Source of the DNA: Akkermansia massiliensis
GTDB taxonomy: Bacteria > Verrucomicrobiota > Verrucomicrobiia > Verrucomicrobiales > Akkermansiaceae
Direction: 5' to 3'
Length of the DNA: 64,000 bases
Assembly: GCF_023516715.1 (NCBI RefSeq)
Contig: NZ_JAMGSI010000001.1
Location: 496,001 to 560,000 of the forward strand
Positions within the stretch are counted from its first letter, which is position 1. The number at the start of each line of letters is the position of its first letter. Shown here piece by piece: positions 1 to 64,000 of the stretch. The position numbers and the translations under genes were made by a program. The notes below the pieces were generated by a model that saw nothing but the letters and a program-made list of their open reading frames with translations, had not been told where the DNA came from and did no database searches.

Positions 1-94
1 AGGGCCGCGGGGGGCTGCGGCAATCCCCGGATGGGCAGGACAAATCCGGGCAGTTTCCGCGGACCGGGAATTGTTCATGCGCCGGGCCGGAGCC

Positions 95-247
95 TTATTC
101 CTCCGGGTCCTCCGGCATGGGAGGGGTGGGGCTGCCCAGGTGTTCCGTCTCCTTGGGAGTGGAGAGCACCTTGTAATACGCCCATGCGGCGGCGGTCAAT
201 ACGCCGCCGATGGAAACGATCATGGTTAGCCAGCCGGTAAGGGACAT
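95..247 (-). CDS. Small single-pass membrane protein (50 aa)
   Basis: This short frame encodes 50 residues: a hydrophobic span at about residues 5-25 (start MSLTGWLTM), a basic YYKVL segment, then an acidic Pro/Glu-rich tail ending PEDPEE. It starts 2 nt after the stop of the DUF3472 gene. An AGGAG sits about 14 nt upstream, inside the end of that gene, so the two are probably co-transcribed. The single helix with a short charged tail resembles the small accessory subunits of sodium-coupled transporters (MetS-like), but no transporter gene lies upstream and the window ends at base 1 downstream. Function is unknown. I see no gene in bases 1-94. Confidence 0.6.
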   Translation of the reverse strand: MSLTGWLTMIVSIGGVLTAAAWAYYKVLSTPKETEHLGSPTPPMPEDPEE

Positions 248-249
248 GA

Positions 250-1140
250 TTATTTGATGTTCTCCTGAACGAGCCTGGTGACGACTTCATCAGGCTGGAC
301 AGGATTGGCATCCTGGGGCAGGGGACGGTTCTGGAACAGTTTGAAATCCGTCATTTTTGTTTCTCCGCCCGTCTGGAGCAGAACGGAACCGTTGGGCTGG
401 ATGTCTGCCATGACGTTGGTGGAGGGGGTGGGATCGCCGGTGAACGTCACGCTGGTGTTGGGGTGCCATTTGCCGTCCTTGTATGCGAAGCTGGGGCCGA
501 AGAAGGCGCCGCGGGCTTTCTTGGCGGATTCAAAGTTGCGCATGAAGTCTTCCACGAATCCGACGGAGAAGGAAAGTTCCTTTTCCGAGGAATGCGTTTT
601 CCATTTGGAAATGAGGTCCCAGGACTTGTCCTTGTTGTTGAAGTAGTAGCCGCTGATTTCCTTGAATTTCCCCATCTTTTTGACGCAGACGAGGAAACGC
701 ATGTTTTCCCCGACGGTCCAGGGATAGTCCACGAAGCTCTGGCCGCCCGTTCCTTCGCCGCCGAAGCGGCCGGAGCGCGCGTTTTCACCCAGCTTTACCA
801 GTTTGGTGCGCTCTTCTTCCGGCACGCTGTTGGGGTTGTCCCCATGGGCCACCGGGTCCCAGATGGAAAAGATGATGACTTTTTTACCGTTGGACTGTTC
901 CTGAAAGCCGATGTAGCCGTCGTCAAAATTCATGGCGCAGAAGTAGGTGCCCGGAACGGATGTCTTGGCTTTCACTTCATTGTACAGGGCGCTCGCCTGG
1001 GCCGGGTGGCCCTGCTGCATGACATGGACGGAACGGCACTGGCGTTTTGCCAGCAGTTCCGGGTCTTCCTGGGCATGCAGGAGAGTGGTTCCGGAGAACA
1101 GGGCGGCGCAAACGACGGCTGTGGCGGAGAAAAGACGCAT
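250..1140 (-). CDS. Secreted DUF3472 domain protein
   Basis: The product is 296 residues with a clear signal peptide (MRLFSATAVVCAALFSG, cleavage near LHA-QED). The frame extends 20 codons upstream, but the ATG at 1140 is preferred because it opens the signal peptide. The body carries the DUF3472 hallmarks: a YIGFQ strand, VIIFSIWDP, the glycine run GRFGGEGTGGQS, and WTVGENMRFLV. These are typical of secreted beta-rich proteins, often found with carbohydrate-binding modules, whose biochemical role is not established. It is likely periplasmic or surface exposed. It is followed at once by a 50-residue membrane protein in a probable two-gene operon. An inverted repeat at 1202-1221 lies in its upstream region. 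Confidence 0.8.
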   Translation of the reverse strand: MRLFSATAVVCAALFSGTTLLHAQEDPELLAKRQCRSVHVMQQGHPAQASALYNEVKAKTSVPGTYFCAMNFDDGYIGFQEQSNGKKVIIFSIWDPVAHGDNPNSVPEEERTKLVKLGENARSGRFGGEGTGGQSFVDYPWTVGENMRFLVCVKKMGKFKEISGYYFNNKDKSWDLISKWKTHSSEKELSFSVGFVEDFMRNFESAKKARGAFFGPSFAYKDGKWHPNTSVTFTGDPTPSTNVMADIQPNGSVLLQTGGETKMTDFKLFQNRPLPQDANPVQPDEVVTRLVQENIK

Positions 1141-1201
1141 GGTTTTGAATGATTGATTGATGGTTGGCCGCTCTCCGTCCGGAGGGATGGAGGCTAGCAA
1201 A

Positions 1202-1221
1202 TAATTAGTACGGGCTAATTA
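1202..1221. promoter_or_regulatory. Inverted repeat, possible operator (TTAG-N6-CTAA)
   Basis: TAATTAG-TACGGG-CTAATTA has perfect 7-bp arms around a 6-bp spacer, 62-81 bp upstream of the DUF3472 start. It has the geometry of a dimeric repressor or activator site. A palindrome with the same TTAG-N6-CTAA core lies upstream of nuoD (14567-14588). No regulator is encoded nearby, so the binding protein is unknown. Confidence 0.35.
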
Positions 1222-1458
1222 CGTTTGCCCTGTGGGAAATCTCGCATGGAAACTGCACTTTTTTCAAGATTTTTTCGGCATGAGCATTCCGGAGAAATTC
1301 ATGAAACTGGGGGAGAACCGCAAGCCTTTACGGCAACCGGAATTGCATATCCGGAAGGACGCCCCCATGATGTGGTCTTCCATTTGTTTGCTTTCGTTCA
1401 ATGCGGCTGATTGATTCCTTTAACTGCCGCAAAGGCCCGCGGCGCTTCCGGAATGAAG

Positions 1459-1491
1459 AAGGCCGTCCCGCGCGGATGCGGGAACGGCCTT
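1459..1491 (-). terminator. Probable terminator of the nuo operon
   Basis: AAGGCCGTCCCGC and GCGGGAACGGCCTT form a strong stem with one bulged base and a short loop, 27 bp past the nuoN stop. Read on the minus strand it is followed only by the mildly T-rich CTTCATTCC, so it is a weak match to an intrinsic terminator. Confidence 0.45.
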
Positions 1492-1517
1492 CGGGATGAT
1501 GAACGGGAAGTGTCGTT

Positions 1518-2900
1518 CTACCGGATGGGGTTCAGGAAGAGGGGCATCAGGCCTCCCAGCACGATGAAGATGGAGAAGGCCGCCAGCATCACTCCGGAAA
1601 TGACGGGAACCTGTACGGGGTCCGCGTCTTCTGCGGGCTTGTCCCAGTACATGGAGCGGATGACCTTGAAGTAGTAATAGAAGCCGGAGGCCGCGCAGAT
1701 GATCATGACGGGGAGCATCCAGCTCAGGTACAGGCCCGTGTTGATGACGTGCACGAAGGAGATCATTTTGGCGAAGAAGCCGGCCGTCAGAGGCACGCCC
1801 GCCAGGGAGGCGAACATGATGGTGATGGCCAGGGCCAGCCGGGGATTGGTCTTGCCCAGGCCGCGGAAGGCGGAGATTTCCTCGCTCCCGCGCTGGATGC
1901 GGATCATGGCGAGGGCGAAGAAGGCGCCGAAGGTCATGACCAGGTACACGGCCAGGTAGAACGGGGCGTTCGGGGCAAGCCGCCCATCCACGGTGCCGAT
2001 GAAGAGGGGAAGGATGAAGCCGGCCTGCGCGATGGAGGAATAACCCATCATGCGCTTCAGGTTGGTCTGCGGAATGGCGCCCAGGTTGCCCACCAGCAGC
2101 GTAGCCGCAGCCATCAGGGCCACGACGAATTCAACGGGGGGCAATGCGGCGAAGGGAGCCAGAATGATGTTGAGCAGGGCGAAGCCGGCCACCTTGGAGG
2201 CTACGGAAAGGAAAGCCGTCACCGGAGTGGGTGCGCCCTGGTATACGTCCGGAATCCACAATTGCATGGGAACCGCGCCGATTTTGAAGGCCGTGCCGAG
2301 CAGCAGCATGGCGAGGGCCAGGTACATGGCGGGGGCCGTCTGGCCCGCCAGCGCGTGGCTGACGATGGCTCCGTCATAGATGAAGGTTCCCGTGACGCCG
2401 AAGTACCAGGCCAGGCCGAAGACGAGGAAGCCCGTGCTGACGGCGCCCAGAATCAGGTACTTGATGCCCGCTTCCGTGGAGCCCAGGTTCCGGCGGAAGT
2501 AGCCCACCATGATGAAGGAGCTCAGGGTAAGCACTTCTAGGGAGACGAACAGTTCCACCAGGTTGGAGGCTTTGCACAGGGAGGTGATGCCCACGCAGGC
2601 CAGCAGGGGAAGGATGTAGAATTCCCCCGTGCCGTCCTGGGACTTGGAGTCGTTGGAAGAGAGGTTGATGACGGCCCGGAAGTCCACGGACAGCAGCAGG
2701 GTGACTGCCGTGGCGACAAGCGCCAGGATGATGTAGACGTTGTCATAGAGTCCCCCCATGTAGAAGGGGAGCATCGCCAGGGCACCCGCCGCGCCAATCA
2801 GCCCGAAGACGAATTTGGGCGTCTTTTTGCAGAAGGTCTCGGCCAGGGGCATAAGCATCGCCAGGCCGGCCAGGATGAATTCCGGAATATACGCTTGCAT
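1518..2900 (-). CDS. nuoN: NADH-quinone oxidoreductase subunit N
   Basis: NuoN is one of the three antiporter-like proton-pumping subunits in the membrane arm of complex I. The 460 residues are nearly all transmembrane helices. Key pumping residues are visible: Glu122 in the TM5 segment LFVSLEVLTLSSF, Lys206 in GTAFKIGAVPMQLW, and Lys236 in LSVASKVAGF. The loop WIPDVYQGAPTPV is diagnostic of the Mrp/Nuo antiporter family. It is the last gene of the nuoD-N operon, 47 nt downstream of nuoM, and its length is close to the family norm (about 480). Confidence 0.95.
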   Translation of the reverse strand: MQAYIPEFILAGLAMLMPLAETFCKKTPKFVFGLIGAAGALAMLPFYMGGLYDNVYIILALVATAVTLLLSVDFRAVINLSSNDSKSQDGTGEFYILPLLACVGITSLCKASNLVELFVSLEVLTLSSFIMVGYFRRNLGSTEAGIKYLILGAVSTGFLVFGLAWYFGVTGTFIYDGAIVSHALAGQTAPAMYLALAMLLLGTAFKIGAVPMQLWIPDVYQGAPTPVTAFLSVASKVAGFALLNIILAPFAALPPVEFVVALMAAATLLVGNLGAIPQTNLKRMMGYSSIAQAGFILPLFIGTVDGRLAPNAPFYLAVYLVMTFGAFFALAMIRIQRGSEEISAFRGLGKTNPRLALAITIMFASLAGVPLTAGFFAKMISFVHVINTGLYLSWMLPVMIICAASGFYYYFKVIRSMYWDKPAEDADPVQVPVISGVMLAAFSIFIVLGGLMPLFLNPIR

Positions 2901-2947
2901 GGGTAAAAGAAGATCGGGTTAAACTTGGATTGTATTCGGAAGGGGAA

Positions 2948-4372
2948 TCAGGAGAAGAACTGGAGCACCAGCGTGGGGAAGAAGCCGAAGACCGCCAGGG
3001 TGATCGTCAGGAAGTAGTTGGCCGCCCGTTCGGAAGGCAGCAGTTCCGTGGCGTAGGCTGCGGCCTTGGAGAGGTCCCCCTGGAAGATGTTGCGGTAGGC
3101 CCTCAGCATGTACACCGCGCCGATGACCAGGCCCCAGAGGCACAGAATGGTGGCGATCTGGACAGGGCCAAAGCTGTCGTTAAATCCGGCGAAGCCGGAG
3201 AAGAAGACCATGAATTCCCCCGGGAAGTTGGCGAGGCCGGGGAGGCCGATGGAGGCCATGCCCGCCAGGCCGAAGACGAAGGCCATGCGCGGCAGTCTGG
3301 TGCTCAGGCCGCCCAGGGAGTTGATTTCCAGCGTGCCGGTCTGCTTTTCAATCTGTCCGCAGAGCAGGAAGAGCAGGGCGATGGTCAGGCCGTGGGCCAG
3401 CATCAGCAGGGCGGCCCCTTTCAGCGCCCAGGGGTTGGCTTCCGCGGAACCGGAGGCCACCAGGGCGGCGAAGGCCAGGAAGATGTAGCCCATGTGCATC
3501 ACGGAGGAGTTGCCCAGGAGCAGATCCAGCCTCTTCTGGTTGACGGTTACGTAGCCTACCCAGATGACGTTGCAGACGAGCAGGACAAGGAGGATGTTCG
3601 TCCAGGGGAGGAAGCCAGTTTCCATCAGCGGCTGGAACATGAAGAGTCCGTACAGGCCGAACTTCTTGAGCACGCCCGCATGCATCATCGCCACCGGAGC
3701 GGGGGCGGAGGCATACGCGGGGGCTGCCCAGGAGTGGAAGGGGAAGAGGGAAATCAGCGTGCCGAACCCGGCGATCAGCAGGGCGCCGATGAGTTCCGCG
3801 TGGGCGAGCTCACGGCCGCCGGCCATGAAGTCTTTCAATCCGGAGAAGGTGAAGCCCGCCTGCGTGCCGATCATCAGCAGGGCGGCCAGCAGCACCATGG
3901 AGGCAAGCCCCAGGTAAAGCGTGGCTCGCCAGGCCGTGGTGCGGCGGTCGCCGCGTCCGTACAGGCCGATCATCACGAAGGTGGGGATGAGGGCCAGCTC
4001 ATGGAAGGCGAAGAAGGAGATGATGTTGTCGGACAGGAAGGCCCCGGTGGCGCCCGCGGAAATCAGCAGGGCGGAGTTGTACCAGGAGGCTTCCCCTCCC
4101 TTGGGCGGGTTGGTTCCCAGCACGGTGGCGAAGGTCACCAGGATGGTCAGCAGCAGCATCACTTTGGCCAGGGCCGGGGCCAAGGTGAGCTGGAGGTCCA
4201 TCCCTTCAAAGCGGGACCAGCAGGAGGAGCAGCCGTCAAAGCTAACCAGGGCCCAGATGCCGAGGGCCAGCGTCAGCGCGGCGCTGAGCAGGGCTGTCGG
4301 GCGTGCGGGCGCCTTGCACAGACCGATGAGGGCCGTGGCAATCAGAGGAATGAGAACAAGCCAGATAAGCAT
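2948..4372 (-). CDS. nuoM: NADH-quinone oxidoreductase subunit M
   Basis: NuoM is the middle antiporter-like subunit of the complex I membrane arm. The 474 residues form about 14 helices. The TM5 glutamate is present (Glu125 in FFAFHELALIP) and so is the TM8 lysine pair (MHAGVLKKFGLYGL). At the position of the TM7 lysine, nine residues before the Trp of the PFHSW motif, this protein has Leu206, and the usual WLPDAH motif reads WAAPAY. The call rests on operon position between nuoL and nuoN and on overall similarity. The substitution matters because this lysine is considered central to proton transfer. Spacing to nuoL is 21 nt. Confidence 0.92.
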   Translation of the reverse strand: MLIWLVLIPLIATALIGLCKAPARPTALLSAALTLALGIWALVSFDGCSSCWSRFEGMDLQLTLAPALAKVMLLLTILVTFATVLGTNPPKGGEASWYNSALLISAGATGAFLSDNIISFFAFHELALIPTFVMIGLYGRGDRRTTAWRATLYLGLASMVLLAALLMIGTQAGFTFSGLKDFMAGGRELAHAELIGALLIAGFGTLISLFPFHSWAAPAYASAPAPVAMMHAGVLKKFGLYGLFMFQPLMETGFLPWTNILLVLLVCNVIWVGYVTVNQKRLDLLLGNSSVMHMGYIFLAFAALVASGSAEANPWALKGAALLMLAHGLTIALLFLLCGQIEKQTGTLEINSLGGLSTRLPRMAFVFGLAGMASIGLPGLANFPGEFMVFFSGFAGFNDSFGPVQIATILCLWGLVIGAVYMLRAYRNIFQGDLSKAAAYATELLPSERAANYFLTITLAVFGFFPTLVLQFFS

Positions 4373-4393
4373 GGTGTGTGATTGGTTGGTAGG

Positions 4394-6226
4394 TTAGCAG
4401 GAATAGAAGACGGTGAAGTAGATGACCAGGAGCAGGCCGATGCCGAAGAGGGCCGTGTAGGCGGCCATGCTGCCGGACTGGAGGCGGCGCAGCAGGGACC
4501 CGACGGCGGCGGTCAGCCGCGCCAGGCCGCCCACGATGAGGCCGGAGATGATGAACTGGTCCATGAAGTCGATGATGGCGGCCAGGGAGCCCTGGATGCC
4601 CCTGACCAGCACCTTGTCATAGAACCAGTCAATGTAGAGGCGGTTGGCGAGGGCGCGGGAGACGGCATTGCCGGAGAGCTTGTCGGAGGCCGGGGAGCCC
4701 GCATAGAAGACGGCCGCCAGCAGGATGCCGAGCACCAGCGCGCCCATGGAGACGTAGAAGGGCATGCCGATATGGAAGCTTTCGGAAACGAACCCGTTGA
4801 AGGGCACCAGCCTGTCAGCCATGAAGCCGTAGCCGGAGATGAGGGCCAGCACGGCCAGAATCAGCAGGGGAACCAGCATGAGGCCGCCCACTTCCGTGGC
4901 GTGTTCCGAGCTGTGGCTGCGGCTCTTGCCGAAGAAGACCACGAAGATCACGCGCATCATGTAGAAGGTGGTCAGCAGGGCCACGCCCGCGCCGATCCAG
5001 AAGAAGACCGGGTTTTTGTGCAGGGCGGCTTCCAGAATGGCTTCCTTGGAGAAGAAGCCGGACGTGAACGGAATGGCGACCAGCGCCATGGTCGCGATGA
5101 TGAAGGTAAGGGAGGTCAGCTTCATGCGCTTCATGATGCCGCCCATTTTCCAGATGTCCTGTTCATGGTGGCAGGCGAAGATGATGGCGCCCGCGCCCAG
5201 GAAGAGCAGGGCCTTGAACCAGGCATGGGTGAAGAGGTGGAACATGGCCGCTTCCCCGGCCAGCAGGCCCAGGGCCATGACCATGTAGCCCAGCTGGGAG
5301 AGGGTGGAGTAGGCCAGCACGCGCTTGATGTCATTCTGCTGGGTGGCCATGAAGGCGGCGATGACGGCCGTGACGGCGCCGATGACGGCAATGACGTTGC
5401 AGGCTAGGGCGGGGAAGGCTTCCACGCCGATGGAGTACTGGACGCGCACCATCATGTACACCCCGGCGGCCACCATGGTGGCCGCATGGATCAGGGCGGA
5501 GACGGGGGTGGGGCCTTCCATGGCGTCCGGAAGCCACACGTGCAGCGGGAACTGGGCGGATTTGCCCACCGCCCCGCAGAAGAGGCACAGCACCGTGATG
5601 TTCAGCAGGGTTTCACTGAGGCCCGCGGGCATTTCCATCAGGCTGAAGTCCAGCGTGTTGGTCAGCGCCCAGAGGGTCAGGATGCCGATCAGGAAGCCGA
5701 AGTCCCCCACGCGGTTGCAGATGAAGGCCTTTTTGGCAGCGTTTGCGGCGGCGTCCCTGGTGTACCAGTGGCCGATGAGCAGGTAGGAGGAAAGGCCCAC
5801 CAGCTCCCAGAAGATGAAGGTCATGGCGATGTTGTTCGCCAGGACGATGCCCGTCATGGAGAACATGAAGAGGCTCAGGCTTGCGAAGTAGCGCGTTTTC
5901 GCCTTGTCGTCCGCCATGTAGCTCAGGGAGAAGATGTGGACCAGCAGGCCGATGCCCGTGACCACCAGCATCATGCGGGTGGAAAGGGGGTCCAGCACAA
6001 AGCCCAGGTCAACGGAAAAGACGTCGGAGATCGGAAGCCAGGAGAAGGAGTCCGAGCCGGTCTGGTCCAGCAGGCCCAGGGAAAGAACGAAGGTCGCCAG
6101 GCAGGAGAAGGTGGAGGTGAGGGCCGCGACGTTCGGACGCCGGGTCAGCAGGAACCAGTTGAAGGCGGCTACGACCAGCGGCAGGAAGAGCAGGAGCCAG
6201 GTGTATTGAATATCAATATTAAACAT
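4394..6226 (-). CDS. nuoL: NADH-quinone oxidoreductase subunit L
   Basis: NuoL is the distal antiporter-like subunit with the long lateral helix. The frame is open further upstream, but that part is out-of-frame coding for nuoK. The ATG at 6226 (MFNIDIQYTW) gives 610 residues, close to the E. coli length of 613. Visible motifs are FIFWELVGLSSYLLIG with the TM5 Glu, GAVGKSAQFPLHVWLPDAM with the TM7 Lys, and EGPTPVSALIHAATMVAAG. It lies 23 nt downstream of nuoK. The C-terminal helices after about residue 480 match the lateral-helix region. Confidence 0.95.
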   Translation of the reverse strand: MFNIDIQYTWLLLFLPLVVAAFNWFLLTRRPNVAALTSTFSCLATFVLSLGLLDQTGSDSFSWLPISDVFSVDLGFVLDPLSTRMMLVVTGIGLLVHIFSLSYMADDKAKTRYFASLSLFMFSMTGIVLANNIAMTFIFWELVGLSSYLLIGHWYTRDAAANAAKKAFICNRVGDFGFLIGILTLWALTNTLDFSLMEMPAGLSETLLNITVLCLFCGAVGKSAQFPLHVWLPDAMEGPTPVSALIHAATMVAAGVYMMVRVQYSIGVEAFPALACNVIAVIGAVTAVIAAFMATQQNDIKRVLAYSTLSQLGYMVMALGLLAGEAAMFHLFTHAWFKALLFLGAGAIIFACHHEQDIWKMGGIMKRMKLTSLTFIIATMALVAIPFTSGFFSKEAILEAALHKNPVFFWIGAGVALLTTFYMMRVIFVVFFGKSRSHSSEHATEVGGLMLVPLLILAVLALISGYGFMADRLVPFNGFVSESFHIGMPFYVSMGALVLGILLAAVFYAGSPASDKLSGNAVSRALANRLYIDWFYDKVLVRGIQGSLAAIIDFMDQFIISGLIVGGLARLTAAVGSLLRRLQSGSMAAYTALFGIGLLLVIYFTVFYSC

Positions 6227-6249
6227 GTTCTTGAAGTGGTATGTTGCTC

Positions 6250-6567
6250 TTAGTCTTTCAGCGTGTTGAGGTCCTGCGTGCTGGCCGTGCGCCTGGCCCG
6301 GTACAGGGAGACGATGAGGGCCAGCCCGATGGCTACTTCCGCCGCGGCGATGGTCAGGATGAAGATGGAGAGGGCCTGTCCGTCGTAATTGGGCAGCCCC
6401 ATGGTGCCCTGGGCGCGTGAAAACGCCACCAGTGACAGGTTGGCCGCGCTGAGCATCATTTCCAGGCACATGAAGATGACGATGATGTCACGCCGGACAA
6501 TCACCCCCATCAGGCCGATGGCGAACAGGACGCCGGAGAGGATCAGGTAATGCGTAAGAGGTATCAT
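6250..6567 (-). CDS. nuoK: NADH-quinone oxidoreductase subunit K
   Basis: NuoK is a 105-residue, three-helix membrane subunit of complex I (usual length 100-105). The conserved membrane glutamates are present in FMCLEMMLSAANLSLV and in TIAAAEVAIGLALIV. Gene order J-K-L supports the call. It sits 27 nt after nuoJ and 23 nt before nuoL. Nothing unusual is visible. Confidence 0.96.
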   Translation of the reverse strand: MIPLTHYLILSGVLFAIGLMGVIVRRDIIVIFMCLEMMLSAANLSLVAFSRAQGTMGLPNYDGQALSIFILTIAAAEVAIGLALIVSLYRARRTASTQDLNTLKD

Positions 6568-6594
6568 GATGATGGCTGTGGTAAGGGGTTCGGG

Positions 6595-7395
6595 TTATTT
6601 GCCGAAGGGGCGGCGGCTCAGCACGACGACGCCGATGGAGGCCACCAGCAGGGCCAGCCCGGCGATGACCAGGCTCCGGTTGTATTTGTCAAACAGGGTG
6701 CGGCCCAGCAGGGCGGTATCCGGGAATTCCCCGTTGTCTATTTCCGCGCGGATGGTGGTGCCTTCCGGATAGAGGTGTGCGGAACATTGGGGGGAGAGGG
6801 GAGGGAGGGTGATGGACGGTGCTATGCCGCAGGTGGAATGGAGCAATTGGTCAAGAGATGTCTTGGTGATGGCATAGTCCGATCCTCGTGTGCATCCGCC
6901 GGAAGCAACGCAGGGTTTCTGCGCGCATTCCCCGGAAAGGTTGTTGGTTTCCGTTTTCCCGGAATTGGCGCTGTCCTGGCCGATCTTCAGATCGTTCCAC
7001 GCCTGTTCCGCGGTGGCCATCGGGCAGCGGTGCGTTTCCTTCGCGCCGGGCAGGGAGTAGATGATGCCGATGAGCTGGCCGAGGAAGAGGCCGGCGATGA
7101 TGACGCCGATGGCGACGGAGACGGGCCGCCGGAAGGGGGAGGTTTCCCGCTTCACGTTCAGCAGCATGATGATGAACGCGAAGAGCACCATGATGGCTCC
7201 GGCGTATACCAGAATCTGGAGAATGCCCAGGAAGTGGGCGCCCAGCCCGATCATGACGGCGGCCGTGGCTCCGAAGGAGAGGGCCATCATCATGGCGGAG
7301 GAAACGGGGTTGCGCATGAAGACGACCATCAGGGACAGGATCACGGCCAGGGCCCCGAAGACGTAAAAGAGTATGTCACTGGCAAAAATGTTCAT
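6595..7395 (-). CDS. nuoJ: NADH-quinone oxidoreductase subunit J with a Cys-rich insertion
   Basis: NuoJ is a five-helix membrane subunit. Its core (ILVYAGAIMVLFAFIIMLLN at residues 61-80) is unmistakable. At 266 residues it is much longer than usual (about 165-200). The excess is a hydrophilic segment at about residues 118-225, between TM4 and TM5, with six cysteines (124, 157, 162, 168, 189, 204). The basic loops KRETSPFRR (after TM3) and RRPFGK (C-terminus) should be cytoplasmic by the positive-inside rule. That places the insertion on the periplasmic side, where disulfides could form. It lies 36 nt after nuoI. Confidence 0.92.
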   Translation of the reverse strand: MNIFASDILFYVFGALAVILSLMVVFMRNPVSSAMMMALSFGATAAVMIGLGAHFLGILQILVYAGAIMVLFAFIIMLLNVKRETSPFRRPVSVAIGVIIAGLFLGQLIGIIYSLPGAKETHRCPMATAEQAWNDLKIGQDSANSGKTETNNLSGECAQKPCVASGGCTRGSDYAITKTSLDQLLHSTCGIAPSITLPPLSPQCSAHLYPEGTTIRAEIDNGEFPDTALLGRTLFDKYNRSLVIAGLALLVASIGVVVLSRRPFGK

Positions 7396-7431
7396 AACGT
7401 ACGGAAATTGGAGTGAATGTTTCGGGGTGAT

Positions 7432-7995
7432 TTATTTGTATTGGTTCCACTTGTTGACCAGTCCCTTGCGGGTGCCCCCCATTTCGTAGAGCTTGGCCTT
7501 GTTGTGGATGGCCTGGGCCTTGTCCGTGGGGGTGAACAGGTAGTCCTGGCTCATGAAGATGGCCTGTTCCGGGCAGGCTTCCTCGCACATGCCGCAGTAG
7601 ATGCAGCGGAGCATGTCGATCTGGAATTCCCTGGGCGCTTTTTCCACCTTGCCCCAGGGGCCTTCCTTGATGGCGCCGGGGGTGATGGTGATGGCGCGGG
7701 CAGGGCAGATGAATTCGCAGAGCTGGCAGGACACGCAGCGTTCGCGGCCGTCTTCCCCCTTCACCAGGACGGGAGCCCCGCGGTAGTATTCCGGCAGGTG
7801 CTTGTCCCACCGGAATTCCGGGTACTGCATCGTGACGCCTATGCCGGAGCCGGCCAGTTCCTTCTTGTTGCGGGATTTGCCCAGCAGAGCCAGAACGAGG
7901 TGCTTGATGGTGATCCAGAGACCGCCAAGGATGGATTGCAAGTAGAACCGCTCTCCGAGGGAAATCTTCGGGCGCTTGATCGTTTTGAAGGCCAT
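7432..7995 (-). CDS. nuoI: NADH-quinone oxidoreductase subunit I (ferredoxin-like)
   Basis: NuoI carries the two [4Fe-4S] clusters N6a and N6b that hand electrons from NuoG to NuoB. Two ferredoxin motifs are present, CVSCQLCEFICP and CIYCGMCEEACP, in a 187-residue protein of normal length with a basic N-terminus (MAFKTIKRPK) expected to dock on the membrane arm. It is flanked by nuoH and nuoJ in the usual order. Confidence 0.96.
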   Translation of the reverse strand: MAFKTIKRPKISLGERFYLQSILGGLWITIKHLVLALLGKSRNKKELAGSGIGVTMQYPEFRWDKHLPEYYRGAPVLVKGEDGRERCVSCQLCEFICPARAITITPGAIKEGPWGKVEKAPREFQIDMLRCIYCGMCEEACPEQAIFMSQDYLFTPTDKAQAIHNKAKLYEMGGTRKGLVNKWNQYK

Positions 7996-8027
7996 AATAG
8001 TGATGTTGTCGGGATGAAGAAGGTTGA

Positions 8028-9296
8028 TTACTTGACGAAGTACAGGATGGCGGCCGTGATGAAGATGTTGATGACGGCCAGTTCAAAGAAGACCATCCAG
8101 CCGAGCTTCATCACCTGGTCGTAACGGAAGCGGGGGAGCGTCCAGCGCACCCAGACGAAGAAGAAGACGAAGAAGAGGAGCTTGAGCACGTACGCGATGA
8201 GCTGGCAGATGACCGCCACCCAGTTGGCTACGTGTTCGTTGAGCCACCCGTCCAGGCCGAAGCCGATGGACCAGCCGCCCAGGAACAGCGTGATGACCAG
8301 GGAGGAGCCTACCACCATGGCGGCGTATTCACCCATGAAGAACTGCGCGAATTTCATGGAGGAGTATTCCGTGTGGTAGCCGCCCACGAGGTCCGTTTCA
8401 CATTCGGACATGTCAAAGGGCGTGCGGTTGGCTTCCGCGAAGATGGAGGTCAGGAAGATGATGAAGCTGATGGCGATGGGAACCAGCAGGATCCAGCGCT
8501 GCCAGCTCAGGCCCTCGCCCCACACGGGAAGCAGCAGCCATCCGTTGGCGGCCTGGTATTCCACGATGTTGGAGAGGTCCAGCGTGCTGTAAATCATCAG
8601 CACGGGGATGATGGACAGGCCCATGCTGATTTCGTAGGAGATCATCTGGGCGGAGGAACGCACGCCGCCCAGGAAGGGGAATTTGGAGTTGGAGGACCAT
8701 CCGGCCAGCACCAGGCCGTATACGGAGAGGGAGGAGATGGCGAACATCCACAGGGGCCCTACGCTGAGGTTGGCCACCGCCATGTTTACGTTGCCGTAGG
8801 AGGTGTGAAGGTCTCCGGCAAAGGGGACCACGGCCGCCGTCATCAGCGGGGGGGCCAGCACCAGGATGGGGGCGATCCAGAAGTACACGCGGCGCACGAA
8901 GGGAGGCGTGAAGTCCTGCTTGAGGAACAGCTTGCCGCCGTCCACCATGGGCTGCACGAGGCCGAAGATCGGAATGTCGCGGTCCAGGCGGAAGAAGCGG
9001 CACAGGTTGGCGATTTTGCCGTCGTGGGGAAGGCCGAAGTAGTCCAGCGTCTTTTTAAACGGCAGGTCTGACTTCGCCCCGAAGCGGCGGAAGATGCTCA
9101 GCGGGATGCCGGCGCGGTTGGGCCCCACGCGGTCCTGAATCCAGGCGGCCACCCGGCGTTCAATGTACACGCAGACCGGAATGAACAGGATGGTGATGGC
9201 GAAGCAGATGACGATTTTGATCAGCAGGGTGATGACGTAGAACCACACAGGGTTGCTGAGCACTTCGTCGCAAAAGGTTAGAATCGAATCAATCAT
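8028..9296 (-). CDS. nuoH: NADH-quinone oxidoreductase subunit H with an inserted loop
   Basis: NuoH joins the membrane arm to the peripheral arm and forms much of the quinone chamber. Landmarks are YIERRVAAWIQDRVGPNRAG, GLVQPMVDGGKL, the acidic loop EANRTPFDMSECETDLVGGY, and the C-terminal WVRWTLPRFRYDQVM. The length is 422 residues against about 325-350 in typical homologs. An extra stretch of about 45 residues (roughly 65-111, LSIFRRFGAK to DIPIFG) separates the DRVGPNR motif from GLVQP, in the cytoplasmic loop after TM1. The rest matches well. Confidence 0.94.
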   Translation of the reverse strand: MIDSILTFCDEVLSNPVWFYVITLLIKIVICFAITILFIPVCVYIERRVAAWIQDRVGPNRAGIPLSIFRRFGAKSDLPFKKTLDYFGLPHDGKIANLCRFFRLDRDIPIFGLVQPMVDGGKLFLKQDFTPPFVRRVYFWIAPILVLAPPLMTAAVVPFAGDLHTSYGNVNMAVANLSVGPLWMFAISSLSVYGLVLAGWSSNSKFPFLGGVRSSAQMISYEISMGLSIIPVLMIYSTLDLSNIVEYQAANGWLLLPVWGEGLSWQRWILLVPIAISFIIFLTSIFAEANRTPFDMSECETDLVGGYHTEYSSMKFAQFFMGEYAAMVVGSSLVITLFLGGWSIGFGLDGWLNEHVANWVAVICQLIAYVLKLLFFVFFFVWVRWTLPRFRYDQVMKLGWMVFFELAVINIFITAAILYFVK

Positions 9297-9331
9297 GGCG
9301 GATTAACAGGTTGTGTGCGTGTGAAGTGTGA

Positions 9332-11068
9332 TTAGCGGCCCTGGCTTTTTTCATGTTCCACCACGGGAATGGTGACGCCGGTTTCCAGAATGGGCTGGCC
9401 CCCGTCTCCTATGGAGCCCCAGGTGACGCCGTTAAGGGCGCCGTATTCCGTGCTCATGACGGTGAGGATGTCCAGGGCGGAGTTGAAGTCTTTCAGCGCG
9501 GGGTTGCCGCCCAGCAGAAGGGTGATGTCCCGGAGAATCTGCCAGTCATCCCTGGCGTAGCCCACGGGCTGGATGGCGCGGTTCAGGCGCTGGATGCGGC
9601 CCGTGACGTTGATCATCGTTCCGAATTTTTCAGCATACGTGACGCCTGGCAGAACCAGGTCCGCGTGGCGCGCCGTTTCATTCACGCTGTGGGCGGTCAT
9701 GAACAGGTAATCCAGCTTTTTCAGGTCTTCCGCCGTGAAGCCGGCTTCCGGGGCGGTGAGGTCTTCCCCCAGCGTGAGGATGCCCTTGATGGAGCCGTTG
9801 CGCACGCCGTCGCGGATGGCGGCCAGCCTGGAGCCGGGTTCAATGCCCAGCACCAGCTTGGCCCCGTTCGTGTTCGGGTTGCGGTCCGCGGCAATCAGCA
9901 TGCCGTCGCTTTCTCCCATGCGGGGGACGATGTCCACCATGTCCGTGCCGATTTGCGCGGCCAGGTGGCGGACCATGTAAAGTTCTTCGTTGGTCATGCG
10001 CCCGGAGGCGATGATGGCGAGCTGGTGCGGGGAGACGCGCTTGACGGCTTCCGTGACGGAGGCCAGGGCGGGTTCCCAGGTGGACGGGCGGTGGGGCGCT
10101 CCCGCGTCCGTGCGTATGACGGGCTGGGGAATGCGCGTTTCCGCGTTGATGTATTTGTAATTCAGGCGGTGGGAGTCCGGCATCCAGCAGGAGTTCACGG
10201 CGTCGTTCGGGCGCGGGGTGATGCGGTACACCTTGTCTTCACGCGTCCAGAGGATGATGTTGGTGCCCGTGCCGCAGTCCACGTCAATGGTCTTGGTTTC
10301 CTTCAGGAACCAGACGCGCATCTTGAAGCGGAAGTCCTTGGAGGTAAGAGCGCCTACCGGGCAGAGGTCCACGGTGTTCAGGGAGTAGTTGCTGTCCAGC
10401 TCACGGCCCGGATAGACCGTGATGGCGTTGAAGGTGCCGCGCTGGGCCATCGTGAGAACTTCGTCATGCATGATGTCGCGCATGAAGCGCACGCAGCGGC
10501 CGCAGAGCACGCAGCGCTCCTGGTCCAGGTTCACGCGCGGGCCGATGCTCAGGTTCTTGCCCTTCTTGGTCTTCTTTTCCTCATAGCGGCCTTCCACTTG
10601 GCCGTAGTCGTTGGAGTATTCCTGGAGCTTGCATTCCCCGGCCTGGTCGCAGATGGGACAGTCCAGCGGGTGGCTGGTAAGCAGGAATTCCATCACGCCG
10701 CGGCGCGCCTCGCTGGCGAGGGGGCTGTCCGTACGGATGCCCATGTTTTCCGCCACCGTGTTCGCGCAGGAGATGATGGGGCGCGGCATCCACTGGATGC
10801 GCTGGTAGCCGTTTTCATCATAGGAGGGAGTCTGGCCCGGAGCCAGCCGGGGCGGCATCCCCTGTTCCACCATGCACATGCGGCAGGAGCCGACGACGGC
10901 CAACTTGGGGTGGTAGCAGAAGCACGGGATGGGAACGCCTACGGAACGGCAGGCGTCTGCAATCCGCGTGCCGCGCGGGAACCGGTGCCACGTTCCGTTG
11001 ATCTGGACGTTCACCTTGCCTTCCTCGGCGGCAATGTCTTTGGGGAGTTTGGAAGCTTCTTCACTCAT
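9332..11068 (-). CDS. nuoG: NADH-quinone oxidoreductase subunit G (Fe-S subunit)
   Basis: NuoG is the large iron-sulfur subunit that carries electrons from NuoF toward NuoI. The N-terminal third holds the expected ligands: a [2Fe-2S] set in PIPCFCYHP and VGSCRMCMVEQG, the His/Cys set HPLDCPICDQAGEC, and a [4Fe-4S] set in CVLCGRCVRF with VDLCPVGAL. A molybdopterin-oxidoreductase-like region follows. At 578 residues it is shorter than E. coli NuoG (about 900), so the C-terminal part is reduced, as in many other phyla. It is 51 nt after nuoF. Confidence 0.95.
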   Translation of the reverse strand: MSEEASKLPKDIAAEEGKVNVQINGTWHRFPRGTRIADACRSVGVPIPCFCYHPKLAVVGSCRMCMVEQGMPPRLAPGQTPSYDENGYQRIQWMPRPIISCANTVAENMGIRTDSPLASEARRGVMEFLLTSHPLDCPICDQAGECKLQEYSNDYGQVEGRYEEKKTKKGKNLSIGPRVNLDQERCVLCGRCVRFMRDIMHDEVLTMAQRGTFNAITVYPGRELDSNYSLNTVDLCPVGALTSKDFRFKMRVWFLKETKTIDVDCGTGTNIILWTREDKVYRITPRPNDAVNSCWMPDSHRLNYKYINAETRIPQPVIRTDAGAPHRPSTWEPALASVTEAVKRVSPHQLAIIASGRMTNEELYMVRHLAAQIGTDMVDIVPRMGESDGMLIAADRNPNTNGAKLVLGIEPGSRLAAIRDGVRNGSIKGILTLGEDLTAPEAGFTAEDLKKLDYLFMTAHSVNETARHADLVLPGVTYAEKFGTMINVTGRIQRLNRAIQPVGYARDDWQILRDITLLLGGNPALKDFNSALDILTVMSTEYGALNGVTWGSIGDGGQPILETGVTIPVVEHEKSQGR

Positions 11069-11119
11069 GATGACGGATGGGAGGGAAATGGTATTGAAAA
11101 GTGGTGTTGCGTTCTGCTG

Positions 11120-12520
11120 TTAGCGGGTGAGGAAACGGGTTTGTTCCCGGCCTTCCCTGGTATGGGGCAGGCAGGCGTTGAAAGGGTCCGTCAGGGCCAC
11201 GAATTCCTCCTTGAACTTGGAGACCATGGCCTGGGTGGGCCATGAGGCGGCTTCACCGAAGGCGCAGACCGTTTTCCCTTCAATCTGGTTGGCCACTTCA
11301 ATCAGCAGGTCCACGTCGGACGGAGCGGCCTTGCCTTCCAGAATGCGGGTGCTGAGCTTCATCATCCACGGGCAGCCTTCCCGGCAGGGGGTGCACTGGC
11401 CGCAGGATTCATGCGCGTAAAAGCGGTTGATGTTGTTCATGGCCCAGGGCATGGAGCGGGAGTCGTCCATGACGATGACCGCGCCGGAGCCGGACATGGA
11501 GCCGTGCTGGGAGATGCTGTCCAGGTCCAGCGGAATGTCGAAGAAGGAGATTTTGCCCATGGTGCCGTCCGGGTTCTGCACCTTGTATTCCACGTCCGTG
11601 CGCATGACCTTGGAGGAGGAGCCGCCGGGAATGACGGCCTTGAACTCGCGGCCGTCCCGCGGGCCTCCGCAGACGTCATACAGCAGTTCGCCGAAGGTCA
11701 TGGAGCCGGAAACGATTTCATAGAACCCCGGGCGTTTCACGTCGCCGGAAACGCCGATGATGCGGGTACCGGGGGAGCGCCGGGCACCTTCCTGGCTGTA
11801 GGCTTCTCCGCCCATGGCGATGACGTGCTTCACCTGGCAGAGGGATTCCACGTTGTTCACGATGGTGGGGCAGCCGTACAGGCCGATGGCGGCCGGGAAG
11901 AAGGGAGGCTTGATGCGCGGGTAGGGGCGCTGGCCTTCCAGGGAGTTGAGCAGGGCCGTTTCCTCACCGCAGATGTAGGCGCCCGCGCCGCGGTGCACGT
12001 GGATTTCCAGATCGTAGCCGGAACCCTGGATGTTGCTGCCCAGGAAGCCGCGTTCGCGCGCTTCCTGAAGGGCCTTGAGCATGATTTCCGCGGCCATGGG
12101 GAATTCCTCCCGCATGTAGATGTAAGCCAGGTGCGCGCCTACCGCGTAGCTGGAGATGACCATCCCTTCAATGAGCTGGTGGGGGTCCTGGTGGACGATG
12201 TAGCGGTCCTTGAAGGTGCCGGGTTCGGATTCGTCGCAGTTGCAGACCAGGTAAACGGGCTTCGTGTTGTTCGGCGGAATGAAGGTCCACTTCACGCCTG
12301 TGGGGAAACCCGCGCCGCCGCGGCCGCGCAGTCCGGATTTTTTCACCTCGTCAATGACGGCCTTCGGCTCCATGCCGAGCGCCTTTTTCAGTTCCTCATA
12401 GCCGCCGTCGGCCAGATAGCAGTCAATGGAAGTGTTCCATCCTTCGCGGTTGACGTTTTTCAGGATGCGGCGCGTTTCCCTGGGGTGGGGTTCTTTACCG
12501 GGAAGATAGGTGATGCTCAT
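11120..12520 (-). CDS. nuoF: NADH-quinone oxidoreductase subunit F (NADH/FMN binding)
   Basis: NuoF binds NADH and FMN and holds cluster N3, so it is the electron entry point of complex I. The glycine-rich GLRGRGGAGFPTGVKW binds the nucleotide. ICGEETALLNSLEGQ is the FMN-site signature, and CGQCTPCREGC, followed by a distal Cys near CAFGEAA, supplies the [4Fe-4S] ligands. The 466 residues fit the family. It lies between nuoE (29 nt) and nuoG (51 nt). Confidence 0.97.
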   Translation of the reverse strand: MSITYLPGKEPHPRETRRILKNVNREGWNTSIDCYLADGGYEELKKALGMEPKAVIDEVKKSGLRGRGGAGFPTGVKWTFIPPNNTKPVYLVCNCDESEPGTFKDRYIVHQDPHQLIEGMVISSYAVGAHLAYIYMREEFPMAAEIMLKALQEARERGFLGSNIQGSGYDLEIHVHRGAGAYICGEETALLNSLEGQRPYPRIKPPFFPAAIGLYGCPTIVNNVESLCQVKHVIAMGGEAYSQEGARRSPGTRIIGVSGDVKRPGFYEIVSGSMTFGELLYDVCGGPRDGREFKAVIPGGSSSKVMRTDVEYKVQNPDGTMGKISFFDIPLDLDSISQHGSMSGSGAVIVMDDSRSMPWAMNNINRFYAHESCGQCTPCREGCPWMMKLSTRILEGKAAPSDVDLLIEVANQIEGKTVCAFGEAASWPTQAMVSKFKEEFVALTDPFNACLPHTREGREQTRFLTR

Positions 12521-12549
12521 GGCGAAAATCTGGTGCGGGGTGGAAAGGG

Positions 12550-13131
12550 TTAGGCGTTCTGGTGCTTGGCGATCACTTCCTCCAGCAGTTCCGGAGTGAC
12601 TTTTTCATACAGAAGGTCGTTGACCATCATGTTGGGGCCGAATCCGCAGTTGGCCAGGCATTCCACTCCCTCCACGCTCCACAGGCCGTCCGGGCTGACG
12701 CCGATGGGGTGGTGGTGGTCAATGCCGCTCTTGTCAATGCCCAGGCGCGCGCAGATGGCGTCAAAGAGGCTGTCCGCTCCCGCCATGGCGCAGGAGAGGG
12801 TGCGGCACACGCGGATGTGGGTCTTGCCGGGGCACATCTGGCGCAGGCCGGGATAGAAGGTGACCACACCCAGCACGTGGGCGGCGGAGATGTTCAGTTT
12901 TTCACCCACCCAGGTGATGGCGTCTGCGCTGATGAAGCCGAATTTTTTCTGGATTTCATGCAGGATGGGAAGCACGGCGGATTTCTGCTTGCCTTCCGGA
13001 TAATGCGTGACGTATTCGCTGGCGGCGGCGTCAAGCTCCGGCGTTACTTCAAAGGCCGGGTAGAACCGTTCGCCCGGGCTGGGCTGGTGGGCGATAGTCG
13101 CGTCGATGGCGTTTTCAGCGTAATCGGACAT
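12550..13131 (-). CDS. nuoE: NADH-quinone oxidoreductase subunit E ([2Fe-2S])
   Basis: NuoE is the 24-kDa thioredoxin-fold subunit carrying cluster N1a beside NuoF. The four cysteine ligands appear as CRTLSCAMAG and ECLANCGFGP, with the family segment LGVVTFYPGLRQM before them. The 193 residues include about 35 extra N-terminal residues. It is 49 nt after nuoD and 29 nt before nuoF. Confidence 0.96.
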   Translation of the reverse strand: MSDYAENAIDATIAHQPSPGERFYPAFEVTPELDAAASEYVTHYPEGKQKSAVLPILHEIQKKFGFISADAITWVGEKLNISAAHVLGVVTFYPGLRQMCPGKTHIRVCRTLSCAMAGADSLFDAICARLGIDKSGIDHHHPIGVSPDGLWSVEGVECLANCGFGPNMMVNDLLYEKVTPELLEEVIAKHQNA

Positions 13132-13180
13132 GGGGAGGAAATTTGGTGTTTGAGTTGGAAAGGAAAAGGGAAGCGTGTGT

Positions 13181-14425
13181 TTAGCGGTCGCATTCGCCCA
13201 TCACGAAGTCGAAGGAGCCGAGAATGGCCGGAACGTCGGAAACCAGGTGGCCTTTCAGCAGTTCCGGCAGGATGGACAGGTTGCAGAAGGAGGGGGAGCG
13301 CATGCGCAGGCGGTTGGGAAGGCCGCCGCCCTTGGAGTCCAGGAAGAAGCCCAGCTCGCCCTTCGGGTTTTCCGCGGCAAAGTAAACCTGCCCGGCGGGG
13401 GCGTTCACGCCCATGGTGGTGGCCATGAACTGGCGGATCAGGGATTCCATGTCCGTCATGACCTTTTTCTTTTCAGGCAGCGTGCCCTTGGTGTCCACCA
13501 TGTTGATGGGGCCGTCCGGCATGGTTTCAATGACCTGGCGGATGATGCGCAGGGACTGGCGCATTTCTTCGATGCGCACGGTAAAGCGGTCGTAACAGTC
13601 GCCGTGTTCACCCACGGGAACGTCGAACTCGTAATTCTCATAACCCAGGTAGGGGTTGGTTTTGCGCAGGTCGCGCTTGACGCCGCTGGCGCGCAGGTTG
13701 GCTCCGGTAATGGCCCAGGAGAGCGCCTTTTCACGGCTGATGACGCCCACGCCCTGAAGGCGGTCGATGAAGATTTTGTTCTTGAGCAGCAGGGCTTCCG
13801 TTTCATCCAGGGTCTTGCCCGCTTCGTCACAGAAGACGAGCACTTCCTTCAGCATTTCATTGGGGACGTCGCGCGTCTGTCCGCCGATGCGGGTGTAGGA
13901 GGAGGTGAAGCGCGCTCCGGTGAGCTGTTCGTAAAAGTTATGGATTTTTTCGCGTTCCTCATAACAGTACAGGAACACGGTCATGGCGCCTACGTCCATG
14001 CCGTACACGCCGACGCCCAGGATATGGGAGGAAAAACGGGAAAGCTCCAGGGCCAGCACGCGCAGGGCCTGCCCGCGGGGCGGCAGCTCCCAGCCCAGCA
14101 GTTTTTCCACCGCGCAGGCATAGGCGATGTTGTTGGAAAGAGGGGCCAGGTAGTCGAAGCGGTCGGTGTAGGGGACGAACTGGTTGTACTGGATGGTCTC
14201 CCCGATTTTTTCCATGCCGCGGTGCAGGTGGCCCACCACCGGATCGCAGCTAATGATCTCTTCACCATCGAGTTCCAGCACCAGCCGCAGCACGCCGTGG
14301 GTGGCGGGGTGGGAGGGGCCCACGTTCAGGGTCATCGTTTCTCCGAGCGGTTCGGAAGTATTGGTGAGATAGTCTGCGTTAGCGGCTGTATCTGCAATGG
14401 CGAAAGTTTTAGTGCTCGTCTTCAT
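13181..14425 (-). CDS. nuoD: NADH-quinone oxidoreductase subunit D
   Basis: NuoD is the 49-kDa subunit that forms the quinone-reduction site with NuoB. The N-terminal NVGPSHPATHGVLRLVLELDGE, the HRGMEKIGE segment and the C-terminal DFVMGECDR are diagnostic. The 414 residues match single-domain NuoD, so this is not a NuoCD fusion. It is the first gene of the operon. No nuoA, nuoB or nuoC lies upstream, and these subunits must be encoded elsewhere. About 25 residues precede the conserved start, and a later start at MTLNVG is possible. Confidence 0.96.
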   Translation of the reverse strand: MKTSTKTFAIADTAANADYLTNTSEPLGETMTLNVGPSHPATHGVLRLVLELDGEEIISCDPVVGHLHRGMEKIGETIQYNQFVPYTDRFDYLAPLSNNIAYACAVEKLLGWELPPRGQALRVLALELSRFSSHILGVGVYGMDVGAMTVFLYCYEEREKIHNFYEQLTGARFTSSYTRIGGQTRDVPNEMLKEVLVFCDEAGKTLDETEALLLKNKIFIDRLQGVGVISREKALSWAITGANLRASGVKRDLRKTNPYLGYENYEFDVPVGEHGDCYDRFTVRIEEMRQSLRIIRQVIETMPDGPINMVDTKGTLPEKKKVMTDMESLIRQFMATTMGVNAPAGQVYFAAENPKGELGFFLDSKGGGLPNRLRMRSPSFCNLSILPELLKGHLVSDVPAILGSFDFVMGECDR

Positions 14426-14468
14426 GTGGATGTCCGTGCCTGGCTGAACCTGATAATGGTGCCGAATG

Positions 14469-14496
14469 ATTATGCCACTTCACACCATGCGGGCAA
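14469..14496 (-). promoter_or_regulatory. Candidate promoter of the nuoD-N operon
   Basis: Read on the minus strand, TTGCCC (14491-14496) and CATAAT (14469-14474) are separated by 16 bp. This sigma70-like pair lies 44-71 bp upstream of the nuoD start. It is the best match in the leader and agrees with the whole operon reading from one upstream promoter. Not proven. Confidence 0.4.
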
Positions 14497-14566
14497 GCCA
14501 AATGTCAGTTTTTTTGGCATTCCGGGGGAGCTTTCCACGTTGATGCGGAAGTCTCCTCAACTTATG

Positions 14567-14588
14567 AATGTTAGGCTATTCTAACATT
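14567..14588. promoter_or_regulatory. Inverted repeat upstream of nuoD, possible operator
   Basis: AATGTTAG-GCTATT-CTAACATT is a perfect 8-bp inverted repeat with a 6-bp spacer, about 142-163 bp upstream of nuoD and 71 bp upstream of the candidate -35 box. It is not followed by a T-tract, so it reads as a protein-binding site more than a terminator. It shares the TTAG-N6-CTAA core with the site at 1202-1221. Confidence 0.4.
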
Positions 14589-15102
14589 GAGCCCCCATGT
14601 GGGAGAGGAGGAATGGGAGGAGGAATGCATTTGGAATCCCATGCCGTCTGCAACGGCAGGAAAAACATGAACCGGGGATATATTTTTCTGTCCGGAGGAC
14701 CCCATGTCCGGGAAGAGAGGGCGGCGGATTTTCCGGCATAAAACTTTTCCGCAGGAGAACGGAGAGGGTGTTAATGATTTTCTCCATTTTCTCACGTTTT
14801 GCAAAAGATGCGGCTTCTGGCCGCATATGCTCTCAGCTGCCGCAAGAGCTTGCAGCGCTCCCTTCAATTTGCTGGAAAGAGCCCTGGTTTCTCAGGGGTT
14901 TTGAGACTTGCGGGTTTTTAGGAGCTTTTTCCGCCACATTGCGGAGGGAGAGTGCCATCTCTTTTTCCGTTCGGAGTTTTTACAAGGGGCCGGAGACCCT
15001 TGTTCCCAGGAAGGAGTTTATGGCGGAAAACACGGGTATGAAGTTTCCGGTTGCCCGTTTACCCGCGCTCCGGAGGGACGATGGCTGCGACAGCAGCCGG
15101 AA

Positions 15103-16575
15103 TTATTTGACTACATTCTGGGGAATGAAGTGCATTTCCTGCTCCGCGATGCCGAATTGCCAGGTGGCTGTCTGCCACAGGTTGGCGGCAAGGTTTTTCC
15201 AGCGCACCTGGACGGTTACGGGGCTGAGGCGCAGGGGGCGGGAAGGCGTCCATTTCAGGATTTTTTCCTTGGGGTCATACTGGGCATTCACCAGGCCGAA
15301 GCCGGAAACGCGCATTTCCACCTGTTTGGGATCGAAGGCTGGTTCACGGGCCAGGGAAATGGAGATGTCCGGGTTCTGGTTTTTCACCACGGTATTGGCC
15401 GCCGGGTAGACAGGCTGGGCCGGGGCCGGATAGGAATTCAGGCTGTTCCCGCTGCTGCTATTGTTGCCGGGAGTGGCCGACGGCGTTTCCGGAGCCGTGG
15501 GCACGTTGAAATTCAGGGCTCTGGTGAATGTCTTGGGATCCTTGCCAAAAACCATGTAGCGGTGAACCCGCCAGCGGTCCGTGTCCTTGGTTACTTTCTT
15601 GGGAATCACCGTGAAGGCCGCCTGGAATCCGGCTTCCTCCGCCTTGGTGATCATGTCCGGCAGGACGAATCCGCCCGGGTAGCAGTAGGCTTCCACGGCG
15701 GAACCGGGGAATTTTTCCTGAAGGATTTTCCGGGAATTGCTTATTTCCGCCGTAGCCAGGTCCAGAACCGCCTGGGTTCCCTTCCGCTGGGCGGCGCGCC
15801 ATGATCTGGGGTACAGGTGGCTGACGGAGTGGCTGCCCAGCGTGGCGCCGTTATCCAGCATTTCCTGGATTTGGTCATGGCTCATGGCGGAGCCGCGGCC
15901 CGTGATGAATTTGGTATAGGGGAAAACGGTGAACGGGAATCCCGTTTCCTTCAGGATGGGGTAGGCATCCGTGTAAACGCTCTTCCAGCCGTCGTCAATG
16001 GTGATCATCACGCATTTGGCGGGGAGCTGCCTGCTTCCCAGTTTCCATTCCAGGAATTCCTTCATGGAAATGACGGGCACGCCGCTGGCCTTCAGGGCCT
16101 GCATCTGGGCGCGGAACACGTCCGTATTCATGCGCATTTCCGTGGCGGGAAGGGTACGGCTGAAATCATGATAGCCCAGGATGGCAACGCGGGTTTCATG
16201 CTGGGGAACCGGAACGGGGGAAAAGGCCGTGGGAGGAATGACCGGGACCGGGCCTGCGGGCTGCACCGGGGCATGCAGGTTCGTTTCCCCGGGAATAGGC
16301 TCCGCATTCGGGATGGGCTCCGCCTGGGGGATGGAGGAAACCGTTTCTCCGGGAATGGGTTCCGCCATGGGAATGTTTTCATTCCTGCGGTTGGCTTCAA
16401 TCAGTTCCCTGACGGGGACAACGCCGGCGGCAGGGTTCCCCTTGATAGTGCCGCCGATGACCGGTCCGGGCGCGAGGGGAAGGGGAGTGGCGGGCGGCAG
16501 GTCGGGCGGAAGCTCCGCGCACGCGACACCGGCTGCAATCAAGAAAATGGAAAGGAGGCCTGGGGCGGAGCGCAT
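15103..16575 (-). CDS. Secreted polysaccharide deacetylase (NodB domain, CE4)
   Basis: The 490-residue protein has a signal peptide (MRSAPGLLSIFLIAAGVACA). A Pro/Glu-rich low-complexity linker with near-repeats of AEPIPGE and AEPIPNAE follows at about residues 70-100. The central NodB domain begins VAILGYHDFS and carries the metal/catalytic motif TIDDGWKS, the metal-binding HSVSH and the CYPGG motif. Such enzymes remove N- or O-acetyl groups from polymers such as peptidoglycan, poly-N-acetylglucosamine or other glycans. The C-terminal 120 residues, after a Ser/Asn-rich linker, form a separate beta-like domain. The substrate cannot be read from sequence. Confidence 0.85.
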   Translation of the reverse strand: MRSAPGLLSIFLIAAGVACAELPPDLPPATPLPLAPGPVIGGTIKGNPAAGVVPVRELIEANRRNENIPMAEPIPGETVSSIPQAEPIPNAEPIPGETNLHAPVQPAGPVPVIPPTAFSPVPVPQHETRVAILGYHDFSRTLPATEMRMNTDVFRAQMQALKASGVPVISMKEFLEWKLGSRQLPAKCVMITIDDGWKSVYTDAYPILKETGFPFTVFPYTKFITGRGSAMSHDQIQEMLDNGATLGSHSVSHLYPRSWRAAQRKGTQAVLDLATAEISNSRKILQEKFPGSAVEAYCYPGGFVLPDMITKAEEAGFQAAFTVIPKKVTKDTDRWRVHRYMVFGKDPKTFTRALNFNVPTAPETPSATPGNNSSSGNSLNSYPAPAQPVYPAANTVVKNQNPDISISLAREPAFDPKQVEMRVSGFGLVNAQYDPKEKILKWTPSRPLRLSPVTVQVRWKNLAANLWQTATWQFGIAEQEMHFIPQNVVK

Positions 16576-16768
16576 ACCTGCAACTACTATTTTTAAGTTT
16601 CCTGTTCAACCTTAAACTCAGGCAGGCATGACAGCCTTTTCCCTGCCGTGCGCGCTCCTTTTCAGGTCCGTGCGGGCTTTTCCCGCCTGAACGCGTTCCC
16701 GTTAAAAAGCATACAGACTCATTTTCAGCTCGCGGAAGAAAGGGGAGGTGTTTAGTCTGTCCGCAGAC

Positions 16769-18382
16769 ATGAGCTGTATTTGTCATTTCTTCAAAGTTCT
16801 GGCGCGCCGTGCGGGTCTGCTCACTACCGTGGCTGCCGCCGCCTTTTTCCTGGGGGCTCCTGCCGGTGAAGCTTCAGCTCGCGCGGCGGAACCTGCCTAT
16901 CCCGCTACGGAAGTGGGGGGGGAATCACAGTACAGCCATTTTCCCATTCCCCTGAACCAGTACAAGCCCGCGCCGCCGGATGCCAGCCTGTCCCAGGTGC
17001 TCACGGAGCGCAACAAGCAGTCCGGCGGGTTCAACCTGGCCGTGACGCTCGTGTTCCTGGGGGCTATTATCCATACGTTCCTGGCCGGGCGGTTTGAACG
17101 CTATTCCCACAAGCTGGCCCTGCGCTACAAGGAAAAGCTCAAGGAAACCAACTTCCGCGTGATGCACCCGGAGGAGCGTCTTCCGGTCTCCTTCGCGTCC
17201 GCCATCTTCCATTTCCTGGGGGAAGTGGAAGCCGTGTTCGGCATCTGGATCATCCCCTTCATGTTCGTGTGCTGGAAGTATTATTCCTTTGAGGACTTCT
17301 CGGCCTACTTGAATTACGACTGCTCCTTCACGGAGCCCATGTTCGTGATGATTATCATGATCATCGCCTCTTCCCGCCCCATCTTCAAGCTGGCGGAATC
17401 CGTAGTCAACTACGGCGCCAAACTTGGAAAATCTTCGCCCGGGGCCTGGTGGATTTCCGTGATGACCCTTGCCCCCCTGCTCGGCTCCCTGATTACGGAA
17501 CCTGCCGCCATGACGATCGGCGCCCTGATCCTGAGCAAGAAGTTTTACGACCTCAAGCCGAAGAAGACCCTGATGTATGCAACGCTGGGGCTGCTTTTTG
17601 TGAATATTTCCATCGGGGGCACCCTGACGCATTTTGCCGCCCCCCCCGTGGTGATGGTGGCGGAAAAGTGGGACTGGGGTCTTGCGCACATGATCCAGCA
17701 CTTCGGCTGGAAGGCCGTTTCAGCCATCATCATTTCCAACCTGGCCTACTTTTTCCTCTTCCGCAAGGAATTCGCCCGCCTGGCCGCCCAGCAACGCGAG
17801 TTCAACGAGTTTGACGACGCCGTTCCCCAGTCCTGGGAAGACCGCAATGACAAGATACCGGCGTGGGTGACGCTGGCGCACGTCTGCTTTCTGACCTGGA
17901 CGGTTCTCTTCGCCCATGAGCCGGTCATGTTCATCGGCAGCTTCCTCTTCTTCATTGGCTTTACGGTGGCTACCCCGCAGTACCAGAACCAGATGTCCCT
18001 GCGCGTTCCCATGATGGTGGGCTTCTTCCTGGCGGGCCTGGTCATTCTGGGCGGCGTCCAGGCCTGGTGGCTGGAACCGGTGCTGACGCGGCTGGGGGAC
18101 TACGCCATGATCGGGGCCACGCTGCTGACAGCGTTCAACGACAATGCCGCCGTCACCTTCCTGGCGTCCACGGTTCCCAACCTGCCGGAAGCCGTCAAGT
18201 ATTCCGTGGTGGCCGGCGCCGTGACGGGCGGCGGCCTGACGGTAATCGCCAACGCCCCCAACCCGGCGGGGCAGGCCATTCTGGGCAAGTACTTCAAGGG
18301 CATCAATCCCCTGTGGCTGTTTGCCTGGGCGGCTTTTCCCACCGCCATCGTGTTCATCTTCTTCACCTGCTTCGGCCATTAA
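16769..18382 (+). CDS. Putative Na+/H+ antiporter (PF07399-type membrane protein)
   Basis: This polytopic inner-membrane protein has an N-terminal signal-like segment (LLTTVAAAAFFLGAPAGEA) and about a dozen helices. Recognisable segments are SLITEPAAMTIGALILSKKF, GGTLTHFAAPPVVMVA and TAFNDNAAVTFLAS. These match a family annotated as putative Na+/H+ antiporters with two inverted halves. The frame is open from a GTG at 16748. The AGGGGAGG just before it is too close to serve that GTG, so I prefer the ATG at 16769, without certainty. Riboflavin synthase follows after 24 nt, suggesting co-transcription. Ion specificity is inferred from the family. Confidence 0.75.
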   Translation: MSCICHFFKVLARRAGLLTTVAAAAFFLGAPAGEASARAAEPAYPATEVGGESQYSHFPIPLNQYKPAPPDASLSQVLTERNKQSGGFNLAVTLVFLGAIIHTFLAGRFERYSHKLALRYKEKLKETNFRVMHPEERLPVSFASAIFHFLGEVEAVFGIWIIPFMFVCWKYYSFEDFSAYLNYDCSFTEPMFVMIIMIIASSRPIFKLAESVVNYGAKLGKSSPGAWWISVMTLAPLLGSLITEPAAMTIGALILSKKFYDLKPKKTLMYATLGLLFVNISIGGTLTHFAAPPVVMVAEKWDWGLAHMIQHFGWKAVSAIIISNLAYFFLFRKEFARLAAQQREFNEFDDAVPQSWEDRNDKIPAWVTLAHVCFLTWTVLFAHEPVMFIGSFLFFIGFTVATPQYQNQMSLRVPMMVGFFLAGLVILGGVQAWWLEPVLTRLGDYAMIGATLLTAFNDNAAVTFLASTVPNLPEAVKYSVVAGAVTGGGLTVIANAPNPAGQAILGKYFKGINPLWLFAWAAFPTAIVFIFFTCFGH

Positions 18383-18406
18383 GGGCCGGAACCGGAGCTT
18401 ACTCTT

Positions 18407-19015
18407 ATGTTTACCGGACTCGTTGAAACAACAGGAACCGTGGAAGGGTTTACGCCCATCAACGGCGGAGCCAGACTGACGCTGATTATTCCATTCGGCC
18501 ATGAACTTTCCCTGGGGGATTCCGTCGCCGTCAACGGTTGCTGCCTGACGGTGGACGCCCTGGACGGTGAGCGCGTCTCCTTTGACCTGCTTTCCCAGAC
18601 CCTCCGCGTCACCAGCCTGGGAAACCTCCAGCCGGGGGGGCTGGTGAACCTGGAACGCGCCATGTCCGCCATGGACCGCTTCGGCGGCCACTTCGTGATG
18701 GGGCATGTGGACAATACCGGAACTATTACGGCCCTGGAGCCCGTGGGGCAGGACCACCGCCTGGAAGTGCGCATTCCGGATGAACTGGCCCGCTACTGCA
18801 TTGACAAGGGCTCCATCACCATTGACGGCATTTCCCTGACGATTGCGAATTTGAACGGCTCCCTGCTTGAATTCTGGATCACGCCCCATACCTTCGGACG
18901 CACGAACCTGCAACGCGCCGTTCCCGGCCAGCCGGTGAACCTGGAAGTGGACATGCTGGCCAAGTATGTGGAAAAACTGTTCGCCTCCCGGGGAAATACA
19001 AGAATATCGTTCTAG
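18407..19015 (+). CDS. ribE: Riboflavin synthase, alpha chain
   Basis: Riboflavin synthase catalyses the dismutation of two 6,7-dimethyl-8-ribityllumazine molecules to riboflavin. The 202-residue protein starts with the family hallmark MFTGLVETTGTV. It shows the two-fold internal repeat of lumazine-binding domains: VAVNGCCLTVD in the first half and ITIDGISLTIANL in the second, plus GGHFVMGHVDNTG. Length is typical (about 200-215). No FMN riboswitch fits in the 24-nt gap after the antiporter gene. Confidence 0.95.
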   Translation: MFTGLVETTGTVEGFTPINGGARLTLIIPFGHELSLGDSVAVNGCCLTVDALDGERVSFDLLSQTLRVTSLGNLQPGGLVNLERAMSAMDRFGGHFVMGHVDNTGTITALEPVGQDHRLEVRIPDELARYCIDKGSITIDGISLTIANLNGSLLEFWITPHTFGRTNLQRAVPGQPVNLEVDMLAKYVEKLFASRGNTRISF

Positions 19016-19140
19016 AATAAATTAATTTACGGAATTATATAGAATAATCTTGTAACGTCGTTTTTCTTTTCTGCCGATGGTATTTGAATGACAGCTACAG
19101 AAGAATGTTGGTCGGAGCAAGATTAAAGTAAATAATTCTG

Positions 19141-19944
19141 TTAATTTATTTCTGAGATTAACTTCTCTACTCCCCTGATAAGATCCATAACTTCATCAGG
19201 AGTAGGTTCTCTTTCTTTAGAATGAGCGCTCATATTTCTAATATCTCCGAGCCTTTGTATTAATCTCCAAGTTGGGAGATCAATGATTTCTAATTTTTTT
19301 AATTCTTCATTAAAATCAGATATTGTTGGATTTTGTTTCCGGAATATAATGTTATGAAATTTACACACTTTTAATAAATGAGTTTCGAGAGTTACTCCTG
19401 CTAGTACTCCAGCTGCCCTTATGTACTTTTTATTAAGTAAATTTTGTGCAGCTTGCAACTCATTTTCAAAGAGTTCATATTGTAACAATTCTTCAATATT
19501 TTCTAATTTAGAATCTATAAGTTTTAAACAAGCTTCTAATATTGAAATTTGTATAGACATTTTTGAAGAAAATATACTAATACGATCTACAATTTCCTCT
19601 GATCCTTTTTTAACGACTAATCCTAAAAAATAATCACTTATTGTATATGTTAAAGAATCGATACTTTTTCTTTTTTCTGTTTTATATAAATCGTAAAATT
19701 CCTGATGTCTATCAGGTAATATCTGCCGTACGATATTGTAGGATTTTGTAAACCAATCTTGATAGGAGGAAAGCAGCGAGAGATTTTTGTTTTTGTATTC
19801 TTGATAGCTCGGTTTATTTTTTATTATATTTTCTGTTTCTTTAGGAATCTTTTTATATTTAATGGCTTCGTCTATAAGAATCATGTTGCCGTATTCATAT
19901 AGATATTCTAATTCACGTTTTATATGTTCTTTGCTTTTTGACAT
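19141..19944 (-). CDS. AT-rich hypothetical protein with HEPN-like C-terminus
   Basis: This 267-residue, mostly alpha-helical protein is rich in Lys, Ile and Glu. The codons are strongly A/T-biased, unlike every neighbour, and the flanking 19016-19140 is also AT-rich. Near the C-terminus, YIRAAGVLAGVTLETHLLKVC is followed by RLGDIRNMSAHSKE. RNMSAH fits the R-x4-6-H motif of HEPN ribonuclease or nucleotide-binding domains, and the preceding helix resembles DUF4145/HEPN proteins found near defence genes. It is 26 nt downstream of prmA on the same strand. No antitoxin or nucleotidyltransferase partner is adjacent. Acquisition by transfer is inferred from composition; function is not known. Confidence 0.6.
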   Translation of the reverse strand: MSKSKEHIKRELEYLYEYGNMILIDEAIKYKKIPKETENIIKNKPSYQEYKNKNLSLLSSYQDWFTKSYNIVRQILPDRHQEFYDLYKTEKRKSIDSLTYTISDYFLGLVVKKGSEEIVDRISIFSSKMSIQISILEACLKLIDSKLENIEELLQYELFENELQAAQNLLNKKYIRAAGVLAGVTLETHLLKVCKFHNIIFRKQNPTISDFNEELKKLEIIDLPTWRLIQRLGDIRNMSAHSKEREPTPDEVMDLIRGVEKLISEIN

Positions 19945-19970
19945 AAATTATATTAAAATGATTAAGTTGA

Positions 19971-20825
19971 TTAAAGGGAACCTTTAGCCGTGACCCATTT
20001 GCCGCGTTTGATGACCCGATCAAAGGAAAGGCCGTGATGTTCCGCTGCCGCCTTCGTTTCTTCCCACTGGGAGGCCAGAATCCCGGAAATGACCAGCACG
20101 GCATCCTTCTTCATCGCCGCGATGATATGGGGAAAAGCCTTTTGCAGAATGGTGGAAAACAGGTTGGCGACGACCAGGTTGCCCTTCTGCCGGGCTGCGG
20201 GCGTCCATTCAAAGACGTCCCCTACAAATAAATCCAGCTGTTCCGCCGTGACGGCATTGCGTTCCATGTTGTGACGGGCCACTTCAACCGCCATGGGGTC
20301 AAAGTCGAAGGCCGTGGCGTGTTCCGCCCCCAGCTTCAGCGCCGCAATCGCCAGTACGGCGGTTCCGCAGCCGATGTCCGTCATGGTCCAGGCTGTTTCT
20401 TTGCGTGATTGGGCGAAGTCGGCAATGAAGCGCAGGCAGGTGGACGTGGTGGCATGGTCTCCGGTGCCGAAGGCCATTTCCGCCGGAACGCTCAGGATCC
20501 GGCGTCCGGGGAATTGTTGTTGCAGGGCGGCAAGCTTTTCTGCGGAGCTCTGTTCCGTGATGACCAGGGAATTCCTTATCCTGAGCGGGGCGCGTTCCTC
20601 CCGGTTCTGGGCCGCCACCCAGTCACGTGTCTTGATTTCCCGGACAGTGCCGCCAAAATACTGCTTCAGGGTCAGGGCGTCTTCTTCCCGGTCACAGTAA
20701 ACGGTAATCCTGATGGTCTTGCCTCCCTTGATGATGGTGATGGAGGCATTGGGATTTCCGGCAATGCGCTCACTCCACGCGTCTTCCCATTTGGCGGGGG
20801 ACAGTTTGTTCCAGCTCCAGGTCAT
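19971..20825 (-). CDS. prmA: Ribosomal protein L11 methyltransferase
   Basis: PrmA trimethylates ribosomal protein L11 using S-adenosylmethionine. The SAM site is visible as TDIGCGTAVLAIAALKLGA, followed by AFDFDPMAVEVARHNMERN. The upstream AFGTGDHATTSTCL is the PrmA-specific loop, and NLVVANLFSTIL corresponds to the N-(I/L)-L-A motif. An in-frame start at 20912 adds 29 residues, but MTWSWNKLSP at 20825 matches how the family begins. The gene follows malQ and precedes the HEPN-like gene. Confidence 0.88.
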   Translation of the reverse strand: MTWSWNKLSPAKWEDAWSERIAGNPNASITIIKGGKTIRITVYCDREEDALTLKQYFGGTVREIKTRDWVAAQNREERAPLRIRNSLVITEQSSAEKLAALQQQFPGRRILSVPAEMAFGTGDHATTSTCLRFIADFAQSRKETAWTMTDIGCGTAVLAIAALKLGAEHATAFDFDPMAVEVARHNMERNAVTAEQLDLFVGDVFEWTPAARQKGNLVVANLFSTILQKAFPHIIAAMKKDAVLVISGILASQWEETKAAAEHHGLSFDRVIKRGKWVTAKGSL

Positions 20826-20984
20826 GCGGGGAGTATGGAAGCTTTTCCGGCAGGAGGCAAGGACGGATGCAACGGAAGGAAAAGTTGAAGAAAGCTGCAA
20901 TGGGTTATCCATTCCAGGGGGTTATTCCCATAAAGGCCATGAAGCGGCGCAGGGGCTTGCGGCGCTCCGGAAACTGGCCGGAAC

Positions 20985-22844
20985 TTACAGGGATTTTCCG
21001 TTGGGCCACATCAGCATCCGTTTCAGGAAGCGTTCATTGTTGACGGTGACCTTCGGGAAGAGGCGCCTGCTGGATTCCTTGAGCGCCCTGATGGCGTCTT
21101 CGCCCTGCAGCGGCGTGCGGTCCGAACCGCCGATGACGGCGCGCAGCCATGCGGTCTGGGGCATGTCATAAGCTTCCACGGCTTTGAAGGGCATGCGTTC
21201 ACGCCAGTTGGCGCCTCCCGTGGTGCCGGGAATGTTCAGGCGCTTGTTGACGTCAAAGAGGGCGGGCCAGAGGATGGCCGCGTAACGGGAGTTGGAACGG
21301 AACAGGGCATTGTACATGGCCGTCTTGATTTCCAGGTTCCAGCAGGAGAGCCATGTTTCCGGCTGCATGCCGGCGAAGTCCGCAAACCATTTCAGCAGGC
21401 GCGCTCCGTCTTCCGCCTGGTGCACAATGCTTTCCTGCTCCGGGCCGGACGGCGTTTTGGGAGAGGTGCCGTCCCACAGGCCCAGTTTCTGCGCACGCTC
21501 AATCTTGGCGTAGCTGTCATTCCAGGTCTGCATGATGGTTTCAAAGTCATGCGTGCCGAACGCCGCAAAGGAGCATTCATGGTATTCCTTTCCGGGGGTG
21601 ATGGTGCCGTCCGTCCTGATTTCCCAGTGGGGTATCTTGAAGCCGGGAATGTTAAGCTGGCGCATGTTCGGGCGCACGTAATCCGGCACGCAGCCCAGGT
21701 CTTCCCCCACCACGCTGACCCCGGGGGCGGCGGAGAGCAGGAGGCGCAGGTACAGGTCTCCGTCCGTCAGGTTCAGGTTGCGGTCCACGGCGTTGTCATC
21801 CCCGCGGGGCTTGAAGCCGGGAAGCCTGCCGCCCGTCCTCTGGGCCGCCTGCTCAAGGGTAAGAGGCAGGAAAACCTCGTTTTCCGTGGGTTTCCACGGG
21901 AAGGAGTAAATGCGGTAAAAACCCAGGATGTGGTCAATCCTGTACATGCTGAAAATCTTGGTGCAGTATTTCACCCGGCGTCTCCACCAGGCAAAGTTGT
22001 CCTGGGCCATGACGTCCCATTTGTACAGGGGAATGCCCCAGTTCTGCCCCCATTTTCCCGTGAACGGGTCCTCCGCGTAATTGCCTTCCGCCGGGGCACC
22101 GCCGCACCAGTCCGTATCAAACAGGTAGCGTTCAAAGAAGACGTCCGCGCTGCTCAGGGAAACGCCGATGGGGATGTCCCCCATCAGTTTCACGTTGCGT
22201 TCGTCCGCGTAAATCCGGATGAATTCCCACTGCTTTTCACAGAGCCATTGAAGCCAGCGGGTGAAGTCCTTTTCCTCCTCGTAATCGGCGGCGATGGCCT
22301 TGGCCCGTGCGGGGTCCTGTTCCGGCCAGTGCCACCAGATTTCCGTGCCGAACAGGTCACAGAGGACCTGGAAGCAGGCAAAGTCTTCCAGCCAGCTTCC
22401 CTGTTCCCTCACCCATTCCCGGAACTTGGGCATGATGCCTTCATATTCCGGCTTGGTCTTAAAATTGTTCCATGCATCCCGCAGAATCCACATTTTCCAG
22501 AACCTGACCTTGGGGTAGTCCACCAGGTTGGGGCCGGAGGGCTGTTCCCACGGCAGCGTATCCCCGGTTTCATTGAAGACGCGTTCTTCCAGGCCGGGAA
22601 TGGTCCAGGGTTCCAGGGAAAGGTACAGGGGCTCCAGAGCGATGGAGCTGATGGCGGAATAGGGGGAAGGGCATTCGTCCCGCCCCAGGGCATTGACGGG
22701 CAGGAGCTGGAGAAATCCCACGTGGGCGTCCGCCGCCCAGTCAATCCACTGGCGCAGGGCCGTCAGGTCCCCGATGCCGTGGTCGTTGTTGCGGCGCAGG
22801 GAGAACAATGGCAGAACTACGCCGGCTAATCTCTTTTCATCCAT
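20985..22844 (-). CDS. malQ: 4-alpha-glucanotransferase (GH77)
   Basis: MalQ (amylomaltase, disproportionating enzyme) transfers alpha-1,4-glucan segments during maltodextrin and glycogen turnover in the cytoplasm. The product begins MDEKRLAGVVLPLFSLR and carries GH77 landmarks: LQLLPVNALG, YRIDHILGFYR with the catalytic Asp, VVGEDLGCVPDYVR with the catalytic Glu, and FGTHDFETI. The frame is open for 144 codons further upstream, but that part looks non-coding. The start at 22844 (or 22856) gives about 620 residues. It is probably transcribed with prmA. Confidence 0.9.
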   Translation of the reverse strand: MDEKRLAGVVLPLFSLRRNNDHGIGDLTALRQWIDWAADAHVGFLQLLPVNALGRDECPSPYSAISSIALEPLYLSLEPWTIPGLEERVFNETGDTLPWEQPSGPNLVDYPKVRFWKMWILRDAWNNFKTKPEYEGIMPKFREWVREQGSWLEDFACFQVLCDLFGTEIWWHWPEQDPARAKAIAADYEEEKDFTRWLQWLCEKQWEFIRIYADERNVKLMGDIPIGVSLSSADVFFERYLFDTDWCGGAPAEGNYAEDPFTGKWGQNWGIPLYKWDVMAQDNFAWWRRRVKYCTKIFSMYRIDHILGFYRIYSFPWKPTENEVFLPLTLEQAAQRTGGRLPGFKPRGDDNAVDRNLNLTDGDLYLRLLLSAAPGVSVVGEDLGCVPDYVRPNMRQLNIPGFKIPHWEIRTDGTITPGKEYHECSFAAFGTHDFETIMQTWNDSYAKIERAQKLGLWDGTSPKTPSGPEQESIVHQAEDGARLLKWFADFAGMQPETWLSCWNLEIKTAMYNALFRSNSRYAAILWPALFDVNKRLNIPGTTGGANWRERMPFKAVEAYDMPQTAWLRAVIGGSDRTPLQGEDAIRALKESSRRLFPKVTVNNERFLKRMLMWPNGKSL

Positions 22845-23135
22845 ATCAGAACGCATGCTTGAACGGTTTCCCGGATGGACCTGTGCCAGCCGTGGAAACC
22901 GTGAGAGGCAGAATAGCATTCCCCGGAGGAATGCGGCAAGCCTAATACGTTGCCTTTGCGCCATGATTCGGGGTTGGCGCAGGAAAAACGCGCGGTAGTT
23001 TTCCCGCCTGTCCGGCATGAATGGAAGGCGCTTGGACAGGAAAGACAGGATTTTTCTTTTTGAAATGGCATCCTGAATAAACAGGCGCAAATTCTGCTTC
23101 CATCCGCAATCTGTGCCAGTTAAAATCATACGCAA
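22845..23135. other. Divergent intergenic region malQ / lipoprotein
   Basis: About 290 bp separates the two divergent starts. It must hold both promoters, but I could not pick convincing -35/-10 pairs. It contains an in-frame extension of malQ without protein-like features. Confidence 0.4.
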
Positions 23136-23753
23136 ATGAAATTGGCACTTCTCCCTTCCGCCCTGCTGGCGCTTCTGGCTTCCTGCGGTCCCAACAAGCA
23201 TATGAATGCCTGGGAGCGGCAGAGTTCGGCGCTGGATCCCGTGGGCATCACGTCCAAGAAAATGGCGGCCAAACACAGGGCGGACCAGGCGTCTTACAAG
23301 CCGGGGGAATCCGTCACGTTCAAGAAGGAAAAGTTGATGGTGTTCGAACAGAATCCGGAGAATAATTTTTCCACGAGCGGAACCGTCAAGGGGGGCGTGA
23401 AAACAGCCAAGGTGCTGGTTTGCGGAGATTTGTTCGCCAAGGTTGAATTTGAGGACGGCAGCCAGGGATACGTGAGCCTGTCAGAAGTAGTCAATCCGCA
23501 GGAAATGATGGGCTTTTATCCCGTCACCGCTCCCGACATGGCAGGGCCGGACGGGGCCCTGCTTCCGCTGCCCGCCAATATGGGCGCCGTCAGCCCGGAA
23601 GCCGCAGCGGCTTCCCGTGAGCTGGATATGTCCCGCATGAACACCTCCCTGGTTCCTGTGCCGGACTCCGCTTCCCCGTCACCTTCGGGAGCCGCGCCGC
23701 AGGAAGCCCCTCCGGTCAGTGCGCCTCTCCCGGAATCAAGCGTGAAACAATAA
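23136..23753 (+). CDS. Putative lipoprotein
   Basis: The 205-residue product opens with a lipoprotein signal (LLALLASC), so Cys17 is the likely lipidated residue. The middle (residues 50-130) has a compact beta-rich segment, KVLVCGDLFAKVEFEDGSQG, that looks like an SH3-like barrel strand pattern. The C-terminus is a disordered Pro/Ser/Ala-rich tail. It is transcribed divergently from malQ with about 290 bp between starts and convergently with rimO. I do not recognise a family. Confidence 0.7.
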   Translation: MKLALLPSALLALLASCGPNKHMNAWERQSSALDPVGITSKKMAAKHRADQASYKPGESVTFKKEKLMVFEQNPENNFSTSGTVKGGVKTAKVLVCGDLFAKVEFEDGSQGYVSLSEVVNPQEMMGFYPVTAPDMAGPDGALLPLPANMGAVSPEAAAASRELDMSRMNTSLVPVPDSASPSPSGAAPQEAPPVSAPLPESSVKQ

Positions 23754-23863
23754 GCGCCTTTGGCGCAGATGCCGGGGAGCAGGGATGGGACGATATATTT
23801 CGGCTCGCGCCGTGCTGGTTTCCCTGAATCCTGTTTCCTCCCTGCCTGACCAATGGCGGCAGC

Positions 23864-25222
23864 CTATTCCGCCGTCAGTTCATACGCCACGGCATCCGTT
23901 ACGGTGACGGTGGCGAATTCGCCGACAGGCAGCGTCAGGGGGACGGAAACGGTGCCGTCGATGTCCGGGGCGTCCCATTCCGTTCTGGCAACGCCGGGAG
24001 CGTCCACCAGCACGCGGATTTTCCTGCCGATCTGTTCCTGGCCCGTTTCCGAGGCAAGGCGGGTCAGGAGCATGGTGGCTTCATTGTAGCGGCGCGCCTT
24101 GGTGCGGTGGTGCACCTGGTTCGGCATCTTGTAGGCCTTCGTGCCTTCCTCCCGTGAGAAGGTGAAGATGCCGGCCCGTTCAAAGCGGAACTCCTCAATG
24201 AACTCCATCAATTCCTGATGGTCGTCCTCCGTCTCTCCGGGGAATCCGGTGATGAAGGTGGTGCGGATGGCGATTCCCGGAACGGCCTTCCGGATGTCCC
24301 GCAGGAGGTTGCGGATGTAGTCCCCGTCCGTCACGCGCTGCATGGCGCTGAGCATGTTGCCGGAAATGTGCTGAAGGGGGATGTCCACGTAGCGGGCCAC
24401 CTTGGGGCTTTCCGCGATGGCGGCGGTCAGTTCGTCGCTCCAGTGGGCGGGGTGGGTGTAAAGAAGCCTGATCCAGAATTCCCCTTCAATGGCGTTCAGG
24501 GCGCGGATCAGGGAGGCCAGGGATTCCCCGCGGGAGGAGTCCACCGCGCTGCGGCGGTTCGGGCGCGCATCCGTCCATTTGTCCATGCCGTAGTAGGTAA
24601 TGTCCTGCGCAATGAGGCAGATTTCCTTCACGCCGGACCGGATGAGGGCTTCCGCTTCACGCACCACGTCCTGCTGGGAGCGGCTGCGGTGGCGTCCCCG
24701 GATCATCGGGATGATGCAGTAGGCGCAACCGTGGTTGCAGCCTTCCGCTATCTTGATGTAGGCCGTATGCGGGGGAGTAAGGCGGTAGCGCGGCGTGTCC
24801 CAGTCCGGAACATACTTGCACTTGCCTTCAATAAAATTTTTATCCGGAGCGGTCCGCTCCATCACCTTCGTGATGATTTCCGGGAGTTTGGTGACCTGGT
24901 CCGGGCCGATGAAGGCGTCCACCTCCGGCAGCAGGGCGGGCAGTTCCTTCTGGAAGCGCTGGGACAGGCAGCCCGCTACAATCAGCTTCTGGTTTTCCGG
25001 ATAAGCTCCGCTCTCCCGGGCGCGCACGACGTCCAGAATGGCGTCGATGGCTTCCTGCTTGGCCTGGTCAATGAAAGCGCAGGTGTTGACTACCATCACG
25101 TCCGCCAGCTCAGGTTCCGGAGTCATGGTCATGCCGGCCTTCTGCATGTGGCCGATCATGATTTCAGAGTCAATCAGGTTCTTGGGGCAGCCCAGGGAAA
25201 TAAGTCCAACGGTGAGAGGCAT
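23864..25222 (-). CDS. rimO: Ribosomal protein S12 methylthiotransferase
   Basis: RimO is a radical-SAM enzyme that methylthiolates an aspartate of ribosomal protein S12. The 452 residues show the N-terminal cluster-binding domain (SLGCPKNLIDSE, VNTCAFIDQAK, GCLSQRF), the radical SAM motif CNHGCAYCIIP with PMIRGRHRSR, and a C-terminal TRAM domain from about residue 380. The GCPKN...DSE opening distinguishes RimO from MiaB. It lies 26 nt downstream of nfeD and is probably co-transcribed. Confidence 0.94.
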   Translation of the reverse strand: MPLTVGLISLGCPKNLIDSEIMIGHMQKAGMTMTPEPELADVMVVNTCAFIDQAKQEAIDAILDVVRARESGAYPENQKLIVAGCLSQRFQKELPALLPEVDAFIGPDQVTKLPEIITKVMERTAPDKNFIEGKCKYVPDWDTPRYRLTPPHTAYIKIAEGCNHGCAYCIIPMIRGRHRSRSQQDVVREAEALIRSGVKEICLIAQDITYYGMDKWTDARPNRRSAVDSSRGESLASLIRALNAIEGEFWIRLLYTHPAHWSDELTAAIAESPKVARYVDIPLQHISGNMLSAMQRVTDGDYIRNLLRDIRKAVPGIAIRTTFITGFPGETEDDHQELMEFIEEFRFERAGIFTFSREEGTKAYKMPNQVHHRTKARRYNEATMLLTRLASETGQEQIGRKIRVLVDAPGVARTEWDAPDIDGTVSVPLTLPVGEFATVTVTDAVAYELTAE

Positions 25223-25248
25223 GGCAGTGAGTGAAAAGCGTGATGGCG

Positions 25249-26685
25249 TCAGTCCCCGGAGGGGGAGTCGTCCCTGACGACGACGAGGTCGAACGGACGG
25301 ATGTCCACGACGCGCACAGGGGTACCCTTAATGAGTATGCCTTGTCGAGAGAAAACCTCGCATATTTCGCCATGGATCATGGCCTTGCCGTTGGGCTTCA
25401 GCTCCGTGACGGCGTTCCCCCGGTCGCCTACCTGCACGCGCGCAATGTTGACGGCTTCCCCGGCGGGGCCGCCGCTGACCGTGGCGTTCGTGACGCGGCG
25501 CATCAGGACGGAGTCCGGCAGGTACTTCATCAGCACGGCGATCAGGATGGCGCCCCCGGTCAGGCCCAGGGCCAGTTTCAGGAGGGGGATGCCCAGGACC
25601 ATCGCCAGCGTGTTGACGTCGTCCCACTGTCCGTTCCGGATGATGTGGTCCCATTCCCAGGAGCTGATCATGCCGCCGAACAGGGCCAGGAAGATGCAGA
25701 TACCGCCCGCAATGGCCGCAATGAAGGTGCCCGGGATGACGAAGAATTCCACGCACAGCAGGACCACGCCCAGAATGAGCAGGGCCGCCGTTTCATACCC
25801 GGCCAGGTTCCCAGCGATGTTGTTGCCGAAGAAGAACAGGGCAAACGCGGCAATGGCCACGATGCCGCCGATGCCGAACCCAGGCGTCTTGAATTCCATG
25901 TAGATGCCGCCGATTCCCAGCAGGATCAGTATGGGGGAGGCCCACGCAATCCAGAGGCCGATGCGTTCAAAGGCGGTGGGTTCCGCCGTGACCGTGGGGG
26001 CGTCCACCTTCTCCTGGGCCAGCAGGTCCGTGACGGAGGTGGCCGTTCCCTGGGCCAGCAGGGGCCTGCCGTCTTCCAGCCGCGTGGCGGCCTCCTTGCC
26101 CGTCAGGGTCAGGAGCGCGCCTTTTTCCAGCTTGACGGGGCCGAATTGCTGCTCCTGGTCGGAGGGGATCATCATGGCCTTCACTACTTCCGGGCGGTAG
26201 CCCTTTTCCGTTACCACGGAGCGGGTGAAGGCCCAGAAGGCGCTTTCCGCCTTCTTGCGCATGACGGGGTCCATCTCCTCCCCGGAGGAGGTGATGATGC
26301 CCGCCGCGCCGATGGAGGAGACGGGCGCCATGTAAATCTTGTCGCACGCCGCGGAGATGAGCGCCCCGGCGGACATGGCCTTGGGATTCACGTAGGCGTA
26401 AGTGGGGATGGTCAGCGGCTGGATGCTTTTCATCATCATCTCGCTGGTTTCCCAGGCCAGGCCGCCGGGCGTGTTCAGGTCAAACACCACGGCGCGCGCC
26501 TGTTCCTCCTGCGCCCGCTTCAGGATGCGGTTCATGAAGCCGAAGCTCTGCTTGCTGGTCAGGGAGTCCTCCCCCACCGGAATGACCACTACCCGGTCGC
26601 GGAAGGATTCCTCCGCGGCCGCCCGGAACGGGGAGCCGGCGAACAGGGCCAGCAGAGCCAGCAACAGAAGGTGAATGTGCTTCAT
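25249..26685 (-). CDS. nfeD: NfeD-family membrane serine protease (long form)
   Basis: The 478-residue protein has a signal peptide (MKHIHLLLLALLALFAGSPF). A ClpP/SppA-like protease domain follows at about residues 30-230, with FDLNTPGGLAWET, the nucleophile region NPKAMSAGALIS and a Lys further on. Then come several transmembrane helices (about 245-400) and a C-terminal OB-fold NfeD domain (about 410-478). This is the long form, which in other bacteria works with stomatin-like proteins in membrane quality control. No stomatin gene is adjacent. It is divergent from dnaG and upstream of rimO. Confidence 0.87.
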   Translation of the reverse strand: MKHIHLLLLALLALFAGSPFRAAAEESFRDRVVVIPVGEDSLTSKQSFGFMNRILKRAQEEQARAVVFDLNTPGGLAWETSEMMMKSIQPLTIPTYAYVNPKAMSAGALISAACDKIYMAPVSSIGAAGIITSSGEEMDPVMRKKAESAFWAFTRSVVTEKGYRPEVVKAMMIPSDQEQQFGPVKLEKGALLTLTGKEAATRLEDGRPLLAQGTATSVTDLLAQEKVDAPTVTAEPTAFERIGLWIAWASPILILLGIGGIYMEFKTPGFGIGGIVAIAAFALFFFGNNIAGNLAGYETAALLILGVVLLCVEFFVIPGTFIAAIAGGICIFLALFGGMISSWEWDHIIRNGQWDDVNTLAMVLGIPLLKLALGLTGGAILIAVLMKYLPDSVLMRRVTNATVSGGPAGEAVNIARVQVGDRGNAVTELKPNGKAMIHGEICEVFSRQGILIKGTPVRVVDIRPFDLVVVRDDSPSGD

Positions 26686-26877
26686 GCAGACAGGCTAACA
26701 CGTTCCGCGCCCGCGCTCAATGGGGAAATGCGTTCCGTGCGGACGGGGAGGCCGGATGCCGCCGCGCCGTTTCACCCGGTTTTCCTGAGGAACACGGGAG
26801 CTCCTCTGTTTTTCCAGTGCGCGCCCGGTTGTTTCCTCCCCCTGTTTTCCTGTGAATGGCGTCCTGATTCTGTCTTC

Positions 26878-26906
26878 TTGTGCACCCGGCGGGGCTGTGA
26901 TAGACT
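26878..26906 (+). promoter_or_regulatory. Possible dnaG promoter
   Basis: TTGTGC (26878-26883) and TAGACT (26901-26906) are 17 bp apart. A start just after would give a nearly leaderless mRNA for the ATG at 26918. The match is modest. Confidence 0.3.
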
Positions 26907-26917
26907 GGCCGCGCCTT

Positions 26918-28720
26918 ATGGGAAGGATTGATGAAGACAGCATCCGGCGCGTTCTGGAAGCCACTGACATTGTAGATGTGGTGGGTTCCTATCTTTCCCT
27001 GAAAAGGGCCGGGTCCCGGTGGAAGGCGTGCTGCCCGTTCCATAATGAGAAGACGCCTTCCTTCATCGTGGACCAGACCCGGCAGAACTTCAAATGCTTC
27101 GGCTGCGGGGAAGGGGGATCCGCCATCACCTTCGTGATGAAGATGGAAAACCTGGGCTTTGCGGATACCGTGCGGCGGCTGGCGGAAAAAGCCGGCATTA
27201 CCCTGGTGGAGGAAGTGTATGACGCCGCGGAGGAAAAGCGGCGCAAGGCGCGCACGGCCCTGCTGGTGGCCCATAAGAAGGCGGCCGAGTTTTTTCACAG
27301 GCTCCTGCTCCGCTCCCCGAAGGCGGCGGAGGCCAGGGCCTACCTGAATTCCCGCGGATACGGGGCGGACATGGCGAAGCGCTGGCAGGTGGGCTGGGCT
27401 CCTGATTCTTCACGGGAGTTCCTGGCCTGGGCGCGTAAGGAGGGGCTTCCGGACCAGGTTTTGATAGATTCCGGCCTTGCCAACCGCGGAGAGCGCGGGG
27501 ACCTGTACGCCCGGTTCCGGGACAGGCTGATGTTCCCCATTAACAATGTGTACGGGGAATGCGTGGCGTTCTCCGGACGAATTCTGCGGCCCCAGGAAAA
27601 CGTGGGCAAGTACGTCAACTCCCCGGAAACGTCCATTTTCAAGAAAGGGGATGTGGTGTTTGCCCTGGACAGGGCGCGCGGTCCCATGGGGAAGAGCGGC
27701 AAGGCCCTGCTGTGCGAAGGGCAGCTTGACGTCATCGCCTGCCATGAGGCCGGCATTTCCTTTGCCGTGGCTCCCCTGGGAACGGCGTTCACGCCGGAGC
27801 ACGCCAGAACGCTTTCACGCTATGCCTCCCGCATTGTCGTTTGTTTTGACGCGGACAAGGCGGGCATGGCGGCGGCGGACCGCGCCTTCCGGGAGCTGGC
27901 CCCATTCGGCAAGGATGTTTACCTGGTGAATCTTCCGGAGGGGGACGATCCGGACTCCTTCATGAAGAGGGAAGGGAAGGAAGCGTTTTCAGAGATGGTG
28001 GAGCAGGCCCGTCCTTTCTTTGAGGTCCGCATTGAACGCGCCAAGGAACGCGGCCTGCTGACTGACGCCGCCGCCAGCGCCGCCTTTGCCCGTGAGATGA
28101 CGGCTCTGCTGGCCTGCATGAGCGACCCCGTGGCCCGCGACCTGGCAACGGCGGACGTCGCCACCAGGATGCGCACGACCGTGAATGACCTGCGGAGTGC
28201 CGTCAGGACGGCCGGACGCCGCAAGGGAAGGGAACAGGCACAGTCCGCGGACCGTGCGGCGGCTGCGGAAGTTTCTCAGACGCAGCCCCCCGTGAAGATG
28301 GACCGTGCCGTGGCCGTGCTTTGCGAGTTGTCCCTCCAGAACGCCCGTGCCCAGGGGCTCATCGTGGACCGTATTGAAGAATTGCTGGAGCCGATGCGGA
28401 TGCTGCAAGGGGGGGGGATCCTGAAAAAAATCCTGGCACGGCTTCCTTCTCCGGACAGTCCCGCGGCCATTCAGGCTTTTCTGGCGTCCCTGCCACAGCC
28501 GGAACGGGATGCCCTGAACCTGCTGAACCTGGACCCGGTGCCCATCCCCGATGTGGACCGGAGCGTCCAGGAAGCCTGCTCCGGCATTGCTAAGGCGGCC
28601 CTGGAAAGGCATATCGCGTCCCTGATGGCGGAATTGGCGGACCCCTCCACGGACGCCGCCAGAAGGCTGGAATTATCCAAACTTAGTGTTGACTTGAAGC
28701 GTTTGCTGGGTACAATGTAG
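26918..28720 (+). CDS. dnaG: DNA primase
   Basis: DnaG makes RNA primers at the replication fork. From the ATG at 26918 the product is 600 residues. The CHC2 zinc finger is visible in CPFHNEKTPSF and FKCFGCGEGG at about residues 39-65, then the catalytic Toprim core with LLCEGQLDVIACHEAGI and VVCFDADKAGMAAADRAF. A helical C-terminal part should bind the replicative helicase. A start 22 codons earlier is possible but adds unrelated residues. dnaG followed by rpoD keeps the order of the macromolecular synthesis operon; rpsU is absent. Confidence 0.94.
   Translation: MGRIDEDSIRRVLEATDIVDVVGSYLSLKRAGSRWKACCPFHNEKTPSFIVDQTRQNFKCFGCGEGGSAITFVMKMENLGFADTVRRLAEKAGITLVEEVYDAAEEKRRKARTALLVAHKKAAEFFHRLLLRSPKAAEARAYLNSRGYGADMAKRWQVGWAPDSSREFLAWARKEGLPDQVLIDSGLANRGERGDLYARFRDRLMFPINNVYGECVAFSGRILRPQENVGKYVNSPETSIFKKGDVVFALDRARGPMGKSGKALLCEGQLDVIACHEAGISFAVAPLGTAFTPEHARTLSRYASRIVVCFDADKAGMAAADRAFRELAPFGKDVYLVNLPEGDDPDSFMKREGKEAFSEMVEQARPFFEVRIERAKERGLLTDAAASAAFAREMTALLACMSDPVARDLATADVATRMRTTVNDLRSAVRTAGRRKGREQAQSADRAAAAEVSQTQPPVKMDRAVAVLCELSLQNARAQGLIVDRIEELLEPMRMLQGGGILKKILARLPSPDSPAAIQAFLASLPQPERDALNLLNLDPVPIPDVDRSVQEACSGIAKAALERHIASLMAELADPSTDAARRLELSKLSVDLKRLLGTM
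28689..28716 (+). promoter_or_regulatory. rpoD promoter inside the 3' end of dnaG
   Basis: TTGACT (28689-28694) and TACAAT (28711-28716) are separated by 16 bp, a good sigma70 match that overlaps the last codons of dnaG. Transcription from about 28723 would leave a leader of some 36-57 nt before rpoD. It would allow rpoD to be made independently of dnaG. Confidence 0.55.
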
Positions 28721-28758
28721 TGCCTCGATACCTCCGGGTATTGATATAATGGTGAATT

Positions 28759-30873
28759 GTGCCCTCTTCTTTTCAAGATATGTCCAAATCCGGTGACCCA
28801 TCCTCCTCTTCTCCCAAGAAGACTTCCGCCAGCAAAAAAGCTTCTGAATCCAAGGAAAAAGTAGCATCCAAGCCTGCCGCAAAAACTTCCAAAACCACTT
28901 CCAAGGCAGCCCCTGCCAAAAAAGCCCCCGCCAAGGCCGCCGCTCCGGCGGCTAAAAAGCCCGTTGCCGCCAAGCCCGCAGCGGAAAAGAAAGCCCCGGT
29001 GAAAAAGGCGTCTCCGGCCCCTGCCGCCGGGAAGGCCGCAGTACCCGCCAAAAAGGCTCCGGCAAAGGCGCCCGCGGCCGCACCGGCCAAGAAAGCCGCC
29101 GCTCCCGCCGCCAAGAAGGCTCCTGCCAAGCCGGCGGAAAAGAAACCCGCCGAAAAGAAGGCCTCCAAGCCTGCCGCTAAGGCGGAAGCTCCCAAGAAGT
29201 TGAGCGAAATCCTGGAAGAGGAACGCAAGAGGGCCGCCAGCCGCAAGGTCACGAATCCGATTGACGCCCCGGAAATCCAGGAAAAAATCCGTGAACTGAT
29301 CAAGCTCGCCAAGGAGCAGGGCTACCTGACTTTTGACGACATCAATGACTCCCTTCCCAACGACATCGTTGACCAGCAGGACTATGAGGCCATCATGGAC
29401 CGCCTGCGCAGCATGGCGTTTGACATCATTGACGCGTCCGACGTGGACAGCTACACGGACCGCACCCGCATCAACACGGAGGAAGAAGACGAGGAGGAAA
29501 AGCTTGAAGCCAAGATGGACATTCTGGACGACCCCGTCCGCATGTACCTGAAGCAGATGGGCCAGGTTTCCCTGCTCACCCGTGAAGAGGAAGTGGCCAT
29601 CTCCAAGAGGATTGAGGATGCGGAACAGAACGTCCAGCGCTGCGTGCACCGCTTCGGCTTCATTGCGAACGCCTATCTGGACGTGGCCTACCGCCTGCTG
29701 GACAACGAGGAACGCTTTGACCGCGTCATCCTTGACAAGAAGATCGACTCCCGCGAACGCTACATGAAGGGGCTGGCCCAGCTCTGCGCCCAAATCCAGC
29801 AGACCCATCAGGACGCTTCCAGCGCCTTCCGCAAGCTGTACCGCAGCAAGGAGGCCGCCAAGTCCGTGAAGGCCCGCCAGGCGGAGTTTGACAAGATCAC
29901 CGGCGTTCTGGTGAAGCTCTTCGGCCGCCTGTACTTCAAGCACAAGGTGATTGAGGATTTCTGCTCCATGATTGACGAGGCCCGCGACCGCGTGCTCCGC
30001 ATGCAGAAGAAGGTAGCCCAGGACCCGTCCAACAAGGAGCTCAAGGAACACCTTGCGGAACTGGAACTGCGCATGTGGATGACTGCGGATGAAATGGGGG
30101 AAGCCTATCAGGAGCTCCGCAAGTGGCTCCGCGAAGCCCGCCGGGCCAAGGACGAGATGGTGGAAGCCAACCTGCGCCTGGTCATTTCCATTGCCAAGAA
30201 GTACACCAACCGCGGCCTTTCCTTCCTGGACCTCATTCAGGAGGGCAACATGGGCCTGATGAAGGCGGTGGAAAAGTTCGAATACCGCCGCGGCTACAAA
30301 TTCTCCACGTATGCCACCTGGTGGATCCGCCAGGCCATCACCCGCTCCATTGCGGACCAGGCCCGCACCATCCGCATTCCCGTGCACATGATTGAAACCA
30401 TCAACAAGCTGATGCGCGTTCAGAAACAGCTGGTGCAGGAATACGGCCGTGAACCTACGCCGGAGGAAATCGCGGAGGAAATCCACCTGCCCGTGGAACG
30501 CGTGCGTTCCGTGCTGAAAATGGCCCAGCAGCCCATTTCCCTGCAAGCCCCCGTAGGGGATTCCGACGACACCTCCTTTGGTGACTTCATTGAAGACAAG
30601 GCGGCGGAAAATCCCATGGAGGAAGCCTCCTTCTCCTTCCTGAAAGAGAAAATCAAGGATGTGCTGGACACCCTTACGGACCGCGAGCGCGAGGTTATTG
30701 AACAGCGCTTCGGCCTCCGGGACGGCAGCCCCCGCACCCTGGAGGAAGTGGGGCGCCAGTTCAGCGTCACGCGGGAACGCATCCGCCAGATTGAGGCCAA
30801 GGCCCTCCGCAAGCTGCGCCATCCCACGCGCATCAGCAAGATCAAGGGATTCCTGGAAATGACGGAATCCTGA
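28759..30873 (+). CDS. rpoD: Primary sigma factor RpoD with H1-like N-terminal tail
   Basis: This is the housekeeping sigma factor (sigma70). From residue 148 it reads as a normal RpoD: region 1.1 ([18 protein letters not shown] onward), region 1.2 with [20 protein letters not shown], regions 2.1-2.4 including [17 protein letters not shown] and [14 protein letters not shown], region 3, and region 4.2 ending [19 protein letters not shown]. Ahead of it, residues 20-147 are almost only Lys, Ala, Pro and Ser, with PAKKAPAK-type repeats like a histone H1 tail. The start is GTG at 28759 or the ATG at 28780. The 704-residue length is explained by the tail. It is transcribed with or just after dnaG. 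Confidence 0.95.
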
Positions 30874-30911
30874 CCGGATTTGCGCCGCATGCCGTGCTAC
30901 GCTCCGTGGTC

Positions 30912-31643
30912 ATGAAGACCTGCGTGGCCGCGGCATGCGGCATTTTCATTTTACTGGCTTCCTGCTCAGGCAGCGGGGAATTCAAGCCCTCTTTCAACCA
31001 GCCCCTCCAGCCCGTGATGCAGCCGGGCTTTGTGTACGTGGACCAGGTGGCCCCGCTGGTGAAGACCAACCTGAAGTATGCCGGGTATGACAATTTCGTG
31101 GGGCGTCCGCTGGACGGCTACCACGGCAGGCGCGCCATCCTGCGCACCCAGACGGCGCACGCCCTGAAAAAAGTCTCGGAAGACCTGTACAGGCAGGGCT
31201 ACCTGCTGGAAATCTATGACGCCTACCGCCCCCACACCGCCGTGCTGGACATTTGCAAATGGGGCGCGGACGCCGGAGACCAGAAGATGAAAGCCCGGTA
31301 TTACCCGAACATTGACAAGGCCAAGGTGTTCGGGGACCACTACGTGCGCGACTTCTCGGAACATTCACGCGGCGTGGCTGTGGACGTCTCCCTGCTGTAT
31401 GCCAAAACTGGAAAGCCCGTGGACATGGGCGGCCATCATGACCTGCTGGACCCCAGTTCCGCTACGGACACCGCACTGGTGACCCCGGCCCAGCACCGGA
31501 ACCGGATGATTCTGAAAAAGGCTTTTGAAAAGCAGGGGTTCGCCAACTATTCTCCGGAATGGTGGCACTACCGCCTGCTGAATGAACCCGCGCCCTCCCT
31601 GCATTATTACTTCCCGGTGTGGGACGGCATGGCCTCCCGGTAA
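30912..31643 (+). CDS. Lipoprotein D-Ala-D-Ala dipeptidase (VanX/DdpX family)
   Basis: The 243-residue protein starts with a lipobox (FILLASC), so it should be anchored in the periplasm. The catalytic zinc motifs of the VanX peptidase family (M15D) are present: SEHSRGVAVDVSLL (S-x-H-x6-D) and the C-terminal EWWHYRL (E-x-x-H), plus IYDAYRPHTA. Such enzymes split D-Ala-D-Ala from peptidoglycan turnover. A lipidated periplasmic form points to cell-wall recycling more than vancomycin resistance, since no vanH or vanA neighbours exist. It lies 38 nt downstream of rpoD. Confidence 0.85.
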   Translation: MKTCVAAACGIFILLASCSGSGEFKPSFNQPLQPVMQPGFVYVDQVAPLVKTNLKYAGYDNFVGRPLDGYHGRRAILRTQTAHALKKVSEDLYRQGYLLEIYDAYRPHTAVLDICKWGADAGDQKMKARYYPNIDKAKVFGDHYVRDFSEHSRGVAVDVSLLYAKTGKPVDMGGHHDLLDPSSATDTALVTPAQHRNRMILKKAFEKQGFANYSPEWWHYRLLNEPAPSLHYYFPVWDGMASR

Positions 31644-31738
31644 ATCTTTGACGCGTCCGCTGTCACGGACCGGGCATTTTATCCTTTGATTTTTTTCCGA
31701 CGGAAATAGGATGGCGGAATACTGAAGAATTTGACCAG

Positions 31739-32791
31739 ATGAAAGAAGAACATTCCCATGATTCCGCCATGCAGCCCGAAGCCTACCGCTGGGCTGCCGT
31801 AATGGCCCTCCCTCTGCGTCTGGTAGTAGGCTGGACGTACTTCTCCGCGTTCTGGCGCCGCCTGGTGCTGGAAAACAAGCTGATTCCGGATGATCCGGGA
31901 TACATCGGCGTCAAATTCAACCACTTCCTTCCCAATGCGCTGGGAATCAAGCCGGTCATTGAATATCTGGTGACGCACCCGTCCGAACTCTGGTGGTTCA
32001 TGGTGGCGTTTACCATCATTGAATTCCTGGTGGGGCTGATGCTCATGCTGGGGCTGCTGACGCGCCTGGCGAGCGTGGGCGTTTTCTGCCTGGCGCTGGG
32101 CATTCTGCTGGGTTCCGGCTGGCTGGGAACCACCTGCCTGGACGAATGGCAGATAGGCATTCTGGGCATGTGCGCCGGACTGCTCCTGTTCCTGACCGGG
32201 GGCGGTTCCTGTTCGCTGGACGGCAGGCTTTCCAAACTTCCGTGCTGCGCGCGCCGTTCCTCCCTGTTTGCCTGGGTGGGGTCCGGTCCGCTGCCGCTGG
32301 GATACGGCCGCATGGCCCGCGTTTCCATCTGGGGAGCCGTGTTCATGATGCTGGTCACGCTGGGAACCAACCAGTTCTTTCATGGCGGCGTATGGGGGCC
32401 GCTCCATAACAAATCCGTGAAGCCCCTGCTGGAAGTCAGCGGGGCCTCCCTGTCCGGGCAGGAATTGCGCTTCAACGTATTCCGCACGGAAGGCGTGGAT
32501 ACCTACGGCTCCTTCCTCGTCCGCATCAGGCTGACGGACGGCCAGGGCAACACCCTGTGGAAAATGGAGGCGGACCAGCTTTCCGCGCTTCCCCCCTCCG
32601 CTATGGAGAACGCTTATCTGGCAAAGGTCAAGCCGGGCGCCTTCGGGCTGGTCGTTCCGCTGGGGGCCAGGGCCGGCGTAACACTCCCCGCCGCGCTTTC
32701 TGCGGTTCCGGAAGGTCCGCTTTCCGTAGTGCTGACGGATGTAAGCGGCAAGGAATGGTCCGCCCCGGTCCGGAAGGCCGGCGGCGTATGA
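31739..32791 (+). CDS. DoxD-DoxA fusion (thiosulfate:quinone oxidoreductase-like)
   Basis: The 350-residue protein combines a membrane domain (about residues 20-205: LRLVVGWTYFSAFWRR, FTIIEFLVGLMLMLGLLTR, and GSGWLGTTCLDEWQIG) with a C-terminal extracytoplasmic domain after one further helix (about residues 230-350). The first matches the DoxD subunit, and the second matches the DoxA subunit, of thiosulfate:quinone oxidoreductase, here in one chain. In archaea the pair oxidises thiosulfate to tetrathionate and reduces quinone; whether this bacterial fusion does so is unproven. No other sulfur-oxidation gene is nearby. Confidence 0.72.
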   Translation: MKEEHSHDSAMQPEAYRWAAVMALPLRLVVGWTYFSAFWRRLVLENKLIPDDPGYIGVKFNHFLPNALGIKPVIEYLVTHPSELWWFMVAFTIIEFLVGLMLMLGLLTRLASVGVFCLALGILLGSGWLGTTCLDEWQIGILGMCAGLLLFLTGGGSCSLDGRLSKLPCCARRSSLFAWVGSGPLPLGYGRMARVSIWGAVFMMLVTLGTNQFFHGGVWGPLHNKSVKPLLEVSGASLSGQELRFNVFRTEGVDTYGSFLVRIRLTDGQGNTLWKMEADQLSALPPSAMENAYLAKVKPGAFGLVVPLGARAGVTLPAALSAVPEGPLSVVLTDVSGKEWSAPVRKAGGV

Positions 32792-32973
32792 GCGGCCCCG
32801 GAAGAAGGAGAAAGGCAGGATAAAAGGAAAGAATTCCCGGCTGGGGATTCTTTCCGGAGGTGGCTATGTTTGTCCGTGCTGCGCTGTTTTTCATCTTCGA
32901 GAGCTTCTTTGTTTCAAAGCGATACGTTCCTTTCCATCTTGACAGAATAAAGGGAGGGGATAAAAGGGGAGTA

Positions 32974-33378
32974 ATGAAAACTACCCTGATCATACTCTGT
33001 CTCGTCTGCTTTTCGGCCGTTTCCCCGGCGGAAGAAACCTTGAAATACCTTCTCAAGGAAAGGGAACGGCTTTTATCCAGCATGGCTGAACTGGCGCAGG
33101 AACAGTACAAGTCCGGCATGGTTCCCTGGGAGGAAGTGACGCGGGCCAACTTGAACTTGCTGGAATTCCGCCGAAACAACGCCGGATCTCTGAAAGAAGC
33201 CATCGCCGTCCAGAAGGAACTGGTCAAGTATCTGGAGCAGCTCTTTCGGGATGCGGAAAAGGCCTATGCTTCCAGCGTGGGAGATAAAATGATGGTTCTC
33301 AAGGGCCGGGACGCATGGCTTGCCGCCAAGTGCACCCTGTTGTCCATGGAGAGCCGTTTGGGAGGGGAAGGGAAGTAG
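32974..33378 (+). CDS. Small secreted helical protein
   Basis: The ATG at 32974 has a good ribosome binding site (AGGGGA, 6 nt upstream) and opens a signal peptide ([19 protein letters not shown]), so I reject the longer open frame from 32860. The mature part, about 115 residues, is a continuous amphipathic helix pattern ([36 protein letters not shown]). It resembles the helical hairpins of TolC-type outer-membrane proteins but is far too short to be one. I do not recognise a family. Confidence 0.6.
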
Positions 33379-33603
33379 CCGGAAGCTGCGGCCGCACGGT
33401 GGCGGTATAAACGGCATTTGTTCATGCCGGGTTTTTCCATGCCGCTGAAAGGCGCGCATGGCTGTTGTGAATGATGGTTCCCCGTATTGGGAAAGCCCCT
33501 GTTTTCTTTCCGGACGCGGGAGGCCAGGGTATTCGTGCAGCGTTTGCCGCTGGACGCGTCCTTTCCGGATGCGGCGGCAAACCGCAACCCATGTTGAAAC
33601 ATC

Positions 33604-34017
33604 ATGTCTGACGAGAAAAATAATGATTCATCCTTCCATTTTCCGGAATCGGATGAAAAGCAGTTCCTGGAAAAAATGGAACGGCTGGAAGGCAAGCTGG
33701 ATGATCTGGAGCAGCAAGTGCTCCAGGCTCTGTCTGAAGTGGAAATCCCGAATACCTGGCTGGAGGAATGGGAGAAGTTTACGAACTCTGCGCCTGAATC
33801 CGGTGAACGGGAAATCAGGAAGTGGGTGGAAACCCAATTGGGCAAGCTGAAGGGGTTTGAAGCCCTGGACCAACTGGAACAGAACCAGATCGCGTCTCTA
33901 TACCAGGACGCCCTCCTGTTCTCCCGGGAGATTTTGTCCAGAAAAGAGCAATTGGGCGGCACGCTGACGGATGAAGAACGTGATGTGCTGAATTATATTC
34001 AAAATTCAATTCGATAA
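33604..34017 (+). CDS. Hypothetical coiled-coil protein, partner of the lipase-like gene
   Basis: The 137-residue acidic protein is predicted to be helical, with a coiled-coil stretch at about residues 18-45 (FLEKMERLEGKLDDLEQQ). It has no signal peptide, no membrane span and no recognised domain. It ends 5 nt before the lipase-like gene, so the two are almost certainly translated from one mRNA. It could be a chaperone, regulator or immunity-type partner, which is inference from gene pairing only. Confidence 0.6.
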   Translation: MSDEKNNDSSFHFPESDEKQFLEKMERLEGKLDDLEQQVLQALSEVEIPNTWLEEWEKFTNSAPESGEREIRKWVETQLGKLKGFEALDQLEQNQIASLYQDALLFSREILSRKEQLGGTLTDEERDVLNYIQNSIR

Positions 34018-34022
34018 ATACC

Positions 34023-35042
34023 ATGACTCCATTACTTCATCTCAGGCACTTGTTTGACTTTATAGCAACCAGGTATTTTTCCCGCCAGGATGGAAAGCGC
34101 AGGCTGGATGCCTTTCTCGTTCAGGAAGGCCATGCGGCGCTTCCTCATTATAATTATATCATGGAAAGACTTTCGGGGTTGCCTCTGACCCGGCATTCCG
34201 CTCTGGTCCAGATATTGGCCGGCATTATGACGGCCAGGATAAGTTGTCGCCTTCATTACAGGGACAATACGCATTATCCTGCCCTCATTCCCACTTGGAT
34301 CACTTTTTCCCGGTATGCCTACCTTAATCCGGGAGCCGGAGGGTATCTGATGGGAATGGCGCCGCACCCTGACGCAGCCCTTCTGCCAGGCGTTCCATTG
34401 GCCTCCCTGGATCATGCCTTCTCTCCCTTTAGAGGTGCACCCGGCTACGATCCCGACAGCGGACATGTCCATGTGCGCCATGGGTTTAATGCCTACATCA
34501 AGCAGGAGGTCGCCGAGAACGGTGATTGCAACGTATATGTGGCGTTTCGCGGAACGGATACGGGACATGTGCGTGTCTTTGTTCCCAATGTATTGACGGA
34601 TATTTTCCAGTTGTATTCCTGTGACATTTGCTACATTAGGGCGGCGGGACTGATTCGCCATTTGTTGAATCATGTGCCGGGAATAGTGTCCTTGCAGGCC
34701 ACCGGGCATTCCCTGGGCGGCGGCATGGTCCAATTCGGGGTGGCGGCCAATGTAGGGTCACCTCTCCCGGTTGGCGGTGTCGCGGTGAATGCTGCGGGAT
34801 TGTCCGGTAATTCCTTGCAGGCGCTGGGTGCAGACCGTTTGGCGGCCGCTGCCGGCGTCTTGGACCATATAACCACTTGCTGTGATCCGGTCAGTACGTA
34901 TGGCGGAGGATTGGTGGGCGGCCGGTACCGCATCCCCAGGCAGAATGCGCCCCTTTCCAACGGCCATGGCATTGCCGATGTAGCCGCCTGTTATATGGCG
35001 GCTACAGGGGGTGGGGGAAACATCCCGGCAGATCCTCGCTAG
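34023..35042 (+). CDS. Lipase class 3-like alpha/beta hydrolase
   Basis: The 339-residue protein has the serine hydrolase elbow GHSLGGG (near residue 223) and the upstream VYVAFRGTD strand, both typical of class 3 lipases and related phospholipases. A catalytic Asp (CCDPVS) and a His (NGHGIADV) follow in plausible order. There is no signal peptide, so it is cytoplasmic or exported by a dedicated system. It is the second gene of a two-gene unit. The substrate is unknown, but lipases of this shape include both housekeeping enzymes and antibacterial effectors. Confidence 0.68.
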   Translation: MTPLLHLRHLFDFIATRYFSRQDGKRRLDAFLVQEGHAALPHYNYIMERLSGLPLTRHSALVQILAGIMTARISCRLHYRDNTHYPALIPTWITFSRYAYLNPGAGGYLMGMAPHPDAALLPGVPLASLDHAFSPFRGAPGYDPDSGHVHVRHGFNAYIKQEVAENGDCNVYVAFRGTDTGHVRVFVPNVLTDIFQLYSCDICYIRAAGLIRHLLNHVPGIVSLQATGHSLGGGMVQFGVAANVGSPLPVGGVAVNAAGLSGNSLQALGADRLAAAAGVLDHITTCCDPVSTYGGGLVGGRYRIPRQNAPLSNGHGIADVAACYMAATGGGGNIPADPR

Positions 35043-35123
35043 TGTACCGGAGGGAGTTGAACGCGGAAAGGGGAGCCCCTTGAAGCAGCTCCCGGCACTT
35101 CCCTCTTTTCTTGTGAAAAACGC

Positions 35124-35155
35124 AAGCCGTCCCATTGCTGGCAATGGGACGGCTT
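35124..35155 (-). terminator. Intrinsic terminator of the rpiB-glyA gene
   Basis: AAGCCGTCCCATTG and CAATGGGACGGCTT form a perfect 14-bp stem with a 4-base loop, 22 bp past the stop. On the minus strand it is followed by GCGTTTTTC, so it terminates leftward transcription. Confidence 0.85.
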
Positions 35156-35176
35156 GAACGTGAAAGAGCAATTTGA

Positions 35177-36877
<1,701 letters not shown>

Positions 36878-36985
36878 TGCTGACGGGCAAAGATACTGCC
36901 TTATTTCACCCCGGCTGGCAAGTCCCGGATTCATTCCGGCACGTTCCGGAAGGAGCGGCGGCCGCCTTTTACCCCGGAAAAAAGG

Positions 36986-37012
36986 GCCCCGGTTCCTGGA
37001 GGAAACCGGGGC
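36986..37012 (-). terminator. Intrinsic terminator of the prc-like gene
   Basis: GCCCCGGTTCC and GGAAACCGGGGC form a strong hairpin with a TGGA loop and one bulge, 28 bp past the stop. On the minus strand it runs into CCTTTTTTCC, a clear T-tract. Confidence 0.8.
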
Positions 37013-37039
37013 GAGTGGGAAGGAATGGGGAAGGGACCG

Positions 37040-39259
37040 TTATTTTCCGGAGGATTCCAGCTTCAACATGTCCTGGACGATGTTGATGCCTTCGCGGAGT
37101 TCCGGGTCAAGGCCGGAGGGATATTCCGGGGAGTCGTCCAGTTCCGCCGTGGGGTCTTCCGCCAGGTGCATGAACTGTTCGTTGTCCTTGTCCGGGTCCG
37201 CCAGGGGAAGCTCCCTGGCGTTGACGTCGTCCAGCGTCAGGCGGTAAATCTTGTACTTGGTGGCGTCTTCCTTGGCCATTTCCGCAAAGCGGCCCTTGCG
37301 TTCCTTGTTGATGGATTTGCGGCGCTCTTCCAGCGTGGAGTTTTCCTGTTCCCGCGTCTTCTTGTTCAGGGAGAGCTTGTTGTCCTTAATGCGCTGCTTC
37401 ATCATGGCGATGTCTTCCCTGGCAATCTGGAGGTCGCGGTCTTTTTCCACGCGCTTCGCGCTGGCTTCCTTCAATGCGGGCAGCATGGCCGTGATGGAGG
37501 AGTCCTTTTTGTAATTGGTGCAGGGCGTGATCTGGTCATAGGGCATCGCGTAGTCCAGAATGTCTTCCCCCAGTTCAAACGCCGCCGTAGCGGTGGGAAG
37601 CTGAATGTCGCTCTCCACGCCCTTGAGCTGGGTGGAGCCGCCTGCCACGCGGTAGAATTTCTGGGTGGTGACTTTCAGCAGGCCGGCACGGTCCCTGGCT
37701 GCAAAGAAGGGCAGGTACTGGCCGATGTCCACCGGCTGCTGCACGGAACCCTTCCCGAAGGTGGAGTCATCCCCCACGATCACGGCGCGGCCGTAGTCCT
37801 GGAGGGCCGCGGCCAGAATTTCAGAGGCGGAGGCGCTGAGCTTGTTGATGAGCACCACAATGGGGCCGTTGAAAAGCTTCTGGCGGTTGTGGGCGGATTT
37901 GATGTCCACGTTGCCGCGGGTGTCCTTGATCTGCACCACGGGGCCGTTCCCGGTAAAGAAGCCCGTCATCAGGCGCACTTCCTCCAGGGAACCGCCGCCG
38001 TTGCTGCGCAGGTCAATGACCAGGCCGTCCACGTTTTCCTTGTTCATCCGTTCCAGGATTTTTTTGACGTCCTTGGCGCAGCGGCGGTCGCCGCCTTCCA
38101 TGTCCGCATAGAAGGAGGGAAGGCTCAGCACGCCGATGCGGTTCTGCCCTTCCGGCGCGCCGGTGAGTTCGATGATTTCGCCCTTGGCGAGTTCGTCCTT
38201 CAACGGCACCTTGGAGCGGGTCAGCGTGATGATCTTGGCCTGGCCGGGAGCGTCCGCCGGTTCCACCTTCAGGCGCATCTGGGTGTTTTCAGCCCCGCGG
38301 ATCATGTCCACCACCTTGTCCAGCTTCAGGAACAGGATGTCCACCATTTCTCCGGAGTTGTTGGAGTCAATGGCCACGATGCGGTCGTTCAGCTTGAGCT
38401 CTCCGGATTTGTCAGCCGGACCGCCCACGACGATACCCGTGATTTTGGTGGAGCCGTCGTCTTCACTGCCCAGCAGGGCGCCGATGCCGGTGAGCTCCGT
38501 GCCCATGGAAATCTTGAAGCGGTCCACCTGGCGGGCGCCCATGTAGTCCGTGTGCGGGTCATAGGTCATGGCTACTGCGCTGAGCAGGGTTTCCGCCACG
38601 TCTTCCAGGTCCGTTTCCTGAATGTTGCGCTGGATGCGTTCATAACGCATGAGCAGTTTTTCCTCCGCAGGCTTTTCATTGGCCAGCGGGTCGGGCTTGT
38701 TCTGTTCCTTCGCCAGGCGCGCCACGGTTTCACGGCGCAGGATTTCAGACAGGAGCTGTTCCTCCACCATGTCTTTCCAGACCTGCTGCATTTCCGCCTC
38801 ATCCTTGGGCCACGCGGCGGTCTTGCGGCGGGAGCGTTCAATGGACCGGTCCTTGTCAAAGGTAAAGCCGCCCTTTTTCAGCAGGTCCCGCGCATAGGCG
38901 ATGCGCTGCATGGCGCGCTGCCGGTACAGGGCGTGCATGGCCTGGGCCGCGTCCATCATCTGGCCGGACATCAGGTAGTCGTCCAGTTCCCTGCCGTATT
39001 TCTTCTTGAGGGCGTCCACATCCTGCTGGGTGAAAAATATCTTGTTGGGATCCACCTTGCGCAGGTAGGTTTCCAAGAATTTTCCGGACAGTTCGTCGCT
39101 GAATTCCTTGCGGGAGAAGTGGAAGTTCTGGAGCAGGAGGGACATTTGCTTGCCCACCTGGTTGAAGTCCGTGGCCGCGGAGGCGCAGGAGGTGATGGCG
39201 GCTGCGGCCAGGGCCGAGAATGCTGTAAGTCGAATCCAACGGAATGAGTGCATGTTCAT
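37040..39259 (-). CDS. Carboxy-terminal processing protease (S41, Prc-like)
   Basis: The product (739 residues from the ATG at 39259) is a periplasmic tail-specific protease. The signal sequence ends in AAAITSC, which could be a lipobox. The Prc N-terminal helical domain (residues ~30-220, DPNKIFFTQQDVD) is followed by a PDZ domain (near LLGSEDDGSTKITGIVVGG), the S41 core with DLRSNGGGSLEE, and the catalytic INKLSASASEI Ser and TFGKGSVQQ Lys. A C-terminal DUF3340-like region completes it. Prc enzymes trim penicillin-binding proteins and degrade murein hydrolases and mistargeted proteins. It is monocistronic, with its own terminator. Confidence 0.9.
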   Translation of the reverse strand: MNMHSFRWIRLTAFSALAAAAITSCASAATDFNQVGKQMSLLLQNFHFSRKEFSDELSGKFLETYLRKVDPNKIFFTQQDVDALKKKYGRELDDYLMSGQMMDAAQAMHALYRQRAMQRIAYARDLLKKGGFTFDKDRSIERSRRKTAAWPKDEAEMQQVWKDMVEEQLLSEILRRETVARLAKEQNKPDPLANEKPAEEKLLMRYERIQRNIQETDLEDVAETLLSAVAMTYDPHTDYMGARQVDRFKISMGTELTGIGALLGSEDDGSTKITGIVVGGPADKSGELKLNDRIVAIDSNNSGEMVDILFLKLDKVVDMIRGAENTQMRLKVEPADAPGQAKIITLTRSKVPLKDELAKGEIIELTGAPEGQNRIGVLSLPSFYADMEGGDRRCAKDVKKILERMNKENVDGLVIDLRSNGGGSLEEVRLMTGFFTGNGPVVQIKDTRGNVDIKSAHNRQKLFNGPIVVLINKLSASASEILAAALQDYGRAVIVGDDSTFGKGSVQQPVDIGQYLPFFAARDRAGLLKVTTQKFYRVAGGSTQLKGVESDIQLPTATAAFELGEDILDYAMPYDQITPCTNYKKDSSITAMLPALKEASAKRVEKDRDLQIAREDIAMMKQRIKDNKLSLNKKTREQENSTLEERRKSINKERKGRFAEMAKEDATKYKIYRLTLDDVNARELPLADPDKDNEQFMHLAEDPTAELDDSPEYPSGLDPELREGINIVQDMLKLESSGK

Positions 39260-39821
39260 AACGGAAAAGGGTGCGGTTTTCTCCATCAGGGAAAAAAAGC
39301 TAGTGCTGGGATGTGAGTGTTACTGATTTGTAGGTGATTGTCTATCTTATAAAACGTCCACATGACGCTATTTTACGCGCCGGGTTTCCGGAAGGGGGAA
39401 AGGGACTGCCGGAGGGCGGAAGAACCCCCGTCCGTCCGGAAGGAACGGCATCCGGCGGGGTTGCAATCCTCTGCGAATGCAGGGCGCGGGAGAGAGGAAG
39501 AAAGAGGCAAATTCATTAGTGGACAAATACACCATAAAGTTTGAAATTCTGTGCGGAAGTCCGGCATTTGTCATATTGGGGCCGTACAGGAAGGAGAACG
39601 CGGTTTCCGGAGACTTTTTCCCGTGCGCCGTAGCGCCGCCCGCTTGACGGCAGCCTTTTTCTTTTTCCGCCGCCGCATTTCTCCCGGAGCGGGGAAGGCA
39701 TTCCTTCCTTGTCAGCGGCGGGGGAGGGCCGGACGGGGCGCGGATGTTTCCAGTATGGCCGCCGCGGGGAGGGGAACATTTCAGGATTGAGGTCACGGAG
39801 GTTTTCTGTACACTTCGCGTG
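39260..39821. other. Divergent intergenic region prc / cdsA
   Basis: This 562-bp stretch separates the divergent prc-like and cdsA genes. The part near 39320-39360 is AT-rich (TTATAAAACG) and may hold the prc promoter. The remaining open frames are Pro/Arg/Gly-rich and lack start signals. I see no gene. Confidence 0.45.
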
Positions 39822-40787
39822 ATGATGAGAACACCGAACCAGGACAAGAAGCCTTCCGGAAGCAAAATGGGCGTTCTGCTGCAGCGTTCATTCAGCACCG
39901 TGGTTCTGCTGGGTTTGCTGGCGGGGGCCCTGTGGTGGGACCGTGAACTTGGGTATTACGGGCTGGTCTGCATCTTCTGCATCCTGGCCTCCTGGGAATG
40001 GAGGCACATGCTGCTGCGTTCCAGAAAAGCCTCCCAGCCGAACCTGAGCTTTCTTTTCGGCGCGGCGTATCCCGTGCTGCTGTCCTGGGCGTGCTACGTG
40101 ACCAAGTTCTGGGAAATCGCCCCTACGGAGAATGCCCCGTTCCTGATTCCCCTTCCTCTTCTGGTGGCGCTTGCCGCCCCGGTCCTTCTGGTCGTGATTT
40201 CCTTTATCCGTGAAATGAAGTATCCGGTGGTGGGAAGCCGGGCGCTCCGTTCCGTCGGGACCACGCTGCTTTCCTTCATTTATCCCGGCTGGCTGTTCGC
40301 CTTTGCCATTCTGGCCCTGCATCTGGCCTATATGAGGGTAGGGTATGTTTATCCGTCCATCGTCATGTGCGTGCTATGGGTCATTCTGGTGACGAAGATG
40401 GCGGACATTTTTGCCTATGTCAGCGGGTTCCTGCTGGGAGGCCGCATTTTTTCACGCAGGCTCATTCCCCACATCAGCCCCAAGAAGACGTGGGAGGGCA
40501 TCCTCGGTTCCTGGGTGCTGACGAATGCGGCGGCCATCGGGCTGGTTTTCCCGATGTTCAGGGTCTCCGTCCTGTCCATGCCCCAGATGCTGGTGCTGGT
40601 GGGCTGCGTCTCCTTCATTTTCCTGCTGTCCGTTTACGGGGACCTGGCGGGCTCCCTGGTGAAGCGCAGCCTGGCCATCAAGGATTCCGGCTCCCTGCTG
40701 CCGGGGATAGGCGGCATTTTTGATTTGATTGACAGTCCTTCCTTTACCGTGCCGTTCTTCTGGTTCCTGCTGGCCTGCATCGGTTGA
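39822..40787 (+). CDS. cdsA: Phosphatidate cytidylyltransferase
   Basis: CdsA makes CDP-diacylglycerol from phosphatidate and CTP, the branch point of phospholipid synthesis. The product (about 321 residues from the ATG at 39822) is polytopic, with some eight helices. The C-terminal signature is clear as SLVKRSLAIKDSGSLLPG followed by GGIFDLIDS, and SPKKTWEG is the second conserved motif. The frame is open 26 codons upstream without family features. hrpB follows after 37 nt. Confidence 0.93.
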   Translation: MMRTPNQDKKPSGSKMGVLLQRSFSTVVLLGLLAGALWWDRELGYYGLVCIFCILASWEWRHMLLRSRKASQPNLSFLFGAAYPVLLSWACYVTKFWEIAPTENAPFLIPLPLLVALAAPVLLVVISFIREMKYPVVGSRALRSVGTTLLSFIYPGWLFAFAILALHLAYMRVGYVYPSIVMCVLWVILVTKMADIFAYVSGFLLGGRIFSRRLIPHISPKKTWEGILGSWVLTNAAAIGLVFPMFRVSVLSMPQMLVLVGCVSFIFLLSVYGDLAGSLVKRSLAIKDSGSLLPGIGGIFDLIDSPSFTVPFFWFLLACIG

Positions 40788-40824
40788 ACGGCCCGGGCAT
40801 GAACGGATTCCCCTGTAACCCGGT

Positions 40825-43410
40825 ATGGATTCCCCCTCCCTTCCCATTGAGGAAATCCGCGGAGAATTGCTGGACGCGCTGCAAGCCCCCTCTCCGCGCA
40901 TCCTGCTGAAAGCGCCCACGGGCTCCGGCAAGTCTACCGGCGTTCCCCCCATGATGGATGACGCCGGGCTGGGGGAACGCGGCCTGATCGTCGTCGTTCA
41001 GCCCCGCCGGATGGCCGCGCGCCTGCTGGCGCGCCACGTGGCCCGGCTGCGCGGAGTGGAGCTGGGGAAGGAAGTGGGGTATGTGGTGCGCTTTGAACGG
41101 CACATTTCCCCCCGCACCCGCATTGCGTACGTGACGGACGGCATGCTGGAACGCTGGCTGACGGAGCGGCCCGCCCTGGAAGGGGTGAGCGCCGTGGTGT
41201 TTGATGAGTTTCACGAACGGAGCCTCTCCGGGGATTTGTCCCTGGGGCGCGTATTGGACTTGCAGGAAGGCCCGCGCCCGGACATGGCCGTAGCGGTGAT
41301 GTCCGCCACGCTGGAAATATCCGGCCTGCGGGATTACATGGGCGCCTCCTGCCGGGTGCTGGAGGCGCACGGAAGGCAGTATCCCGTAGAAACCGTTTAC
41401 CGGGCTCCCCGGCTGGTCAGCGACGGCCGCGGCAGGGTGGCTCCCCCTCCCGTGTGGGAGCAGGCGGCGGACGCCGTGAAGGAGGCGGTGAAGGATGACG
41501 GCTGCGGGGACGTGCTGATATTCATGCCGGGCGTGTATGAAATCCGGAAAACGGCGGAGTTGCTGGCCGGCAGGCCGTGGATGGGCGGCCGGGACGTTTT
41601 TCCTCTTTACGGAGCGTTGACCCCGGAACAGCAGAATCGCGCCGTGGAGCAGGGGAAGAATCCCCGCGTCATCGTTTCCACCAATGTAGCGGAAACCTCC
41701 CTGACGATTGAGGGGGTGCGCACGGTGATTGATTCCGGTCTGGTGCGCCGGTCCGGCTGGGACCCCTACAGGGGCATGGATACGCTGCACCTGACGAAGA
41801 TTTCCAAGGCGTCCGCCGCCCAGCGCGCGGGCCGTGCCGGGCGCGTGGCTCCGGGCCGCTGCTTCCGGTTGTGGAGTGAGGCGGAGCAGGCGCGGAAGGC
41901 GGATTTTGATCCGCCCGAATGTTTCCGGGTGGATCTGGCGGGGGCCGTGCTGAATCTGGCCGCGTGGGGCATAACCGCGCCGGAAGGGTTCCGCTGGCTG
42001 GATGCGCCGGACCCCCTGGTGATGCAGCGGGCCGTGAACCTGCTGGCCGCCCTGGGAGCTACGGAGGCGGACGGGAGCCTGACGGACGTGGGAAGAAGGA
42101 TGACCGCTTTTCCTCTGCCGCCGCGGCTGGCGCGCCTGATGGCGGCCGGGCAGGATGAACAGTGCGTGGTGGAGCTTGCCGCCATTGCGGCCCTGATGCA
42201 GGGGGAGGGCGTGGCGATGAAGGGCGGCTTGAACGACAACCTGCGCGATTCTGCGGACTATACGGATTTTCAGGCGGAGTGGCGCGCGGTGGAAAAGGCT
42301 GTGGACGCCGGGTTTGAGGCGGGGGCGTGCACCCGCTGGGGCATTTCCGCCCGTGGGGCGCGGGAAGTGTGGATGGCGTATCGGCAGCTTTTGTCCATCG
42401 GCAGCCGGGGGAAATCCCGGGAAATGCCGGAGCCTGATTTCACGGCGGCGCGGCCTGCCGTGGTCCGCGCCATGATGGAGAGCTTTGCGGACCATGTGGG
42501 CGTCCGGAACGGAGTGGCCGCCAACACGTGCCGCATGGCCGGCGGCGTGGGGGGCAGGCTGGCGGAAGGCAGCGTGGCGTTCCACGGGGAGCATTTTGTG
42601 GCGGCGGAGGTGGCGGAGTTGTCCGGAAAGGCGGTGGAAACCCGTGTGGGCCGCTGTACGCTCATTGACCCGGAGGAGCTGCGCGCCGTCTGGCCGGAGC
42701 GTTTTTCCGGCGGGGAGGCGGCCGTCTTTGACGCCGTGCTGCGCCGCGTGCGCCTGCACCGGAGACTGATGTATGAAGACCTGGTGCTGGAAGACCGGGA
42801 CCGCGGGGACGCTCCGCCGGAGCTGGCCGCCCCCATTCTGGCGGAAAAGGTGGTGGACGGAACCTTGAAGCTGGTGAAATGGGATGACGCCGTGGAGCAG
42901 TGGATACGCCGCCTGAACGGTTTAAGCGTCTGGATGCCGGAACTGGAACTCCCCCGTTTTTCAGAGGAAGACAAGCTGGTTGCCATCTCCCTGGTTTGCG
43001 AGGGAGCCGTGGGCTACAAGGACATCAAGGAGAGGGAGATCATTCCCGTGCTCCGGGACTGGCTCTCCGGCTGGCAGGCGAAGGCGCTGGACGATTACGC
43101 TCCGGTGAGCCTCACGCTGACCAACGGCCAGCACGCGAAAGTGAGGTACGGGGAGGATTCCACGCCTGTGATCGGCCTTACGGTGCAGCGGCTGTTCGGC
43201 GTGGCGGCGTCTCCGCGCATTGCCAACGGCTCCGTGACCGTGAAGGTGGAGGTATTGGCCCCCAGCCAGAGGCCTTGGCAGGTGACGGGCTCCCTGGAAA
43301 GCTTCTGGCGGAACGGCTACGGCCAGATGAAAAAAGACCTGGCGGGGCGCTATCCCCGGCACCGCTGGCCCGATCCTGAAGAGCTGGATTTCCTCCCCCG
43401 TTCCCGTTGA
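40825..43410 (+). CDS. hrpB: ATP-dependent helicase HrpB
   Basis: HrpB is a DEAH-type RNA helicase-like ATPase. The 861 residues show KAPTGSGKSTGVP (Walker A), VFDEFHERSLSGD (the DEFH variant of motif II typical of HrpB), VMSATLE (motif III), VSTNVAETSLTIEGV and QRAGRAGRVAPGRCFRLW (motifs V and VI). The helicase-associated domain and the HrpB-specific C-terminal domain (from about residue 690) follow. Length fits the family (about 820-860). Its substrate in bacteria is not well defined. Confidence 0.93.
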   Translation: MDSPSLPIEEIRGELLDALQAPSPRILLKAPTGSGKSTGVPPMMDDAGLGERGLIVVVQPRRMAARLLARHVARLRGVELGKEVGYVVRFERHISPRTRIAYVTDGMLERWLTERPALEGVSAVVFDEFHERSLSGDLSLGRVLDLQEGPRPDMAVAVMSATLEISGLRDYMGASCRVLEAHGRQYPVETVYRAPRLVSDGRGRVAPPPVWEQAADAVKEAVKDDGCGDVLIFMPGVYEIRKTAELLAGRPWMGGRDVFPLYGALTPEQQNRAVEQGKNPRVIVSTNVAETSLTIEGVRTVIDSGLVRRSGWDPYRGMDTLHLTKISKASAAQRAGRAGRVAPGRCFRLWSEAEQARKADFDPPECFRVDLAGAVLNLAAWGITAPEGFRWLDAPDPLVMQRAVNLLAALGATEADGSLTDVGRRMTAFPLPPRLARLMAAGQDEQCVVELAAIAALMQGEGVAMKGGLNDNLRDSADYTDFQAEWRAVEKAVDAGFEAGACTRWGISARGAREVWMAYRQLLSIGSRGKSREMPEPDFTAARPAVVRAMMESFADHVGVRNGVAANTCRMAGGVGGRLAEGSVAFHGEHFVAAEVAELSGKAVETRVGRCTLIDPEELRAVWPERFSGGEAAVFDAVLRRVRLHRRLMYEDLVLEDRDRGDAPPELAAPILAEKVVDGTLKLVKWDDAVEQWIRRLNGLSVWMPELELPRFSEEDKLVAISLVCEGAVGYKDIKEREIIPVLRDWLSGWQAKALDDYAPVSLTLTNGQHAKVRYGEDSTPVIGLTVQRLFGVAASPRIANGSVTVKVEVLAPSQRPWQVTGSLESFWRNGYGQMKKDLAGRYPRHRWPDPEELDFLPRSR

Positions 43411-43428
43411 GAAGGCGAAAGGATTTTT

Positions 43429-43446
43429 CTGTAACAAAACAGTAGC
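43429..43446 (+). promoter_or_regulatory. Weak Pho-box-like direct repeat upstream of the phosphate transporter
   Basis: CTGTAAC-AAAA-CAGTAGC gives two 7-mers at 11-bp spacing, the layout of a PhoB box. Match to the CTGTCAT consensus is 5/7 and 3/7. It lies about 80 bp upstream of the start. The context (phosphate uptake) is the main support. Confidence 0.25.
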
Positions 43447-43524
43447 AAAATCGTCCGTTTCCGTGTAAAGAGGCGGTGGTGCAGCTCGCGGACGCCCTCC
43501 GCCCACCATTCACAAGAGACAGTT

Positions 43525-45765
43525 ATGGACTCAATTTACTGGATTATCATCGTAGCCCTGCTGCTTCTGGCGGCATTTGACCTGATCAACGGCGTAGCGA
43601 ATGACGCCGTCAACTTCCTCAACTCCGCCATTGGTTCCAAGGCCGCCCCCGTGCGGGTGATCCTGACCGTGGCTTCCATCGGCGTGCTGGTGGGCGCCTG
43701 CTTCTCCGGCGGCATGATGGAGGTGGCCCGCAACGGCATTTTTCACCCGAACATGTTCAGTTACCACGAAGTGATGCTGCTCTTCCTGGGGGTGATGATC
43801 AGCGAGGTGATACTCCTGGATACCTTCAATACCTTCGGCCTTCCCACGTCCACCACCGTTTCCCTGGTGTTCGGCATTCTGGGCTCCGCCGTGGCGACGG
43901 CCCTGTTCAAGATTTCCAAGCTTCACATGACGCAGTCCGTGTGGGACTTCATCAATACGGACAAGGCGTTTGAAATCGTCACCGGCATTCTCCTTTCCGT
44001 AGCCATCGCCTTCACGGTGGGCACCATCGTCATGTGGGTTTCCCGCCTCGCGTTTACGTTCAAATACCAGTCCCGCTTCAAGTGGTTCGGCTGCTTCTGG
44101 TGCGGCATCGCCATGACGGCGGTGGCCTACTTTGCCGTGTTCAAGGGCTTGAAGGAATCCACCCTGATGGAGCCTTCCTTCATTCAATACATTGACCAGA
44201 ACCTGGGCATGGCCCTGCTGGTGGCCTTCGGCGGTTTTTCCGTGCTCATGTTCCTGCTCCAGCACCTGTTCATGACGAACATCCTGCGCCTGACCGTGCT
44301 GGCCGGCACCTTCTCCCTGGCCCTGGCCTTTGCGGGCAACGACCTCGTGAACTTCATCGGCGTGTTCATGGGCGGCCTGGATTCCTTCCAGTACGCCACA
44401 GGCGTAGTGGAGGCCGGCGGCTCCGCCTCCTCCATCACCGCCATGGAATGCCTGATGCCCGGGCAGGGCGTTCCGGTGAACCATTACATTCTTTTTGCCG
44501 CCGGATGCATGATGATTTTTGCGCTGTGGTTCTCCAAGAAGGCGAAGACGGTGATCGCCACCGGCGTGGAGCTTTCCCGGCAGGGTGAAGGAGGCATTGA
44601 ACGCTTCGGCTCCGTTCCCCCCGCCCGCGCCATCGTGCGCAGCGCCATCGCGCTGGGGCGCGGGGTGAAAAAGCTTATCCCCGCCCGCATGCTGGTGCGC
44701 ATGAACCATCAGTGGGATGCTGCCCCGCAGCCACTGAACCCCAAGGACCGCGTGGCTTTTGACCTGATCCGCGCCACGGTGAACCTGACGGTGGCTTCCC
44801 TGCTGATCGCGTGGGCCACGGGCAAGCAGCTCCCCCTTTCCACCACATACGTGACGTTCATGGTAGCCATGGGTTCCTCCCTGGCGGACAAGGCGTGGGG
44901 CAGGGAAAGCGCGGTTTACCGCGTGACCGGCGTACTGACCGTAATCTCCGGCTGGTTCATGACCGGCCTGGCCGCCTTCACGCTGGCCGCCGTCATGGCG
45001 ACCGTCTTGCACTACGGGCAGGTGTACGCCATCTTCGGGCTGCTGGCCCTGGTGGTCGTCATCCTGGTGAAATCCACCATCATGCACCGCAAGCGGGAGA
45101 ACAAGCTTTCCGTAGAGCGTTTTGACCAGATTACGGAGGAAAACATTCTGGACGTGTGCAGCCACCAGGTCGTGGACAGCACGCTCAAGCTGCGGGAAAT
45201 CTACAATGACACCGTGGAAAACTTCTTCCAGGGGGACCGGAAGGCCCTGAAAGAGCTGGCGGACGCCGCGGAACGCCTGGCCCTGACCAGCAGCGAGCAC
45301 CACAAGTACGACATTCTCCCCATCCTGTACAAGATGCAGTCCCGTTCCCTGGACATGGGCTACCACTTCGTGCAGGCCCTGGAGCATTTGAACGAAGCCA
45401 CGCAGAGCCTGGCGCAGTTTTCCGAGTCCATCTTCACGTATGTGGACAATAACCACACGCCGTTCACGATTGACCAGGTGGACGACTTGAAGGAGGTGCA
45501 TACCGCTCTAATGAAGCTTCTGGATGAATACTGCAAGATGCTCCAGACGGGAACGTACATCCAGTTCGACTATACCATGGTGGCCCAGGAACAGCTCCTT
45601 CAACTGGTGGCAAAGGCCACCAAGCGCCAGATCAAGCGCGCCCAGCGCAACCAGACGCGCACCCGTTCCTCCCTCCTTTATCTGAACATGCTTAATGAAA
45701 TGAGGTTCATGGCCGTGCAGGTGCGGGCCCTGACCAATGACGAACGGAACTTCGTGGCGGCGTAA
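43525..45765 (+). CDS. PiT-family inorganic phosphate transporter with PhoU-like C-terminus
   Basis: The N-terminal ~530 residues are a PiT-type phosphate permease. Both copies of the signature are present, GVANDAVNFLNSAIGS near the start and AFAGNDLVNFIGVFMGG near residue 270, with GLPTSTTVSLVFG and LPLSTTYVTFMVAMGSS. A long cytoplasmic stretch separates the repeats. The last ~200 residues (from HRKRENKLSVERFDQIT) are helical and resemble PhoU-like domains. The fused form suggests built-in control of uptake. The gene has its own 5' region and is followed by two candidate small RNAs. Confidence 0.9.
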   Translation: MDSIYWIIIVALLLLAAFDLINGVANDAVNFLNSAIGSKAAPVRVILTVASIGVLVGACFSGGMMEVARNGIFHPNMFSYHEVMLLFLGVMISEVILLDTFNTFGLPTSTTVSLVFGILGSAVATALFKISKLHMTQSVWDFINTDKAFEIVTGILLSVAIAFTVGTIVMWVSRLAFTFKYQSRFKWFGCFWCGIAMTAVAYFAVFKGLKESTLMEPSFIQYIDQNLGMALLVAFGGFSVLMFLLQHLFMTNILRLTVLAGTFSLALAFAGNDLVNFIGVFMGGLDSFQYATGVVEAGGSASSITAMECLMPGQGVPVNHYILFAAGCMMIFALWFSKKAKTVIATGVELSRQGEGGIERFGSVPPARAIVRSAIALGRGVKKLIPARMLVRMNHQWDAAPQPLNPKDRVAFDLIRATVNLTVASLLIAWATGKQLPLSTTYVTFMVAMGSSLADKAWGRESAVYRVTGVLTVISGWFMTGLAAFTLAAVMATVLHYGQVYAIFGLLALVVVILVKSTIMHRKRENKLSVERFDQITEENILDVCSHQVVDSTLKLREIYNDTVENFFQGDRKALKELADAAERLALTSSEHHKYDILPILYKMQSRSLDMGYHFVQALEHLNEATQSLAQFSESIFTYVDNNHTPFTIDQVDDLKEVHTALMKLLDEYCKMLQTGTYIQFDYTMVAQEQLLQLVAKATKRQIKRAQRNQTRTRSSLLYLNMLNEMRFMAVQVRALTNDERNFVAA

Positions 45766-45810
45766 GGCGGCGGGGAACCGGGCTTTTTGCATGAAAAGGA
45801 AAGAAAAATC

Positions 45811-45838
45811 TTGAGCGTTTGGTTCATGCAAGTATGCT
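45811..45838 (+). promoter_or_regulatory. Promoter of the first candidate small RNA
   Basis: TTGAGC (45811-45816) and TATGCT (45833-45838) are 16 bp apart. The predicted start, about 45845, falls right before the first stem of the RNA and 80 nt after the stop of the phosphate transporter gene. Confidence 0.55.
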
Positions 45839-45904
45839 GAATGGACAGGGGTGTTCGATAAAGAAGGAACGAGAGCCTTCCGAATCACCAGGAACGACCC
45901 TGAT

Positions 45905-45922
45905 TTCATAGGTAGTTAGTTG
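45905..45922 (+). repeat. Conserved 18-mer, copy 1
   Basis: TTCATAGGTAGTTAGTTG is identical to 46105-46122, exactly 200 bp apart. It lies between the folded domain and the terminator. The sequences on either side differ, so only this element is conserved at base level. Confidence 0.9.
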
Positions 45923-45923
45923 G

Positions 45924-45958
45924 AGCGGCTGCGGAAGGAATTCCGCAGCCGCTTTTTT
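45924..45958 (+). terminator. Intrinsic terminator of small RNA copy 1
   Basis: AGCGGCTGCGGAA and TTCCGCAGCCGCT form a perfect 13-bp stem with a GGAA loop, followed by a run of T. It is among the strongest terminators in the window. Confidence 0.88.
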
Positions 45959-46104
45959 GCCCCCGCAGGAGGGGGGCGGACCTTGTGTCATACAAAAGAA
46001 GGAATGTTTGAACATATTTCCCGCCCGGCTGTCTCACCCATAACGGTTATGATCCGGATGCAGTGAAAGAGAGAGCACTTCATCCACTTAAGGACTCAAC
46101 CGTC

Positions 46105-46122
46105 TTCATAGGTAGTTAGTTG
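46105..46122 (+). repeat. Conserved 18-mer, copy 2
   Basis: Second copy of TTCATAGGTAGTTAGTTG, again directly between a folded region and a terminator hairpin. Confidence 0.9.
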
Positions 46123-46130
46123 AACAGCAG

Positions 46131-46160
46131 CCCCGGCGAAGGGATTCGCCGGGGTTTGTT
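46131..46160 (+). terminator. Intrinsic terminator of small RNA copy 2
   Basis: CCCCGGCGAA and TTCGCCGGGG form a perfect 10-bp stem with a GGGA loop followed by TTTGTT. The T-tract is interrupted, so termination may be partial. Confidence 0.7.
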
Positions 46161-46283
46161 CGTCTCCGGATGGCGCATTCCACGCCGTAAACGGCTGGAA
46201 AGAAGCGGGGAAGGAAGAATAGGAGGCGTTTTGCCGCGGGGTTTGATTGACGAGCGGGACGCATCAGGGCATAGTGGCAGGGT

Positions 46284-47585
46284 ATGAAGAGAGCGTTTTG
46301 CGTGATAGCCGGTGCATGCAGCCTGCTTGGATGGGCTCCGGCGGACGAGGCTGGCATGAAGAATGCGCTGGCGGACTGGCAAATGAGGCAGTCCGACTGG
46401 GAATCCGCATTCAAAACGGCTGAAAGCGATGAAAAAAGAGCGGAACTGATGGAGAGCCGTCCGAACGCCATTCCGGTGGCGCAGGAATTGTGGAGGCAGG
46501 TGGGGAGGGACCTTCAAAAGCCCGAGACTCAAAAACCCTACCTTCTCCCGGCTGTCATTTGGTTTCTGGACCATCCCCAGGCCGTGGCGCAGGCTTTCCC
46601 CAACGGAGACGTTGCCAGGAAAATTGTCGTGCTTTGCCTGGACTCCCTGGAAAATACCCTGTTCCGGGAAAAGGGAGCGGGAAAAGCGGCGTATGCGTTG
46701 AGCAACTCCCGCGACCTGCGCTGCCGCGTTATTCTGGAACAAATCAAGGATTACAACCAGTTTCCGGAAGACCAGGGGCTGTCCGCCCTGGGGCTGGCCA
46801 TGGTGATGAAGGAAACGACGGGAATGCTCCAGGATGACGTCAGGCTGGTGGCGGCACGCGGAAAGCTGCTGAAAGACGCCATCATCAAATGCTATGATTC
46901 CAGCTTCGGTCCCGTTCCGGTCCGGAATCTGGTGAAGGAAGAGCTGTATGAAATACGCAATCTCAACATTGGACAGACCGGGCCCAAAATAAGCCTGCCT
47001 TCCACCGCCACGGGCGCGGAAGTGACGGTCCCCTCCGGAGACAAGCCCGTGCTGCTGGTTTTCTGGGATCCCCGGGATGTGCGCTCTGTCCAGTTTTTGC
47101 AAAAGGCCGTTTCCCTACGGAAGGAATTTCCGGGCCTGACGGTCATGCCGGTGGCCCCCGGAAACAGTGAGGACGTGAAAAAGGCCCTGCTGAATTTGGA
47201 GATGGATACTCCCTCCCTGGTAGATGAAAAGGCGGCGGCGTTCAAGGATTACCGCGTGATGCTCACGCCGCGGGTGTACCTGCTGGACCCTGCGGGGAAA
47301 ATCCTGATGCGCGGCACGCCGGACATGCTGTTTGACGCGAATCTGTACGCGGTCATGGGCAAGCTGGAAGGGAAAAAGAATGGAAAGGCGGACGAGAAAA
47401 AGGCCCCGGCCGCCCCCGCTGCCGTGAAGCCGGCTCCGCTGCCGGCCAGGATCAACTCTCCGGATACGCGCATTCCCTCCGTTCCGCAGCCTGCCGCGCC
47501 CCGGCCAGCGGCCCCGCCTGCTTCCTCCGGTGTGGAGCAGCCCTCTTCTCTTTCCGCTCCCCCCTTGCGGCCCATGCCCGAATAG
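46284..47585 (+). CDS. Secreted thioredoxin-fold protein lacking the CxxC motif
   Basis: The 433-residue protein has a signal-like N-terminus (MKRAFCVIAGACSLLGWAPA) and an alpha-helical first half of unknown type. A thioredoxin/AhpC-like domain follows at about residues 235-360, with VLLVFWDPRDVRSVQFLQKA, FPGLTVMPVAPG and RVYLLDPAGKILMRG. Where thioredoxins have CxxC after the FW strand, this one reads DPRD, so it cannot do disulfide exchange. The C-terminus is a Pro/Ala-rich tail. CCA nucleotidyltransferase follows after 8 nt. Confidence 0.65.
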   Translation: MKRAFCVIAGACSLLGWAPADEAGMKNALADWQMRQSDWESAFKTAESDEKRAELMESRPNAIPVAQELWRQVGRDLQKPETQKPYLLPAVIWFLDHPQAVAQAFPNGDVARKIVVLCLDSLENTLFREKGAGKAAYALSNSRDLRCRVILEQIKDYNQFPEDQGLSALGLAMVMKETTGMLQDDVRLVAARGKLLKDAIIKCYDSSFGPVPVRNLVKEELYEIRNLNIGQTGPKISLPSTATGAEVTVPSGDKPVLLVFWDPRDVRSVQFLQKAVSLRKEFPGLTVMPVAPGNSEDVKKALLNLEMDTPSLVDEKAAAFKDYRVMLTPRVYLLDPAGKILMRGTPDMLFDANLYAVMGKLEGKKNGKADEKKAPAAPAAVKPAPLPARINSPDTRIPSVPQPAAPRPAAPPASSGVEQPSSLSAPPLRPMPE

Positions 47586-47593
47586 CCTGTTCC

Positions 47594-48976
47594 ATGGAAA
47601 ATATTCCATTGAGAAAGGCCGCGGAGGCTGTGGCGCGCTTGCTGGCCGGAGCGGGGCACACGGTGTATTTTGTGGGAGGCTGCGTCCGGGACAGGCTGCT
47701 GGGATATCCCGTGAAGGACATTGACATTGCCACCTCCGCCCGTCCGGACGAGGTGTTGCGCCTGTTCCCGGACGCCTGGGAAGTGGGCGCCGCCTTCGGC
47801 GTGGTGCTGGTGCGCCGTGGCGGTTTCTCCTTTGAAGTGGCTACGTTCCGCAGGGACGGCTGCTACAGGGACGGCAGGCGCCCGGAATCCGTCTGCTTCA
47901 CGGATGCGGAGGAGGACGCCCGGCGCCGTGATTTTACCATGAACGGCCTCTTGGAAGATCCGTTTTCCGTTCCTCCGGGTTATGTGGTGGATTATGTGGG
48001 CGGCGTGGAAGACATCCGGGCCCGCGTGCTGAGGTGCATCGGGGAGCCGGACCGCCGTTTTGAGGAGGACTCCCTCCGGCTGATGCGCGCCGTCCGTTTC
48101 GCCGTTACCAGGGAAGTGCGGGTGGAAGCGGAAACTTATGCCGCCATTTGCAGGAACGCCCCGCTGCTGGCCCGCATCGCGCCGGAGCGCATCCGGGAGG
48201 AACTGGACCGGATTCTATTGTCTCCAGGAAGGAAACGGGGCGTGGAAATGCTGGTGGAAACGGGGCTGATGAAGCATGTTATTCCAGAGGTATACGGCAT
48301 GATCGGCTGCACGCAGCCTCCCCAGTGGCACCCGGAGGGGGACGTGTATGCCCATACGCTGATGATGCTGGACGCGCTGGGGAAGGACGGCGCCCCCGTG
48401 TCTCTGGAGCTGGCCCTGGGCGTGCTGCTGCATGATGTCGGAAAACCTCCCTGCCGCCAGGTGGATGAAACGGGGCGCATCCGTTTTTCCGGTCATGACA
48501 AGGAGGGCGCCTCCATGGCGCGGGACATTTTAAGGAGACTGAAATATTCCAATGCCGTGATTGATGCGGTGTGCGCCATGGTGGAGCGCCACATGCGCTT
48601 CATGAACGTGCAGCAGATGAAGAAGTCCACCCTGCGGATGTTCATGAGCGCTCCGCATTTCAGCGACGAGCTGGAGCTTCACCGCCTGGACTGCCTTTCC
48701 TCCAACGGATTGATGGACAACTGGCAGTTTGTCAGGGACGCCATGGATTCCTACCGGGACGCACCCCTGGTGCCTCCGCCCCTGGTGACCGGGCGCGATC
48801 TGCTGGACCTGGGACTGCCCCCCGGTCCCGATTTCAGGAAATGGCTGTCCCGTTTGCAGGAGCTCCAGTTGGAAGGAACGCTCCGGACCAGGAAGGAGGC
48901 CCTGCTGATGCTGGGGCAAATTGCCCCGGTGGAACAGAATACACTTGCAGAGTACCTGGAAAAGTTAGCATTATAG
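47594..48976 (+). CDS. cca: CCA tRNA nucleotidyltransferase
   Basis: This enzyme adds or repairs the 3' CCA end of tRNAs. The class II nucleotidyltransferase head is clear: VYFVGGCVRDRLLG, KDIDIATSARPDEV with the metal-binding DxD, and RRRDFTMNGL. The RNA-binding neck (RFEEDSLRLMRAVRFA) follows. A C-terminal HD domain (VLLHDVGKPP, about residues 250-360) may add phosphohydrolase activity. The 460-residue length fits HD-containing bacterial forms. A poly(A) polymerase role cannot be excluded from sequence alone. The GH13 gene starts 26 nt after its stop. Confidence 0.9.
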   Translation: MENIPLRKAAEAVARLLAGAGHTVYFVGGCVRDRLLGYPVKDIDIATSARPDEVLRLFPDAWEVGAAFGVVLVRRGGFSFEVATFRRDGCYRDGRRPESVCFTDAEEDARRRDFTMNGLLEDPFSVPPGYVVDYVGGVEDIRARVLRCIGEPDRRFEEDSLRLMRAVRFAVTREVRVEAETYAAICRNAPLLARIAPERIREELDRILLSPGRKRGVEMLVETGLMKHVIPEVYGMIGCTQPPQWHPEGDVYAHTLMMLDALGKDGAPVSLELALGVLLHDVGKPPCRQVDETGRIRFSGHDKEGASMARDILRRLKYSNAVIDAVCAMVERHMRFMNVQQMKKSTLRMFMSAPHFSDELELHRLDCLSSNGLMDNWQFVRDAMDSYRDAPLVPPPLVTGRDLLDLGLPPGPDFRKWLSRLQELQLEGTLRTRKEALLMLGQIAPVEQNTLAEYLEKLAL

Positions 48977-49002
48977 GCCGCAAGACCTCATCCTTTCAGC
49001 TC

Positions 49003-50772
49003 ATGCGCCCGGTCATTTATCAACTGTTTGTCCGCCATTTCTCCAACATGGAAACCCATGGGGTGGACTGGGGGACCCGGGAGACGAACGGGTGCGGCAC
49101 CTTTAACGGCGTGACGGACAAGGCCCTGAGGGAAATAGCCCGGATGGGCTTTACCCACATCTGGCTGACCGGGGTGCTGAGGCACGCCACGCAGACGGCC
49201 TATCCCGAGCTGCCCGCCCAGCCGGAATCCATCGTAAAAGGCCTGGCCGGCAGTCCCTATGCGGTAGTGGATTATTTTGACGTGGACCCGGACCTGGCCT
49301 CCACGCCGGAAAAAAGAATGGAGGAATTCAAGGCCCTGGTGAAGCGCTGCCGGACGGTGGGACTGCTGCCGATGATCGACTTCATCCCCAACCATGTTTC
49401 CCGCGCCTACCTGGCGGACTGGGACGGCCATGACGATTTCGGGGAAGGGGACGACCACCATACGTTTTTCTCTCCGGAGCAGGGGTACTTTTACCTGACC
49501 TCCAACAGCCCGGGGGACGGCCCCCCCCTGCATCTGCCGGACGGCCTGTTTGAAGGGGAAATGACCTTCGGCCGCGTCACGGGCAACAATGCCGTTACGT
49601 GGAACCCCACCAGGTATGACTGGTATGAAACGGTCAAGCTCAACTACGGCTATAACTTCCTGGCCGGACTGCCGACCCTCCGCCTGCTGCCGGACTGGAC
49701 CAGCCCCAAGCAGCACGTGCCCAAGACCTGGCGCATCATGGACGACATCCTTTCCTTCTGGCAGGGCCTGGGCATCGGCGGTTTCAGGTGCGACATGGCC
49801 CAAATGATCCCCATGGCCTTCTGGAAATGGGCCATTTCCCGTTCCCGCGTCCGTCTGCCTGACGTGTTTTTCATGGCGGAGGCGTACAACGACCACATGA
49901 AGACCACTCCCGGCGATCCCTGCGCCGCGCTGCTGGAAGCCGGGTTCAATGCCGTTTACGATTCCGATTGCTACCATCTGGCGCTCCACATGTACACGGA
50001 GAATAACTGGGCCAACGATTTCGACCGTCTTTTCCGCAGCAACCCCAAGTACATGACCAACGGCGTCCGCTATGTGGAGAACCATGATGAAACGCGCGTG
50101 TGCTCCCCGCTCTCCTGGGGCGGCGTGGGGCGTACCGTCCTGCCGGCCATCATGACGCTGGTGTACGCGTCCGGTCGCGGTCCCGTGCTGGTGTACAACG
50201 GGCAGGAAGTAGGGGAGCGGGCGGAAAGCCCCGGCGGCTATGGCGGCCATGACGGCCGCACCAGCATTTTTGACTACACCTGCCTGCCCCAGCTCCAGCC
50301 CTGGGTGGCGGACGGACGGTTTGACGCCTCTCTGCTGCCGGAGGACTCCGCGGAGCTGAGGAACTTTCATCAGCGGCTGCTTCCCCTGATGCAGCATCCG
50401 GCACTGGACCGCGGGGATTTTTACGGCCTGAACTGGGCCAACATGAAAAACACCACCTTTGGCAGGGAACCTGCGGAAGACACCTCCGGCCACTGGGTGT
50501 ACGCCATGCTCCGGCATGATGCCCGTGCCAGGGCCACCGTGCTGGTGGTGGGGAACCTTTCCCCGGAGATCAACTTCTACAACCTCCGCATTTCCATTGC
50601 CCAGCACGCCTTCGGCTGGTGCGGCATCCAGACGGACCGCGTGCGTGTCAGGAACCTGATGGCCGGAGAGGGGGAAGACCGGGTTTTTGACCGGAAGGAA
50701 CTGATGGAACGCGGGCTTCCCCATCCCCTGAAACCGGGGCATGTGGGCGTGCTGGAACTCTCTGCCGTTTAA
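49003..50772 (+). CDS. Alpha-amylase family glycosidase (GH13)
   Basis: From the ATG at 49003 (MRPVIYQLFVRHFSNM) the product is 589 residues with no signal peptide, so it acts in the cytoplasm. The four GH13 regions are visible: MIDFIPNHVS (I), GGFRCDMAQM with the nucleophile Asp (II), VFFMAEAYND with the acid/base Glu (III) and YVENHDETRV with the third Asp (IV). The frame is open from 48571 but that part overlaps cca. With malQ elsewhere in the window it fits glycogen or maltodextrin metabolism. The exact specificity is not readable. Confidence 0.85.
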   Translation: MRPVIYQLFVRHFSNMETHGVDWGTRETNGCGTFNGVTDKALREIARMGFTHIWLTGVLRHATQTAYPELPAQPESIVKGLAGSPYAVVDYFDVDPDLASTPEKRMEEFKALVKRCRTVGLLPMIDFIPNHVSRAYLADWDGHDDFGEGDDHHTFFSPEQGYFYLTSNSPGDGPPLHLPDGLFEGEMTFGRVTGNNAVTWNPTRYDWYETVKLNYGYNFLAGLPTLRLLPDWTSPKQHVPKTWRIMDDILSFWQGLGIGGFRCDMAQMIPMAFWKWAISRSRVRLPDVFFMAEAYNDHMKTTPGDPCAALLEAGFNAVYDSDCYHLALHMYTENNWANDFDRLFRSNPKYMTNGVRYVENHDETRVCSPLSWGGVGRTVLPAIMTLVYASGRGPVLVYNGQEVGERAESPGGYGGHDGRTSIFDYTCLPQLQPWVADGRFDASLLPEDSAELRNFHQRLLPLMQHPALDRGDFYGLNWANMKNTTFGREPAEDTSGHWVYAMLRHDARARATVLVVGNLSPEINFYNLRISIAQHAFGWCGIQTDRVRVRNLMAGEGEDRVFDRKELMERGLPHPLKPGHVGVLELSAV

Positions 50773-50837
50773 AGGCGCATTCCCTCCGGAGGGGTGCGGC
50801 TGCTCTTTCCGATATTTTTTGCTCTGCTGGGCGTTTT

Positions 50838-50870
50838 TATAATGACGGGCGGTTTTTAATTCGGTATAGT
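50838..50870 (+). promoter_or_regulatory. Two -10-like elements upstream of the secretin gene
   Basis: TATAAT (50838-50843, with TTTTTG 16 bp upstream) and TATAGT (50865-50870) precede the secretin start at 50884. One or both may drive the secretin operon. The -35 elements are weak. Confidence 0.35.
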
Positions 50871-50883
50871 CCCGGAAATTCCT

Positions 50884-53421
50884 ATGACTAGACGTTTCCC
50901 TCACTCCATGTCTGCCATTCAGCAAATTGCCCTGGCGCTTGCCGTTGCCGGTATTGGAGCCGGCCAGGGGCTGGCCCAGGAAGGAGCAGGGGCCGCCCGC
51001 CGGACTGCGGCCCGGATGGAAGAGCAGGCCCAGGCTTCCATGCTGCTGCTGGGGCAGGCGCGTCAGCTGTATTCCGAGGGCAAGTACCAGGAAGCCCTGG
51101 ACAATTACCGCAGGAGCCTGACCGCGCTGCCCAAGTCCCCCAACATGGAGAAGCGGCGCCGTTTTCTGGAAACCAGCATTGCGGACGCCAGCGTGGCCGT
51201 GGCGCAGGAATACATCAAGGTGGGGCGTTACGACGAGGCCGTCAAGCTGCTGGAAGATGCCTTGAAAGCCACGCCGGACCATGCCCTGGCCAAGCGCACG
51301 CTGGAAATAGCCCGGGACCCGGTTCGCACGAATCCGGCCCTATCCCCGGAACACGTCAAGAACGTGGAGGAAGTCAACCGCCTGCTTCGCCTGGCTTACG
51401 GCTATTATGAACTGGGCCAGTATGATGCGGCCCTGAAGGAATTTACCTCCGTCCTCCAGACGGACCCTTACAACACGGCGGCGCGGCGCGGCATGGAGCT
51501 GGTCAACCGCGCCAGAACCGCCTACTTTGACGCTGCCAGGGATGAAACCCGGAGCAGCGCCCTGGCGGACGTCTCCAAGCTGTGGGAGATGCCCGTTCCG
51601 CTGACGGAAACGCCGGAGGAACCCGCTTCCTTCTCCCAGCCGCTGGACAATCCGGTGGTGAATGTGGACCAGAAGCTGGGCATGATCCGTCTGCCCCGCG
51701 TGCAGCTGGACGGCGCAACGGTGCAGGAAGCCGTGGACTATCTGCGCAGCCTGGCCAGGACGCATGATACAACGGCCATGACGACGGCAGAGCGCGGCGT
51801 GAACATTTCCGTGGACCCCGGTCCTGCGGACAGCGTTTCAGCCAAGGAGACCGCCGGCAAGAGAATTACGCTTAATCTTCAAAACGTGCCGCTCCGCGAC
51901 GCCCTGGAATACGTGGCGCGCGCTTCCGGCCTCATTCTGCGCACGAACGCCTTTGGCGCGGAGCTGGTATCCAGTTCTGACGGCACCTCCTACATGGTGA
52001 CCAAGGCCATTGCCCTTCCTCCGGGTTTCTTCTCCGGCCTGTCGGAATCCTCCGATTCGGAAAATGCCGATCCCTTCGGTTCCGGGGATGCCGGTTCTTC
52101 CGGCATGACCCTGAAACGGGTGGACCCGCAGAAGGCGCTGGCCTCCCTGGGCGTGAAATTCCCGGAAGGCAGCTTCATCAAATACAACTCGGGCAACTCC
52201 ACCCTCCTTTTCCACGGCACGCCCAAGGACTTGAGCATGCTGGAGGAGCTGGTGGCGTCCAAGACGGCGGAACAGCCCCTGCAGGTGGTTGTCAGCGCGA
52301 CGTTCCTGGAAGTCAATCAGACGGACCTGGAAGAATTGGGCTTCAACTGGATCGTGAACCTGAACCTGGACCCCTCCAAGTGGTTCATGGGCGGTGCGGG
52401 CACCAACAAGAATGACTACAACAACACTGTGCTGGACAGCGCCGCCAGCGTGGTCGGAGCCGCCGTCCCGGCAGGGGTGGTGGGTGGACTGAGGTCCGGC
52501 AACCAGGTTTTTACGGAAGACAGCATTGACGGCATGATTGAGCGCGGTTCCTCCGCCAGAAGCACCGGCGTGGCCTACGTTCCCGGCGGTGCACCCAGCA
52601 TCGTCACCATGCGCGGCATGTGGAGCCAGGCGGACATCACGATGATCATGCGCGGCCTGAGCCAGAAGAAAGGCACGGACATCATGCAGCATCCTTCCGT
52701 GATTGTGCGCCCAGGGGAAAAAGCCACCTTCTTCAGCGGCAAGGAACTGATTTACCCCACGGAATACGATCCGCCCGAAGTTCCCAACAGCACGGGCAAC
52801 AACAATAACGGAGACGACTGGGGCGACTATGACGACGATGGCGGAGACCGCCTGCCGGTCATGCCCATCACGCCCGCCCACCCATCCGCCTATGAAACCA
52901 GGCAGCTCGGCACGGTATTCAACGTGGAGGTAACCGGCATCAGCGATGACAAATCCATCGTGGAAATGACCGTAGTGCCGGAAATCGTGGACTTTGACGG
53001 CTTCATCAACTACGGTACGCCGCTCTTCGTCCCCGTGGCCTCCCAGGAGAAAAATGCGAAGGAAGACATCGTCATGGTGAAAGCTTCCGACAACTTCATT
53101 CTCCAGCCCGTATTCTCCACGCGCCGCCTGACCGCTCCGGTACGCATTGCCACCGGCAGCACGCTCGTCATCGGCGCCTTGAAAAAATCCACCTCCATCA
53201 CGTATGAGGATAAAATCCCCATTCTGGGGGATATTCCCTGGGTGGGCCGCCTTTTCCGCTCCAAGGGATCCAAGGAAGAGCGCAAGGCCATCATCATCAT
53301 GGTGAAGGCGGAAGTGGTGGACCCGGGCGGCAAGCAGCTTTACACGCCGGGCACCGCCGTTCCGGATGAGGAAGCTCCGGCAGGGCTCGCGCCTCTTCCC
53401 GCCCTCAGCAATGCCCAGTAA
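50884..53421 (+). CDS. Secretin-family outer-membrane protein with TPR repeats
   Basis: The 845-residue protein has a signal peptide (cleavage near GLAQ-EGA). Tetratricopeptide-like repeats follow at about residues 55-215 (ARQLYSEGKYQEALDNYRRS, YIKVGRYDEAVKLLEDALK, YYELGQYDAALKEFTSVLQ). An STN/N-type domain (ITLNLQNVPLRDALEYVARA) and a C-terminal secretin domain come next, with VPEIVDFDGF and KIPILGDIPWVGRLFR. Secretins form the outer-membrane gate of type II or III secretion or type IV pili. TPRs in the same chain take the role usually played by a pilotin partner. A loop at about residues 635-655 is unusually Asn/Asp/Gly-rich. No pilus or T2SS genes are adjacent. Confidence 0.87.
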   Translation: MTRRFPHSMSAIQQIALALAVAGIGAGQGLAQEGAGAARRTAARMEEQAQASMLLLGQARQLYSEGKYQEALDNYRRSLTALPKSPNMEKRRRFLETSIADASVAVAQEYIKVGRYDEAVKLLEDALKATPDHALAKRTLEIARDPVRTNPALSPEHVKNVEEVNRLLRLAYGYYELGQYDAALKEFTSVLQTDPYNTAARRGMELVNRARTAYFDAARDETRSSALADVSKLWEMPVPLTETPEEPASFSQPLDNPVVNVDQKLGMIRLPRVQLDGATVQEAVDYLRSLARTHDTTAMTTAERGVNISVDPGPADSVSAKETAGKRITLNLQNVPLRDALEYVARASGLILRTNAFGAELVSSSDGTSYMVTKAIALPPGFFSGLSESSDSENADPFGSGDAGSSGMTLKRVDPQKALASLGVKFPEGSFIKYNSGNSTLLFHGTPKDLSMLEELVASKTAEQPLQVVVSATFLEVNQTDLEELGFNWIVNLNLDPSKWFMGGAGTNKNDYNNTVLDSAASVVGAAVPAGVVGGLRSGNQVFTEDSIDGMIERGSSARSTGVAYVPGGAPSIVTMRGMWSQADITMIMRGLSQKKGTDIMQHPSVIVRPGEKATFFSGKELIYPTEYDPPEVPNSTGNNNNGDDWGDYDDDGGDRLPVMPITPAHPSAYETRQLGTVFNVEVTGISDDKSIVEMTVVPEIVDFDGFINYGTPLFVPVASQEKNAKEDIVMVKASDNFILQPVFSTRRLTAPVRIATGSTLVIGALKKSTSITYEDKIPILGDIPWVGRLFRSKGSKEERKAIIIMVKAEVVDPGGKQLYTPGTAVPDEEAPAGLAPLPALSNAQ

Positions 53422-53442
53422 CCTTTAACCGGATTAAGACTA

Positions 53443-55086
53443 TTGAAGAACAGTGATTCCGATCCTGAGTCCTCTTCTTCCTCCCAGGGGGCGGACAATA
53501 TCATGCGCCAGCTGCATGCCTCGGATTCCCAGGGCGTGGAGCGAAAGAGGGAAGTAGTGGTGCGCCCGGACGGCAGCAAGGTCATCCGTGTGGAAAAACG
53601 CCGGCGGACCTACAATGACGACCACGGGGACGCCAAGCAGGCCGTGCTGAAAAACAAGCGTTTCCTCATTGGCCTCTGCATCTTGGTCCTGCTGGTTGTG
53701 GGCGCCCTGGCGGGAACGTACATGTACCGCCTGACTTCCTTCAATACGGAGGAATTCGCCGGGCGGCTGCAATCGGACCTCTCCGCCGCCTGGGGCGGGA
53801 AGGTGGAAGCCTCCGGCATGGCGATGGACGGCCTTTCCATGAAGGCCGCCCGCATCAAGGTCACTTTCCCGCAGGATTCCTGCCTGTCTTTTGTAATGAT
53901 GGAAGGCGTTTCCGGAGAAATCTCCGCCACGTCCCTGTTCATGGGAAAAATCAAGGGGGAAAGCCTGAACATGGCCAAGGTCACGATTGGCCTGCGTCCC
54001 GGATTCTCCAAATTTGCCGTGCCGCAGACGAAGCGGGAACTCCCGTTCGTCTTCCGGCGGTACACCTCTCCGCGCCTGGAGGTAGGTTACGCCCACAAGA
54101 CGGAGGAACTTACCCTGGAGCGGAATGACGGCCCCTTCTACATGACGGCGGAAGCCTACATCCGCACGTCCGGAAACGGTACGGAACCGGAATACGTGCT
54201 GGACCTGTCACAGCAAAAGCTGAAAATCAAGGGCTGGCCTCTGATGGGCGTCGACTCCGGCTCCATCATTTTAAACGGAAACGGCGTCAAGCAGCTCACC
54301 TTCTCCGGTTTTCTGGACAAGGGGCGCCTGCTCAACAAGCCTACGGACCTCAGCCCCTTCATGATTACGGGGAATTTCCTCTTGGGTACGGATTTCCGCC
54401 ACCAGGCCTGGACCCTGACGGGCAGGAATTTTGACCTCCTCTCCCTGGTGGGGGATGACTTCGCTTCCTTCCTCAAGGTACAGATGGGGGAACAGGAAGT
54501 GGATGAAAAGCATGAATTGAAGCTGGACTTTGCGCTGCCCGTGACGGACGAACAGAAAAGGCCCTCCGTAAAAGGGTACAGCGGTTCCGTCATCAAGGCG
54601 ACCATGCTCAGGCTGCCCGTCCTGCGCCTGCTGGCGGCCATGACCGCCCGGAACACGGAAATAAGGCTGCCTTACTCTTCCCCAGTCTTTACGTCCGGCT
54701 CCTTTCTGCTGGAAAGCGACGGAACGGACCGTTCCGCCTCCCTGAAAGAGATTTCCCTGTTTGAGCAGGGCTTCCTGGGAGTGACCGGGGTTCTGTACAG
54801 CAACGGTTCCGCCGTGACGGGAGAGCTGGTCTTTAAAATCCCCTCCTACATGGTGGATAGCCGACGCCTGCCGTCCGGCGTTACGCAGGAGGGGCATGAA
54901 ATCATTCTCCCCGTGAAAATTTCCGGTACGCCGGCATCCCCGCAGGACAACTCCGCCGGCATGCTCCAGGAAGTGGAGCCGCGCGCGGACCGTCCGGGAA
55001 TGGGGACTGCCCCCTCCCGCGGAACGGCTCTTCCCGCTCCGTCAAGTACCCCGCCCGCCCGCATTACGGTGGACGGATTCATGTGA
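53443..55086 (+). CDS. AsmA-like single-pass membrane protein
   Basis: The 547-residue protein starts at a TTG (53443), or at the ATG at 53503. It has a charged cytoplasmic N-terminus (~75 residues) and one transmembrane helix (FLIGLCILVLLVVGALAGTY). The long extracytoplasmic part is made of beta strands (LNMAKVTIGL, GSIILNGNGVKQLTFSG). This is the layout of AsmA/TamB-like envelope proteins, many of which move lipids or help outer-membrane assembly. It lies 22 nt after the secretin gene and 15 nt before the acyltransferase gene. Family assignment is by architecture only. Confidence 0.6.
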   Translation: MKNSDSDPESSSSSQGADNIMRQLHASDSQGVERKREVVVRPDGSKVIRVEKRRRTYNDDHGDAKQAVLKNKRFLIGLCILVLLVVGALAGTYMYRLTSFNTEEFAGRLQSDLSAAWGGKVEASGMAMDGLSMKAARIKVTFPQDSCLSFVMMEGVSGEISATSLFMGKIKGESLNMAKVTIGLRPGFSKFAVPQTKRELPFVFRRYTSPRLEVGYAHKTEELTLERNDGPFYMTAEAYIRTSGNGTEPEYVLDLSQQKLKIKGWPLMGVDSGSIILNGNGVKQLTFSGFLDKGRLLNKPTDLSPFMITGNFLLGTDFRHQAWTLTGRNFDLLSLVGDDFASFLKVQMGEQEVDEKHELKLDFALPVTDEQKRPSVKGYSGSVIKATMLRLPVLRLLAAMTARNTEIRLPYSSPVFTSGSFLLESDGTDRSASLKEISLFEQGFLGVTGVLYSNGSAVTGELVFKIPSYMVDSRRLPSGVTQEGHEIILPVKISGTPASPQDNSAGMLQEVEPRADRPGMGTAPSRGTALPAPSSTPPARITVDGFM

Positions 55087-55101
55087 TATTGCCGAGGATT
55101 C

Positions 55102-55830
55102 ATGTTGCTGCTCAACCCCATTGTCCGAAAAACGTCCGAAAAGCGTTCCCGCTGGTGGACCAAGCTGGCCGGCTTCGGCCTGTGGTCGTTGCTCCAGCCC
55201 ATCTGCATGAGCCTGAATATCCGCTCCATCAAGGAGGAGCACGACGACGTTTACACGGCGCCCTTCCTGGTGGCCCTCTGGCACAACCGCACGACGGTGC
55301 CCGGCTACGCCTGGTCCCTGGCCCAGAAGCCGCTCAAGATGTGCGTGCTCACCAGCGCCAGCAAGGACGGCGCCCTGGTGGAGGCCGTATGCAAACACTT
55401 CGGCTTGGATTCCGTCCGCGGTTCCTCCGGACGGCGGGGAGCCCTGGCCTACATGGAAATGATGAGGAAGGTGCAGGAGGGGGACGTCTGCTTCTGCCTC
55501 ACCCCGGACGGTCCGCAGGGCCCCATTTACCAGGTGCACCACGGCATCATCAAGATGGCCTCCCAGTCCGGGCTTCCCATCGTTCCCGTGTGCATCGAAT
55601 ATGAAAGCTGCTGGAGGCTGAACAAGGCCTGGGACCGCTACGCCATTCCCAAGCCGTGTTCCAACGTGAACATTCTATGGAAAAAGCGCCTGTTCATTCC
55701 TCCGGACGCAACGGATGAGCAGGTAGCGGACTACGCCCGCCTTCTGGCCGGGCTGCTGAGCGAGGGGCTTCCGGACTTCCCGCCACTTAATCAATCATTA
55801 TTATGCAAATCATCGACGGAAAACAGGTAG
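55102..55830 (+). CDS. Lysophospholipid acyltransferase-like protein (DUF374)
   Basis: The 242-residue protein matches DUF374. [15 protein letters not shown] holds the acyltransferase-type His motif (here HN instead of HxxxxD). Also present are [36 protein letters not shown] and [19 protein letters not shown]. The family is thought to acylate lipid A or lysophospholipids. Its last 28 nt overlap folD, so it is translationally linked. A short GAGG upstream of the ATG may be the ribosome binding site. Confidence 0.82.
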
Positions 55831-56678
55831 CCTCCCAGGTGCTGGAAGAGGTTGGAAAGGACATTGCCCGGCTCAGGGAACAGGGAATAACGCCCGGCCT
55901 GGCCGTGGTTCTGGTGGGGGAGGACCCCGCCTCCCAGGTGTATGTGAATTCCAAGGTGAAAAAATGCGCGGAGCTGGGAATGAACTCCCGTAAAATCGTT
56001 CTCTCCGCGGATGCCTCCCAGGAAGAACTGCTCCAGGTCGTCCGTGACTTGAATGCGGACCCCTCCATCCACGGCATTCTGGTGCAGAGCCCGCCTCCCC
56101 CCCATATCGACGAGGCGGCCGTGGTCCTGGAAATAGACCCCGCCAAGGATGTGGACGGCTTCCACCCGGAGAACGTCGCCAAGCTGGTGCTGGAGGATGA
56201 AACCGGTTTTGTGCCCTGTACCCCGCTGGGCTGCATGAGGCTGTTGCAGGCGGCCGGCATTGAAACGGCGGGCGCGAATGCCGTGGTCATCGGCCGCAGC
56301 ATGATCGTGGGCAAGCCGATGGCCCATCTTCTGATGTCCAAGCAGGCGAACGCCACCGTTACGGTGGCCCACTCCCGCACGAAGAACCTGCCGGAGCTTT
56401 GCCGTTCCGCAGACATCATCGTGGCGGCGATAGGCAGGCCCGCATTTGTGACGGCTGATTTTGTGAAGGACGGCGCCGTGGTGGTGGACGTGGGCATCAA
56501 CCGCGTGGAAGATGCCTCCGCCAAGCGCGGCTACCGGATTGTTGGAGACGTGGCCTATGATGAAGTGGTGCCCAAGTGCCGGGCCATTACCCCCGTGCCC
56601 GGCGGCGTGGGGCCGATGACCATCGCCATGCTGATGGCTAACACGGTCAAGGCCTGCCGCCAGCAGACGGGGGCCTGA
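55803..56678 (+). CDS. folD: Methylenetetrahydrofolate dehydrogenase / cyclohydrolase
   Basis: FolD interconverts 5,10-methylene-THF and 10-formyl-THF. The 291 residues show all landmarks: [20 protein letters not shown] with the catalytic Lys, [45 protein letters not shown] (NADP loop) and [15 protein letters not shown]. It overlaps the DUF374 gene by 28 nt. It links to the glyA domain elsewhere in the window through one-carbon metabolism. Confidence 0.97.
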
Positions 56679-56744
56679 CGGAGTGCCGTGACGTCCGTTT
56701 TTCTTGTCAAATGAAGGAAAGTAGGGCAGTATTCACTTACCATT

Positions 56745-57527
56745 ATGTCAAGTAAATTACTCGAAGGCAAAGTTGGTGTCGTAATCGGCGTGGCGAACAA
56801 GCGCAGCATCGCGTTCGCAATTGCCAAGGCATGGCATGAAGCGGGCGCAAAGCTCATCTTCAATTATCAGGGCGAACGCCTCAAGGACGGCGTGCTCAAG
56901 CTGGTCCATGAAAACTTCGGCGAAGACGTCCCCGTTTACGATCTGGATGTCAGCAATGATGAATCCATCAATGCATTCTTTGAAAAAGTCCGGGAACACA
57001 CGGACAAGGTGGATTGCATGCTGCATTCCGTGGCTTTTGCCCCGAAGGAAGCCCTTGGCGGCAGTTTCCTGGATACGGGACGCGAGGCGTTCAAGATTTC
57101 CCTGGATATCTCCGCCTACTCCCTGGTGGCCCTTTCCCGCGCCGTGGAGCCCATGATGTCCGACAACGGCAGCATTCTGGCGATGTCCTACCTGGGTTCC
57201 GAAAAGGTGGTGCCGAACTACAACCTGATGGGCGTTTCCAAGGCCGCCCTGGAAGCCTGCACCCGTTATCTGGCGTATGATCTGGGCCGCGCCCGCGGCA
57301 TCCGCGTCAACTGCATCAGCGCGGGCCCCATGCAGACGCTTGCGGCACGCGGCGTTTCCGGCTTTAACACCATGTTCAAGGTGTATGAGGAACATGCCCC
57401 CCTGGGCCGTTCCTGCACGGGCGAGGAACTGGGCGCTACCGGCGTCTTCCTGGCCAGCGACGGCGCAGCCGCGATCACCGGACAGGTGATTTACGTGGAC
57501 GGCGGCTATCAGATCATGGGCATGTAG
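56745..57527 (+). CDS. fabI: Enoyl-[acyl-carrier-protein] reductase (NADH)
   Basis: FabI performs the last reduction in each round of fatty acid elongation. The 260-residue protein is an SDR-type reductase with VVIGVANKRSIAFAIAKAW (atypical nucleotide loop of FabI), LHSVAFAPKEALGG, and the active-site segment SYLGSEKVVPNYNLMGVSKAAL holding Tyr and Lys. AGPMQTLAARG also matches FabI and not FabK, FabL or FabV. A terminator follows at 57563. Confidence 0.96.
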   Translation: MSSKLLEGKVGVVIGVANKRSIAFAIAKAWHEAGAKLIFNYQGERLKDGVLKLVHENFGEDVPVYDLDVSNDESINAFFEKVREHTDKVDCMLHSVAFAPKEALGGSFLDTGREAFKISLDISAYSLVALSRAVEPMMSDNGSILAMSYLGSEKVVPNYNLMGVSKAALEACTRYLAYDLGRARGIRVNCISAGPMQTLAARGVSGFNTMFKVYEEHAPLGRSCTGEELGATGVFLASDGAAAITGQVIYVDGGYQIMGM

Positions 57528-57562
57528 CATTCCCTCCGGGAAAATTTCCCCTTTGTTTCAGG

Positions 57563-57590
57563 CCGTACCGCTTGTCGGTACGGTCTTTTT
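57563..57590 (+). terminator. Intrinsic terminator after fabI
   Basis: CCGTACCG and CGGTACGG form a perfect 8-bp stem (extendable by a G-T pair) with a CTTGT loop, followed by TCTTTTT. It lies 36 bp past the fabI stop. Confidence 0.9.
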
Positions 57591-57678
57591 GCGCTGTTTC
57601 CGCGGGTATGACAGGGATGCGCCATCTCTCCTGTCAAAAATTCTTGTGTTCCGGTGTCTCATTTTTATAAATAAGAAA

Positions 57679-58131
57679 ATGACAGCCTCCCCTCGTTATC
57701 TGTTTAACGGAGAAACGTGCGGCAGCTTGGATGAATTGTTCCTCCGCTACGGGAACTCTTCTCATAAAGCCCATATCTCCCTTGTTGGCGGGGACGGAAT
57801 GCACATGCAGTCCGTTCCGGTGGGTAACGGCCTTTATTATTGCGAGGTGGGGGATGACGCCCATGGCTACGTCTGCCCCCATGAAATGCCGGTTGAGGAA
57901 TTGGAGGAACAATTCCGCCGTTTTGATTCAGGGGAGGATTTCTCCTTTGTGAAGGAAGATTGGAGCTTTTACGAACCTTCCGCCTCCCCGCTTCCGGCGA
58001 TGGTCAAATGGATTGGCGTCGCGGCCCTGATGGATGCCGCCATTGTACTGGCCTTCATCGGGCTTCCGGAGGGCCACACCGTCCATCTTTCCTGCATGCT
58101 GGATACGTTTACCCGTTTTCTGCTCAGTTAA
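57679..58131 (+). CDS. Hypothetical protein with one C-terminal membrane helix
   Basis: The ATG at 57679 (MTASPRYLFNG) gives 150 residues; the open frame upstream overlaps the fabI terminator and is rejected. The N-terminal part is a compact mixed domain (YLFNGETCGSLDELFLRYG, GLYYCEVGDDAHGYVCP), and the C-terminus has a single hydrophobic segment (MVKWIGVAALMDAAIVLAFI). It is convergent with the diacylglycerol kinase-like gene. Not recognised. Confidence 0.6.
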   Translation: MTASPRYLFNGETCGSLDELFLRYGNSSHKAHISLVGGDGMHMQSVPVGNGLYYCEVGDDAHGYVCPHEMPVEELEEQFRRFDSGEDFSFVKEDWSFYEPSASPLPAMVKWIGVAALMDAAIVLAFIGLPEGHTVHLSCMLDTFTRFLLS

Positions 58132-58177
58132 GGCGCGCAGGGGCGGCCTGTTGAAGGAAGCCTTTTGCGGCTCCTCT

Positions 58178-59035
58178 TCAGGGGGCGAGTACCTTCAGCG
58201 TGCCGTGGCGCGTGATGCGGACCGGGGCGTTGCCCATATAATCGCCGTCCAGTTCACAGGCGGCCTGTCCGGCGGAAATGACGGTTCCCCCCGTCATCCG
58301 GATATATTCAAAGGAGCCGTTCCGCCGGGAATGGAAGCCTCCGTGGACGGCGGCCATCAGGCATTCCCCGATGATGGAGGGAATGGAATGTTTGAAAACC
58401 ACGGCGTCCAGAAGACCGTCGTCATTATCCGCTTCCGCAAAGAAATTCAGCGGTCCGCCGTACCTGCGCCCGTTGCCGAAGAGGATGGAACGGCCTGCCA
58501 CCACCCGCCCGTCATCCGTGGACAGGGTCAGCCGGGGCTGCCGCTCCGTGCAAACCCGGGCGCCGGCAATGACGTAGGCGAAGGCCTTCCATTTCTTTTT
58601 CATTTCCCACGTGGTCAGTTCCACGGCACGGGCGTCCGCGCCTATGCCCGCCATCTGGAGAAAGGGCTGCCCGTTGAAGGCGAACAGGTCCACGTCCCTG
58701 GGACGTCCCGCATTCAGAACATGCAGAGCATGGTCAAAATCCTGCCGGATACCGATTTCACGGGAGAAGACGTTCATGGTTCCCGCGGGGAAGGGGGCCA
58801 GCGCCGTTTCCGTATTGCAGAGGGCCCTGGCCGCCACGCCCAGCGTGCCGTCCCCGCCCGCCACGGCCACGACGGGAGTTCCGGAATCCGCCCGGGCGGC
58901 CAGGTGGCGCAGCATGTCTTCCCTGCTTTCCGGCTCAATGACGTCAAAAAGATCCCGGTGGCCGTCCAGCCAGCGGCGGAAGCGGTCGGCCCTGGCGCTG
59001 CGCGCCGTATTATTGAAAAACAGGGGAATCCTCAT
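58178..59035 (-). CDS. Diacylglycerol kinase family protein
   Basis: The 285-residue protein belongs to the DagK/YegS/sphingosine-kinase-like fold. The nucleotide motif VAVAGGDGTLG lies at about residues 55-66, then FPAGTMNVFSREIGI and QMAGIGADARAV. The glycine-rich LFGNGRRYGGPL and the acidic DDGLLDAVVF (C-terminal) are also typical. Such proteins phosphorylate diacylglycerol or related lipids. Start and stop overlap by 4 nt with the transglutaminase-like gene upstream, so they are co-translated. Confidence 0.85.
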   Translation of the reverse strand: MRIPLFFNNTARSARADRFRRWLDGHRDLFDVIEPESREDMLRHLAARADSGTPVVAVAGGDGTLGVAARALCNTETALAPFPAGTMNVFSREIGIRQDFDHALHVLNAGRPRDVDLFAFNGQPFLQMAGIGADARAVELTTWEMKKKWKAFAYVIAGARVCTERQPRLTLSTDDGRVVAGRSILFGNGRRYGGPLNFFAEADNDDGLLDAVVFKHSIPSIIGECLMAAVHGGFHSRRNGSFEYIRMTGGTVISAGQAACELDGDYMGNAPVRITRHGTLKVLAP

Positions 59036-60171
59036 GGAGCGGTCACGGAGAAATTCAAAATCTGCACCGGGGCTTCCGTATGGGCCACGGGTTCATGGCG
59101 CACTGTTCCGTCGGGCAGCATGAATTCCAGAATGCCGCGGGAGACGTTGTCCGGCAGGCGCACTTCCAGAAACTTCCTCATGTCGTCGGATGGGCCGGGG
59201 GTGGTGCCTTCCGCCAGGACTTTCCCTTCTTCCGACTTGAGAACGACGCGCAGGGGCAGTCTTCTGCCGCTGCCTTCCTTCCCATCCCTGATATCCAGCA
59301 TCAGCCTGCTGCCCGGCAGGTACTCCGGCTGTGCCGCCACCCAGTCCGACGCCAGTTTCATATAACGGTCCGTGATCCTGACGGCGGGGACGGTCCGGCT
59401 TTCCGGAGGGAAGGTCAGCGCGCGCCTTTTTTCGTCGTAGCGGGCTTCCCAGATCAGCGGGAAGAACTCTCCGGCGCCCTCCTTCTTCCAGGAGGTGGCG
59501 TAAATGGCGTTCTCCGGTTTGCGGGGGTCCAGCATGCTGATGGCGGACATCACCCACGGGGTGTTGAAATCCTTCTCGTTGTACTCCAGCATTTTCCATT
59601 CCCCGTCACACCAGGCTTCCACCCAGTTGTGGTTGCCGCGCACATGGTTCCAGGTAAGGACGCCGGCCATGCGGGCCGGAATGCCCACGGAGCGGAGCGC
59701 GCAGACGAGCAGGATGCTCTGGCCCGTGCAGGAAACCTTGCCGGATTGCAGGGATTCCTTCACCCCCTGGTGAGGAACCCTTCTTTCCGTGGAATAGCGC
59801 ACATTCAGGGTTTTCTGGATGCAGGAGGCAATCGTGAGGGCGGCTTCCCGGCCCGTCTTGCATGCGGAAACCAGCGGCGCAAAGAGGTTGTGGAACTGTT
59901 CCCGCCATTCGTCGCGCGGCTCGTTGACCACGGCATAGGGGAGCACGTTGTTTTCATAAAGCTCCCACGGAACCTTGCCGGCCCAGGGGAACTGGCTGCG
60001 GGCGTCCAGCGCCAGGCGGACTTCCCGGTCCAGCCGTTCTTCCGTAATCGTTTCCCTGTCCTGCGCGGGCATGTAGGCGCGCAGGAATTCCACTCCGTCC
60101 GGAATGGCGTCATGGGCGGCGCAGAGAGCGGCGGTCAGGCCCAGGAGAAGGGCGGAAGGCAGCGGATTCAT
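59032..60171 (-). CDS. Secreted transglutaminase-like protein
   Basis: The product (379 residues from the ATG at 60171) has a signal peptide (LLGLTAALCAAH). The transglutaminase-like core shows the catalytic Cys in GKVSCTGQSILLV, the His in RGNHNWVEAWCDG, and an acidic segment LEYNEKDFNTP where the third residue should lie. The C-terminal ~130 residues are beta-rich. Such domains often act as peptidases or amidases outside the cell. It overlaps the kinase gene by 4 nt and follows dus by 12 nt. Confidence 0.8.
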   Translation of the reverse strand: MNPLPSALLLGLTAALCAAHDAIPDGVEFLRAYMPAQDRETITEERLDREVRLALDARSQFPWAGKVPWELYENNVLPYAVVNEPRDEWREQFHNLFAPLVSACKTGREAALTIASCIQKTLNVRYSTERRVPHQGVKESLQSGKVSCTGQSILLVCALRSVGIPARMAGVLTWNHVRGNHNWVEAWCDGEWKMLEYNEKDFNTPWVMSAISMLDPRKPENAIYATSWKKEGAGEFFPLIWEARYDEKRRALTFPPESRTVPAVRITDRYMKLASDWVAAQPEYLPGSRLMLDIRDGKEGSGRRLPLRVVLKSEEGKVLAEGTTPGPSDDMRKFLEVRLPDNVSRGILEFMLPDGTVRHEPVAHTEAPVQILNFSVTAP

Positions 60172-60183
60172 GAACACCGGAAT

Positions 60184-61242
60184 TCATACCTGAATTCCGG
60201 GAGGGAGACAAGCTTCCTCTTGCGCAAGTAGGGCATGGAAATGGGCGAACAGGTGCGTGTCTTCCGGCGGCGTGGGGGCAAACGGGGCGTCATTGTCCAG
60301 GATATCCTCGCAAATGCGCATGAAATCGCGGGAGGTTTTCGCCCTTTTCATGTAATGGTCAAAGGAATAGGGAAGCCCGCGCGCGGTGTAAACCAGGTAT
60401 TTTTTCATGCGGTGGATGTGTTTTTCCTCCACATAACGCTCCTGCATTTCCAGCGTGCGCTCATGGAGGCGGCGGATGTAATGCAGCACGTCCCGGAAGG
60501 TGGGGGAAGCAGGGACTCTACCCTGGAAACGGTCGTGAAGCTGGGAAAATATCCATGGATTGCGCAGGGCCGCGCGCCCGATCATCAGGCCTGCGGGCCG
60601 GGCCAGCCGCACCCACGCGTCCGCCGTGGCCGCATCCACAATGTTGCCGTTGGCGACCACCGGACAGTCCAGCGCTTCCACGGCCCATTTTACCCATTCC
60701 GGATGCACCGGGGAGCGGTAGCCTTCCCGTACGGTGCGGGCGTGGATGCACACCCTGTCCGGGGTGTGGGCGGCAATCACGGGGAGAATGCGTTCAAACT
60801 CGTCCGGATTCTCGTATCCCAGGCGGCATTTGACGGTGAAGGCCCCGGCGGGAAGAACGTCCCGGAGCGCGCCCAGGGCCGCGTCCATGGCCTTCAGGGA
60901 GCGCAGCATGCCCCCTCCGGCGTTTCTCCTGCACACCATCGGGGCGGGGCAGCCCATGTTCAGGTCCACCCCCGCGCAGTCGTGCTCCATCAGGGCCAGC
61001 GCGTCCCTCGCCAGGTACTCCGGCTCATGGCCCACGAGCTGGCCGTAAATGGGGCGCCCCGTGGGATTTTCATCAATGGAGCGCAGGATGTATGGCGACA
61101 TCTTTTTATGATGGGCCACCGTTCTGAAATACTCCGTGATGAAATAATCCGGCAGTGAATTCAAGTCCTTCAACGTCTTGAGGAAAGCCAGATCCGTCAC
61201 ATCTTTCATGGGGGCCAGGGCCAGGAGCATGCGCCTGTGCAT
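60184..61242 (-). CDS. dus: tRNA-dihydrouridine synthase
   Basis: Dus enzymes reduce uridines in tRNA D-loops with FMN. From the ATG at 61242 the product is 352 residues. Family motifs are LLALAPMKDVTDLAF, YGQLVGHEP, VDLNMGCPAP, RRNAGGGMLRS with the catalytic Cys position taken from the CRRNAGG loop, VKCRLGYE, VCIHARTVREGY, VVANGNI and LMIGRAALRNPWIF. Which Dus subtype it is cannot be told by eye. It is divergent from ispH, with 70 bp between starts. Confidence 0.9.
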   Translation of the reverse strand: MHRRMLLALAPMKDVTDLAFLKTLKDLNSLPDYFITEYFRTVAHHKKMSPYILRSIDENPTGRPIYGQLVGHEPEYLARDALALMEHDCAGVDLNMGCPAPMVCRRNAGGGMLRSLKAMDAALGALRDVLPAGAFTVKCRLGYENPDEFERILPVIAAHTPDRVCIHARTVREGYRSPVHPEWVKWAVEALDCPVVANGNIVDAATADAWVRLARPAGLMIGRAALRNPWIFSQLHDRFQGRVPASPTFRDVLHYIRRLHERTLEMQERYVEEKHIHRMKKYLVYTARGLPYSFDHYMKRAKTSRDFMRICEDILDNDAPFAPTPPEDTHLFAHFHALLAQEEACLPPGIQV

Positions 61243-61312
61243 ACCGTGAAAAGCCCCGGTTGGCAAGCTGTGATTGTCTTGACGAAAGAAGGAAAGTGTG
61301 GAAGCTGTGAGC

Positions 61313-62512
61313 ATGAATCAGGACTCAACCCGCAAAGCCAGAGTGAATGTGAGACGAGCCGAGGTGATGGAACAGGTGGAGAAGGAAATCCAGCAGCATT
61401 ACCAGAGTGAATTGATTTCCCATATCCGGTCTGCGGGCAACGTGTACAACCTGGGCCACACGGAATTTTTCCTGGCGAGGGAGTTTGGATTCTGCAACGG
61501 CGTGCGCCGCGCCATAGACATAGCGTATGCGGCCCGCAGGGTGTTCCCGGACCGGCGGATTTTCCTGATCGGGGACATCATCCACAATCCGGAGGTAAAC
61601 CGGCAGCTGGAGGAAATGGGCATTCAGAAGCTTCCCTGGAAGCAGCTTGATTCCTCCTATGACCGGATTGCCGCGGACGACGTGGTGATTATTCCCGCGT
61701 TCGGCGTGCCCACTCCCTTCATGGATGCGCTGGAGGAAAAGGGCGTGCAGATTGTGGACACGACCTGCGGGGACGTGATGAAGGTCTGGAAAAGGGTGAA
61801 GAATTACGCCGCCATGGGGATTACCTCCATCATTCACGGCAAGGCCACCCATGAGGAAACCAGCGCCACGGCCTCCCGGGCCCTGGGGGAACGGGGAAAG
61901 GGGAAATACCTGGTGGTTTACGATCTGGAGGACGCCCGCATCCTGTGCGACTACATGCTGGGCCGCGGAGACCGCGAGGCGTTCCTGAAACGGTTTGAAG
62001 GCTGTTATTCCCCGGGATTCGATCCGGACCGGGATCTGGAGGAAGTGGGCATCGCCAACCAGACCACCATGCTGAAGACGGAGACGCAGACGCTCCAGAG
62101 GATGGTGAAGGACGCCGTCGTCCAGAGGGACGGGGACGATGATAATTTTTATGTGTTCGACACTATTTGCGGCGCTACCCAGGACCGCCAGGACGCCCTG
62201 TACGAGCTGTTGAAGAACCCTCTGGACGTCATGTTCGTGGTGGGCGGCTACAATAGTTCCAACACCACGCACCTGGTGGATATCGCCAAGGAGCATGTGC
62301 CCACGTATTTCATTGAATCCGCAGAAAGCATCAAATCCATCCAGTACGTGGATGCCTTTGACACGGAAACGCGGGAAGTCCGCCGCATGACCACGGAACC
62401 GGTGGTGCAGAATCTGGGCAAATCCCTGAAGGTGGGGATTACGGCGGGCGCTTCATGCCCGGCCAACCTGATTGAGGCCACTATCCTGCGCATTGCAGAA
62501 TTGCGCAAGTAG
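61313..62512 (+). CDS. ispH: 4-hydroxy-3-methylbut-2-enyl diphosphate reductase
   Basis: IspH is the last enzyme of the non-mevalonate isoprenoid pathway and yields IPP and DMAPP. The three cluster cysteines are in REFGFCNGVRRAI, VDTTCGDVMKVW and GITAGASCPANLIE, and the substrate motifs HGKATHEE and VVGGYNSSNTTHL are intact. The ATG at 61313 gives about 399 residues, longer than E. coli IspH (316). The excess is an N-terminal ~50-residue extension and a middle stretch near residue 190-240. This long form is seen in cyanobacteria and relatives. Confidence 0.94.
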   Translation: MNQDSTRKARVNVRRAEVMEQVEKEIQQHYQSELISHIRSAGNVYNLGHTEFFLAREFGFCNGVRRAIDIAYAARRVFPDRRIFLIGDIIHNPEVNRQLEEMGIQKLPWKQLDSSYDRIAADDVVIIPAFGVPTPFMDALEEKGVQIVDTTCGDVMKVWKRVKNYAAMGITSIIHGKATHEETSATASRALGERGKGKYLVVYDLEDARILCDYMLGRGDREAFLKRFEGCYSPGFDPDRDLEEVGIANQTTMLKTETQTLQRMVKDAVVQRDGDDDNFYVFDTICGATQDRQDALYELLKNPLDVMFVVGGYNSSNTTHLVDIAKEHVPTYFIESAESIKSIQYVDAFDTETREVRRMTTEPVVQNLGKSLKVGITAGASCPANLIEATILRIAELRK

Positions 62513-62673
62513 CGGCGCGCATCCGGAGCTGGAGGGATGCGGAGAAATGGGCACGCCTTCCACCGGGAAGGCATCTGCCGTTTTTCTCACGAAAACGGAG
62601 CGGTGGCCGAACCCGCGGGAGAGGAAAACAGAGAAACAGGAATACGGCGGAAAACGGCGCCGGGCGGGACTCC

Positions 62674-62895
62674 TTAATTTTCCAGGTCTTCCGGGGTGAC
62701 GGAACGCTGTTCCCGGGAGGCAAGCAGTACGGCCTGTTCCACGACGTACTCCGTATTGGAGTCGAAACGGTAGGCGTTGCAGTTGGGACACACGGCAGTG
62801 GTCAGGGACACGATGGAGCCGCAGGCTTCGCAAACCTTGAAGTCCCCGGGACGGTCAATAATCAGTTTGGCTTTATCCAGGCGGGATTGCTGCAT
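62674..62895 (-). CDS. Small zinc-ribbon protein (73 aa)
   Basis: The ATG at 62895 opens a 73-residue protein with a zinc ribbon: CEACGS and CPNCNAYRFD. The frame is open further upstream but runs through the rpsT terminator and gene, so this start is chosen. The C-terminal part is helical. It lies just past the rpsT terminator on the same strand; read-through may express it. Such small ribbons are often nucleic-acid or ribosome-associated, but the function is unknown. Confidence 0.65.
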   Translation of the reverse strand: MQQSRLDKAKLIIDRPGDFKVCEACGSIVSLTTAVCPNCNAYRFDSNTEYVVEQAVLLASREQRSVTPEDLEN

Positions 62896-62904
62896 GGGAG
62901 GGGA

Positions 62905-62940
62905 AAATAAAACAAGCCGCTCAGCAGAACAGAGCGGCTT
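62905..62940 (-). terminator. Intrinsic terminator of rpsT
   Basis: AAGCCGCTC and GAGCGGCTT form a perfect 9-bp stem with a 9-base loop, 34 bp past the rpsT stop. On the minus strand it runs into GTTTTATTTT, a clear T-tract. Confidence 0.9.
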
Positions 62941-62974
62941 GCCATAAAGATCGTCAGAAAACCGAAGTGAAAAC

Positions 62975-63238
62975 TCAGGCGATTTTTGCGATGGCCTTGG
63001 CGGCCTTGCTCTTGTAGTTGGCGGCGCGGTTGGCGGGAATGGTGCCCACCTTGGCGGCCTTGTCAACGGCGGAGGAGAAAGTGTTATAGGCAACGGCAGC
63101 GGCTTCCTTGTCAGACGTTTCCACCGCAGTGGCAATCTTCTTGCGGAGGGTCTTCAGCTTGGAGGACACAGCGCGGTTGCGGGCGGTGCGGGTTTCTGTC
63201 TGACGGATGCGCTTGAGTGCGGATTTGGTATTGGCCAT
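62975..63238 (-). CDS. rpsT: 30S ribosomal protein S20
   Basis: S20 binds 16S rRNA near the base of the small subunit. The 87-residue, very basic, Ala/Lys-rich helical protein starts with the family hallmark MANTKSALKRIRQ and has RNRAVSSKLKTLRKKI and KAAKVGTIPANRAANYKSK. It has its own promoter and terminator, so it is a single-gene unit. Confidence 0.97.
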   Translation of the reverse strand: MANTKSALKRIRQTETRTARNRAVSSKLKTLRKKIATAVETSDKEAAAVAYNTFSSAVDKAAKVGTIPANRAANYKSKAAKAIAKIA

Positions 63239-63278
63239 GTTTTAAAAGAGGTTCGGTTTCCGTTTCGAGGTGGCAGAA

Positions 63279-63306
63279 ACATTAGAATAACAGGACAAAA
63301 TGTCAA
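63279..63306 (-). promoter_or_regulatory. rpsT promoter
   Basis: On the minus strand, TTGACA (63301-63306, perfect consensus) and TAATGT (63279-63284) are 16 bp apart, giving a leader of about 35 nt before rpsT. The surrounding bases are AT-rich, as expected for a strong ribosomal protein promoter. Confidence 0.6.
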
Positions 63307-63399
63307 GCTCTTGATATATTTTTTAAGGCATTCCTCCTAAGCGCGGGCAGACTGCGGGCTTTACCGGAAAAAGGGTTTGTGGCATCCTGTGCCTCCGTT

Positions 63400-64000
63400 A
63401 TGAAGAAACGCGTGGATTTGCCTGAAAAAAAATATGAAGGATATATTTTTGATCTGGACGGCACCCTGGTGGACAGCATGCCGCTCCATTACAAGGCATG
63501 GCGCAAGGCCCTGGCCCGTGCGGGGGCGCCGGACCGCGTGTTCCTGGCGGATGAATTTTATTCCTGCGGCGGTAAATCCGCCAACGACGTGGTGCGTTTT
63601 CTGAATGAACGGTACGGCATGCACATGGATGCTGCTTCTACCGCTGCGGACAAGCGCCGAATTTATCTGGAAATGCTGGAAGAGGAGGGCATGCAGCCCA
63701 TCCGGGAGGTGGTGGAATTCGTGCATTCCCTGGGAGACGCCCCCAAGGCGATCGCCACGGGAAGCGCCATGCCGGGAGCGTCCCGGACGCTGGCCGCCGC
63801 CGGACTTTCAGGTCTCTTTGACGTGATTCTGACGCCGGATGAAGTGGAGCATGGCAAGCCTGCGCCGGACATGTTCCTGAAAGCGGCGGAACTTCTGGGG
63901 GCATCCCCGGACCGCTGCGTGGTTTTTGAAGACGCGGAACCCGGCATGGAGGCCGCCGCAGCCGCCGGAATGGACTGCGTGCACGTCCGCCGCGCGTCCC
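63400..64000 (+). CDS. HAD-superfamily phosphatase / beta-phosphoglucomutase-like (partial)
   Basis: The gene runs off the right edge, leaving 200 residues. It is a HAD subfamily I hydrolase: motif I is IFDLDGTLVDS (nucleophile and acid/base Asp), motif II is AIATGSAM, motif III includes the Lys in EHGKPAPDMF, and motif IV is VVFEDAEPGMEAAAAAGM. A four-helix cap lies between residues ~30 and 95. Such enzymes hydrolyse sugar phosphates or isomerise beta-glucose-1-phosphate. It is divergent from rpsT. Confidence 0.85.
   Translation, partial: MKKRVDLPEKKYEGYIFDLDGTLVDSMPLHYKAWRKALARAGAPDRVFLADEFYSCGGKSANDVVRFLNERYGMHMDAASTAADKRRIYLEMLEEEGMQPIREVVEFVHSLGDAPKAIATGSAMPGASRTLAAAGLSGLFDVILTPDEVEHGKPAPDMFLKAAELLGASPDRCVVFEDAEPGMEAAAAAGMDCVHVRRAS

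Follow-up and report, generated by a model that had tools for sequence, protein, structure and literature searches.

Tandem genes for putative regulatory small RNAs in Akkermansia belong to a genus-wide multicopy family with partly ECF-type promoters

The window, as we call the whole stretch of 64,000 nucleotides of Akkermansia massiliensis DNA analysed here, carries two tandem RNA genes whose family is, as judged by covariance models, a real one. We lean slightly towards the view that these are two paralogous genes for trans-acting regulatory small RNAs (sRNAs), members of an Akkermansia-specific multicopy family that is partly ECF-driven and has its conserved tail as effector. An earlier reading of the sequence alone (the sequence-only reading) had proposed two tandem structured small RNAs at this site, and as far as sequence goes this is supported by the relatives, by covariation and by a negative Rfam search.

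A search of the window recovered the 18-mer TTCATAGGTAGTTAGTTG on the plus strand at 45905-45922 and 46105-46122, which bears out the earlier observation that it occurs twice at an exact distance of 200 bp; a third copy at up to three mismatches was not present within the window (mean over 100 shuffles 0.00). For both copies the fold predicts the layout proposed before, an outer stem enclosing a hairpin, followed by the free 18-mer and a terminator-like hairpin. RNA gene copy 1 spans 45845-45958 (+), with a model match at 45845-45926 and a predicted transcript end in the T run. Its outer stem P1, indicated by the fold and by covariation, has the 5' arm at 45846-45850 (+) and the partner arm at 45898-45902; the inner hairpin P2 is folded at 45863-45880 (+) with the loop AACGAGAG at 45868-45875. 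The shared tail, at 45905-45922 the most conserved block of the alignment, leads into a terminator-like hairpin at 45922-45958 (+), predicted as 15 bp running into T6, two pairs being G-U with the T run. Copy 2 was placed at 46043-46161 (+) by model match (46043-46126) and fold. Its P2 loop AAAGAGAGAG lies at 46066-46075 (+), its tail was located by word search, and its terminator-like hairpin at 46122-46161 (+) is predicted to have an 11-bp core stem and the weak tail TTTGTT, which together cover 46130-46160. The intrinsic terminators of the sequence-only reading accordingly appear as terminator-like hairpins in the folds of both copies, but a simple scan listed none in 45700-46300. Likewise, the good promoter claimed for copy 1, a sigma70-like TTGAGC-N16-TATGCT at 45811-45838 (+), is largely kept in sister species, yet it shares only 8 of 12 bases with the consensus and is absent from the promoter scan. 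With the terminator included, the fold energy is -47.6 kcal/mol for copy 1 (z -5.3) and -45.2 kcal/mol for copy 2 (z -4.2). As the z-scores without the terminator are only -1.2 and -0.7, respectively, the evidence for structure is covariation and not folding energy.

The covariance model R1, built from 19 relatives with the window copies excluded, matched four places in the host genome, namely the window copies themselves (C1:541845 and C1:542043), C1:1109458 and C1:1400864. Copy 1 scored 47.7 bits with R1 (E 6.2e-7) and 59.7 bits (E 2.8e-10) with R2, a broader model built from 96 matches; the corresponding values for copy 2 were 53.1 bits (E 4.3e-8) and 73.8 bits (E 1.4e-13). Searching for the 18-mer at up to three mismatches gave two further places in the host genome beyond the window, and matches at three mismatches outside the genus were dismissed as chance, their rates being like those of a reversed-pattern control. 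Among 142 relatives, R1 matched 72 of the 76 genomes of the window's genus, all but G020, G026, G043 and G071; the other 66 genomes, which represent 34 further genera, gave no match. Of 387 phylum genomes, 23 matched R2, and these belong to that one genus out of 197. Both searches ran with stricter filters and may have passed over weak distant relatives. The sequence-only reading had named loss of the 18-mer or of the stem pairings in relatives as grounds for abandoning its proposal; the covariance search found relatives that keep both. Matching genomes carry 1 to 6 copies (R1). In genome G028, four copies stand in tandem, and every one of them has its own TTGAAC word and terminator-like hairpin; two of the five matches in G044 are tandem identical RNAs. 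R2 adds a weak fifth host copy at C2:1159023 (E 0.006; locus L004). This locus (C2:1159023-1159104, minus strand) is a paralogue that has diverged but is retained in the A. muciniphila clade; it has the tail CATAGGTAGTTAATAG and an ECF-like promoter but lacks the GAGAG loop, and its model match is weak.

RNAalifold returned only 4 tail pairs from the first MAFFT alignment (32 rows), a shortfall that we put down to a misaligned 5' arm of the outer stem; for this reason, 19 rows were given a structure by hand, which was then tested. Alignment A1 was freed of locus L004 and near-duplicate rows, and from A2 (19 sequences, aligned by MAFFT without structure) the T-variant rows, including both window copies, were also left out. 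A3 comprised 96 rows, 93 of them distinct, fitted to the model, with matches from 84 of 107 loci. In A2, 84.4% of the cells were paired compared to 71.1% in shuffles, double-change cells numbered 58 compared to 22.5, and none of 500 shuffles attained any of the five covariation measures. The hand-set structure biases this test somewhat in its own favour, with slid and shuffled controls lying well below: versions of the structure that had been slid along the alignment dropped to 37-50% paired. In A3, we counted 579 double-change cells, compared to 181 in shuffles (attained by 0 of 500). Four of the five measures were attained by 0 of 500 shuffles and the fifth, pairs changed on both sides, by 124 of 500. 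The earlier remark that the stems differ while the layout is constant agrees with these compensating changes, which are well above shuffles in both alignments.

Compensatory changes of this kind also speak against a repeated DNA element or mobile-element remnant without RNA function, an explanation suggested by the multiple copies and by the tandem arrangement in several genomes (four in G028). In addition, terminator-like hairpins with a T run follow 91 of the 93 members, compared to 236 of 1779 controls taken at the same loci; a search of viral contigs found none with the 18-mer, and the family is present in nearly the whole genus. We regard such an origin as extremely improbable.

In the members, a promoter-like site is followed by P1 (about 8 bp) and by P2 (about 11 bp), which carries a purine loop; a linker then leads to the tail and the terminator-like hairpin. 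The predicted median length through the terminator is 124 nt. While the stems vary, two stretches hardly change. The loop motif GAGAG occurs in 91 of the 93 distinct members, and the tail words TTCATA and GGTAG in 89 and 87 of them. Allowing A or T at position 13, 53 of the 93 distinct RNAs contain the complete 18-mer, and 20 have a tail longer by one base, TTTCATAAGGTAGTAAGT. The resulting tail consensus, UUUCAUAGGUAGUWAGUUG, is nearly fixed and predicted to be single-stranded; the predicted unpaired probability averages 0.92 in the loop and 0.69 in the tail, compared to 0.38 over the whole RNA. Insertions into the tail occur (CATA-A-GGTAG, CATATATAGGTAG) and its internal spacing varies by 0-4 nt, which makes the fit with a single uninterrupted pairing site less good. 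The loop also raises the question of translation: many loops contain the Shine-Dalgarno-like AAGGAGAGAG, and an ORF of at least 10 codons starts within the folded part in 67 of 93 members, as might be expected of small-protein genes or dual-function RNAs using the loop AAGGAG as ribosome-binding site. The alignments show no start codon at a fixed position behind the loop, and the stem sequences change by compensation, and we consider a coding role very unlikely.

Upstream of most members stands TTGAAC, followed about 18 nt on by a weaker TGTC box, in which, over 88 rows, T reached 93% and C 73%, with G at 76% before them. Left out of these box counts were four rows without a TTGAAC-like word, those with short flanking sequence and those that duplicated an upstream sequence, and the share of TTGAAC is partly given by construction, the rows having been chosen by a TTGAAC-like word. 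The strict form TTGAAC-N17..19-GTC was present in 44 of 92 upstream regions compared to 0 of 1840 shuffles, and a relaxed form in 57 of 92 compared to 0.65%, the -10 box thus being variable among members. AAC at -35 and CGT at -10 are a hallmark of ECF promoters that was described early, according to an extract of PMC8103513, and the GTC box of the members appears close to this CGT. Copy 2 fits the ECF-type motif with TTGAAC-N17-GTC at 46008-46033 (+), whereas copy 1 differs, as detailed above. The promoter-like site of the member at locus L003 is also sigma70-like (TTGATT-N16-TATATT). Within the window, a sigma70-family gene at 28759-30873 (+) encodes a 704-aa protein with a Lys/Ala-rich N terminus, whose region 2 outscores all other PF04542 matches of the host genome; by eye, this is probably the primary sigma factor.

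The host genome encodes five proteins with sigma70 region 2. One of them is an ECF sigma factor closest to RpoE, encoded at C2:1138058-1138654 on the minus strand (locus L226) and scoring 132.6 bits against TIGR02939, below the cut-off of 236. Directly 3' of its stop codon stands TTGAAC-N18-GTC, and then the gene for a 173-aa protein that occupies the usual place of an anti-sigma gene; this protein gave no Pfam or NCBIfam match and by eye has a probable membrane segment. The ECF protein is present in 71 of the 76 genus genomes. We compared the best 30 of its loci, which were fetched: the motif lies 6-25 nt past the ECF stop in 16 (L229-L243 and L244), which are 16 of the first 17 by E-value, and is not found behind the ECF gene in the other 14 (L245-L258). 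The sequence between the boxes differs among the 16, but most of these loci belong to a single species complex and so do not count as independent cases. As the same motif recurs just behind the ECF gene in one clade, this RpoE-like sigma factor is the likely driver of the ECF-type members, and part of the RNA family likely belongs to its ECF regulon. In 464 kb of the host genome, a loose form of the motif occurred at 12 places with 10.6 expected, which is not above chance, so the motif alone defines no regulon. Two TTGAAC-N18-GTC sites were noted in front of other reading frames, at L137 11061 (-), 36 nt before an ORF that by eye resembles a twin-arginine-exported protein, and at L144 11228 (+), 75 nt before an ORF that by eye is pirin-like; both ORFs are possible further members of the ECF regulon.

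A dyad-like TGTCATA/TATGACA precedes the promoter in 21 of 93 members, compared to 0.3% of shuffles. It was seen in the window as TTGTGTCATACAA at 45983-45995 (+), 5' of copy 2, and at L067, L079, L070, L071, L077, L078, L084 and L085; the exact 13-mer occurs once in the 464 kb of host genome examined. Given this word enrichment among members, it may be a regulator site, possibly that of an activator. TGTCATA 5' of copy 2 resembles what we take to be half a Pho box. Control through a Pho box appears unsupported: the element has dyad form, the second repeat is missing, and the neighbours vary.

In the window, the element is flanked by a gene for a PiT-type phosphate permease (Pfam PHO4; 43525-45765, +) upstream and by a gene for an AhpC/thioredoxin-like protein (46284-47585, +; matches below Pfam cut-offs) downstream, both outside it. 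Over 96 members, the nearest ORFs, from crude ORF calls, fell into 105 BLAST clusters, with downstream ORFs on either strand. The largest cluster (22 proteins, mostly upstream) is sodium:alanine symporter-like by eye, and the second (16 proteins) is the PiT permease of the window's clade. Such varied neighbours mean that the RNA genes are not tied to one gene and make action in trans likely. A link to the phosphate transporter, raised earlier as speculation, finds no support, the relatives adjoining many different genes. The same data bear on cis-acting attenuators or riboswitches at the neighbouring genes, for example tandem riboswitches acting on the downstream thioredoxin-like gene. A folded conserved domain with a terminator-like hairpin, in tandem and 5' of a same-strand gene as in the window, would suit such elements. 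Riboswitches and cis-attenuators keep a constant leader position before related genes, whereas the nearest ORFs here vary and lie on both strands, in crude calls; moreover, each tandem copy has its own promoter-like site and terminator-like hairpin, and a look by eye did not reveal an alternative antiterminator pairing. We therefore think regulation in cis unlikely. What is found at the level of sequence, an own promoter and terminator in varied intergenic places, is what characterizes trans-encoded sRNAs.

No Rfam 15 family reached threshold within the 64-kb window, in line with the earlier statement that no named family has this element, and no tRNA was found in the window. When 45760-46290 was scanned permissively, 8 Rfam matches came up, all of them well short of threshold; CcsR1, for example, reached 19.6 of 65.3 bits, lying across the terminator on the opposite strand. 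A 6S RNA was rejected, there being no covariance match in the window and the fold consisting of short helices and a free tail. In the host genome, the models for Hfq (PF17209) and ProQ (PF04352) found no match, their controls matching in 5 of 14 and 1 of 14 known genomes, respectively; an assignment to the Hfq- or ProQ-dependent sRNAs accordingly has neither model match behind it. The CsrA model also found no match in the host genome, while its control matches elsewhere. The family resembles CsrB/CsrC in its purine-rich hairpin loop, with GGA in many Akkermansia members, but differs in having one loop per RNA, no GGA in the window copies and a host without a CsrA match. Membership in CsrB/CsrC (CsrC 11.3 of 61 bits) and a role as CsrA sponge were both rejected on the missing GGA and the absent CsrA model match.

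Qrr and LhrC are multicopy families of sibling sRNAs, and the RNAs described here are like them in being near-redundant paralogues with a common unpaired conserved element and otherwise diverged parts; they differ in being restricted to one genus and in having no Rfam match at threshold. RybB, MicA and MicL are enterobacterial sigmaE sRNAs that act with Hfq. Common to these and the Akkermansia family are AAC at -35 and, as we suppose, an RpoE-type ECF sigma factor and the place as noncoding arm of the envelope stress response, whereas the enterobacterial RNAs differ in fold and seed and in acting with Hfq, for which the host genome gave no match. A parallel comes from Fusobacterium nucleatum, which according to an extract of PMC11005410 has neither Hfq nor ProQ and in which the sigmaE-dependent FoxI and FoxJ repress envelope genes. 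A scheme of ECF-dependent sRNAs without Hfq and ProQ therefore has a precedent, at least as that extract presents it. The likeness would lie in free-standing, ECF-driven sRNAs, more than one per regulon, in a bacterium described as free of Hfq and ProQ; in the extract, the seeds of FoxI and FoxJ are C-rich and their targets shown, whereas the Akkermansia tail is not C-rich, and we claim this likeness without a relation in sequence. A search of the literature for a chromosomal sRNA family of Akkermansia found none among the matches listed, and for the PVC group as a whole 8 distinct annotated sRNAs are given in an extract of PMC9029176. Trans-encoded sibling sRNAs are hence a known kind, of which the Akkermansia family is, as far as searched, a new case.

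In the sequence-only reading, the 18-mer lies where many regulatory RNAs have their target-pairing region, next to the terminator. The complement of the tail reads CCTATGAAA, which resembles a start codon with a Lys codon after it. Three genomes hold the 10-mer ACCTATGAAA at 23 places, 9 of which are the RNA genes themselves. Of the 14 others, two start long ORFs (L117 and L129) and L123 possibly does, all in genome G015; none of the 7 places in the host genome is at an ORF start. The long ORFs of L117 and L129 begin with the 10-mer around position 1500, and the former is pseudopilin-like by eye; both are possible targets, or chance. At 326 gene starts, the tail duplex energy showed no excess over 40 shuffled tails for either tail variant, and at the strictest cut pairing was below that of the shuffles. 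These starts are crude, simple ORF calls from 464 kb, or 14% of the host genome, and hence weak evidence. Within this scope, targeting of start codons by the tail is not supported, given the few ORF-start matches and the missing energy excess.

These results bear on a protein-binding role, the main rival explanation, in which the GAGAG loop and the CAUAGGUAGU tail would titrate or hold an RNA-binding protein in the manner of CsrB, the protein being other than CsrA. Loop and tail are conserved as two distinct unpaired motifs next to freely changing stems, spacing within the tail varies by 0-4 nt, pairing at gene starts shows no excess, and each matching genome has 1 to 6 copies, all of which would suit such a decoy. 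Speaking against it, CsrA itself was not found by model in the host genome, GGA is missing from the loops AACGAGAG and AAAGAGAGAG of the window copies, and one of each motif per RNA is few for a sponge. We consider a decoy rather unlikely.

In the favoured reading as trans-acting sRNAs, the two window genes would give rise to free-standing sRNAs of about 115-125 nt, copy 1 being transcribed from its sigma70-like promoter and many other members by the RpoE-like ECF sigma factor. The RNAs would work in trans through the shared tail, their common effector site, which most likely base-pairs with mRNAs of envelope or stress genes, and Hfq, ProQ and CsrA would have no part in this. With promoters that differ between paralogues, several signals could feed into one regulatory output, and the family might be the noncoding arm of an envelope-stress response under ECF control, the role that FoxI/FoxJ have in Fusobacterium and RybB/MicA in enterobacteria. 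More tentatively, we can imagine an RNA envelope-stress network of Akkermansia's own, in which 1-6 sibling sRNAs under ECF-type and housekeeping promoters would offer tail and GAGAG loop to a chaperone or other RNA-binding partner that stands in for Hfq, ProQ and CsrA. In a gut commensal as much studied as Akkermansia, a covarying genus-wide RNA family together with its probable sigma factor gives concrete access to the post-transcriptional regulation of Verrucomicrobiota. The working of sRNAs where the models for Hfq, ProQ and CsrA match nothing can also be put to the test here.

Beyond the genomes searched with the covariance models, the 19-mer TTTCATAGGTAGTWAGTTG was found in 67 stretches among 84,980 named species genomes. 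The titles of these stretches read Akkermansia or Akkermansiaceae, bar two labelled 'uncultured bacterium' and one 'Clostridia bacterium' (L221), and the word is a DNA marker of high specificity for Akkermansia, although it does not cover the whole genus. All 67 match R2, 66 of them strongly and L159 with a partial match of 33 bases (E 0.001); many are near or identical to sequences from which R2 was built, so that the word marks the RNA gene and independence of the model is not implied. The stretch labelled Clostridia, a contig of 3.7 kb, holds a full family member at L221:1907-1990 (-) with 74.7 bits. It is probably a misbinned Akkermansia contig, transfer being the alternative.
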